DNA from: an uncultured Bacillota bacterium
GTDB lineage: Bacteria; Bacillota; Clostridia; Oscillospirales; Oscillospiraceae
Length of the DNA stretch: 37,096 nucleotides
Reading direction: 5' to 3'
Assembly: GCA_947172355.1 (NCBI GenBank)
Contig: CAMWBA010000011.1
Location: 1-37,096, forward strand
This document shows, piece after piece, positions 1 to 37,096 of this stretch. Numbering within the stretch: the first letter of the stretch is position 1; each line of letters begins with the position of its first letter. A model generated the notes under the pieces. It had not been told where the DNA came from. It worked only from the letters and a program-made list of their open reading frames with translations, and ran no database searches. The position numbers and the translations under genes are program-made.

Positions 1-465
<465 letters not shown>

Positions 466-480
466 AAATTCCTGAAACCG

Positions 481-530
481 CGAAAGGAGCACCCCCAACG
501 GGGTGCTCCTTTCGCTGCTGATTTTATTTT
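481..530 (+). terminator. Rho-independent terminator of ilvC
   Basis: A perfect 15-bp stem (481-495 with 500-514) has a 4-base CAAC loop and is followed by a T-rich stretch ending TTTTATTTTTG. It begins 15 bases after the ilvC stop. Confidence 0.9.
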
Positions 531-748
531 TGTTTCCTGTGCCGCTTTAGTGACCGTCCCATCATGTAACAGTAAATTAAGATAAGCATTATGAATACAT
601 CCACAGCCGCTTTTGAGAAAACGAGAAGAATCAAGCTGGGGATAAACGAAATGCCCGCGAGGAAACCCGTTACTGGCAATGACAACCGGTTTAATTTACC
701 AAAAATTACTGGACATACAGCAACCCACACATATGCTGTATAACGCAA
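524..748 (-). CDS. Small two-TM hydrophobic protein, possibly a gene remnant
   Basis: The frame encodes 74 residues with two hydrophobic stretches (about residues 4-36 and 38-63) and a basic C-terminus, SLKRHRKQK. That pattern suggests a small membrane protein with a cytosolic tail. The start is uncertain. The first usable codon is TTG at 746-748, the only in-frame alternative near it is GTG a few codons later, and the upstream frame stays open only to a stop at 767-769. An AGGAGC-like site lies upstream, but it is spaced better for a short out-of-frame ATG reading frame. The frame may be the 3' remnant of a longer gene lost when the neighbouring array rearranged. I do not recognise the family. 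Confidence 0.4.
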   Translation of the reverse strand: MRYTAYVWVAVCPVIFGKLNRLSLPVTGFLAGISFIPSLILLVFSKAAVDVFIMLILIYCYMMGRSLKRHRKQK

Positions 749-833
749 AAGGTATTCATAGAGATTTTACCCCAGCTCCTTCTATCCATGTTCCATTATC
801 AGAAAAACTTCCTTTTCCTCTTTGAACCAAAAC

Positions 834-857
834 AGGAGGCCCCACAGAGCCTCCCTT
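834..857 (-). terminator. Weak terminator-like hairpin at the end of the secreted-protein array
   Basis: Read on the minus strand, GGAGGC and GCCTCC form a 6-bp stem around an 8-base loop, followed by TGTTTTGG. It sits 33 bases after the stop of the last array gene. The short stem and poor T-tract make it only moderately convincing. Confidence 0.45.
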
Positions 858-862
858 CTGAT

Positions 863-898
863 TCACAGGTTAATACTTCACGGTTCCCGTCACGGTGA
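863..898. repeat. 36-bp shared tail element, copy 1
   Basis: This is one of four copies of the same sequence. In its coding frame on the minus strand it reads ...TVTGTVKY-stop plus a few downstream bases. The other copies are at 2595-2630, 4294-4326 (33 bp) and 6281-6316. Only the copy at 6281 is the natural 3' end of an intact gene. Here the upstream reading frame enters in a different frame and stops inside the element. Confidence 0.85.
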
Positions 899-1075
899 TA
901 GATTGATCGGTTCCATAGAAAGCATTTTTCCGGTGGTCAGGTCCACGGTACAAAGGGTGTCGCCCCATTCTATGGTACTCATGGAACCATCGGGCTCCTC
1001 AATGGGAGAGATAAAGGTCAGCAGGGTCCCATCTTCGGAAAACTGAATGTCACGGGGGTTGAAATAGGGGTGCCA
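863..1075. repeat. 3' homology block, copy 1 (identical to 2595-2807)
   Basis: These 213 bases match 2595-2807 with no difference visible by eye, at an offset of 1732. Similarity then continues with scattered changes for roughly another 140 bases. The block covers the C-terminal coding region of the two tandem paralogues and the shared tail element. Confidence 0.85.
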
Positions 1076-2578
1076 ACAGGCGGGCAGCAGAGAACCAAAA
1101 TCAATATAGGTTCCGTCATTGCGGTAGAAGATAGCACCATATTGGGCTCCTGTGCGGGGATTGGGGGTTCGATACACAGCCAGTGTGCCAAGCTCACTGG
1201 GGTATTCATCCAAATGAGCGCCGGCCCATTCCAGGTCGGCAATATATGAGCGCATGCCATCTAATGTGGTTTTATCATGCTTATTTGTAGTTGTGTTATC
1301 ATCAACAGAGGCAATAGAACAGTTTTCTGAATTGTTATAGGCAATGGAGACATTTTCTACATTAATAGGGTTAGAATAGCCAAATGTAATATTATTAGGT
1401 CTACAAACAAATGTAAAATATGTGTAGTCGCCCATTACCGTAAAAGGCTTTGTTCCTTCCGCAGTGTATAGTTTGGAATCCTTAAACATAACCGGTTTAA
1501 AATATGCTCCATTCGTCGATTGGGTATATTTGCCGTTTGCTTCAACGCAAGACATCGCTTGAAGGAAAGTTAGAGACTTTTGGGTATTCGAGATAAGCCC
1601 AGGGGCGTTATAAACCAGATAGAAAATGTTTGAACCATCCGATTCCATACTCATAGCGACCTGATTGGTATTCACAGCCAGTTGAATTGTTACCGTTTTC
1701 CTTTCCAACGTTATTGTGTTGCTGTTTGGGTCGTAATTCGATGCCTTAACCTTTGGAAAACTTTCCACATAAAATTCATCTTTTTTATCCCGTGAAACAT
1801 TATAGTTATAGTTGTAGAAAGCATATAACCCCTTGTTACGCCCTGAATCGCTTGGATTAGCCATTAGACCAAAATCGAGAGTTGCTGTGTCAGATTTGGC
1901 CACAAGGAATAGATACATGATACAATCCTGTGTGCCATTGTGCAGAGTGGTTCCCTGAAAGGCCACCGTTGTGTCGCACTGATAACATTTTTGCCATGAA
2001 TAAGAGTATTTGTAGAAATAGGAACCAGCGTTATACTCATACGCATGATTCAAAGCCGTTTGATCTGGTTTATTGGTAGTATAATAGTATTTATAATTGT
2101 TAGCAATGACTTCCGTTTGTGGCGCAATAGAAGAGTCAATAGAGATATCGGAAGAAGTGGAACCAACCATTCTGCCCTCTCTGTCTAGGCGAATCATTAT
2201 ATTGGGACTATCTGGAGCAACATCAGAGATTCCTAATACCTTAAAGCCCAGGAACTCCCCCTCAGAGAGAGATTCAAACAGGCTCTTACCGACCTCGGGG
2301 TCGGGGTTGGACAGGCTGTCCAGGGTGGCCTGGTCATAGCCCATTGCCCTGGCTTCGGCAACCTTAAACCCCTCAATGACAGTTTCCTCCCCATACTTCT
2401 CCAAGTACTGGTCAAAGGTAATGTACTCCTGGGGACTGCTGGCAGAGAGCGAGGCCGATTCAACTGATAATGCGCTGTCAGAGAGTGGGGCCGGTTCAAC
2501 TGACAATGCGCTGATAGAACACAGCATCGCAATGCTCAAAATACCGGCTAACAGCGCGGCAAACGGTCTTTTCATCAT
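890..2578 (-). CDS. Secreted protein of tandem paralogue family, copy A (562 aa)
   Basis: The protein starts with a signal peptide (MMKRPFAALLAGILSIAMLCS, basic then hydrophobic). Residues ~50-108 follow as a probably helical region containing YITFDQYLEKYGEE. A long, mostly beta-rich core rich in Y, N, S and T comes next. The ~100-residue C-terminal region contains YRTPNPRTG, CWHPYFNPRDIQF and DLTTGK. I do not recognise a domain. Its N-terminal ~108 and C-terminal ~120 residues are nearly identical to the next gene (2622-4277), while the core is only moderately similar. GGAGG lies 3 bases before the first ATG and 6 before the second, so translation may start at the second Met. The stop lies inside the shared tail element, in a frame different from that element's own gene. 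It is the last gene of the array and probably acts outside the cell. Confidence 0.85.
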   Translation of the reverse strand: MMKRPFAALLAGILSIAMLCSISALSVEPAPLSDSALSVESASLSASSPQEYITFDQYLEKYGEETVIEGFKVAEARAMGYDQATLDSLSNPDPEVGKSLFESLSEGEFLGFKVLGISDVAPDSPNIMIRLDREGRMVGSTSSDISIDSSIAPQTEVIANNYKYYYTTNKPDQTALNHAYEYNAGSYFYKYSYSWQKCYQCDTTVAFQGTTLHNGTQDCIMYLFLVAKSDTATLDFGLMANPSDSGRNKGLYAFYNYNYNVSRDKKDEFYVESFPKVKASNYDPNSNTITLERKTVTIQLAVNTNQVAMSMESDGSNIFYLVYNAPGLISNTQKSLTFLQAMSCVEANGKYTQSTNGAYFKPVMFKDSKLYTAEGTKPFTVMGDYTYFTFVCRPNNITFGYSNPINVENVSIAYNNSENCSIASVDDNTTTNKHDKTTLDGMRSYIADLEWAGAHLDEYPSELGTLAVYRTPNPRTGAQYGAIFYRNDGTYIDFGSLLPACWHPYFNPRDIQFSEDGTLLTFISPIEEPDGSMSTIEWGDTLCTVDLTTGKMLSMEPINLSP

Positions 2579-2627
2579 GGTCCTCCTTTCTGCGTCACAG
2601 GTTAATACTTCACGGTTCCCGTCACGG
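2239..2627. repeat. 5' homology block, copy 1 (identical to 3938-4326)
   Basis: These 389 bases match 3938-4326 with no difference visible by eye, at an offset of 1699. The block spans the N-terminal coding region, the ribosome binding site and the upstream junction, including the 33-36-bp tail element. It ends exactly where the upstream sequence stops being the same gene. Confidence 0.88.
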
Positions 2628-2630
2628 TGA
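2595..2630. repeat. 36-bp shared tail element, copy 2
   Basis: This copy lies between the two tandem paralogues. It contributes the last residues and stop codon of the 551-aa protein, out of the VTGTVKY frame. Confidence 0.85.
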
Positions 2631-4277
2631 TAGATTGATCGGTTCCATAGAAAGCATTTTTCCGGTGGTCAGGTCCACGGTACAAAGGGTGTCGCCCCAT
2701 TCTATGGTACTCATGGAACCATCGGGCTCCTCAATGGGAGAGATAAAGGTCAGCAGGGTCCCATCTTCGGAAAACTGAATGTCACGGGGGTTGAAATAGG
2801 GGTGCCAGCAGGCGGGCAGCAGAGAATAAAAATCAATATAGGTTCCGTCGGTGCGATAGAAGATGGCATTATATTTGCCTCCTGTGCGGGGATTGGGGGT
2901 CCGATACACAGCCAGCGTGCCAAGCTCACTGGGGTATTCGTCCATATGGGCTCCGATACTCTCCATATCGGCAATATAGGCACGCAGTTCATTCAGCGGC
3001 TCTCTTGACACAGGGGGCGGCGTCTGTATCGTTGTTAAATCTCTGTTTGGCTGGTTTAATGCGTAGAGGGGATTGTTGTAGGCGATGGAAACCGTTTGTG
3101 TATTGGCAGAATCACTATAGGAATAACTGATATTCCGGGGTTTCGCGAGAAATGTAAAGTACGTATAGGGACCCATGGTGGTAAAGGGGTAGGATTTTTG
3201 GGTGTCGTAGAGTATTGTATTGCTGAATTTGACATTTTTAAAGTAAGAACCGTTGGTTGGAAGGGTTTCTTTACCGTTTGCCTCGACACAAGACATGGCT
3301 TGAACAAAGGTCAACGGTTTGCCGGACTCAAATGTTAGTCCAGGAAGATTGCAAATACGATAAAATAGAATTGAGCCGCCAGACTCTAAACTCATTGCCA
3401 CCTGGCCGGTGCCGACACTTAGTTTGATGGTTACCGTCTTACGCTCCAGGGTCATAGTCTTGTCTTTAATGCTGTAAGACGATGCTAAAACTTTTGGGTA
3501 TGGTTCAACCGCCATATCACCCTCACTTGGGTTCCAAAAGGCATACAAACCCTTGTTTCGATTATCAGCGCCAGGAGCAGCCATTAATCCGAAATCGATA
3601 GTTCCCTGATCGGACTGGGCGTTGAGAAATATGTACATATTGGAATCCTGGGTTCCACAGCCCAGAGTCGTGTTATCAAAGGTTACCGTTGTATCACACT
3701 GGTAAAAACCTTGCCAGGAATAAGAATATTTGTAAAAATATGAACCAAAATTTGGTTCATATGCCCTGTTCAGTGCAGTTGGGTCAGGCTTGCTGTTCGA
3801 GTAATAGTATTCATAAAAATCCGTTTTTTCCATTGCGGTTGGGGTAATAAAAAAATCATTGTTCAATACACGCTCTTCCCGGTCCAGATAAATCACCATG
3901 TTAGGCGCGTCCGGCTCCGTGTCCGAGACCCCCAACACCTTAAAGCCCAGGAACTCCCCCTCAGAGAGAGATTCAAACAGGCTCTTACCGACCTCGGGGT
4001 CGGGGTTGGACAGGCTGTCCAGGGTGGCCTGGTCATAGCCCATTGCCCTGGCTTCGGCAACCTTAAACCCCTCAATGACAGTTTCCTCCCCATACTTCTC
4101 CAAGTACTGGTCAAAGGTAATGTACTCCTGGGGACTGCTGGCAGAGAGCGAGGCCGATTCAACTGATAATGCGCTGTCAGAGAGTGGGGCCGGTTCAACT
4201 GACAATGCGCTGATAGAACACAGCATCGCAATGCTCAAAATACCGGCTAACAGCGCGGCAAACGGTCTTTTCATCAT
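2622..4277 (-). CDS. Secreted protein of tandem paralogue family, copy B (551 aa)
   Basis: It has the same architecture as the 562-aa neighbour: signal peptide MMKRPFAALLAGILSIAMLC, helical N-terminal region, divergent beta-rich core (residues ~110-430) and conserved C-terminus ending MEPINLSP. The open frame extends upstream to 4349, but the start is set at 4277 because the signal peptide begins there and GGAGG precedes it. The upstream extension is only another frame of the tail element. Core motifs aligning with copy A include SYFYKYSYSWQ, YQCDTTV, QAMSCVEANGK and TYFTF, so the cores are homologous but much more diverged than the ends. Function unknown. It is likely exported and co-transcribed with its neighbours. 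Confidence 0.85.
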   Translation of the reverse strand: MMKRPFAALLAGILSIAMLCSISALSVEPAPLSDSALSVESASLSASSPQEYITFDQYLEKYGEETVIEGFKVAEARAMGYDQATLDSLSNPDPEVGKSLFESLSEGEFLGFKVLGVSDTEPDAPNMVIYLDREERVLNNDFFITPTAMEKTDFYEYYYSNSKPDPTALNRAYEPNFGSYFYKYSYSWQGFYQCDTTVTFDNTTLGCGTQDSNMYIFLNAQSDQGTIDFGLMAAPGADNRNKGLYAFWNPSEGDMAVEPYPKVLASSYSIKDKTMTLERKTVTIKLSVGTGQVAMSLESGGSILFYRICNLPGLTFESGKPLTFVQAMSCVEANGKETLPTNGSYFKNVKFSNTILYDTQKSYPFTTMGPYTYFTFLAKPRNISYSYSDSANTQTVSIAYNNPLYALNQPNRDLTTIQTPPPVSREPLNELRAYIADMESIGAHMDEYPSELGTLAVYRTPNPRTGGKYNAIFYRTDGTYIDFYSLLPACWHPYFNPRDIQFSEDGTLLTFISPIEEPDGSMSTIEWGDTLCTVDLTTGKMLSMEPINLSP

Positions 4278-4326
4278 GGTCCTCCTTTCTGCGTCACAGG
4301 TTAATACTTCACGGTTCCCGTCACGG
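3938..4326. repeat. 5' homology block, copy 2 (identical to 2239-2627)
   Basis: Partner of the block at 2239-2627. It covers the signal peptide, helical region and upstream junction of the 551-aa gene. Near-zero divergence next to a diverged core suggests recent duplication or gene conversion of the ends. Confidence 0.88.
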
Positions 4327-4372
4327 GGTTGAAATAGGGGCACCAGCAAACGGGCAGCCGGGACACGCTCTA
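4294..4372 (-). pseudogene. Remnant of a third paralogue fused in frame to the shared tail
   Basis: Directly after the TAG stop of the 251-aa gene (4370-4372), and in the same frame, the minus strand reads ~23 sense codons ending PYFNPVTGTVKY-stop. The first part matches the CWHPYFNPR segment near the C-terminus of the 551- and 562-aa proteins. The second part is the tail of the 131-aa protein. The two are joined next to a short CCGTGAC match present at both parent sites. This looks like a deletion that collapsed a third paralogue to a stub, or a former C-terminal extension of the 251-aa gene now cut off by TAG. Confidence 0.6.
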
Positions 4373-5125
4373 ATTTCCCTCAAATTGCACCGCATCAATC
4401 GAAATATCCATCATTCTCGAAACATGATTACCGCTGTCGATGGTCAAATTTATCGGCGTATCTTTCAGGTTGTCAAACGAAATGCAGCGCAGCGTGCGGG
4501 TCACCGTTTCTTTGGCCGGCACTTGGGTCGGTGTTGAAAGGGTCATACCTTCCGAAGTGAATCCAAGCCCAAACGAGACTGGATAATCCCCACGATTTGT
4601 GATGGTAATGCTCACATAGTCTCCGTCACTGGATTTCAGCGGATCCAATTCTTTCACAAAGTCCTCTTTGGATTTCCATTCTTCGTCCAAAAGGACCTTG
4701 CCCCCCGCAGCAGCAACCGGCTCTACTTCCTCCGCCAAATCGGTCCACACTTGTCCAATTTGATCGTGCGGCAAAAAATAAAGGGCCTGTTCCCCGGTTA
4801 CGCTGACATTAAGGAAGGAAGAGTCTCCATCCCAAAACGTCGGCATATGCAGAGTCTGCGCGAGGACGCGGAGCGGAACATAGGTGGTTCCTCCCCCTTG
4901 TTCATCCACATAGAGGATGCTGGAAGGAATGGTCCCGCCAGTTTCGGTCTTTAAATATTCGTCCTTTGGAAACACGCGTACATGATTGAAGCAAATATTT
5001 GCGGTATTAAATTTTATCTGGCCGGACATCGCCATTGCAGTTGTTTTGAGAATGACGACAGCAAGAGCAGAAACCATACCGCTCAAAAAAGCGCCGGTGT
5101 GAGAAAATTTTTTTAATTTCTTCAT
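4370..5125 (-). CDS. Secreted protein with copper-amine-oxidase-N-like (stalk) domain (251 aa)
   Basis: The N-terminus is basic with a hydrophobic stretch (residues ~11-33), so it is exported or membrane-anchored. Residues ~77-106 (TTYVPLRVLAQTLHMPTFWDGDSSFLNV) resemble the YVPLR-xLA-xLG-xxVxWD pattern of the Cu_amine_oxidN1 stalk domain. That domain is common in surface proteins of spore-forming Firmicutes and is not itself catalytic. Residues ~165-251 look like a beta-sandwich. An AAGGAGG site lies 5 bases before the ATG. The gene differs from its neighbours in its signal sequence, so it is a distinct member of the array. Its TAG stop is followed in frame by a remnant ending VTGTVKY, so the C-terminus may once have been longer. 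Specific function unknown. Confidence 0.82.
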   Translation of the reverse strand: MKKLKKFSHTGAFLSGMVSALAVVILKTTAMAMSGQIKFNTANICFNHVRVFPKDEYLKTETGGTIPSSILYVDEQGGGTTYVPLRVLAQTLHMPTFWDGDSSFLNVSVTGEQALYFLPHDQIGQVWTDLAEEVEPVAAAGGKVLLDEEWKSKEDFVKELDPLKSSDGDYVSITITNRGDYPVSFGLGFTSEGMTLSTPTQVPAKETVTRTLRCISFDNLKDTPINLTIDSGNHVSRMMDISIDAVQFEGN

Positions 5126-5160
5126 AAAAACCTCCTTAACGGTGCGTCACAGGCAGCGGT

Positions 5161-6264
5161 TCAAGAAAAGGTGAACTGGTCCACCACATTGCCCTCCATA
5201 TCGCACAGGTCCACCGTATCACCGCACCCGGAATAGGTAAAATCGAAGAAGCTCATATAGCCAGGCACGCCGTTGTCGCCCACATAGGCAATCCAATCCG
5301 GGTTATACCCGGCGACGTACCGGTTGAATGCGGTGCCGAAGGTCTCGCCCTTGGCGTTCCGGAGAAAGTCGCCGTCCACAAGCCCCACACTGTATGCTTC
5401 GACCGAGGCGTCGTCCTGGGTGTGCGCCCAGTCAACCGCCGGGAGGTTGCGGGCAGCTCGCTCGTCGATGCGGGCCTGGGTGGCGGGGTCGGGGCCCTCC
5501 TCCCGCGTCAGCGTGTCCAGAGCATACCAGCCGATCTGGTTCAGTTCCACATCATAGAGAGGAATCAGATTGTTTTCCTTCAGCCGTTCGTTATAGCGCA
5601 TCTGGGCCTCAGTGGTATAGAAGGTGGGGTCGAAGTCGTGGTGAAGTACATAGCCGGTGGTTCCGTCCACACCCACAGCAGCAATCAAATCGGGTGTCTT
5701 TTCGTCCAGGAGTGTACCATAGGTCATGCCGAGGCTGTTGACAGAGGGAGCGGCGCTCCGGGGTGTGACAGGAGAAACGCTGGAGCAGCGTCCGCCGTCA
5801 TATTTTACCGCGTTGACGCTGGGGCAGACCGGCTCGCTGTAGCCGGGCAGATAGAGCTTGACCTGGCCGCCAAAGAAGGTTGCCTCGCTGGAGCTGAGGG
5901 TGGTGTCGGCTGTCTGGACCCATGTAAAATTGGCGTCATAGGGCTCAAGGATGAACCCCTTGTCCTTCAACAGACTCTTATCTGCGCTCAATACAAAAGC
6001 CCGGGCGGACATGGTGCCGCCAGGCACGGTGGCGCTGGCATCGACCCAGACGACAGCGTTCCCCTTAATGCTGCCGCTGGTGGTATAGTTGGCGTCGACA
6101 TAAGTGGAAAACGTCACCCCGGCCGGCGTCACTGAGTTGGTTTGAGAGGAGAATGAACTGTAAATTGCCCGGGCATCCTCTTCGGCGGCAAGGACGGTAA
6201 CCGAACACAGCATCGCAATGCTCAAAACACCGGCTAACAGCGTGGTAAAAGGTCTTTTCATCAT
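5161..6264 (-). CDS. Secreted protein sharing the array signal peptide (367 aa)
   Basis: The signal peptide MMKRPFTTLLAGVLSIAMLCS is almost the same as in the 551- and 562-aa proteins, but the mature part is unrelated by eye. Residues ~45-160 look beta-rich (VTFSTYVDANYTTSG, VWVDASATVPGG). Residues ~175-290 contain GMTYGTLLDEKTPDLIAAVG, HHDFDPTFYTTEAQMRYNERL and DELERxAR-like helices. The C-terminal ~70 residues again look globular (WIAYVGDNGVPGYM). No family recognised. The ribosome binding site AAAGGAGAACC precedes two consecutive ATG codons, as in the paralogues. The gene follows the 131-aa gene by 23 bases and is probably translated from the same message. Signal-peptide sharing with otherwise different proteins suggests 5'-end exchange. 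Confidence 0.85.
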   Translation of the reverse strand: MMKRPFTTLLAGVLSIAMLCSVTVLAAEEDARAIYSSFSSQTNSVTPAGVTFSTYVDANYTTSGSIKGNAVVWVDASATVPGGTMSARAFVLSADKSLLKDKGFILEPYDANFTWVQTADTTLSSSEATFFGGQVKLYLPGYSEPVCPSVNAVKYDGGRCSSVSPVTPRSAAPSVNSLGMTYGTLLDEKTPDLIAAVGVDGTTGYVLHHDFDPTFYTTEAQMRYNERLKENNLIPLYDVELNQIGWYALDTLTREEGPDPATQARIDERAARNLPAVDWAHTQDDASVEAYSVGLVDGDFLRNAKGETFGTAFNRYVAGYNPDWIAYVGDNGVPGYMSFFDFTYSGCGDTVDLCDMEGNVVDQFTFS

Positions 6265-6280
6265 GGTTCTCCTTTCTGAT

Positions 6281-6316
6281 TCACAGGTTAATACTTCACG
6301 GTTCCCGTCACGGTGA
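6281..6316. repeat. 36-bp shared tail element, copy 4 (native context)
   Basis: Here the element is the true 3' end of an intact gene: it encodes TVTGTVKY-stop of the 131-aa protein and the following spacer. This is the likely source of the copies at 863, 2595 and 4294. Confidence 0.85.
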
Positions 6317-6683
6317 CGGCATAGGATTCGTTATTGCGGATGGCTAACGTATACTGTCCATCTTCACCAGCTGAAAGAGATTTGTTAAAACTGCCGCTGG
6401 TGCAGTTAAGATAATAGAACACACCATCCGAATCAATGTAGCCAAAATCAAGGCTAGCGGACTTAGGTAAGTAGGTACAATTATAGGTAACGCTTTCGTT
6501 CTTGCCTAAAGAAACCGGCTGAGTGATAGGAGTAATACCATTAGCGGGAAGTCTATGATTCAGTTGCCCAGATACTCGGGCAATAACAAAAGAATCATCA
6601 GGGAGTTCAGCTGCACTAACTGGAAAGGCGGCACAACCAAGGGCGAGGACACAAGCCAGCAAAACACCCAAAAAACGTCTCAT
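6288..6683 (-). CDS. Small secreted protein ending in VTVTGTVKY (131 aa)
   Basis: The start is placed at ATG 6681-6683 because AAAGGAGG lies 9 bases before it; an upstream TTG has no site. MRRFLGVLLACVLALGCAAFPVSAAE is a type I signal peptide with likely cleavage after VSA. The ~105-residue mature part is beta-rich (NESVTYNCTYLPKSASLDFGYID, YTLAIRNNESYAVTVTGTVKY). This resembles small extracellular domains that often carry pairs of Cys; two mature Cys are visible. It is the first secreted product after the regulator, 25 bases downstream. Its last codons are the parent of the repeated tail element. No function can be assigned. Confidence 0.85.
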   Translation of the reverse strand: MRRFLGVLLACVLALGCAAFPVSAAELPDDSFVIARVSGQLNHRLPANGITPITQPVSLGKNESVTYNCTYLPKSASLDFGYIDSDGVFYYLNCTSGSFNKSLSAGEDGQYTLAIRNNESYAVTVTGTVKY

Positions 6684-6708
6684 AGGGACACACCTCCTTT
6701 TTGTCAAT

Positions 6709-7242
6709 CTAGTTGGGATTGGAAGAAACAGAAGCTGGGGGCAGAAGTTCTGTGTAGATTACAGGCATGGAGGAGTCTGCTTCTGAGACATCCAATTCCG
6801 ATTCTGGACTCAGGGGAAGCATAGGCATATATTCCAATATTTCTGAAGAACTTATCACCTCACTTTCCAAGTCGGAACGCGGAACTTCTTCTGCGTTCCG
6901 TTTCTGGAAGAACAGAGCCCCGATCATAATTCCCACCGCCAGAATCAGCGCGGCCAGCAGGGCACACAGGCGGTAGTTGATTGGTCTGGAAACCGGAACC
7001 TCTACCACATGAACTTCCGGGGGCTTCTCTTCCGGCGGCTCCCAGTCATCGTCCAGGATGCCCTCGATTGGGATGCTCCACAGCTGGCTCAGAAGGCGCA
7101 GATTTTCCAACGATGGGCTGGACTTGCCGGTCTCCCATTTGGAGATGGTCTGGCGGGAGACATTCAGCTGATCCGCCAGCTCCTCCTGAAGCATACCATG
7201 CTCTTCCCGGAGCCTGCGAAGCCGTTCTTCTTGTTTCAGCAT
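6709..7242 (-). CDS. Membrane-anchored XRE-family regulator with extracellular tail (177 aa)
   Basis: The start is ATG 7240-7242, with AAGGAGG 7 bases upstream. Residues ~5-60 form a Cro/CI-type helix-turn-helix (LREEHGMLQEELADQLNVSRQTISKWETGKSSPSLENL). Residues ~91-112 (RLCALLAALILAVGIMIGALFF) form a single transmembrane segment. The remaining ~65 residues are acidic, rich in S, E and P, and predicted outside. The DNA-binding domain would be held at the membrane. The gene heads a run of secreted-protein genes on the same strand, so it probably controls them in response to an external or envelope signal. That role is inference; the HTH and TM are plainly visible. Confidence 0.88.
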   Translation of the reverse strand: MLKQEERLRRLREEHGMLQEELADQLNVSRQTISKWETGKSSPSLENLRLLSQLWSIPIEGILDDDWEPPEEKPPEVHVVEVPVSRPINYRLCALLAALILAVGIMIGALFFQKRNAEEVPRSDLESEVISSSEILEYMPMLPLSPESELDVSEADSSMPVIYTELLPPASVSSNPN

Positions 7243-7470
7243 AGCAATTCCTCCTTGCAAAGTCCACCAACTTCGGTTTATATAGGAAAATTTATTTTAA
7301 AACGAATGTAACCTCCGCATTACACGGGCATATCCGCTGAAATCATCGGAAAACGCCGCCGCCCCGACCGAATGGAAACAAAAGGAAAAATTTGCTTTTC
7401 GGCCAAAAAGAGCGCAAAAATTACACATTTTATTAAGGATACCACAGTTCCATTTCCCTGTCAACGAAAC

Positions 7471-7504
7471 CGGCAGGAGCGCCCCCGTAGGAGCGCTCCT
7501 GCCG
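7471..7504 (-). terminator. Hairpin terminator of the flavodoxin-like gene
   Basis: A 12-bp GC-rich stem (7471-7482 with 7493-7504) lies 16 bases after the stop of the 352-aa gene. The following minus-strand sequence GGTTTCGTTG is only mildly T-rich. The rest of 7243-7470 is AT-rich, holds no convincing gene, and must contain the promoter of the XRE-headed array; I could not pick a single good -35/-10 pair. Confidence 0.6.
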
Positions 7505-7519
7505 AATTGCGTTTGTCTG

Positions 7520-8578
7520 TTACAGACACAGGGTATCGAGAATGTTCCGGGCAAAGCCCTCCAGCCGCTCGTCAATCCCCGGAAGGGCCAGGGCCTGGCC
7601 GGGGGTATTGGCCGTCTCAATGAGGGCAAAGTTGGGTGGAAGATAGAAGGATTTATTCATATTCATTGCGGCCACCGCCTGCCGGGCCACCATGTCCCCC
7701 CCGGAGTAGCCCGACACCACAACGGCAAAGACCGCCTTATCATAGAACCGGGTCTGGCGGAAGAGGGCGGTCAGGCGGTTGATAAAGGCGGTGAGATTGG
7801 CGGACAGGGCGTCGTTGTAGTTCGGGCACAACAGCACCAGGGCATCCGCTGCCCGGACGGCGGGGTATACCTCGTCCTGCATCACACCACCGTAGAAGCA
7901 TCCCCCTTGTTCTCCGAAGTGGAGACACATGGTGTAGGGACAACCGGAGCAGTCGGACAAGGTGCCGTTGCGCAGCCCAATCTCCCGGATGGAACACCGC
8001 CCCTCCAACCGTTCCCGTACCCGGGCCCACAGGTCCATGGTATTGGAGGTGTGGTGGCTGGAGGCGTGGAGTACTAAAATCTCCGGTTTCTCCCGCTTGG
8101 GAAAGACAAATTCCTCCACCTGACCGGCCAGCTCGGCGGCGGCATGGCGGTAAGTCTCCAGCAGGCCGCTCCCCAGGTTCTGTGCCTGGACGGTGAAGTT
8201 GACCAGAGAACCGGTGCCCTCCACCAAGGGCCGGCCCACCAGGGCGCAGCCCGCCCAATTCAGAGCCAGGGCGGCCTCGGCGGCGGCGGACTTGGTATAC
8301 AGTTCCCCAGCCCCGTCCACAATCAGCCCGCCGGTGCAGCCGGCCAGCAGTCCCGGCTCCTTTCGCAGCCGGGCCAGCATCCGCATATACTCCAGGTTCA
8401 CCCCGGTATCCCCCAGAGGAAGCGCAAGCAGGATGCGCTGGTTTTGCAGGCCGGACAGCTCCGCCGCGGTCCGTACCCTGCGCACCTGCCGTCCGGCCAG
8501 GGCGCGGCTCAGCACACCGTCCAGTCGCTGACCCGCCCATCCGGAGTCTGCGGGGGGGGAAATCAGTACCAAAGCCAT
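7520..8578 (-). CDS. Flavodoxin-like/NADPH-dependent FMN reductase family protein with Cys cluster (352 aa)
   Basis: Residues ~1-155 form an N-terminal part containing LLALPLGDTGVNLEYM and TGGLIVDGAGE. Residues ~165-352 form a flavodoxin-like fold. ILVLHASSHHTSNTMDLW (167-184) matches the phosphate-binding loop of WrbA/iron-sulfur flavoproteins. LVLLCPNYNDALSANLTAFINR and VVVSGYSGGD match the later FMN-contact strands. Cys210, Cys213, Cys218 and Cys227 (CX2CX4CX8C) sit where iron-sulfur flavoproteins carry their cluster cysteines, so a redox role is likely. The usual family length is about 180-250 aa, so the N-terminal half is extra. Translation starts at ATG 8576-8578 after AAGGTG. The gene lies 16 bases below the dehydrogenase-like gene and probably shares its message. 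Substrate unknown. Confidence 0.8.
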   Translation of the reverse strand: MALVLISPPADSGWAGQRLDGVLSRALAGRQVRRVRTAAELSGLQNQRILLALPLGDTGVNLEYMRMLARLRKEPGLLAGCTGGLIVDGAGELYTKSAAAEAALALNWAGCALVGRPLVEGTGSLVNFTVQAQNLGSGLLETYRHAAAELAGQVEEFVFPKREKPEILVLHASSHHTSNTMDLWARVRERLEGRCSIREIGLRNGTLSDCSGCPYTMCLHFGEQGGCFYGGVMQDEVYPAVRAADALVLLCPNYNDALSANLTAFINRLTALFRQTRFYDKAVFAVVVSGYSGGDMVARQAVAAMNMNKSFYLPPNFALIETANTPGQALALPGIDERLEGFARNILDTLCL

Positions 8579-8594
8579 AGGGACACCTTCTTAC

Positions 8595-9884
8595 TTATAG
8601 AATGGTCTTTAAATGCTCCGCCGCCTCCCGGATGTGGCCGAAGAGCTGGTCGGGGATGGAGGGCAGCAGTTCGGTCTCCACCCCAGCGGGGGTATAGCGG
8701 TTCTTCACGCCCATATAGATGCCGTCTAAAAAGACCGACCCACAGTGCCACTCCCCCCGGAGGGTGAGCAGCAGCGACAGCGCTCCGGAGGACAGCGCGG
8801 GAGCCACATAGGGCTTGAACCCAATCTCCCGCATTTTTAGATTGGCGGTAACGGTCAGATGAGTCAGCTCTTGGGACAGCGCCTCGTCGTAATGTTCGAC
8901 GGAATTGGCAATCCACAGCCCGGTCCCGTGGGGACCAAAGGAGCGGCCCTCGGTGAGAAAGGAGGCCAGCGCCTTGTCCCGCTTGGCAAAGTAGGCCGCC
9001 CGGGCGTTCATCACCCCCAGCCCAAAGCCTTGAATCTGCTCCGGCCGCAAGCCCCTGCCATCAAAGCTGCCGTTCGCGTCCCGGTTGCTCTCCAGATAGG
9101 CGGTCTTAGCCAGCGGGTCCACCGGGTCGGACACGGCGCACCACAGCCCTTGAAACCGCTTTTCCCGGGCCATCTGGGCGTAGTGCTTCACAATCTGGGC
9201 ATTCTTCTCAAACTGATACATCCGCACGTCCTTCACCTGGGAGCCAACCGGCGGAATCCCCTTCGAGGCCACAAAGACAAACAGGTCGCAGTCAAAGAGC
9301 TGATCCGGACCGATCACCTCCACCTCAGGGAAGGCGCTGTACTCCCAGGGCAGGCTGATCTGGCCCATCTCAAATTCCCACCGGGCGGTGATTTGGTCGC
9401 TGAGGTCACAGATGCCGATGGAGGAAATCACATCGCCCCCCAACAGCTTCAGCCCGGTGAGCAGGGTGGAGCCCACATCGCCGATGGCCAGGATGTTCAC
9501 CCGTTTCTTGCCCGTCTTGGGGGACCAGTTCAAAACCTCCTCCCAGCCGGGCCGGCTGGTGTTGACGGCGGTAAGCCGGCCGTCCGCAATGGCCTGCCTC
9601 ACCTTTTCGTCCAGCTCCAGCGGGACGGCAGTTCCGTCGCTGAGCATGGCACTGGTGGGGCCGTCGTCAAAATCGGGCAGCCGGGAGGCGTCCAGCGTCT
9701 CCAGCCCGTGGCCTCCCAGCAGCTGGCCGGGGTGGGTCACCTTGAAGGACCCCCGGCCCAGCACCGGATCTCCCGGGACTGCAGCGAACAGACGCCAGCT
9801 GCCGGAAGGCTCCACCTCCGGGCCAAGGCCCTCTTGCGCAGTGAGCGAGACAAACGCCGCACCGTTAACATTATAATAGTGCAT
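8595..9884 (-). CDS. Lactate/malate dehydrogenase-like NAD-binding protein (429 aa)
   Basis: The start is placed at ATG 9882-9884. The frame is open to 9974, but the extra 30 codons cross a terminator-like hairpin (9918-9934) and lack a ribosome binding site. Residues ~130-150 (VNILAIGDVGSTLLTGLKLLGG) match the dinucleotide loop of the LDH/MDH family in altered form. VSDPVDPLAKTAY corresponds to the conserved SNPVD motif, and FGPHGTGLWIANS to the catalytic GxHG histidine loop. MNARAAYFAKR lies where LDH has the DxxR pair, with the Asp replaced by Asn. About 125 N-terminal residues are additional. It may be a divergent 2-hydroxyacid dehydrogenase or a binding protein; the substrate cannot be told. 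Confidence 0.75.
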   Translation of the reverse strand: MHYYNVNGAAFVSLTAQEGLGPEVEPSGSWRLFAAVPGDPVLGRGSFKVTHPGQLLGGHGLETLDASRLPDFDDGPTSAMLSDGTAVPLELDEKVRQAIADGRLTAVNTSRPGWEEVLNWSPKTGKKRVNILAIGDVGSTLLTGLKLLGGDVISSIGICDLSDQITARWEFEMGQISLPWEYSAFPEVEVIGPDQLFDCDLFVFVASKGIPPVGSQVKDVRMYQFEKNAQIVKHYAQMAREKRFQGLWCAVSDPVDPLAKTAYLESNRDANGSFDGRGLRPEQIQGFGLGVMNARAAYFAKRDKALASFLTEGRSFGPHGTGLWIANSVEHYDEALSQELTHLTVTANLKMREIGFKPYVAPALSSGALSLLLTLRGEWHCGSVFLDGIYMGVKNRYTPAGVETELLPSIPDQLFGHIREAAEHLKTIL

Positions 9885-9917
9885 GAACAGATCACATCCA
9901 GTCACTGTAAAATAGAA

Positions 9918-9934
9918 GCAAACCGCAGGTTTGC
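9918..9934 (-). terminator. Short hairpin with T-run between the 1598-aa and dehydrogenase-like genes
   Basis: GCAAACC-TGC-GGTTTGC is followed on the minus strand by TTCTATTTT. It could end or attenuate transcription from the large upstream gene. It lies 34 bases before the chosen start of the next gene. Confidence 0.5.
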
Positions 9935-9990
9935 GCAGCCTTTTCTCGGTTCTTTTCCTTCCGGAAAGGAACATCCGGCCAGCGAGGCCA

Positions 9991-12900
9991 TCACGGATTC
10001 TGTCTTAGCAACTGCTCCAAATCGTTCTCCAGGTAGACCGAAGCGGACAGGTTGGGATCGTAATGCAGGCAGGTGCCCTTGTCGGGGCACAGAGGGAGGA
10101 TGACCGCTTCCGGCAGACGGGAGAGCGTGAGATTCCGGCCGTAGAGAATGCGGTATTCCTGTTCCAGCACCCGCATCAGATCCAGGGCGGACTCCAGACA
10201 GGACCGGGACAGCTGGACCACCGCCTCCCGGCCGCACTCCGCCTGATAGGCAGGGGCGGCATAGGGCAGGATGTGGTTGATGCCGGGCAGCAGGCCGGGC
10301 ACCGGGGAACTGTACCGCCGGACGGTATTGCCGCCGATGAAGGGATACATGGTGGATTCCACAAACCACTGGCGCAGCCGGGGCAGGAAGTATACCGCGT
10401 CCACCGGCTGGTCCAGGGTATTCATCAGGTCCTTGCCATAGCCGGACAGCACCCCCACCAGTACCACCTGGATGGGCACCTCCTCCCGTTTGAGGATAGG
10501 GCCCAGCACCTTGAAGCGGAAGCCAGGGTGCATCAGGTCGTCCACCAGAATCACCGGACGGTTGAAGGACTTCAGCGTGCGCACCTGGCTGGGGATGGGC
10601 GCGTAATAGGGAAATGCCTCCAGAGTGCTCTCCTTGAGGTCGGGGCTGAATACCTTGTCGGTGTGGAGGGTCTTGGTCACGGTGTTGGGGACAATTCGTC
10701 CCCGAAGCATCTTGCCGAAGGGGACACACATGCTCTTGCCCAGCACCCGGGGATGGGTGGGCTCGGCGGGGACGTGGTTATAGTCGGTAATCTTATTCAG
10801 CAGGCGGTGATGGATAATTTCAGAGGACAAGGTGAGCACCAGCGACCCGGGATACAGTCCGGCCAGCGCCAGCTGAAGGCGCTCGTGGCCCCGTCGGACG
10901 GCGGCCAGCACCCGGGGGTTGCGGTTGAGGGGCTCCTGAATGGCGGTGGACAGATTTTGGATGAGGACGGTGGGGGCCCGCATGTCCACCTCCCGGATGG
11001 GGGCATCCCCCTCCCGGGCCACGAAGCCCATGCGGGAGAGCAGAGCATCCATGGAGGGCTCCAGCTGTCCGCTCCAGGTACGGCACACACAGTAGACACA
11101 CTCCTGTTCCAGCGCCCAGGCAATCAGCTCGCACAGCAGCAGATGTCCCAGGTCTTTACGCTGGGCGGTGGAGTAATCCGTCCCCAAAGCGGTAATCAGC
11201 AGCACATTTCCCGCAGAGCGCAGACGGATCCGGTCGGCCAGTTCATTGTCCTCCAGGGCATCGAAGAGCTGGGAGGTAGTAAGCCGGCGGTAACACACAA
11301 ATCCCAGAGGGGCGGCATCCGCCCTGCCCCGGAGGATCAACAGCTGGTCTCCTTTGTTCCGGGCAATGGTCAGCCCGTTGACCCGCTCCGGCCATATGGC
11401 GGTCAGCGTGGCAAACAGCTGGTCGTCCATCCCCTCCGTCCACTGGAAGTCCAGCTCGCCGACCCCCAGCATAGGCTTGTCTTGGCCGTCCCGGAGATAG
11501 AGCCCGTTTTGATAGATAAAGTCCTGAATCACCGGGTCAATAAAGTTGGAGATATCCCGGTTTAGGTCCACATTCTCCCGGATACGGGTGGAACTGATGT
11601 CCTCCAGATGGGGGGGGAGCTGAAGCTGAATCACCTCTCCGGTGATGGGCAGCTGCTGCGGCAGTTCCTTTTCTCCCGCCCGATGGAAAATGACGTGGTT
11701 CATCTGATGGATGGAGTAGGGCTCCGGTTCCGCCTGATAGGAGGAGGCGTTGGCCACCACGTCGCTCCCCGCTACAATATACACCTTTTGATTGGGGAAC
11801 AGCTCGGTCAGCCGCTTCAAGTCGGCGGGGTTGGCAATATTCACCGGGATATCATCGGGGAACAGGTGGACATGGAAGTCCCCAGCGATGGACAGGTTGA
11901 CAATCTGCCGGCGGATCAAATGGGGCTGGGCCTTCTTGGACCAGGAGAACTCGTCCACCGCCAGATAGACCTCAAAACCCAGGTCCCGGATGGCGTGGAC
12001 AATCCCCTTGTGGGATAGGGTGAAGGGGTCGAAGGTGCCGGGGAAGAACGCGATTTTCCGGGGCTTTTCAAAGGCGAAGGGGCCGTGGTCCAGCCGGCGC
12101 AGAGCGATAAAGCGATTGATATGGGCCAGGGCGGAGGCCCGGTAAAACAAGGTCAGGCCACTCTGCCGGGGAGACTCCCGGGTGAGGAAGAGCAGCTTGC
12201 GGTAGCACAAGGAAAACAGCCGGGCTTTCTCCTCCATGTCCAAAATGGGGCTATCAAAGAGGAGTTTGCCGGTGACCAGCAATGCCTCCTGCCGCACCGC
12301 CTCCCGGTAATGGGCCAGACCTTGCAGAAGCAGCCCCAGCAGCTCCCGCCGCCGGTGTTCATAGGTCTCCCGTTTCTCGGAGAAGCGCTCCTTATAGGCG
12401 GGGTAGTGCTGGAGAAGAACGGCGATGGTGTTCAGCGCTCCAGCCACGGCGGAATCATTGGGGGAACCCAGCAATCCTTTGAGCCACAACACCTGTTCGT
12501 CCAGTTCGCTGGGGTGGAGATAGAGGGCGGCTTCTCCCAGATACTGGGGAATGTATTTGGAGATCTCATACTGGCCCATCTCCAGCCCCTTCCCCAACTC
12601 CACCACCACCTCGTTGCGCTGGTCCCGGCGCAGCAGAGACAGGGTGTGTACCAGGGCGGAACCAGCGGTGTGCCGCACCACCACCCGCTCCGACACCTTG
12701 ACCAGATTGGAGAAGTGGGTGGCAATGTGAAGGATATGTCCCTTGAGGCCGTGCTCCACCTGGTCCCGAAGCAGCTCCACACCCGCCACCTTGACAATCC
12801 AGGGGGTGGCAATTTTTAGGTTATCCAAGAACACCTCGCTGGTGATGTCGATGTGATAGAGCGTCTCCTCCAAATCGGCCACATCCCTCCCCGCCCGGCG

Positions 12901-14787
12901 GAGAATACGGCACTTTAAAAAGACAGTGGTCAGCTGGCGGGAAGGGGTGTCCTCCACAATCTGGGCAATGCGGGCCATTTGGGGGTGGCTGCGGGGAATG
13001 TTGCGCACCGACTCCCGAAGGAACTGGAGGGCGGCGGTGACCAGCTTGGGATCGTCCGCTGTGGTAAAGTGGGCGGAAAAGTCCACCAGCTTCTCCCGGA
13101 TCTCCTCCCCATAGTATTTGGGGGGCAGGTAGCGGGCGGCATCCAGCAGAGTAAAGGCGGTGTCTGCATCGGTGTGCTCCGGATCTCCGTAGTAGCTGAG
13201 CAACGCATCCAGGAAGCGTGGAATGTCTCCAGGACGTGCGTGGTAGAGCATGGATTCCACCACCAGCTTTAGGGTGTAGCTGATGTGGGAGCGCTGCTGG
13301 GGGGTGGTCTTATGGTCGGGAAAGATAATCATGTCCAGGTACTGGCTCCACAGGGTAAAGGGGACTTCCTCCGCTGGATCGTTCTGGGCATCGGCCGGGA
13401 TTTCCTTGCGATAGACCAGGTGGAACCGGGCAATGATCTGTCCAATGAGGGCGCCGGCCTGACGGCGGATGTCGCCCTCGCGGTGCATCAGCAGCTCATA
13501 GAGGAAGGACAGGGCCTGGGTCTTTTGGCGGACCGAGAGGTAGGTGAAATACTCCTCAAAAACGTTGAGGTAGGCCCGCAGCTGCTGCCAGCTTTTGGCG
13601 GAGCGGGCAGACTCGATGATGTTGCCGAACTTCTGCTCGTTGGACAGCATGTGCATCAGCTTCAGGTTGTGCTCCACCGACAGGAGGATCAGGCTGTCCA
13701 ATGTCTCGTCCGGTCCCATAAGGGCGGGGTCCTTGGCGGGAGCTGGGGAGCGCTGTTTGCCGGTGAGGTCCACATCCACCCCCAGACGGCGCATATAATC
13801 TTCAAAGTCATGGAGCTTTCCATAGACAAACTCATACCGGCGGCGCTTTTTCCGGTCCACATTGTCCAGCTTGGACAGGATCACCTGGAAGGACTCGTCC
13901 AGAGGATAGAGGACCACAATCTCATTGCCCGCTTTATCCCGCTCGGACTTGGAGCGGAAATCGGCATAGATGAGCAGCAGAGACTCCGCCGACAGAGATT
14001 CCAGCTCCAGGTCCCAGGTGGAGTGGTTGGAGGCGATGTGGCTGATGTCCCCCATGTTCCGTTCCAGCAGCCACTGGTCGGTGTAGTAGTAGTGGAGATA
14101 GGGCACCCGCTCCCCCGGCCGGCAGCCGAATTTGCCCACATCGTGGGCGGCGGCGGCGCCGGAGATGAGGGCCAGATCCACCTCCACCCCCGCTTGAACC
14201 AGTCCGCGGGCAGCGGTCATGGCGATGTAGTGGACGCCGGCGATGTGGCTCAGGGTCTTGAAGGGGGTGACCTCCATCCCCAGGCGCATCAGCTCGTAGA
14301 GGAACTCCTCCCGCCAGGCGGACAAAAAACGGCGGTACTCCTTGGCCTTGTCGCAGGCGGCATACTCCTCTTCGGTGAGGAATGCAAAGTCCAGCATGGG
14401 GTCGAAGGGCAGCGCAGCCCGTTCCCGGTCCAGCAAAACCTGCAGAACGGTCAGATAAAACAGAGCCCCGCCGCCGCACCGCCCGGCCTCCGGAGCAAAG
14501 CCGCCCTCCGGAAACATGATGCGGCAGATGTACTGGTAGCAGAAGGGTCCCCACCCCTTCTCCGGCGGCTGAGGACATATTTTGTCCAGAATGGGGGCGC
14601 ACAGTTCCAGCACCTGGGTACAGCTCAGCCGTTCCCGGATGGGGAACAGGGCGGACAGCCCCTCCTCCCAGCCCGGTGTCTTCATCAGCTCCTGCACTGC
14701 CCGGCGGCTGGTCACCGACCCCAGCAGCTTGCGTGCACTCAGCGCATTGATGATGTCGTGGTTCAGTTGGCGGATCGCTTTGTTCAT
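9991..14787 (-). CDS. 1598-aa multidomain protein: HD domain, helical repeats, NadD-like nucleotidyltransferase, GNAT-like, PRTase-like
   Basis: Residues ~180-300 form an HD phosphohydrolase-type domain: His186, AAHDVGKFG (His215-Asp216), ISHIASNHSTWDLE (His250, His255) and LLIYADF. Residues ~370-880 are mostly helical and HEAT-like (RHTAGSALVHTL, AVRQEALLVTGKLL). Residues ~910-1098 resemble nicotinate-nucleotide adenylyltransferase: IAFFPGTFDPFTLSHKG (913-929) with the T/HxxH region altered to TLSHKG, VYIVAGSDVV, and SSTRIREN (1065-1072) matching the ISSTxIR motif. Residues ~1110-1260 look like a GNAT fold (GHLLLCELIAWALEQ, MGFVARE). Residues ~1410-1426 (RPVILVDDLMHPGFRFK) resemble the PRPP-binding loop of phosphoribosyltransferases. 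Together these suggest nucleotide or NAD metabolism or sensing. ATG 14785-14787 follows GGGGTG. Catalytic activity is unproven for every part. Confidence 0.85.
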   Translation of the reverse strand: MNKAIRQLNHDIINALSARKLLGSVTSRRAVQELMKTPGWEEGLSALFPIRERLSCTQVLELCAPILDKICPQPPEKGWGPFCYQYICRIMFPEGGFAPEAGRCGGGALFYLTVLQVLLDRERAALPFDPMLDFAFLTEEEYAACDKAKEYRRFLSAWREEFLYELMRLGMEVTPFKTLSHIAGVHYIAMTAARGLVQAGVEVDLALISGAAAAHDVGKFGCRPGERVPYLHYYYTDQWLLERNMGDISHIASNHSTWDLELESLSAESLLLIYADFRSKSERDKAGNEIVVLYPLDESFQVILSKLDNVDRKKRRRYEFVYGKLHDFEDYMRRLGVDVDLTGKQRSPAPAKDPALMGPDETLDSLILLSVEHNLKLMHMLSNEQKFGNIIESARSAKSWQQLRAYLNVFEEYFTYLSVRQKTQALSFLYELLMHREGDIRRQAGALIGQIIARFHLVYRKEIPADAQNDPAEEVPFTLWSQYLDMIIFPDHKTTPQQRSHISYTLKLVVESMLYHARPGDIPRFLDALLSYYGDPEHTDADTAFTLLDAARYLPPKYYGEEIREKLVDFSAHFTTADDPKLVTAALQFLRESVRNIPRSHPQMARIAQIVEDTPSRQLTTVFLKCRILRRAGRDVADLEETLYHIDITSEVFLDNLKIATPWIVKVAGVELLRDQVEHGLKGHILHIATHFSNLVKVSERVVVRHTAGSALVHTLSLLRRDQRNEVVVELGKGLEMGQYEISKYIPQYLGEAALYLHPSELDEQVLWLKGLLGSPNDSAVAGALNTIAVLLQHYPAYKERFSEKRETYEHRRRELLGLLLQGLAHYREAVRQEALLVTGKLLFDSPILDMEEKARLFSLCYRKLLFLTRESPRQSGLTLFYRASALAHINRFIALRRLDHGPFAFEKPRKIAFFPGTFDPFTLSHKGIVHAIRDLGFEVYLAVDEFSWSKKAQPHLIRRQIVNLSIAGDFHVHLFPDDIPVNIANPADLKRLTELFPNQKVYIVAGSDVVANASSYQAEPEPYSIHQMNHVIFHRAGEKELPQQLPITGEVIQLQLPPHLEDISSTRIRENVDLNRDISNFIDPVIQDFIYQNGLYLRDGQDKPMLGVGELDFQWTEGMDDQLFATLTAIWPERVNGLTIARNKGDQLLILRGRADAAPLGFVCYRRLTTSQLFDALEDNELADRIRLRSAGNVLLITALGTDYSTAQRKDLGHLLLCELIAWALEQECVYCVCRTWSGQLEPSMDALLSRMGFVAREGDAPIREVDMRAPTVLIQNLSTAIQEPLNRNPRVLAAVRRGHERLQLALAGLYPGSLVLTLSSEIIHHRLLNKITDYNHVPAEPTHPRVLGKSMCVPFGKMLRGRIVPNTVTKTLHTDKVFSPDLKESTLEAFPYYAPIPSQVRTLKSFNRPVILVDDLMHPGFRFKVLGPILKREEVPIQVVLVGVLSGYGKDLMNTLDQPVDAVYFLPRLRQWFVESTMYPFIGGNTVRRYSSPVPGLLPGINHILPYAAPAYQAECGREAVVQLSRSCLESALDLMRVLEQEYRILYGRNLTLSRLPEAVILPLCPDKGTCLHYDPNLSASVYLENDLEQLLRQNP

Positions 14788-14850
14788 TCAGAACACCCCA
14801 TGTTCTTTCCCGCTCCGCTCTCCGCAGCGCGGCGAAATTTTCTCATAATA

Positions 14851-14879
14851 ATTTTACCACAATTTCCTCCGCTTGGAAA
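14851..14879 (-). promoter_or_regulatory. Sigma-70-type promoter for the 1598-aa gene
   Basis: On the minus strand, TTTCCA (14874-14879) and TAAAAT (14851-14856) are separated by 17 bases. The pair lies ~64 bases above the start codon. Confidence 0.5.
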
Positions 14880-14884
14880 GAGGA

Positions 14885-14910
14885 AACGCGGCCCAAGTTC
14901 GGGCCGCGTT
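14885..14910 (-). terminator. Terminator of the small membrane protein gene
   Basis: AACGCGGCCC pairs perfectly with GGGCCGCGTT around a 6-base loop. On the minus strand TTCCTCTTTCC follows. It lies 30 bases after the stop of the 65-aa gene. Confidence 0.65.
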
Positions 14911-14940
14911 AAAAATAATTTCCATTTGACAAGCGTCACG

Positions 14941-15138
14941 CTATTCGTTTCTGCTCCTATATTGTTTGATTGCTAGGCCGATAAACACACCAACCAACAA
15001 GGTCGTCAGAGCGAGCAGCAGTGCCAAAGAAAGTCCATGCAGCCGATAAGCGGTAATCACCCGAAAGCTCAGTATAATAATCAGCGCACAAAAGAATACG
15101 CATCGGACAAAAATCGGGCCGCCTGAATTTTTTTTCAT
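14941..15138 (-). CDS. Small two-TM membrane protein (65 aa)
   Basis: ATG at 15136-15138 follows GAAGGAG by 9 bases, a good initiation site. The product has a basic start (MKKNSGG), two hydrophobic segments (about residues 9-29 and 35-57) and a charged C-terminus, KQYRSRNE. It has its own terminator and lies between the large HD protein and a YihY-family gene. No family recognised; it is a credible small membrane protein rather than a shadow frame. The 15139-15317 spacer above it contains no further gene I can support. Confidence 0.7.
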   Translation of the reverse strand: MKKNSGGPIFVRCVFFCALIIILSFRVITAYRLHGLSLALLLALTTLLVGVFIGLAIKQYRSRNE

Positions 15139-15317
15139 GGTATAACACTCCTTCTAGACGCCGTTTGAAACATGGAACTATGCACAACGGCGAGGGATTT
15201 TTTCGCCAGATAAACACAATTTTTCGCAGGAATCCTGGATGGATTTCAAGAAAAATTGGGGAAGTATGGTGGAAAAAGAACCGTCATTTGGGCGTATTGA
15301 CATTTTTCAAACAAGCC

Positions 15318-16205
15318 CTAATGTTTTGTTTTGTTTCTTTGCACGATGGTCCTCCGCTTCCTCCGATTCTCCATCACCCGGCCCACCACCGCCCCCAACA
15401 GCAGGATGTTGCCGCACAGGTAGAGCCACACCAGCAGGATAATCAAGGAGGCCAGCGAGCCATAGACCAAAGCATAGCGGGAGGACATACCGATAAACCA
15501 GGAGAACACCACCGACGCCGCCGCAATGGCCAGCGCGGACAGCAGGGAGGACAGCAGCAGCACCGGCAGTCCCATGGCTCCACGGGGCGTCCCCAGCCGG
15601 TAGACAAGCAGTACCAGCACCAAGACAAAGCAGAACAGCAGCAGATAGCGCATCCACCACCATAGTCCAGACAGGGCGGCCAGAGGCAGGAGGTCGGCAA
15701 CCCTTGGGGGCAGGTGTTCTTCCAGCAGCCAGAAGAACCACTCGCCGGTAAAAATCACAATCACCGACAGATAGACGGTGAGCAGAAACAAAAGAGAGAG
15801 CATCACGCTGAACAACACCCGCCGCATCGGGTGGGCGCCGGCCGTCCCATGGAGGCTGTCCATAGCGGCCAACAGGGTGCGCAGACCTGCCGAAGCGGAC
15901 AGAAGAATGGTAAACAGGCTGGCCAACAGCAAGGCGGGGGATTGGCTGCGGGTCACATAAAGGAGGTAGTCCCCCATCACCGCCAGCACGCCGGCAGGCA
16001 GAATCTGATCCAGGGACTGAAGCAGATGTTCCAAATTCAAGTGAAACAGGCCGATGAAGTAGTTGACGCATACCAACAGGGGAAACAGGGTCAAGATCAG
16101 AAAGTAGGACAGGGCCGCCGCCGACCGGGATGCCCCCACCCGCAGATAGAGCTCCACCGTCTCCACCACAAAGGAGACCGGAGGGAGGGAAAAAAACTTT
16201 TTCAT
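15318..16205 (-). CDS. YihY/BrkB (UPF0761) family inner-membrane protein (295 aa)
   Basis: The protein has about six hydrophobic segments. It carries the family's N-terminal pattern RVGASRSAAALSYFLILTLFPLLVCVNYF (normally ...aaalAyyallSlaPll...) and its C-terminal WLYLCGNILLLGAVVGRVMENRR (normally W.Yl.s.ilLlGAe). Length is typical of the family (~270-300 aa). The members were once called ribonuclease BN or virulence factor BrkB, and the true activity is unclear. AAAGGAGG lies 9 bases before ATG 16203-16205. It appears to be transcribed alone, between the small membrane protein and rpsT. Confidence 0.9.
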   Translation of the reverse strand: MKKFFSLPPVSFVVETVELYLRVGASRSAAALSYFLILTLFPLLVCVNYFIGLFHLNLEHLLQSLDQILPAGVLAVMGDYLLYVTRSQSPALLLASLFTILLSASAGLRTLLAAMDSLHGTAGAHPMRRVLFSVMLSLLFLLTVYLSVIVIFTGEWFFWLLEEHLPPRVADLLPLAALSGLWWWMRYLLLFCFVLVLVLLVYRLGTPRGAMGLPVLLLSSLLSALAIAAASVVFSWFIGMSSRYALVYGSLASLIILLVWLYLCGNILLLGAVVGRVMENRRKRRTIVQRNKTKH

Positions 16206-16308
16206 CGCGGCGCCTCCTTTTCCAATAAAACCCGCTGGACGTTAAATCGGTGAACCCCAGTGGACGACCTTATGGTATCATACCACAATCTTTTGGAAAA
16301 GAGATACG

Positions 16309-16338
16309 AAAAAAGCCGTCTGTGGCCCAGACGGCTTT
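16309..16338 (-). terminator. Terminator of rpsT
   Basis: AAAGCCGTCTG and its complement form an 11-bp stem with a 4-base loop. It is followed on the minus strand by an uninterrupted run of six T, 15 bases after the rpsT stop. Confidence 0.9.
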
Positions 16339-16352
16339 CCCTCCCCTTGTGC

Positions 16353-16616
16353 TCAGGCCAGCTTGCTCAGCTTAAGGGTCATCTTGCTCTTCTTATTGGC
16401 AGCGTTGTTGCGGTGCAGCAGACCTTTGGCGACGGCCTTATCCACCGCCTTGACGGCCACCTTGTAAGCGACATCGGCCTCGCTGCGGTTGCCTTCCGCC
16501 ACCGCGGCCTCAAACTTCTTGATGTCGGTCTTCAGCGCGGATCTCGCGGCCTTGTTCTGCGCGGCCTTGGCCTGGGACACCAGAACGCGCTTCTTGGCAG
16601 ACTTAATATTCGGCAA
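16353..16616 (-). CDS. rpsT: Small ribosomal subunit protein bS20, TTG start (87 aa)
   Basis: The sequence (M)PNIKSAKKRVLVSQAKAAQNKAARSALKT...HRNNAANKKSKMTLKLSKL is a textbook S20, which binds 16S rRNA in the 30S subunit. The normal family start is MPNIKSAKKR. Here that start codon is TTG at 16614-16616, preceded by AGGAGG with a 7-base spacer. The GTG three codons upstream touches the Shine-Dalgarno site and cannot be the start. A non-AUG start is a known feature of rpsT in some bacteria and may serve autoregulation. The gene is monocistronic, with its own promoter and terminator. Confidence 0.97.
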   Translation of the reverse strand: MPNIKSAKKRVLVSQAKAAQNKAARSALKTDIKKFEAAVAEGNRSEADVAYKVAVKAVDKAVAKGLLHRNNAANKKSKMTLKLSKLA

Positions 16617-16641
16617 ACCAAACACCTCCTCCGAATTACAT

Positions 16642-16662
16642 CCTAAATTTAGGTGTTAACAC
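16642..16662. promoter_or_regulatory. rpsT: Two overlapping palindromes in the rpsT leader
   Basis: CCTAAATTTAGG (16642-16653) and GTGTTAACAC (16653-16662) are both perfect palindromes. They share one base and lie between the promoter and the ribosome binding site. They may be a leader structure for S20 autoregulation or a DNA operator. Confidence 0.4.
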
Positions 16663-16678
16663 ACCCACGCAGATTTGT

Positions 16679-16707
16679 ATTGTACCACCCTCCCGCAAAA
16701 AAATCAA
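16679..16707 (-). promoter_or_regulatory. rpsT: Sigma-70-type promoter of rpsT
   Basis: On the minus strand, TTGATT (16702-16707) and TACAAT (16679-16684) are separated by 17 bases, ~63 bases upstream of the TTG start codon. Both hexamers are close to consensus. Confidence 0.8.
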
Positions 16708-16901
16708 CCATTTTTTTCGATTTTTTTCCGAACTCGGGATAGTTTTTTCAAAGCCGCAAAAACTAGGGCGGACAGGAAAATGATTCCGCAACAGATTGCA
16801 TAGATTTGGCGCTGTTTGCACGCCGGGCCGGCTCCTGCTCAGCCTGCGGGCGGCAGACCACTGCGCCGAACCTGCTGGAAGAAGCACAAGGAGGGATTGC
16901 C

Positions 16902-17786
16902 ATGCGGATGCGCCGGACAGACTTGGCGCTGGAGGCCAGAGAGCTGTGGCAGGAACAGGCGGGAGAACTGACCGCCCTGCCAGGGGTGGAGGCGCAGGAT
17001 ACCCTGCGGGACGGCCTGCCGGTGAACACCGTCAAGGTGCTGAACGAGGAGGGAGCGCGTGCCCTCGGCAAACCAAAGGGGCGCTATGTCACCCTCACGC
17101 TGGAGGGGCTGGCCGGACGAGCGGAGGGCATTTTCTCCCGCGCCGTCCAAGCGCTGGCCGCGGAGCTGTCCGGACTGATGGAGCCGGCCTCCGGCCTGGT
17201 GCTGGTGGCCGGTCTGGGCAACCGCGCCATCACCCCTGACGCCATCGGACCCAACGTCCATCAGCATGTTTTGGTCACCCGCCACCTGGTGCGCCAAATG
17301 CCGGAGCATTTTGGCGCCCTGCGGCCGGTGGCCTCTCTGGCTGCGGAGGTAATGGGCACCACCGGAGTGGAGAGCGGCGAACTGGTACGGGCGGTATGCG
17401 ACAAGCTGAAACCCGCCTGCGTCATTGCAGTGGACGCCCTGGCCTCCCGGTCTCTGAAACGGCTGTGCCGGACGGTCCAGATTTCCAACACCGGGATCGT
17501 TCCGGGTTCCGGAGTGGGCAACCACCGCATGGGACTCACCCGCGACTCCCTGGGTGTGCCGGTGATCGCCGTAGGCGTGCCCACCGTGGTGGATGGAGCC
17601 ACCCTGGCCGCCGACCTGCTGGGCACAAAGGAACTGCCCGACTTGGGGGAGGGGCGGGACCTGTTGGTCACCCCCAAGGACATCGACAGCCAGGTGGCCG
17701 ACCTGTCTAAAGTGATCGGCTATGGTATCAGCATGGCCCTCCAGCCGGGCATTTCCCTGGAAGAGCTGGAGCTTCTGCTGAGCTGA
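16902..17786 (+). CDS. gpr: Germination protease (spore endopeptidase GPR, 294 aa)
   Basis: GPR cleaves small acid-soluble spore proteins during germination and is made as a zymogen in the forespore. The N-terminus MRMRRTDLALEARELW matches the RTDLAxEA propeptide and cleavage region. VAGLGNRAITPDAIGP and VIAVDALASRSLKRL are family signatures that carry the two Asp residues proposed as catalytic. ISNTGIVPGSGVGNHRMGL and VGVPTVVDGATL are also family motifs. AAGGAGG lies 7-8 bases before ATG 16902; the frame is open upstream to 16806 but lacks a second site. It stands next to rpsT, as in many Clostridia, yet no spoIIP follows. It is direct evidence that the organism or its ancestors sporulate. 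Confidence 0.95.
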   Translation: MRMRRTDLALEARELWQEQAGELTALPGVEAQDTLRDGLPVNTVKVLNEEGARALGKPKGRYVTLTLEGLAGRAEGIFSRAVQALAAELSGLMEPASGLVLVAGLGNRAITPDAIGPNVHQHVLVTRHLVRQMPEHFGALRPVASLAAEVMGTTGVESGELVRAVCDKLKPACVIAVDALASRSLKRLCRTVQISNTGIVPGSGVGNHRMGLTRDSLGVPVIAVGVPTVVDGATLAADLLGTKELPDLGEGRDLLVTPKDIDSQVADLSKVIGYGISMALQPGISLEELELLLS

Positions 17787-17845
17787 ATATTTCCGGTAAA
17801 ATCCGGAAAGACTACAGGAAAACACAGGAAAAGGATGTGGTTACC

Positions 17846-18121
17846 ATGGTGAAGGGTATCACCCGGCAGGTGATTTTAGTCAAATCCCCCGACCCTCGGC
17901 TTTTTGAAGAGGCCATTTTCATTGTCAAGGAGGAGGCCCTGGCCCGGGAAGGGGTAAGCGCGGACAAGGTGTTGCGGGAGGCTCGCCAGGCCGCCGATGG
18001 CTATCTCAAGCAGGGCAGATTGTGGAACCGCCGGCTGGAGCGTATCCCCGCTCCCGCCTGGGGGGCTCTGGGCGCGGCGCTGGCCTCCGCCGGCTGGGCC
18101 CTTTGGCTCTTTTTGCTGTGA
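17846..18121 (+). CDS. Small protein with C-terminal membrane anchor (91 aa)
   Basis: The start is taken at ATG 17846 (MVKGITRQVILVKSPDPRLFEEAIF), about 10 bases after AAAGGA. A GTG at 17837 is possible. Residues ~1-55 look soluble and charged. Residues ~72-91 (ALGAALASAGWALWLFLL) form a hydrophobic segment ending at the stop codon, the layout of a tail-anchored protein. It lies 59 bases after gpr in the same direction and probably shares its message, so a spore-related role is possible but not shown by sequence. No family name can be given. Confidence 0.75.
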   Translation: MVKGITRQVILVKSPDPRLFEEAIFIVKEEALAREGVSADKVLREARQAADGYLKQGRLWNRRLERIPAPAWGALGAALASAGWALWLFLL

Positions 18122-18236
18122 CCTTTTCCGCTCAGATGCATAGTATGAGGTGAGGAGGTTGGCGGCAAACCTCCTTACCCCGCGCCCTGGCGGCGTTTTT
18201 ACCAAGGACAGAGGTTTTCTTCTTTTCCTCCTATAA

Positions 18237-18956
<720 letters not shown>

Positions 18957-19002
18957 ACAGGCATATTGGCAGAAATGTGTACTTTCTTGTAAATATGCCT
19001 GT
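18957..19002. repeat. 11-bp inverted repeat after the recombinase stop
   Basis: ACAGGCATATT (18957-18967) and AATATGCCTGT (18992-19002) are perfect complements around a 24-base loop that contains most of the left arm of the larger repeat. No T-run follows, so it is not an obvious terminator; it may be part of a recombinase-binding site. Confidence 0.5.
18970..18993. repeat. Left arm of 24-bp inverted repeat (candidate recombination site)
   Basis: It contains GTGTACTTTCTTGTAAA at 18977-18993, a perfect 17-bp match to the complement of 19080-19096. Five further bases, CAGAA, match beyond a 2-base mismatch, giving 22 of 24. It begins 13 bases after the recombinase stop codon. Confidence 0.75.
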
Positions 19003-19022
19003 CATCAAACTAATAGTATCTT

Positions 19023-19052
19023 ATCATAAAAACATTTGTATTTCAATGCCAA
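19023..19052 (-). promoter_or_regulatory. Promoter-like sequence inside the inverted-repeat-bounded segment
   Basis: On the minus strand, TTGGCA (19047-19052) and TATGAT (19023-19028) are separated by 18 bases. As drawn it points towards the 3' end of the recombinase gene. If the segment between the inverted repeats were flipped, it would point into the AP2-domain gene. Confidence 0.5.
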
Positions 19053-19079
19053 GTCATATTATTTCTGGAACAAATTCCT

Positions 19080-19103
19080 TTTACAAGAAAGTACACCATT
19101 CTG
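19080..19103. repeat. Right arm of 24-bp inverted repeat (candidate recombination site)
   Basis: TTTACAAGAAAGTACAC at 19080-19096 is the perfect complement of the left arm, and 19099-19103 continues the match. It ends 30 bases before the AP2-domain gene start. Confidence 0.75.
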
Positions 19104-19133
19104 TATATCCATGTACGGAGCGGGGAATAACCT

Positions 19134-19595
19134 GTGGAGAGACATTCCAGAAAGAAACTAAATTTAATTGGGCAAACGTATGGCCACCTTCTTGTAACAG
19201 GACCTGCCCCCAATATCGGAAATCGGACCGCTTGGCATTGCCAGTGTGACTGCGGGCGTAAGACGGTGGTCAAAACCTGCCATCTGCGCAGCGGCCACAC
19301 CACCAGCTGCGGACAGTGTTTGAATGGGGGCGTTTCCAGTTTGACCTATATAGACGGCACTTGTGTTGAAATGCTCCGGGCTAAAACGGTGCGGCGGAAC
19401 AACACCAGCGGTGTCCCTGGGGTGGACTGGCGGGCCTCAAAAGGGGTATGGCGCGCTTCCATCTGCTTCAAGGGCAAACGGCAATATCTGGGTAGCTTTT
19501 CCAAATTTGAGGATGCGGTGAAAGCCCGGAAGCAGGCGGAAGAGCGCCTGCACGACCAGTTCTTGGCCGAGTTCGATCGGACGGCTCCCCACTAA
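19134..19595 (+). CDS. AP2-domain DNA-binding protein (153 aa)
   Basis: The start is GTG 19134, preceded by CGGAGCGGGG. KKLNLIGQTYGHLLVTGPAP is the N-terminal motif common in phage-type HNH/AP2 proteins. CQCDCGRKTVV...SCGQC places four Cys in two CxC/CxxC-like pairs (residues ~36-62), a possible zinc ribbon. Residues ~89-140 (NNTSGVPGVDWRASKGVWRASICFKGKRQYLGSFSKFEDAVKAR) form an AP2 domain. It is normally linked to mobile-element endonucleases, but no HNH nuclease motif is visible here. The gene could be a regulator or a remnant of a homing-type element. It is paired with the recombinase and cut off from lepA by a strong terminator. Confidence 0.85.
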   Translation: MERHSRKKLNLIGQTYGHLLVTGPAPNIGNRTAWHCQCDCGRKTVVKTCHLRSGHTTSCGQCLNGGVSSLTYIDGTCVEMLRAKTVRRNNTSGVPGVDWRASKGVWRASICFKGKRQYLGSFSKFEDAVKARKQAEERLHDQFLAEFDRTAPH

Positions 19596-19630
19596 ACACT
19601 GGGCTCCACGATCCCGTGGAGCCCAGTGTT
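19595..19630. terminator. Bidirectional terminator between the AP2 gene and lepA
   Basis: A perfect 16-bp stem (19595-19610 with 19615-19630) has a 4-base loop and reaches into the lepA stop codon. TTATTCTT follows on the plus strand, and the AP2 stop codon overlaps its left edge. Confidence 0.88.
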
Positions 19631-21437
19631 ATTCTTCATCCAGTTTGAGTACCGCCATAAATGCCTCTGTGGGCAGCTGAACCGTACCCAGGGTGCGCAT
19701 TTTCTTCTTACCCTCTTTCTGCTTCTCCAGCAGCTTTTTCTTGCGGGTGATGTCGCCGCCGTAGCACTTGGCCAGCACGTCCTTGCGCATGGCTTTCACC
19801 GTTTCCCGGGCGATAATCTTGCCGCCGATAGCCGCCTGGACCGGCACTTCAAAGAGCTGGCGGGGGATGTTCTCCTTCAGCTTTTCGCAAATGCGCCTCG
19901 CCCGGCCGTAAGCCTTCTCCCGGTGGACGATAAAGCTGAGGGCGTCCACCTGGTCGCCGTTGAGCAGCAGATCCACCTTCACCAGATCGCTCTTCTCATA
20001 GCCCTCCAGCTCGTAATCCAACGAGGCATAGCCCTTGGTCCGGGCCTTGAGGGCATCGAAAAAGTCGTAGATAATCTCCCCAATGGGCATGGAGTAGTGC
20101 AGCTCCACCAGATTGGTGTCCAGATACTGCATGTCCTGAAAGATGCCCCGGCGGTCCTGGCACATGGGCATGATGTTCCCCACATAGTCCGGCGGCGAGA
20201 TGATGGACACCTTGGCATAGGGTTCCCGAGCTTCGGCGATGGAGCCGGGGTCGGGGTAGTTGTGGGGGTTGTCCACCCGGACCACAGTCCCGTCTGTTTT
20301 TGTGACCTCGTATATAACAGAGGGCAGTGTGGTCACCAGATCCAAGTCAAACTCCCGTTCCAGCCGCTCCTGGATAATCTCCATGTGAAGCATCCCCAAA
20401 AAGCCGCAACGGAAGCCGAAGCCCAGGGCCACGGAGGACTCCGGCTCGAAGGAGAGGGAGGCGTCGTTGAGCTGGAGCTTCTCCAGGGCGTCCCGCAGGT
20501 CGGGGTACTTGGAGCCGTCCTCGGTATAGATGCCGCAGTAGACCATGGCCTGGGCGGGGCGGTAGCCGGGCAGAGCCTCGGCGGCGGGGGCATCCGCACC
20601 GGTGATGGTGTCGCCCACGCTGGTGTCCTTCACGTTCTTGATGGAGGCGGTGAACCAGCCCACCTCTCCTGCGGTGAGCTCGGGGGCGGACTCCATCCCC
20701 AGAGGCTTCAAATAGCCGCAATCCAGCACGGTATACCGGGCCCCGGAGGCCATCATCTTCACATCCATCCCCTTTTTCAAGGCGCCCTCCATAATGCGGA
20801 AGTAGACGATCACCCCCACGTAGGGGTCGTACTGGCTGTCGAAAATCAGGGCTTTCAAGGGCGCGCCGGGGTCCCCCTCCGGGGCGGGGATGTTCTGTAC
20901 GATGTCCTCCAGCACAGCGGGGATGTTGACCCCCTGCTTGGCGGAGATCTCCGGGGCATCCAGGGCGGGGAGGGCCAGGACGTTTTCGATCTCCTCCTTC
21001 ACTCGCGCCGGGTCGGCGGCGGGCAGGTCGATCTTGTTCACCACCGGGAGAATCTCTAAATCGTGCTCCATGGCCAGGTAGGTGTTGGCCAGAGTCTGGG
21101 CCTCGATGCCCTGGGAAGCGTCCACGATGAGCACCGCCCCCTCGCAGGCCGCCAGAGAACGGCTGACCTCATAGTTAAAGTCCACGTGCCCCGGGGTGTC
21201 GATGAGGTTCAGGTGGTAGATTTCCCCATCCTGGGCCTGGTAGTCCAGCCGCACCGCCCGGGCCTTGATGGTGATGCCTCTCTCTCGCTCTAAGTCCATG
21301 TTGTCCAGCAGCTGGCTCTCCATCTGCCGCTGCTCCACCGCCCCGCACAGCTCAATCAGCCGGTCGGACAGAGTAGACTTGCCGTGGTCGATGTGGGCGA
21401 TGATGGAAAAATTTCGGATTTTACTTTGGTCGGTCAT
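19629..21437 (-). CDS. lepA: Elongation factor 4 (LepA, 602 aa)
   Basis: The start is ATG 21435-21437 ([22 protein letters not shown]), following AGAGAGG by 8 bases. The open frame extends 13 codons upstream without support. AHIDHGKST (14-22) is the P-loop, RERGITIKA is switch I, and DTPGHVDF and NKIDLP are the G3 and G4 motifs. The C-terminal region contains [26 protein letters not shown], which is unique to LepA/EF4. Length is normal (~600 aa). LepA is a ribosomal GTPase involved in translation and 30S biogenesis. It is the third gene after the XRE regulator and the 246-aa unknown, with a 99-base gap holding a hairpin, so it may be partly uncoupled from them. Confidence 0.98.
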
Positions 21438-21466
21438 ATGCAAAACCTCTCTGGTTTGAAATATAG

Positions 21467-21485
21467 GGGCGGACAATGTCCGCCC
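21467..21485. repeat. Palindromic intergenic element / hairpin
   Basis: GGGCGGACA and TGTCCGCCC form a perfect palindrome around one A; folded as RNA this gives a 7-bp stem. It lies between the 246-aa gene and lepA. It resembles GC-rich palindromes scattered between genes in related genomes, but that comparison is from memory. It could be a weak terminator or a REP-like repeat. Confidence 0.45.
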
Positions 21486-21536
21486 GCTGTTTTTACTGTC
21501 GGGGGAACGGGCGCACGGTACGCGTCCCCTGCGGGA

Positions 21537-22277
21537 TCACCGGTAGTCGCTGATCTTGGCGCTCTCCTCGGGGGAGAACAGGTATTCGTTTTGATACCGT
21601 GCCCGCAGCTCGGCCAGAGGCGTACCCTCCAGGGCGGCGCGCATGTCCTGCTGGAGCAGGGCGATCACACGGGCAAAGGTGGGGGTGTTGTACGCCTCTT
21701 TCTCCCGGCGGTTCAGCTCGGAGGGGTAATACCCTCCGGAAGCGTTTCGATAAATTGGCTCAAAAAAGTCGATCATGGTGTCGCCGATGTCCCCAACAAT
21801 CACGCCCTCCACCGCGTCCCAGGTGAAGCTTTGGGAAACCGCCTCCTCCAGCACAGTACACAGGTAGGAGAGGAACACATTGTAGGACAAGGCGTGCCAG
21901 GGGGTAAAATACTTCCGGGAAAAGGCGCCGCTCTCCGGGTCCTCGTTCAGCCCGCCATCGTCCCCGGTGAGGATGTCCAGCGCGGAGTCGGAAAAGCTCT
22001 GCTGAAACCGGACAAACTCCGCTTCGCCGCATTTCCCCTCCAGAAAGTCCCACAGCAGCTCGATGGCGATCCCTAAAATTTCCGGGGCCGACTCCTTGGG
22101 GGCCATGTGCTTATAGGAGTTCCACCAGCGGGTAAAGATCAAGGTCTGGGCCAAAATCTGGACGGGAGCAGGCTGGTCTGCGAAGCTCTCCGCCATACTG
22201 TCCCGCAGGTCATCCATAAACTCCACCTTTTCCTCCGGGTCCAGGGCGGAAAAGTCGATCTCATAGACGGGTTCCAT
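21537..22277 (-). CDS. Conserved hypothetical protein, acidic and helical (246 aa)
   Basis: ATG 22275-22277 has AGGAGG 8 bases upstream. The protein is acidic with no signal or TM segment, so it is cytosolic. Recognisable stretches are FTRWWNSYKHMAPKESAPEILGIAIELLWDFLEG, SYNVFLSYLCTVLEE and GDIGDTMIDFFEPIYRNASGGYYP, but I cannot name a family. It starts 12 bases after the XRE gene stop and is almost certainly co-translated with it, so the two may act together as regulator and partner. Confidence 0.82.
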   Translation of the reverse strand: MEPVYEIDFSALDPEEKVEFMDDLRDSMAESFADQPAPVQILAQTLIFTRWWNSYKHMAPKESAPEILGIAIELLWDFLEGKCGEAEFVRFQQSFSDSALDILTGDDGGLNEDPESGAFSRKYFTPWHALSYNVFLSYLCTVLEEAVSQSFTWDAVEGVIVGDIGDTMIDFFEPIYRNASGGYYPSELNRREKEAYNTPTFARVIALLQQDMRAALEGTPLAELRARYQNEYLFSPEESAKISDYR

Positions 22278-22289
22278 AATACAAACCTC

Positions 22290-23003
22290 CTACTTTTTCT
22301 CCTGTTTCTTCCGGCCAGCACTGATGGCGTTGACCCGCTCGCCGGTGTTGTGGACCACCTGGAAGATGGACTGGTACAACACCGGGTAATCCCGGGCCAG
22401 GGCGTCGTGGGTCATCTCGGGCATGGGGCCTTTGGCCTTGACATGGGCAGCCAGAGCGTCGGCCAGCTCAGCCTCACAGCACTTCATGTCGGCCTCAGCT
22501 ATACCGGCTTGAAAGTGCCGGAGAGATACCGAGAAAAAATCCGGGTTGTTGTTGGGATTGGCATCGTAGAGCCGCCGGTACATGGTATACACAGCAGTAG
22601 ACAGATAGCCGGCGGCAGCCTGAACGGCTTCCCGGCTGCCCGTTTTGCCCAACAGTCCAAAGAGGACCCCGATGGAGTTGACCAGCAGCTTTTTGCTTAG
22701 CAGGGCCAGCACGCCCCCTTTGATGGAGTTGTTTTTCTCGTCGCTGATGTCGTAGAGCTCTTCCGGGCCGATGGTGGTACCGTCTCGGGTCAGAGTCCGG
22801 CCCAGAAGAAAGTCGGCAGACACACCGTAGTAGTCGCAGGCTTTGACCACAAAGGACAGCCCTGGCTCCCGGACGCCGTTTTCATAGTGGCTGAGCAGGG
22901 CTTGCGAGATTCCTAAATCGCCGGCAGCGGTACGCTGGCTCACCCCTTTCTCCTGCCGCAGCAGGGACAGTGTACGTGGAAATTCCGCGTTTCCTTCCTT
23001 CAC
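22290..23003 (-). CDS. XRE-family transcriptional regulator (237 aa)
   Basis: Residues ~8-70 are a Cro/CI-type helix-turn-helix (LSLLRQEKGVSQRTAAGDLGISQALLSHYENGVREPGLSFVVKACDYYGVSADFLLG). Residues ~95-180 are a helical domain of unknown role, with a mildly hydrophobic stretch (GGVLALLSKKLLVNSIGVLFGLLG). The C-terminus is basic. The start is GTG 23001-23003 with AGGTG 7 bases upstream. It is divergent from pta. Its own promoter overlaps a short palindrome, which suggests autoregulation and possibly control of pta. Confidence 0.88.
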   Translation of the reverse strand: MKEGNAEFPRTLSLLRQEKGVSQRTAAGDLGISQALLSHYENGVREPGLSFVVKACDYYGVSADFLLGRTLTRDGTTIGPEELYDISDEKNNSIKGGVLALLSKKLLVNSIGVLFGLLGKTGSREAVQAAAGYLSTAVYTMYRRLYDANPNNNPDFFSVSLRHFQAGIAEADMKCCEAELADALAAHVKAKGPMPEMTHDALARDYPVLYQSIFQVVHNTGERVNAISAGRKKQEKK

Positions 23004-23080
23004 AATGTTTCACCTCAAATCAAACGATCCGGACCAGCGGCCGCAAGCTGTGCCCGTCTGAGAATTTTGCAATACACTTG

Positions 23081-23091
23081 GTATAGTATAC
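23081..23091. promoter_or_regulatory. Palindrome overlapping the XRE promoter -10 box (candidate operator)
   Basis: GTATAGTATAC has 5-bp arms around one central base. It covers the minus-strand -10 hexamer of the XRE gene and lies in the xre-pta divergent spacer. Confidence 0.4.
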
Positions 23092-23114
23092 TTGAAAGCA
23101 TTACGCCGCGTAAA
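23085..23114 (-). promoter_or_regulatory. Sigma-70-type promoter of the XRE-246aa-lepA unit
   Basis: On the minus strand, TTTACG (23109-23114) and TATACT (23085-23090) are separated by 18 bases, ~80 bases upstream of the GTG start. Confidence 0.55.
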
Positions 23115-23179
23115 GAGGAAAATGAAAAAATTTTTCCGAAATTTTCATCAATACAAGAAAGAAAACTATCAGACAAGCC

Positions 23180-23208
23180 TTGCATTTTCTCCTTGGAAAT
23201 GCTACCAT
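23180..23208 (+). promoter_or_regulatory. pta: Candidate promoter of pta
   Basis: TTGCAT (23180-23185) and TACCAT (23203-23208) are separated by 17 bases, ~55 bases before the start codon. The -10 match is only fair. Confidence 0.4.
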
Positions 23209-23263
23209 ACTGAGTAGAAGCGGGTACTGGTGTACCTATCTTAACGATTTGGAGGAATGGCTT

Positions 23264-24238
23264 ATGTTTAAAAAACTCATCGAAATCCTAAAGGCTCACC
23301 CACGTAAGATTGTCTTTACAGAGGGGACTGACCCCCGCATTTTGGAGGCTTCTGCCCGCCTGCTGTCCGGAACTTTCCTGACCCCCATCCTCATCGGCAA
23401 CGAAAAGGAGATTTTGGAGGCCGCCGAGGAGGCCGGTTTCAACATCCGGGGCGCTGTCATTTATGATCCCGAAACCTATGCGGACATGGACGCCATGGTA
23501 AACCGCATGGTAGAGCTGCGCAAGGGCAAGATGACCGCAGATGAGTGCCGGGCTATGTTGAAGAAGGGGAACTACTTCGGCACAATGCTGGTGGCCATGG
23601 GCATCGCGGACGCCCTGCTGGGCGGCGCCACCTACTCCACCGCCGACACCGTTCGTCCCGCTCTCCAGCTGGTTAAAACCAAGCCGGGCAACTCCATCGT
23701 CTCCTCCTGCTTCATCCTGGTCCGCCCCTATGCCACTGGCGGCAATATGGTGCTGGCTATGGCTGACTGCGCCATCAACATCAACCCCAACGAGGACGAG
23801 CTGGTAGAGATTGCCTCCGAGACCGTTCAGTGTGCCAAGATCTTCGGCGTGGACCCCAAGGTGGCTTTCCTCAGCTACTCCACCTTTGGCTCCGGCAAGG
23901 GCGAGTCGGTGGATAAAATGCGCAACGCCGCTGAAAAGGCCAAGCTGGCCATGCCCAATGTGCCCATCGAGGGCGAGCTTCAGTTCGATGCCGCTGTGGC
24001 TCCTCGGGTGGCCGAGACCAAGTGTCCCAACTCCAAGGTGGCCGGCTATGCCAACACCTTCATTTTCCCCGACATCAATGCTGGCAATATCGGCTATAAG
24101 ATCGCCCAGCGTCTGGGCTCCTTCGACGCCTACGGCCCCATCCTCCTGGGACTGAACGCCCCCATCAACGACCTCAGTCGGGGCTGCAACGCCCAAGAGG
24201 TCTACTCCATGGCTATTATCACTGCCGCTCTGGCCTGA
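23264..24238 (+). CDS. pta: Phosphate acetyltransferase (324 aa)
   Basis: The enzyme interconverts acetyl-CoA and acetyl phosphate in fermentative acetate and ATP formation. KIVFTEGTDPRILEA (start region), GGATYSTADTVRPALQLVKTKPG, SYSTFGSGKGESVDKM, ELQFDAA and NTFIFPDINAGNIGYKIAQRLG are diagnostic of the Pta/phosphotransacetylase family. Length matches the short, single-domain type without an N-terminal DRTGG extension. The start at ATG 23264 is set by GGAGG 8 bases upstream. It is transcribed alone; ackA is not nearby. Confidence 0.96.
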   Translation: MFKKLIEILKAHPRKIVFTEGTDPRILEASARLLSGTFLTPILIGNEKEILEAAEEAGFNIRGAVIYDPETYADMDAMVNRMVELRKGKMTADECRAMLKKGNYFGTMLVAMGIADALLGGATYSTADTVRPALQLVKTKPGNSIVSSCFILVRPYATGGNMVLAMADCAININPNEDELVEIASETVQCAKIFGVDPKVAFLSYSTFGSGKGESVDKMRNAAEKAKLAMPNVPIEGELQFDAAVAPRVAETKCPNSKVAGYANTFIFPDINAGNIGYKIAQRLGSFDAYGPILLGLNAPINDLSRGCNAQEVYSMAIITAALA

Positions 24239-24251
24239 TTTTATCTGCGGC

Positions 24252-24283
24252 AAAAGGAGCGCTCTTCGGAGCGTTCCTTTTTT
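24252..24283 (+). terminator. pta: Terminator of pta
   Basis: AAAGGAGCGCTC-TTCG-GAGCGTTCCTTTTTT: a stem with one mismatch or G-U, a stable TTCG loop and six T. Confidence 0.9.
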
Positions 24284-24372
24284 CTCGTGAGAAAAAAGGA
24301 ACCGAAAAAAGAGCTTTCCTATGTGCCAATGACATTTAGTGAAACAATCCCCTCCTTGGGAGGCAAGAAAAG

Positions 24373-24398
24373 GGGAGCCGTCCAGACGGACGGCTCCC
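24373..24398 (-). terminator. Terminator of the AbgT-type transporter gene
   Basis: GGGAGCCGTCC pairs perfectly with GGACGGCTCCC around AGAC. On the minus strand it is followed by CCTTTTCTT. It lies 21 bases after the stop. Confidence 0.85.
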
Positions 24399-24418
24399 AC
24401 TTTTGTCTTTGAGGAAGA

Positions 24419-25993
24419 TTACTGGATCAACAGACCAGCCAGCTCGGCGGGCAGCTCGGTGCCCACGCCAGGACCGATGGGGAGTCCCAAGAACATGTAC
24501 ACACCCAGGAAGATGATCCACACCACCTGGAGTACCATAGCGATGGGGAACAGGCCGGCGGCCAGGGTGCCAATCTGGGCATCCTTGTCGTATTTGGCCT
24601 GAGCCACACCCAGTGTAACCCAGATGTAGGGGGACATGGGGCTGAACGCGTTCGTGGGGGAGTCGCCCAGACGGTAGATCAGCTGGATGAAACCGGGGTG
24701 GTAGCCCAGCATCATCAGCATGGGGACGAACACAGGCGCCAGGATGGCCCACTTGGCGGAGCCGGAGGTAACCAGCAGGTTAATGAAGCCGGTGAGCAGG
24801 ATGACACAGACCACCAGGGGGAAACCGGTGAAACCAGCGCCGTTCAGGAAGTTCGCGCCGCTGATGGCAAACACGGTGCCCAGCTTGGTCCAGTTGAACA
24901 GGGCGTTAAACTGACCGCAGAAGAAGCAGAAGGACACATAGCTGCCCATCAGCTCCATCTGGTGGGTCATGGCCTTGTTCACATCCCGGGAGCTCTTAAA
25001 CTTCTTGGTGGAGAAGCCGTAGACCAGACCGGGGATGGCAAAGAAGAAGAACAGGATGGGGATCAGGTTGGAAATCAGAGGAGAGCCAACCAGAACGCGC
25101 TTGCCCTCATCATTGATCTTGGCCAGAGGACCGGCAAAGAAGCCCACAACCAGAAGAATGAGATAGATCAGCAGGGCGATACCTGCCTTGCCCAAGGCTT
25201 TCCGCTCGGCATCGCTGACCTCTTCCAGCTTGACCTCCATGGAGGGATCGGCGGGCTCATACTTGCCGAAGCGCTTGTCGATCAGCAGGTTGCACACCAG
25301 ACCGATGACGACGGAGCACATAAAGGTGGAGGCGATCATGAAGTACCAGTTACAGGTGACCTCTACATTGTAGACACCCTCGCCCAAGAAGCCGTCCAGC
25401 ACGGTATTGGTAATACCTTGGAGCAGGCCGTCTGTGCCGGCGATCATCAGGTTGGCGGAGAAGCCCGCCTGAGCGCCGGCGTAGCCGCAGATCATACCGG
25501 CCAGGGGATGTTTGCCGGCACCAATGTACAAAACAGCAGCCACAGGGGGAATCACTACCATGGCGGTATCGGAGGCCAGGTTGCCCACCGTACCGACAAA
25601 AGCGACCACGAAGGGAAGGACTGCAGGGGGAATGTTGCGCAGCTTATCTTGAAGCAGCGCCATAATCAGGCCGGACTCCTCGCACATGCCGATCGCCAGA
25701 GTCATGGTGATAACCAGACCCAGAGGGGCAAAGCCGGTGAAGTTCTTGACCATGTTCTCCAGGAACCACATCAGACCGGCTGTGGAAATAGGATTCTCGA
25801 CTTTTACAACCTCTTGCGTTGCGGGATTCAAAGCGGATACGCCCATCAAACTAAGAATTGCGCTGAGAACCGCGACGATCACAAATAAATAGATGAACAT
25901 GATCGCCGGAGGCGGCAGCTTGTTGCAGATCCGTTCCAGACCGTCCAGGAACTTATCCAGCCATGTCTTTTTGGTCAAGGTTTTGTCTGGCAT
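24419..25993 (-). CDS. abgT: AbgT-family p-aminobenzoyl-glutamate transporter (524 aa)
   Basis: About 11-13 hydrophobic segments fill the protein. The N-terminus (WLDKFLDGLERICNKLPPPAIMFIYLFVIV) is typical of AbgT: NxLPhP then the first TM. Other family signatures are LIMALLQDKLRN, ASDTAMVVIPPVAAVLYIGAGKHPLAGMICGYAGAQAGFSANL, and ITLGVAQ-like/SPMSPYIWVTLGVAQ near the C-terminus. Family members take up p-aminobenzoyl-glutamate, or export antifolate sulfonamides, using an ion gradient. ATG 25991-25993 follows AGGAGG. It is divergent from a cluster containing AbgA, which strongly supports the p-aminobenzoyl-glutamate (or related dipeptide) role. Confidence 0.93.
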   Translation of the reverse strand: MPDKTLTKKTWLDKFLDGLERICNKLPPPAIMFIYLFVIVAVLSAILSLMGVSALNPATQEVVKVENPISTAGLMWFLENMVKNFTGFAPLGLVITMTLAIGMCEESGLIMALLQDKLRNIPPAVLPFVVAFVGTVGNLASDTAMVVIPPVAAVLYIGAGKHPLAGMICGYAGAQAGFSANLMIAGTDGLLQGITNTVLDGFLGEGVYNVEVTCNWYFMIASTFMCSVVIGLVCNLLIDKRFGKYEPADPSMEVKLEEVSDAERKALGKAGIALLIYLILLVVGFFAGPLAKINDEGKRVLVGSPLISNLIPILFFFFAIPGLVYGFSTKKFKSSRDVNKAMTHQMELMGSYVSFCFFCGQFNALFNWTKLGTVFAISGANFLNGAGFTGFPLVVCVILLTGFINLLVTSGSAKWAILAPVFVPMLMMLGYHPGFIQLIYRLGDSPTNAFSPMSPYIWVTLGVAQAKYDKDAQIGTLAAGLFPIAMVLQVVWIIFLGVYMFLGLPIGPGVGTELPAELAGLLIQ

Positions 25994-26288
25994 AGAATTT
26001 CCTCCTTAAAAAAAGAAAAATTTCGTATACCTTCGTGTTTCCCCTCTCCCCCTAGAAAAGATTCAGCAAAGTATATACGTGCATGACTTATGATACCATC
26101 TTTTTTGTGCAAAATCAAGACCTGTTCACAAAAAAACAAAACCTCGTTCAAAAATTGTTCATAGTCAACAAATCGACGTCCCCAAAAATCTCTTAATTGT
26201 ACAAAGTCGGTTTCTTCTCTTTTCTTTTTTGCCAAACTGTGGTATTCTATTTTTATTCCATCTATAATTCGTTTAACAGGAGCAATGT
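25994..26288. other. AT-rich divergent intergenic region
   Basis: This 295-base spacer separates abgT from the 26289 gene and holds the promoters of both. A perfect TATAAT at 26263-26268 (plus strand) probably belongs to the 26289 unit, with a weak -35. TATACT on the minus strand near 26070 is a possible -10 for abgT. A 63-codon open stretch on the minus strand lacks a ribosome binding site and runs into abgT, so I do not call it. Confidence 0.5.
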
Positions 26289-26945
26289 ATGAAAGGTATT
26301 CAGAGTTTCTTTCAGGATTGGTTTTCTCTTGATGGCTTCAACGTCTGGAAGCTGCAAACTCCTATGGATTATGTTTATTTTACCTTGATTCTGGCAGGGG
26401 GATTTTTCCTAATCTGGCTGGCAATTCGCGTCCTCTCCTCCATGCGCACCCCAGAGGGCACCACCGCCCGGATGGCGAAAAAACTGCGGAGGATTGGCGG
26501 AACCGGAGCCCAGGTGTGGCAGAACGTGACGGTGGTCTCTCAGCGGGGCCGGTGCGTCTGCCCCATGCTCTATGCCGCCCGGGAGGGGGTCTATGTCGTC
26601 CAGCTGTACCACTTTGGGCTGGAAGTTTCGGGCAGCGCCTCTTCCAAATCCTGGACTCTGGCCTTTCATAAGGATGTGCGCCAGGAGCCCAACCCCCTGG
26701 ACCGCATGGACGAGCAGATTGTGGTCATCAATCGGGTGCTCAGCCGGGCTGGACTGGGCTATGTGCCGGTGGAAAAGCTGGTCCTCTTTGCCGACGTCTA
26801 CGGCCGGCCCCAGCTGAACCTGCGCGGGGTGGACTGTGCGCTGGTCCGGCAGGATCTCAAACAATGGCGCAGGCAAAAAAAGAAACGGCCGGCTGTTGAC
26901 CTGCCGGCCGTGAAGCAGGCTCTGGAGGGGTCCTTCCAAGGCTGA
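26289..26945 (+). CDS. Membrane-anchored protein of unknown function, possibly NERD-like (218 aa)
   Basis: ATG 26289 follows AGGAGC by 5 bases. Residues ~28-48 (VYFTLILAGGFFLIWLAIRVL) are one TM segment. The rest is soluble and basic. Residues ~75-165 (VTVVSQRGRCVCPMLYAAREGVYVVQ ... NPLDRMDEQIVVINRVLSRAGLGYVPVEKLVLFAD) recall the NERD nuclease-related pattern: vh-strand, GVYVI-x, NPl-Q, vlF. The catalytic residues are not clear, so this is a weak resemblance. The C-terminus is a basic helix. It is the first gene of the rightward cluster, 75 bases before the PepT-like gene; the link to peptidases may be positional only. Confidence 0.78.
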   Translation: MKGIQSFFQDWFSLDGFNVWKLQTPMDYVYFTLILAGGFFLIWLAIRVLSSMRTPEGTTARMAKKLRRIGGTGAQVWQNVTVVSQRGRCVCPMLYAAREGVYVVQLYHFGLEVSGSASSKSWTLAFHKDVRQEPNPLDRMDEQIVVINRVLSRAGLGYVPVEKLVLFADVYGRPQLNLRGVDCALVRQDLKQWRRQKKKRPAVDLPAVKQALEGSFQG

Positions 26946-27020
26946 GTATTCTCTTGTGAGCCAACGCGGCGGATGCCGCGATATTGAAAAATTTAAAATT
27001 TGGAAAGGAGCTTTTTCCCA

Positions 27021-28127
27021 ATGATTCAAATCAACGAAGAGAGACTGCTAAAGGAGTTTTTGGAGTTTATTCAGATTGATAGCGAGAGCTGCAACGAGAA
27101 GGCTATGGGCGAGCGGCTGTGCGAGGTACTGAAAGAGCTGGGACTGGAGCCTATCACGGATGAGGCCGGCAAGACCTATAACTCTAACGGCTTTAACGTC
27201 TTTGCCCGCCTGCCCGGCGAGGGAGAGCCCGTCGGCCTCAGCGCCCATATGGACACCGTGGTCCCCGGGGTGGGCATCAAGCCCCAGATCCGGGACGGCG
27301 TAATCTACTCCGACGGCACTACCATTCTGGGCGGCGACGACAAGAGCGGCATCTGCGCCATCCTGGAGGCTGTGCGGGTCATTCTGGAGAACAACCTGCC
27401 CCACCGCCCGGCGGAAATCATCTTCTCCATCGGGGAAGAGGGCGGCATGCGGGGCGCCAAGGCGTTCGACTGCTCCCAGCTCAAGTGCAAGCGGGCCTAT
27501 GTGTTCGATTCCAGCGGCGACGTGGGCAAGATCGTTGTGGGCGGCCCTGGCCAGACCAAGATTTTCGCCGACGTGGTGGGCCGCCGGTCCCATGCGGGCC
27601 TGGCCCCCGAGGACGGCATCAGCGCCATTCAAGTCATGTCCAAGGCCATCGCCAAAATGAACCTGCTGCGCATTGACGAGGAGACCACCTGCAACATCGG
27701 CACCATCAAGGCCGAGTACGCCACCAATATTGTTCCGGAACGCTGCTCCATCATCACCGAAGTCCGCAGCCGCAACGCCGACAAGCTCAATGCGCAGGCC
27801 GAGCATATCCATCAGTGCCTCCAAGAAGCCTGCGACGAGGCGGGCGCCACCCTGGAGTACAACCCCATGACCAACTATGTGGCTTACAATGTCTCTGAGG
27901 ACAGCGAGACCGTCAAGCTCATTGCGGAAGCCATCCAAAAGGCCGGCCACACCCCCCACACCGCTCTGGGCGGCGGCGGCAGCGATGCCAACGTCTACAA
28001 TCTGAAAGGGATTGAGACCGTGGTGCTGGGCACCGGCATGACCAAGGTACATACCACCAATGAATCCCTGAAAATCGAGGACCTGAACGACACTGCACGT
28101 GTTATTCTGGCCCTGCTGACCCTGTGA
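27021..28127 (+). CDS. M20 family tripeptidase T-like metallopeptidase (368 aa)
   Basis: Start ATG 27021, after GGAAAGGAGC. LSAHMDTVVPG (His76, Asp78), ILGGDDKSG (bridging Asp106), SIGEEGGMRGAKAFD (Glu139-Glu140), FDSSGDVGKI and GGGGSDANVYN (with a His ligand region near the C-terminus) are the di-zinc ligands and motifs of the M20B/PepT-like group. GRRSHAGLAPEDGISAI marks the lid/dimerisation domain. It is an aminopeptidase or dipeptidase in the cytosol; true PepT versus a YqjE-like peptidase cannot be told apart here. Its TGA stop overlaps a possible upstream GTG of abgA, so the two are translationally linked. Confidence 0.92.
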   Translation: MIQINEERLLKEFLEFIQIDSESCNEKAMGERLCEVLKELGLEPITDEAGKTYNSNGFNVFARLPGEGEPVGLSAHMDTVVPGVGIKPQIRDGVIYSDGTTILGGDDKSGICAILEAVRVILENNLPHRPAEIIFSIGEEGGMRGAKAFDCSQLKCKRAYVFDSSGDVGKIVVGGPGQTKIFADVVGRRSHAGLAPEDGISAIQVMSKAIAKMNLLRIDEETTCNIGTIKAEYATNIVPERCSIITEVRSRNADKLNAQAEHIHQCLQEACDEAGATLEYNPMTNYVAYNVSEDSETVKLIAEAIQKAGHTPHTALGGGGSDANVYNLKGIETVVLGTGMTKVHTTNESLKIEDLNDTARVILALLTL

Positions 28128-28138
28128 GGCGAGCGGCT

Positions 28139-29449
28139 ATGACATTTGACCATGCAGATTTTGAGCAGCTGGGCCAGGAGATGATTCAGCTGCGCCGTGA
28201 CTTCCACAAGCACCCCGAGTCGGGCTGGACGGAGTTCCGCACCACCGCCCGCATCATTGACGAGCTGGAAAAGCTGGGCCTCACCGTCCAATACGGCCCC
28301 TCCATCCACGTCAAGGAAAAGATGTTCGGCCTGCCCCAGCCCCAGATTCTGGAGGAGTGCTGGCAGCGGGCTATGCAGGAGACCAACCGCCCCGACTTGG
28401 TAGAGGCTATGAAGGGGGGCTACACCGGCTGTCTCACCGTCATCGAAGGGGCCCTCCCCGGCCCCACAGTGGGTATCCGGGTGGATATCGACTGCAATGA
28501 CGTGGAGGAGGCCAACGACCCCAAGCACCCCCCTTGTGCTCTGGGCTTCCGTTCCACCCATGCCAACTGTATGCACGCCTGCGGCCACGACGCCCACGGC
28601 GCCATTGGCGTGGGTGTGGCCAAGCTGCTGTGCGCCTGTAAAGACCAGCTGCGGGGCAAGGTCCTGTTGGTTTTCCAGCCCGGAGAAGAGGGGCTGCGCG
28701 GGGCGGCCAGCCTTACTGCCGCAGGGCACTTCTCCCAGTGTGACTACTTCTTTGGCGGGCATGTAGGCCTGCTGGACGGGCTAAAGGTGGGGGCTGTGGC
28801 TGCCGGCGGACACGGCTTTTTGGCCAGCACCAAATTTGATGTCACCTTCCACGGCTACCCCTCCCACGCCGCCGCGCCGGAGCGAGGCCGCAACGCCATC
28901 GCCGCCGCCGCAATGGCAACCCTGGGCATGCTCTCCATCCCCCGCCATGGCGACGGCGCCAGCCGTATCAATGTGGGCACCTTCCACGGCGGAACCGGCC
29001 GCAACGTGATCCCCGCCCGAGCCGATCTGTGCGTGGAGACCCGGGGCGGAACCACCGAAATCAACGCTTTCATGGAGGCCGAGGCCCGGCGGATCTGCCA
29101 GGGTGCGGCGGATATGTACGGCTGCACTCTGGAGACCCGGTTCATGGGGTCGGCTGGCTGCATCGTCTGCGACGAGCCTCTGGTCGAACAGACCATCCAG
29201 GTTTTGTCCCAGATGGAGGGCGTGGACCAGATTCTGCGGGACATCAACTTCAACGGCGGCGAGGATGTCACCACCATGATGCGGGACGTCCAGGAGCACG
29301 GCGGGCAGGTCATTGAGCTGGTCTTTGGTATGCCCCTCCCCGCCCCCCACCACAACGACTACTTCGATGTGGACGAACGGGTCATCCCCCTGGCCATCCG
29401 GATTTTTGCTCAGCTGGCCCTGACTGCCGGAGATTGGAAGGCCCCATAA
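28139..29449 (+). CDS. abgA: p-Aminobenzoyl-glutamate hydrolase subunit A-like amidohydrolase (436 aa)
   Basis: The start at ATG 28139 gives 436 residues, the length I recall for E. coli AbgA. RRDFHKHPESGWTEFRT, GYTGCLTVIEGALPGPTVGIRVDID, MHACGHDAHGAIGVG (metal ligands His146, Asp151 region), QPGEEGLRGAASL (Glu183-Glu184), GASRINVGTFHGGTGRNVIPARA, ETRGGTTEIN, GAADMYG and PHHNDYFDVDE all follow AbgA closely. In E. coli AbgA pairs with AbgB to cleave p-aminobenzoyl-glutamate to p-aminobenzoate and glutamate. No AbgB-like protein is present in this window. A GTG at 28124 is the alternative start. Confidence 0.93.
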   Translation: MTFDHADFEQLGQEMIQLRRDFHKHPESGWTEFRTTARIIDELEKLGLTVQYGPSIHVKEKMFGLPQPQILEECWQRAMQETNRPDLVEAMKGGYTGCLTVIEGALPGPTVGIRVDIDCNDVEEANDPKHPPCALGFRSTHANCMHACGHDAHGAIGVGVAKLLCACKDQLRGKVLLVFQPGEEGLRGAASLTAAGHFSQCDYFFGGHVGLLDGLKVGAVAAGGHGFLASTKFDVTFHGYPSHAAAPERGRNAIAAAAMATLGMLSIPRHGDGASRINVGTFHGGTGRNVIPARADLCVETRGGTTEINAFMEAEARRICQGAADMYGCTLETRFMGSAGCIVCDEPLVEQTIQVLSQMEGVDQILRDINFNGGEDVTTMMRDVQEHGGQVIELVFGMPLPAPHHNDYFDVDERVIPLAIRIFAQLALTAGDWKAP

Positions 29450-29458
29450 AACAACCAG

Positions 29459-29485
29459 GTTCCCACCCCTTAACCGGGTGGGAAC
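29459..29485 (+). terminator. Hairpin between abgA and the second amidohydrolase
   Basis: GTTCCCACCC and GGGTGGGAAC form a perfect 10-bp stem with a 7-base loop, followed by AATAAAATTTTT. It may partly terminate, or set mRNA levels for, the last gene. Confidence 0.65.
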
Positions 29486-29513
29486 AATAAAATTTTTCGA
29501 GGAGGCATATGAT

Positions 29514-30698
29514 ATGTCTGAACTGCGTCAACTGATTGACAAATATTGGGACAAAGTGATGGAACACCGCTTCTGGCTGCACCAGCACCCGGAGCCCAGC
29601 GGCCAGGAGAAGGAGACTTCCGCCTATGTAGCCCAGGTCCTGCGGGACATGGGCCTGGAGCCCACCGAGCATGTGGGCGGCTACGGCGTCACCGCCCTGA
29701 TTCAAGGTGCTGGTCCGGGCAAGTGCGTGGGCCTGCGGGCCGATATGGATGCCCTCCAGCTCACCGAAAACACTGGGCTGGCCTGCACCTCTCTGAACCC
29801 TGGCATGGCCCACTCCTGCGGCCACGACACCCACACCGCCATGCTGCTGGGGGCCGCCTATGTGCTCAAGGAGCTGAAAGACACCTTTAACGGCTCCGTC
29901 AAGCTGATCTTCCAGCCCTCCGAGGAGAACGCCGCCGATAGCGGCGCCAAGAAAATGATTGCCGACGGCGTGCTGGAAAATCCCAAAGTGGACGCGGTGC
30001 TGGGCCAGCATGTCTGGCCTCCCTTCCCTGTGGGCAAAGTGGGTACGCGCATCGGCCCCATGATGGCCGCCTCCGACCGGCTGTTCATCACCATCCGGGG
30101 CAAAAGCAGCCATGGCGGCAGCGCCCCGGACGAGGGCATTGACGCCATTATGATTGCCTCCTATGTGGTGGCCGCTCTCCAGTCCATTGTGGCCCGGAAC
30201 GTCCCCCCCTTAAAGAGCACCGTCATCTCCATTGGCAAAATCCAGGGCGGCAGCCGGTACAACGTCATCGCCGACGAGGTGAAGCTGGAAGGCACCTGCC
30301 GCAATCTGGACCTAGCGGTCCGTGACACGATGCCCGCCCGTATTGAAAATATCATCAAGGGCGTCACCGAGGGTATGGGCGGCACCTATGAATTTCAATA
30401 TGTGCCCGGCTACTCCCCCACGGTCAACGACCCAGGGATGTTTGAAATTGTCCGCAGCGCCATTGTGGAAACGGTGGGCGAGGACGGTCTGATTGTCCCC
30501 GAGTACTCCTCTTTGGGCGGCGAGGACTTCTCCTTCTACTGCAAAGAGGTGCCGTCCGCTTTCTATTGGCTGGGCTGTCAGGACCCGACCAAGCCCGTCT
30601 ACCCCATCCACCACGGCTCCTTCGCCCCCGCCGAGGAGTCCCTGCCCATTGGCATGGAGGTTATGGTGTCCTCCGCCCTTAAATTCCTGGCCCAATAA
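29514..30698 (+). CDS. M20D amidohydrolase (hippurate/N-acyl-amino-acid hydrolase-like, 394 aa)
   Basis: Start ATG 29514 with GAGGAGG 8 bases upstream. WLHQHPEPSGQEKETSAYV, GLRADMDALQLTENTGL, AHSCGHDTHTAMLLGAA (HSCGHDTH 100-107, metal ligands), LIFQPSEEN (135-139), KSSHGGSAPDEGIDAI and YSSLGGEDFSFY are typical of the M20D group (hippuricase, IAA-amino-acid hydrolase, N-acetyl-diaminopimelate deacetylase). It hydrolyses an amide between an acyl or aryl group and an amino acid; the exact substrate is not evident. It is not AbgB by sequence. It probably acts on compounds imported with the divergent AbgT. Confidence 0.93.
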   Translation: MSELRQLIDKYWDKVMEHRFWLHQHPEPSGQEKETSAYVAQVLRDMGLEPTEHVGGYGVTALIQGAGPGKCVGLRADMDALQLTENTGLACTSLNPGMAHSCGHDTHTAMLLGAAYVLKELKDTFNGSVKLIFQPSEENAADSGAKKMIADGVLENPKVDAVLGQHVWPPFPVGKVGTRIGPMMAASDRLFITIRGKSSHGGSAPDEGIDAIMIASYVVAALQSIVARNVPPLKSTVISIGKIQGGSRYNVIADEVKLEGTCRNLDLAVRDTMPARIENIIKGVTEGMGGTYEFQYVPGYSPTVNDPGMFEIVRSAIVETVGEDGLIVPEYSSLGGEDFSFYCKEVPSAFYWLGCQDPTKPVYPIHHGSFAPAEESLPIGMEVMVSSALKFLAQ

Positions 30699-30752
30699 CG
30701 GAGCGGAGCCTGCCCCTGACTCCCCCGCAGGCCCCCATATACCGGCCATCAA

Positions 30753-30788
30753 AACAGCCGGAGCGGCATTTTACCGCTCCGGCTGTTG
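30753..30788. terminator. Bidirectional terminator between the amidohydrolase gene and rpoN
   Basis: AACAGCCGGAGCGG pairs perfectly (14 bp) with its complement around an 8-base loop. T-rich bases follow on both strands (TGTTATTT and TTTTGATGG). It serves the convergent genes. Confidence 0.9.
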
Positions 30789-30813
30789 TTATTTGGATCC
30801 ATTTCAGCCGCCC

Positions 30814-32169
30814 TCAGCGCACCTTTCTCCCGGCGGCGCTGGGGACCCCCAGTTCTCCCCGGTATTTGGCCACGGTCCGGCGGGATATGGCACAGCCCTC
30901 CCGGACCATATGCTCACAGAGCTGCTGGTCCGACAGAGGCTTTGTCTTATCCTCCCCCTCTATCAGTCGAAGCAGCAGCTTCCGCGCCGCCGCCACGCTG
31001 GGGCTGTCCTCCTCGCCCGCTCCTACCGAACGGGAGAAGAAATATCCCAACGGGAACAGTCCTCTGGAGCACTGAACATATTTCTCCCGCACCGCCCGGC
31101 TGACGGTAGACTCGTGCAGTCCCAGTTCCTGGGCCACCGTCCCCATGCGCAGAGGGAGCAGTTTTTCCGGTCCAAACTTGAAAAAATCCGCCTGCCGCTC
31201 CACAATCACCTGGGCACACCGAACCAGGGTGCTCTCACGCTGCTGGGCCGCCCATAAAACATTCTCCGCCTGGCGGAGCTTTTCATTGAGGTAATCCCGC
31301 ACCTCCTTATCCTCCGACTGGGCCAGTAAATTCCGATAGTAGCGGCTCACCCGGAAGGGCGGGCACTTCTCGCGCAGGGAGCGGACCGCCAGCCGTCCCC
31401 CCTGCTCCTCCACCACCAAGTCAGGCTGGGGATAATGAATCTGCTCCATCCGCTGAAACACCGCGCCGGGGCGGGGATCCAGCTCCCGGATGGTCCGCAG
31501 GGCTTCCTCCACCTGGTCCACCGTGATACCCAGGCGGCTGGCAATCGCCCGGTAGTGCCGCCGGGCCAACAGGCCGATGTGCTCTTTGACAATGGCCAAA
31601 GCGGGTCCTGTCTCGCCAATGCGCTCCAGCTGAAGCTCCAGGCACTGGGACAGGTCCGCCGCCCCCACCCCCGCTGGCTCCAGGGTTTTCAGCAGGTCCA
31701 GCGCCTGCTCTAATCTGCCGAGCGGAATCTCTCCCTGCCGCGACAGCTCCGCCAGGGGAATCCGCAGATATCCGTCATCGTCCAGACAGCGGATAAGATA
31801 TGCCACCAGCCGCCGGAGCTCCTCCTCCGGCTTCAGCCGGTCTAACTGCCGGGAGAGAAAGCTGACCAACGTCTCCTCCAGGCCGCCGCCGGTGCCGATT
31901 CTGGCCAGAGGGTCCAGCTCGTCATCGCTGAGGCGCTGATAAAACCAATTTTGACTGTCGTTGTCTTCCAGCCAGCGCAGGCGTCCCAATAAGTCGTCCG
32001 GCCCCTCCGTCTGGGGGGCGGGAGCGGGGTCCTCCACCTCAATCACCGGGTTCTCCTGAGCCAGCTCCCGCACATAGGCGTCCAGCTCCAATGTGCTCAG
32101 CCGCAGCAGCTCCACGCTGTACAGCTGGCGCTGGCTCAAGGATTGGGTCTGTGCCTGTTGAAGTTCCAT
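30814..32169 (-). CDS. rpoN: RNA polymerase sigma-54 factor (451 aa)
   Basis: MELQQAQTQSLSQRQLYSVELLRLSTLELDAYVRELAQENPVIEVE is the Q-rich, leucine-rich region I that contacts activators. Residues ~110-300 hold the core-binding region. MGTVAQELGLHESTVSRAVREKYVQCSRGLFPLGYFFS is the HTH region. The RpoN box appears as SRRTVAKYRGELGVPSA near residues 428-444. The factor directs RNA polymerase to -24/-12 promoters that need AAA+ activators. The start is ATG 32167-32169, 9 bases after GAGAGG; a GTG three codons earlier is too close to that site. No sigma-54 activator gene is in this window. Confidence 0.96.
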   Translation of the reverse strand: MELQQAQTQSLSQRQLYSVELLRLSTLELDAYVRELAQENPVIEVEDPAPAPQTEGPDDLLGRLRWLEDNDSQNWFYQRLSDDELDPLARIGTGGGLEETLVSFLSRQLDRLKPEEELRRLVAYLIRCLDDDGYLRIPLAELSRQGEIPLGRLEQALDLLKTLEPAGVGAADLSQCLELQLERIGETGPALAIVKEHIGLLARRHYRAIASRLGITVDQVEEALRTIRELDPRPGAVFQRMEQIHYPQPDLVVEEQGGRLAVRSLREKCPPFRVSRYYRNLLAQSEDKEVRDYLNEKLRQAENVLWAAQQRESTLVRCAQVIVERQADFFKFGPEKLLPLRMGTVAQELGLHESTVSRAVREKYVQCSRGLFPLGYFFSRSVGAGEEDSPSVAAARKLLLRLIEGEDKTKPLSDQQLCEHMVREGCAISRRTVAKYRGELGVPSAAGRKVR

Positions 32170-32265
32170 TGCCTGCACCCTCTCTTTTCTCCCAGTTCAA
32201 CGTTGGCCCTCTTCACCGCAGACTTCAAAAGAGTCCGTCTAATTCCTTTGATATCTTACCACTCT

Positions 32266-32294
32266 AGTTTATGGCCCAGCGATAAAAAAGTCAA
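32266..32294 (-). promoter_or_regulatory. rpoN: Sigma-70-type promoter of rpoN
   Basis: On the minus strand, TTGACT (32289-32294) and TAAACT (32266-32271) are separated by exactly 17 bases, ~97 bases above the start codon. Confidence 0.75.
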
Positions 32295-32343
32295 GAAAAA
32301 CCCTGCTTCGAGCTGGCTGTACCGGGATGGAGGAATAAACCAG

Positions 32344-32378
32344 CCCCCGAAGAGACGGCATCCCGGCATCTTCGAGGG
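32344..32378 (-). terminator. Weak hairpin after the fatty-acid operon
   Basis: An interrupted stem (32344-32353 with 32369-32378, one mismatch) and inner GC pairs lie ~16 bases after the MarR-family stop. The minus-strand sequence after it (GGCTGGTTTATTCC) is only weakly T-rich. Confidence 0.35.
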
Positions 32379-32393
32379 CATCATGGTTGGATG

Positions 32394-32837
32394 TTATTCT
32401 TTTAATTCCACCTCTGGCATCAGTTCCCGGCCCACGATTTCCAGCACTCGGTCCATCTGGGCCACCTCCTCTGAGGTGAAGCGCTCCCGCACCCGGTCCA
32501 TAACCTCCCGGACATAGGCGCTGCTCAAACCATAGTAATCGTGGAATTTCTGGGTGGGACGCAGATGATACTCCCGCCGGTCGTTGGAGGACTGAACCTT
32601 TTCCACATACCCTTTCCGGATGAGGCTGTTCACCTTATAGGCGGCGTTCGGCGAAGAGATGTTGGCAAAGGAGGCAAATTCGTTGATGGTGGGTTCGTTG
32701 AGGGCCCGAATAATCTCCATGCAGAAGGTCTCCACCGCCGTCAGGCTGGCCTCCCGAGTCTGAAACCGGTTAAACACAGCCTGATAAAAATGAAGTTTAA
32801 ACTTGGTGTAAATGCGGTCAAAACTCTCCTCCAGCAC
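32394..32837 (-). CDS. MarR-family regulator at the end of the fab operon (FabT-like, 147 aa)
   Basis: The start is taken at GTG 32835-32837, with GGAGG 6 bases upstream. The frame is open further, but the next ATG (32871-32873) is badly spaced. Residues ~40-115 form a winged helix (LTAVETFCMEIIRALNEPTINEFASFANISSPNAAYKVNSLIRKGYVEKVQSSNDRREYHLRPT), with the DRR wing motif of MarR proteins. In many Firmicutes a MarR regulator of this type (FabT) sits in and represses the fab operon in response to acyl-ACP. Here it follows fabZ instead of leading the cluster. Function as fab regulator is inference from position. Confidence 0.85.
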   Translation of the reverse strand: MLEESFDRIYTKFKLHFYQAVFNRFQTREASLTAVETFCMEIIRALNEPTINEFASFANISSPNAAYKVNSLIRKGYVEKVQSSNDRREYHLRPTQKFHDYYGLSSAYVREVMDRVRERFTSEEVAQMDRVLEIVGRELMPEVELKE

Positions 32838-32872
32838 CTTCTTCCTCCCCCTCCGCTTCCAGATCAAGGACA

Positions 32873-33340
32873 TTATATCAAAGAATCCTCCACTCCGCAA
32901 GTGGAAGCGGAAGGGCCGGTGAGAGCGAAGGTGAGCTCCGCTTTGCAGGCCAGCTTTCCGTCCACCCGGGCCTCCGCCGCGCCAAAGCCCACCGGGCCCT
33001 TCCGGGCGGTGAGCTGACAGGACAGCTCCAATACATCGCCGGGACGGACCTGCTGCTTAAACCGGGCGTTCTTAATGCCGCCGAACAGGGCCAGCTTACC
33101 CCGGTTTCCCTCCTCGGTCAGAATGGCCGCCGCCCCCACCTGGGCCATGGCCTCGATGATGAGCACCCCGGGCATCACCTTGAAGCCGGGAAAATGGCCC
33201 TGGAAGAAGGGTTCATTGGCGGTGACGCACTTAATTCCTCTGGCTCTCTGGCCGGGAATGCACTCGGTAATCTTGTCCACCAGCAGGAAGGGATAACGGT
33301 GGGGCAGCAGCGCCTCAATTTGATCTATGTTCAGTTCCAT
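32873..33340 (-). CDS. fabZ: 3-Hydroxyacyl-ACP dehydratase FabZ (155 aa)
   Basis: [34 protein letters not shown] (catalytic His49 and Glu63), [18 protein letters not shown] and [19 protein letters not shown] define FabZ. It dehydrates 3-hydroxyacyl-ACP in fatty acid elongation. ATG 33338-33340 lies 4 bases after the fabF stop, and its ribosome binding site (GGGAGGAG) is inside the fabF end, so the two are translationally coupled. The C-terminus has ~15 extra residues beyond the usual end, rich in S, T and G. Confidence 0.97.
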
Positions 33341-33344
33341 CCAA

Positions 33345-34586
33345 TCACTCCTCCCACTTTTTCAGCACAATGGCCGCATTATGTCCGCCAAAGCCCAGCG
33401 AATTGGACAGGGCGGTTCTGATGTCCGCCGTTCTTCCTACATTGGGCACAATGTCCAGGTCACAGGCCGGGTCTGGAACCTGATAGCCGATGGTGGCGGG
33501 GGCATAGCCCTCTTTCAAGGCCAGAGCGGTGAAGATGGCCTCCACCGCCCCCGCTGCTCCCAGCAGGTGGCCCGTCATGGACTTGGTGGAACTGACCATC
33601 AGTGCGCCGGTATGGTCTCCAAAGACGGCATGTATAGCCGCCGTCTCGCTGGCATCGTTGAGGGGGGTAGAGGTGCCGTGGGCGTTGATGTAGTCCACCG
33701 CCTCCGGAGCCACGCCGGCGTCGGCCAGGGCCTGTGCCATGCAGGCTGCCCCCCCTGCTCCGCCGGGGGCGGGAGCGGTGATGTGGTGGGCATCGCAGTT
33801 GGCGCCGTAGCCAATCACTTCCGCATAGATCTTGGCCCCCCGGGCCATGGCGTGCGCATACTCCTCCAGCAGAAGGGCGCCCGCCCCTTCCCCCATTACA
33901 AAGCCGGAGCGCTCTGCGTCGAAGGGGATGGAGGCGCGCAGGGGGTCGGCGCCTTCGCACAGGGCTTTCATGGCGGTAAAGCCGCCCATGGCCAGAGGGG
34001 TGACGGCCGCCTCAGCTCCGCCGCACAGCACCACCTCGGCGTAGCCGTCCCGGATGTGCCGGAAGGCGTCGCCCACGGCGTTGGTCCCGCCGGCACAGGC
34101 GGTAACCACACAGGAGCACATACCCTTGAATCCATACCGGATGGCCATATGGCCCGCTGCCATGTTGGAGATAATCATGGGGATGACAAAGGGGGACACT
34201 GTATCATAGCCCCGTTCACTCCCCCGCCGGTGGGCCTCCCCCACCGTCTCAAACCCGCCAATGCCGCTGGAGAAGATAACCCCGCAGCGGTCCAAAGCCG
34301 TCCGCTCCCGGTCCAGCCCGGAGTCGGCCATACACTCGTCCGCCGCCACCAAAGCCAGCTGGGTAAACCGGTCCATCTTCTTGGTCTCCCGTCTGCCCAG
34401 CAGACCGTCTATGTCCAGGTCCCGGACCTCGCCGGCCAGCTTCACTTTCATATTGGAGGTATCATACCGGGTAATGGGGCCAATGCCGCACCGCCCTTCC
34501 TTCACCGCCGTCCAGCTGTCGGCCACAGTACCACCCACCGGATTGACGGTACCCATGCCGGTGATTACCACTCTGCGCTTTTCCAT
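33345..34586 (-). CDS. fabF: 3-Oxoacyl-ACP synthase II (413 aa)
   Basis: [18 protein letters not shown] is the usual start. Catalytic residues Cys164 ([16 protein letters not shown]), His303 ([11 protein letters not shown]) and His340 ([15 protein letters not shown]) are all present, and the end has [14 protein letters not shown]. It condenses malonyl-ACP with acyl-ACP. The start is ATG 34584-34586 after GAGGTG. The open frame extends 27 codons upstream into fabG without support. It lies 13 bases after fabG. Confidence 0.97.
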
Positions 34587-34599
34587 CTCTCTCACCTCA

Positions 34600-35343
34600 T
34601 TAAACGGCCATACCGCCATCCACACACAGCACCTGGCCGGTGATGTAAGCGGACTCAGGGGCGGCAAAGAAGACAGCGGCTCGGGCTACCTCCTCGGGCG
34701 AGCCGGGCCTGCCTTTGGGAATGGTGGTCCGCATCGCCTCTTTGGCCTTGTCGGGCAGAACGGCAGTCATATCGGTCTCAATATAGCCGGGAGCCACCGC
34801 GTTGACGGTGATGTCCCGCCCGGCCAGCTCCTTTGCCGCCGCTTTGACCAGCCCCAAAATTCCGGCCTTGCTGGCGGCGTAGGCGGTCTGACCTGGGTTG
34901 CCCCGCAGACCCACCACGCTGGACAGACAGATGATCCGCCCATACTTCTGCCGCACCATCACCTTTGCCGCCGCCTTGGTGCAGAAATAGGCCCCCTTCA
35001 GGTTGGTATCCAGGGTTTGGGTGAAATCCTCCTCCTTGGCGGTCATCAGCAGACCGTCCCGGGAAATACCGGCGTTGTTCACCAAAATGTCCAGCCGGCC
35101 AAACCGCTCCTTCACCGCCGCCACCAGGGCGCTGCAGGCAGCGGGGTCAGACACGTCGGCCTGGAAGACCTCCGCCTCCACCCCCAGGGCCCGGCATTGT
35201 TCCGCCGTCTCCTCCGCCGCCTGGCTGCTGCCCGCATAGTTGACAGCCACTGCCGCCCCCTGCCGGGCCAGTTCCAGACAGATGGCCCGTCCAATCCCCC
35301 GGCTTCCGCCGGTGACCAGGGCCACGTTTCCCTCCATACTCAT
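34600..35343 (-). CDS. fabG: 3-Oxoacyl-ACP reductase (247 aa)
   Basis: A short-chain dehydrogenase with TGGSRGIG (11-18) for NADPH, NNAG (89-92), catalytic Ser142, Tyr155 and Lys159 (LSSVVG...YAASKAG), and the FabG-type AVAPGYIETDMT and ITGQVLCVDGGM. It reduces 3-oxoacyl-ACP. Its ATG overlaps the fabD stop by 4 bases (ATGA), showing coupled translation. AAAGGAG lies 7 bases upstream. Confidence 0.96.
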   Translation of the reverse strand: MSMEGNVALVTGGSRGIGRAICLELARQGAAVAVNYAGSSQAAEETAEQCRALGVEAEVFQADVSDPAACSALVAAVKERFGRLDILVNNAGISRDGLLMTAKEEDFTQTLDTNLKGAYFCTKAAAKVMVRQKYGRIICLSSVVGLRGNPGQTAYAASKAGILGLVKAAAKELAGRDITVNAVAPGYIETDMTAVLPDKAKEAMRTTIPKGRPGSPEEVARAAVFFAAPESAYITGQVLCVDGGMAV

Positions 35344-36275
35344 GCATGTTCTCCTTTCAGAGCGGCAACCACGCGGTGGAAGCCGGCCGCTGTGTCAATC
35401 GAATAGGTCTGGATCGCCGGGGCGGTCTTCTTAAAAAAGCCGCTCAGCGCTTTCCCCGGTCCGATCTCCACCACTGTATCAATGCCGTCCGCCTCCATAC
35501 GGCGGATGGTGTCCTCCCAATACACCGGGGACTGAACCTGCCGCTCCAGCAGGGCAGGAATGCTCTCCCCCTCCTCCAGAGGGCCGCCCTTGCAGTTGAA
35601 GCAGACCGGAAATTCCATGGGTCCAAAGGAAATTGTCTTGAAATACATCGCCAGCGCGTCCCCGGCTGGCTTCATCAGACGGGTGTGGAAGGGCCCGCTG
35701 ACCTTTAAGGGCATGCACCGTTTGGCACCCAGTTCCTTGGCCAGCGCTCCGGCTTTCTCCACCGCCGCCTGCTCTCCGCCGATCACCAGCTGGCCGGGAC
35801 AGTTGTAGTTGCAGATCTGGACCGTACCCAGTTCAGACGCCTGGGCGCAGACCGCCTGGAGCGTTTCCCGGTCCAGGCCCAGAACGGCGGTCATGCCGCA
35901 CGCCAACCCGGCGGCGGCCTCCTCCATAGCCCGGCCCCGAAAGGCCGCCGTTGCAATGGCGGTCCCCCGGCTGAACACCCCAGCGGCGTACAGGGCGGAA
36001 TACTCCCCCAAGGACAGTCCCGCCGCCGCCTGAGGGCGAATCCCCTTTTGATACAGCAGGTCGGTCACCCCGACTGCGAACGCCACCATGCAAGGCTGGG
36101 TGTATCGGGTCTGTGACAGCTGCTCCTCCGGGCCGTCAAAACAGAGCTTTTTTAGGTCAAACTCCACCGGGGCGCGGTCGAAAATGTTGGCAAACTCGTG
36201 AAATTCCTCATAAAAATCCTTCCCCATGCCTGCCTTCTGGCTGCCCTGTCCGGCATATACAAAGGCTAATTTCAT
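35340..36275 (-). CDS. fabD: Malonyl-CoA:ACP transacylase (311 aa)
   Basis: VYAGQGSQKAGMGKDF (GQGSQ 9-13), GLSLGEYSAL with nucleophile Ser88, and SGPFHTRLM with His197 are the FabD catalytic signatures. VEIGPGKALSGFFKK closes the fold. It loads malonyl groups onto ACP. It starts 3 bases after the fabK stop, with GGGAGG inside the fabK end. Length is normal. Confidence 0.97.
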   Translation of the reverse strand: MKLAFVYAGQGSQKAGMGKDFYEEFHEFANIFDRAPVEFDLKKLCFDGPEEQLSQTRYTQPCMVAFAVGVTDLLYQKGIRPQAAAGLSLGEYSALYAAGVFSRGTAIATAAFRGRAMEEAAAGLACGMTAVLGLDRETLQAVCAQASELGTVQICNYNCPGQLVIGGEQAAVEKAGALAKELGAKRCMPLKVSGPFHTRLMKPAGDALAMYFKTISFGPMEFPVCFNCKGGPLEEGESIPALLERQVQSPVYWEDTIRRMEADGIDTVVEIGPGKALSGFFKKTAPAIQTYSIDTAAGFHRVVAALKGEHA

Positions 36276-36278
36276 GGC

Positions 36279-37096
36279 TTACACCTCCCGCGCCAGCCGG
36301 CAGACCGTCTCATCACAGTCGGAGCACAGTGCCTCAAAGATGGCCCGCAGAGGACGTATCTCATGGAGCAGTCCTGCCGCCTGGCCGCACATGAGAGAAC
36401 CGGTTTTGGTGTCGCCGTCGAAGACCGCCCGGCGCAGGGAACCCAGGGTGAATTTTTCCAGCTCCATCCGCTCCGCCCCGGCCCGCTCCATTTTTAGGTA
36501 CTCCCGGGACATCTGGTTCTTCAAAATCCGCACCGGTGCGTTGACCGACCGGCCGGTAACGGTGGTGTCACTGTCCTTGGCCTTCAAAACGGCCTGTTTA
36601 TAGTTGTCGTGAATGGGGCATTCCTCACTCACCAGCAGGCAGGTGCCCACCTGAGCGCCGCAGGCCCCCAGGGCAAAGGCTGCGGCCAGCTGCCGGCCGG
36701 AGGCAATACCGCCGGCGGCTATCACAGGCAGACCGGTGACCTCACACACCTGGGGCACCAGGGCCATAGTGGTCAACTCGCCCACATGGCCGCCGGACTC
36801 AGTGCCCTCGGCAATAAAGCCGTCCACTCCCAAAGGCTCCAGCCGCTTCACCAGGGCGGTGGCGGCCACCACAGGGAATACCTTGATGCCCGCCTCCTTC
36901 CAGGCAGGAACAAATTGGCTGGGCACCCCTGCTCCAGTGGTGACCACCTTCACCCCCTCCTGGATGACCACTTGGGCCATCTCCGGGGCAGCGGGATTCA
37001 TCAGCATGATGTTCACGCCAAAGGGCTTCTCGGTCAATTCTTTGCAGCGGCGGATGTGTTCCCGGAGCATATCTGCGTTCATACCCCCTGCCCCGA
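36279..37096 (-). CDS. fabK: FMN-dependent enoyl-ACP reductase, 5' end outside window
   Basis: The frame is open to the window edge (GAG residues precede the ATG at 37080-37082), so the true start lies beyond 37096; ~40-50 N-terminal residues are missing if length is typical. KPFGVNIMLMNPAAPEMAQVVIQEGVKVVTTGAG, EGTESGGHVGELTTMALVPQV, PVIAAGGIASGRQLAAAFALGACGAQVGT and SVNAPVRILKNQMSREYLKME are characteristic of FabK rather than nitronate monooxygenase. It reduces the enoyl-ACP double bond with NAD(P)H and FMN and is the triclosan-insensitive alternative to FabI. It heads the visible part of the fab operon. Confidence 0.96.
   Translation of the reverse strand, partial: GAGGMNADMLREHIRRCKELTEKPFGVNIMLMNPAAPEMAQVVIQEGVKVVTTGAGVPSQFVPAWKEAGIKVFPVVAATALVKRLEPLGVDGFIAEGTESGGHVGELTTMALVPQVCEVTGLPVIAAGGIASGRQLAAAFALGACGAQVGTCLLVSEECPIHDNYKQAVLKAKDSDTTVTGRSVNAPVRILKNQMSREYLKMERAGAERMELEKFTLGSLRRAVFDGDTKTGSLMCGQAAGLLHEIRPLRAIFEALCSDCDETVCRLAREV

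What the first reader, a model, noticed from the sequence alone, without database searches (positions are those of the whole stretch)
18970..19103. Candidate invertible promoter next to a serine recombinase
Seen: a 24-bp inverted repeat (17 bp perfect, 22 of 24 overall) begins 13 bases after the recombinase stop and encloses 86 bases. Inside lies TTGGCA-N18-TATGAT pointing away from the AP2-domain gene. Known: Hin/Pin-type recombinases invert segments bounded by ~26-bp inverted sites. Inference: flipping would direct the promoter into the AP2-domain gene, giving ON/OFF control; the reference orientation would be OFF.
Basis: partly seen in the sequence, partly recalled or inferred. Interest (0 to 1): 0.75.

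Follow-up and report, generated by a model that had tools for sequence, protein, structure and literature searches.

The report
Invertible promoter beside its recombinase
A short stretch of DNA next to a DNA-flipping enzyme very probably flips back and forth to switch a neighbouring DNA-binding-protein gene on and off; related gut bacteria carry the same kind of switch in both positions in front of many different genes.

Summary
Each arm belongs to an imperfectly symmetric site with a GT core, the two cores in opposite orientation, as inversion requires. 83 of 180 distinct relatives have such a site pair just downstream of the recombinase gene; 0 of 180 reversed-sequence controls do. Segments flipped relative to flanks occur in several sets of relatives, including modules with the same AP2 cargo. 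On a 61-recombinase tree, orientation needs at least 14 changes and is not clustered. The conserved promoter is TTGAAA-N17-TAAGAT, 37 nt from the left core, pointing away from AP2, so the sequenced form is probably OFF. A hairpin over the left site would weaken on flipping. Prior art: a 2026 paper reports ~120-bp inversions immediately downstream of hin at csrA-tldR loci of Flavonifractor plautii. The wider range of cargo, AP2 included, was not found in seven literature searches. Not shown: flipping within this strain, transcription, and what the AP2 protein does.

The parts
18345..18956 (+). serine recombinase gene (203 aa), proposed invertase
   Evidence: Pfam Resolvase 1.6e-28; PHROG 'DNA invertase' 1.1e-48; R10, S12, D69, R70, R73 invariant in 13 aligned sequences, window included (their catalytic role is recalled)
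18966..18993 (+). left recombination site: TTGGCAGAAATGT-GT-ACTTTCTTGTAAA
   Evidence: same layout in 83 of 180 relatives, window included
19080..19107 (-). right recombination site: TTTACAAGAAAGT-AC-ACCATTCTGTATA (core opposite to the left site)
18979..19094 (.). proposed invertible segment, core to core (114 bp centre to centre)
   Evidence: inversion itself inferred from relatives
19018..19046 (-). conserved promoter TTGAAA-N17-TAAGAT with extended TG, pointing toward the recombinase (OFF for AP2)
18957..19002 (+). hairpin over the left site; outer stem 18957-18967/18992-19002; weaker if the segment is flipped (-19.3 versus -8.6 kcal/mol)
   Evidence: the stem is kept with different bases in L005 and L006
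19134..19595 (+). cargo gene: small zinc-ribbon-like + AP2-domain protein (153 aa, GTG start), related to DNA-binding parts of HNH homing endonucleases
   Evidence: Pfam AP2 E 2e-4, below the curated cut-off; PHROG HNH-endonuclease families; model resembles AP2 domains, with weak E-values
19595..19630 (+). strong terminator-like hairpin after the cargo gene

Best explanation
A self-contained phase-variation switch. The recombinase binds the two inverted 28-bp sites directly downstream of its own gene, exchanges strands at the GT/AC cores and flips the 114-bp segment. In the sequenced orientation (OFF) the segment's promoter points back toward the recombinase gene and a hairpin forms over the left site. 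In the flipped orientation (ON) transcription would start about 72 nt upstream of the AP2 start codon (arithmetic from the -10 position), and the hairpin would be weakened, so read-through from the recombinase gene could also reach AP2. Shown by sequence: sites, core polarity, promoter position, hairpin, wide conservation of the layout, and relatives with the segment in each orientation. Inferred: that this copy is active, that this enzyme catalyses the flip, ON/OFF transcription, a terminator or antisense role for hairpin and leftward promoter, and a DNA-binding regulatory role for AP2.
For: Arms beyond chance in the window. Site pair in 83 of 180 distinct relatives (window included) versus 0 of 180 reversed controls at score 30 or more, a threshold chosen after seeing both lists; at 26 it is 85 versus 5. 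Half-site consensus near TTTACAAAAA(A/G)GT in the 60 loci with a GT core. Flipped segments: of 20 pairs picked after BLAST, 13 aligned better inverted and 7 better direct; e.g. L016/L064 inverted z 17.3 versus direct 1.6, L027/L172 8.5 versus 0.1, L009/L082 7.1 versus 0.8. With AP2 cargo: L005/L048 5.8 versus 0.5, L006/L048 4.3 versus 0.2, L005/L074 4.8 versus -1.0, L006/L074 5.2 versus 0.3. Fewest orientation changes on a 61-recombinase tree 14, of which starred branches force 8; not clustered (379 of 500 shuffles as low for OFF, 392 for ON). 53 of 83 segments hold a promoter scoring 10.5 or more versus 3.9 expected; its -10 end lies a median 38 nt from the site it faces in 39 left-pointing and 38.5 nt in 10 right-pointing loci. 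Hairpin direction follows promoter direction 21 to 2 versus 2 to 5, Fisher p 0.0027, in the 30 of 83 loci passing both thresholds. PMC13418256 (section 11 read) reports ~120-bp inversions immediately downstream of hin at Flavonifractor plautii loci related to csrA-tldR.
Against: No reads: within-strain flipping was not seen. 97 of 180 relatives had no pair by my finder, 7 of 23 with at least 75% identity among them. L007 keeps the recombinase without a detected pair. The window itself compares only weakly with the flipped AP2 loci (L048 1.9 versus 0.0; L074 1.1 versus -1.2); its OFF label rests on direct alignment with L005/L006 and the shared promoter position. L048 has the opposite core polarity (left AC) and its -10 end is 48 nt from the site rather than 37, so inversion alone does not relate it to the window; L074's sites were picked by eye and missed by the finder. 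The window's two best opposed promoter scores differ by only 1.0. 14 of 39 left-pointing and 4 of 10 right-pointing promoters lie outside 36-41 nt. The looser hairpin test was weak (left-pointing 32 to 9, right-pointing 6 to 6; Spearman 0.25, p 0.02). 12 of 61 ON/OFF labels were set by hand, and the tree's bootstrap had not settled.
Confidence: 0.87

Rival explanations
1. A decayed or locked switch: sites and recombinase remain, but this copy no longer flips and AP2 is permanently off or weakly expressed.
For: L007 has a close recombinase and no detected site pair; the two outer half-sites of the window match at only 8 of 13 positions; no second orientation can be seen without reads.
Against: Inner half-sites match 13 of 13; the recombinase frame is intact and R10, S12, D69, R70, R73 are conserved; a module with the same kind of cargo aligns in the other orientation in L048.
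Confidence: 0.1
2. The paired arms are binding sites or an RNA hairpin by which the recombinase represses its own transcription, with no inversion.
For: The left site is a strong hairpin directly after the stop codon (z -5.0), with its stem kept by changed bases in L005 and L006.
Against: Segments flipped relative to flanks in relatives, at least 14 orientation changes on the tree, opposed GT cores.
Confidence: 0.02
3. The arms are ends of a small transposable element, not a switch.
For: The recombinase-AP2 module as a whole has different neighbours in relatives and is absent between the flanking genes in L261.
Against: In 83 loci the arms lie just after the recombinase gene (median 22 nt from stop to left core); in the window they enclose only 86 nt and no exact further copy of the 17-bp arm was found in the own genome, which is 77% complete.
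Confidence: 0.01

Closest known systems
hin-linked ~120-bp inversions at csrA-tldR loci of Flavonifractor plautii and relatives (PMC13418256; section 11 and search passages read)
   Same: recombinase gene, inversion immediately downstream, promoter inside, cargo beyond; L013, L027, L030 (CsrA) and the TnpB-like loci here look like this system
   Different: cargo is AP2 rather than csrA-tldR; promoter resembles the general sigma type rather than the flagellar (FliA) type
cwpV switch of C. difficile (PMC2784873; search passages read)
   Same: a hairpin predicted at the left repeat in the OFF orientation only
   Different: tyrosine recombinase RecV encoded elsewhere; promoter upstream of the switch; the window's hairpin has no T-run
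Salmonella Hin/hix flagellar switch (recalled; mentioned in PMC13418256 and PMC2784873)
   Same: a serine recombinase flips a promoter between inverted sites
   Different: hin lies within the inverted DNA (PMC2784873 passage); here the gene lies outside; a Fis enhancer was not tested
Mpi-controlled promoters of Bacteroides (recalled)
   Same: serine recombinase and invertible promoters
   Different: Mpi acts on many promoters (recalled); here no further exact arm was found in the own genome; Mpi model score 40.3 against a cut-off of 272

Membership tests
small serine recombinases (resolvase/invertase) | resolvase catalytic domain with conserved Ser/Arg/Asp residues | tested here: met
   (residue roles recalled)
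small serine recombinases (resolvase/invertase) | dyad site of about 28 bp with a 2-bp core (recalled) | tested here: met
   binding and cleavage not tested
invertible promoters (invertons) | inverted sites of opposite polarity enclosing a promoter | tested here: met
invertible promoters (invertons) | both orientations found | tested here: inconclusive
   met between relatives; not testable within this strain without reads
Hin/Gin DNA invertases | Fis-bound recombinational enhancer | not tested
   no enhancer was searched for
Hin/Gin DNA invertases | nearest solved relative is a DNA invertase of this group | tested here: not met
   Sin 8.2e-31 ranks above the DNA-invertase chains 4m6f (6.9e-18) and 3uj3 (9.5e-18)
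Mpi family | NCBIfam PRK13413 score at or above cut-off | tested here: not met
   40.3 bits against 272
cwpV-type terminator switch | orientation-dependent hairpin | tested here: met
   -19.3 versus -8.6 kcal/mol if flipped
cwpV-type terminator switch | poly-U tract after the hairpin (intrinsic terminator) | tested here: not met
   1 T in the 8 nt after the stem in the window

The most novel reading that the evidence does not exclude
The window holds one copy of a portable cassette class spread through gut Clostridia and relatives: one serine invertase plus its own flip segment of roughly 100-150 bp, placed in front of unrelated cargo (AP2 regulators, CsrA, nuclease-dead TnpB-like proteins, restriction-modification enzymes, surface proteins).
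Probability: 0.4. Interest if true: 0.7.

Novelty: new member of a known kind. Interest (0 to 1): 0.55.

Why it matters
It would bring an AP2-domain regulator, a domain better known from plants and apicomplexans (recalled), under bacterial phase variation, and it points to a common, compact switch format in gut Clostridia whose cargo includes predicted defence, flagellar-regulatory and surface genes. Because enzyme, sites and promoter sit within about 800 bp, the class is easy to test and to look for in read data.

Tried and rejected
Searched the own genome for further copies of the 17-bp arm: 2 exact hits (this pair) and 8 with 3 mismatches, against 7 hits of the reversed control, so a many-target system is not supported; the genome is 77% complete. 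Rfam gathering scan of the window: 0 matches. The hairpin as a canonical intrinsic terminator was rejected for the window (1 T in the 8 nt after the stem). A first, generic arm finder on the 80 genome-contig loci was too noisy. A stricter core-based finder gave 41 of 74 loci, window included; the one used gave 83 of 180. The promoter-hairpin correlation over all 83 loci was weak. The viral-contig scan gave no close copy of the window's recombinase (at most 73% identity among 80 loci). PMC11892184 (inverton profiling; passages only) links a mostly Clostridia inverton group to tyrosine-type recombinases; 'serine recombinase' occurs 0 times in its main text. PMC5903667 (passages only) likewise held 0 occurrences. 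Answered literature searches; none listed an AP2-linked or general version, but most subscription papers are not held, the 2019 invertible-promoter paper (PMC6543533) among them.

Full report
Observation. No other pair in the window reaches 21 of 24 at offsets 40-400, apart from the same pair shifted by one base, and the best in 20 shuffled windows was 20.

Anatomy. Each arm is part of a 28-bp imperfectly symmetric site. Left: TTGGCAGAAATGT-GT-ACTTTCTTGTAAA. Right: TTTACAAGAAAGT-AC-ACCATTCTGTATA. The cores GT and AC are the same dinucleotide read in opposite directions, so exchange between them would invert the 114-bp segment. The two inner halves are identical over 13 nt, the two outer halves at 8 of 13. 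The recombinase (18345-18956) is a small serine recombinase: Pfam Resolvase 1.6e-28, PHROG 'DNA invertase' 1.1e-48; the best solved relative is Sin at 8.2e-31, ahead of DNA-invertase chains at 6.9e-18 and 9.5e-18.

Promoter. The named TTGGCA-N18-TATGAT exists. The overlapping TTGAAA-N17-TAAGAT is what relatives keep in place: 37 nt from the left core in the window, L005 and L006, 38 nt in L088. Across 83 segments, 53 hold a promoter scoring 10.5 or more against 3.9 expected in shuffles. In the 49 with a clear direction, the -10 end is a median 38 nt from the site it faces in 39 left-pointing loci and 38.5 nt in 10 right-pointing loci. That mirror-image spacing is what one cassette seen in two orientations should give; 14 of the 39 and 4 of the 10 lie outside 36-41 nt. 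The window's own opposed scores, 10.5 left and 9.5 right, are too close for my threshold, so its OFF call rests on the conserved promoter and on direct alignment with L005 and L006.

Hairpin. The left site sits in a hairpin (18957-19002, -19.3 kcal/mol, z -5.0) that would weaken to -8.6 if the segment flipped. L005 and L006 keep the stem with other bases. In the 30 of 83 loci that passed both thresholds, left-pointing promoters go with a stronger left hairpin in the observed orientation 21 to 2, and right-pointing ones with a stronger hairpin in the flipped orientation 5 to 2 (Fisher p 0.0027). The looser test gave 32 to 9 and 6 to 6, Spearman 0.25, p 0.02. 10 of 31 strong left hairpins have at least 4 T in the 8 nt after the arm; this may undercount, since in L016 the arm as traced runs past its T-run. 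The window has 1, so a terminator role here is a guess.

Family. Recombinase relatives came from searches of 60 relatives and 64 genus genomes, own genome included in both, from 80 loci of genome contigs and 80 of viral contigs. 223 loci had a recombinase match, 193 were distinct, and 180 had at least 200 nt downstream; 83 of these have a site pair just downstream, against 0 of 180 reversed controls at the chosen score. By identity to the window: 16 of 23 at 75% or more, 25 of 40 at 70-75, 21 of 34 at 65-70, 8 of 21 at 60-65, 9 of 29 at 55-60, 4 of 33 below. Cores: GT 60, AT 11, AC 7, AG 3, TG 1, CT 1; AT cores are palindromic and do not fix a direction.

Both orientations. BLAST showed flanks in register with the segment reversed for L016/L064, L013/L064, L027 and L030 against L172, L009/L082, L130/L137 and L100/L108. 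Global alignment without the half-sites, for 20 pairs picked after that, favoured inversion in 13 (11 with z above 4) and direct orientation in 7; L130/L137 was not among them. With AP2 cargo, window, L005 and L006 align directly; L048 and L074 align inverted with L005 and L006. The window against L048 and L074 points the same way but weakly (1.9 versus 0.0, 1.1 versus -1.2). L048's core polarity is swapped, and L074's sites were found by eye, not by the finder. On a tree of 61 recombinases labelled ON (15) or OFF (46), at least 14 changes are needed, 8 forced by starred branches, and the labels are no more clustered than shuffled ones. 12 of the 61 labels were set by hand from the alignments above; the bootstrap had not settled; 22 of the 83 loci were left out for lack of a clear direction or were replaced by these labels only where named.

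Mobility. In L261 the small gene left of the module lies 153 bp from lepA, whereas the window has 1508 bp there, so the module looks like an insert of about 1.36 kb. This is 1 of 29 non-window loci; the other 28 showed no lepA hit in the fetched stretch. In L075 and L078 the module also abuts lepA with another left neighbour; L048, L074 and L088 carry recombinase plus AP2 with no lepA in the fetched stretch.

Cargo. For 81 of the 83 loci a downstream frame was picked by a simple rule; 68 of the 81 were scanned: BspA-type repeats 5, CsrA 4, OrfB/TnpB-like 4, zinc ribbons 4, Eco57I methylase 2, helicase 2, AP2 2, one C5 methylase, one SLH and others. AP2-type cargo by similarity to the window's protein: L001 (the window), L005, L006, L048, L088 and L074. 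The AP2 protein has a zinc-ribbon-like N-terminus (read by eye) and an AP2-like C-terminus. The model (mean pLDDT 78, pTM 0.48) has no PDB match at E 0.001 or better; the top rows include AP2 domains of P. falciparum (3igm, 0.035) and Arabidopsis TEM1 (0.07 to 0.30; 44 columns at about 1 A in four of five rows). PHROG places both halves in HNH-endonuclease families, but the Pfam scan matched no HNH domain, so a DNA-binding regulator is the likeliest role (inference).

Known work. [quoted passage not shown] That is the same architecture, so the kind is known. cwpV (PMC2784873, passages) is the precedent for an orientation-dependent hairpin, with a distant tyrosine recombinase. I found no report of the AP2 version or of the wider cargo range; most subscription papers are outside that library.

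Verdict. A known kind of device, supported by good comparative evidence, in a new setting. What remains is to see it flip in one strain and to learn what AP2 controls.

Noticed in passing
L016, L064, L060, L022 (cargo gene): TnpB-like proteins whose RuvC acidic residues appear replaced (motifs recalled, read by eye; L022 is cut before the third motif), behind the same kind of switch; a flagellar-type (SigD/FliA-like) promoter was found in the segments of L016, L064 and L060. Probably the TldR class of PMC13418256; L016 (OFF) and L064 (ON) are the cleanest flipped pair.
   Followed up: partly
L013, L027, L030, L087 (cargo gene): CsrA genes behind the same kind of switch; L013, L027 and L030 have a SigD/FliA-like promoter in the segment, L087 showed none.
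   Followed up: partly
L100, L109, L111, L132, L108, L130 (cargo gene): Frames that look like restriction-modification, methylase or helicase genes (assigned to loci by eye; family counts), suggesting phase-variable defence.
   Followed up: no
L048, L074, L088 downstream of AP2: A frame with a signal-peptide-like start follows the AP2 gene in these three loci (by eye), but not in the window, where lepA follows.
   Followed up: no
L007: Recombinase 86% identical to the window's, no site pair found, and a promoter-like TTGAAT-N17-TATACT (by eye) pointing at an unrelated downstream gene: possibly a locked switch.
   Followed up: partly
890-4349: Two adjacent minus-strand genes for exported-looking proteins with nearly identical N-terminal and C-terminal parts: a tandem duplication.
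   Followed up: no
L004 (own genome contig C10): A second AP2 paralogue (about 66% identical) without this recombinase nearby in the fetched stretch, downstream of an integrase-like reading frame (by eye).
   Followed up: no
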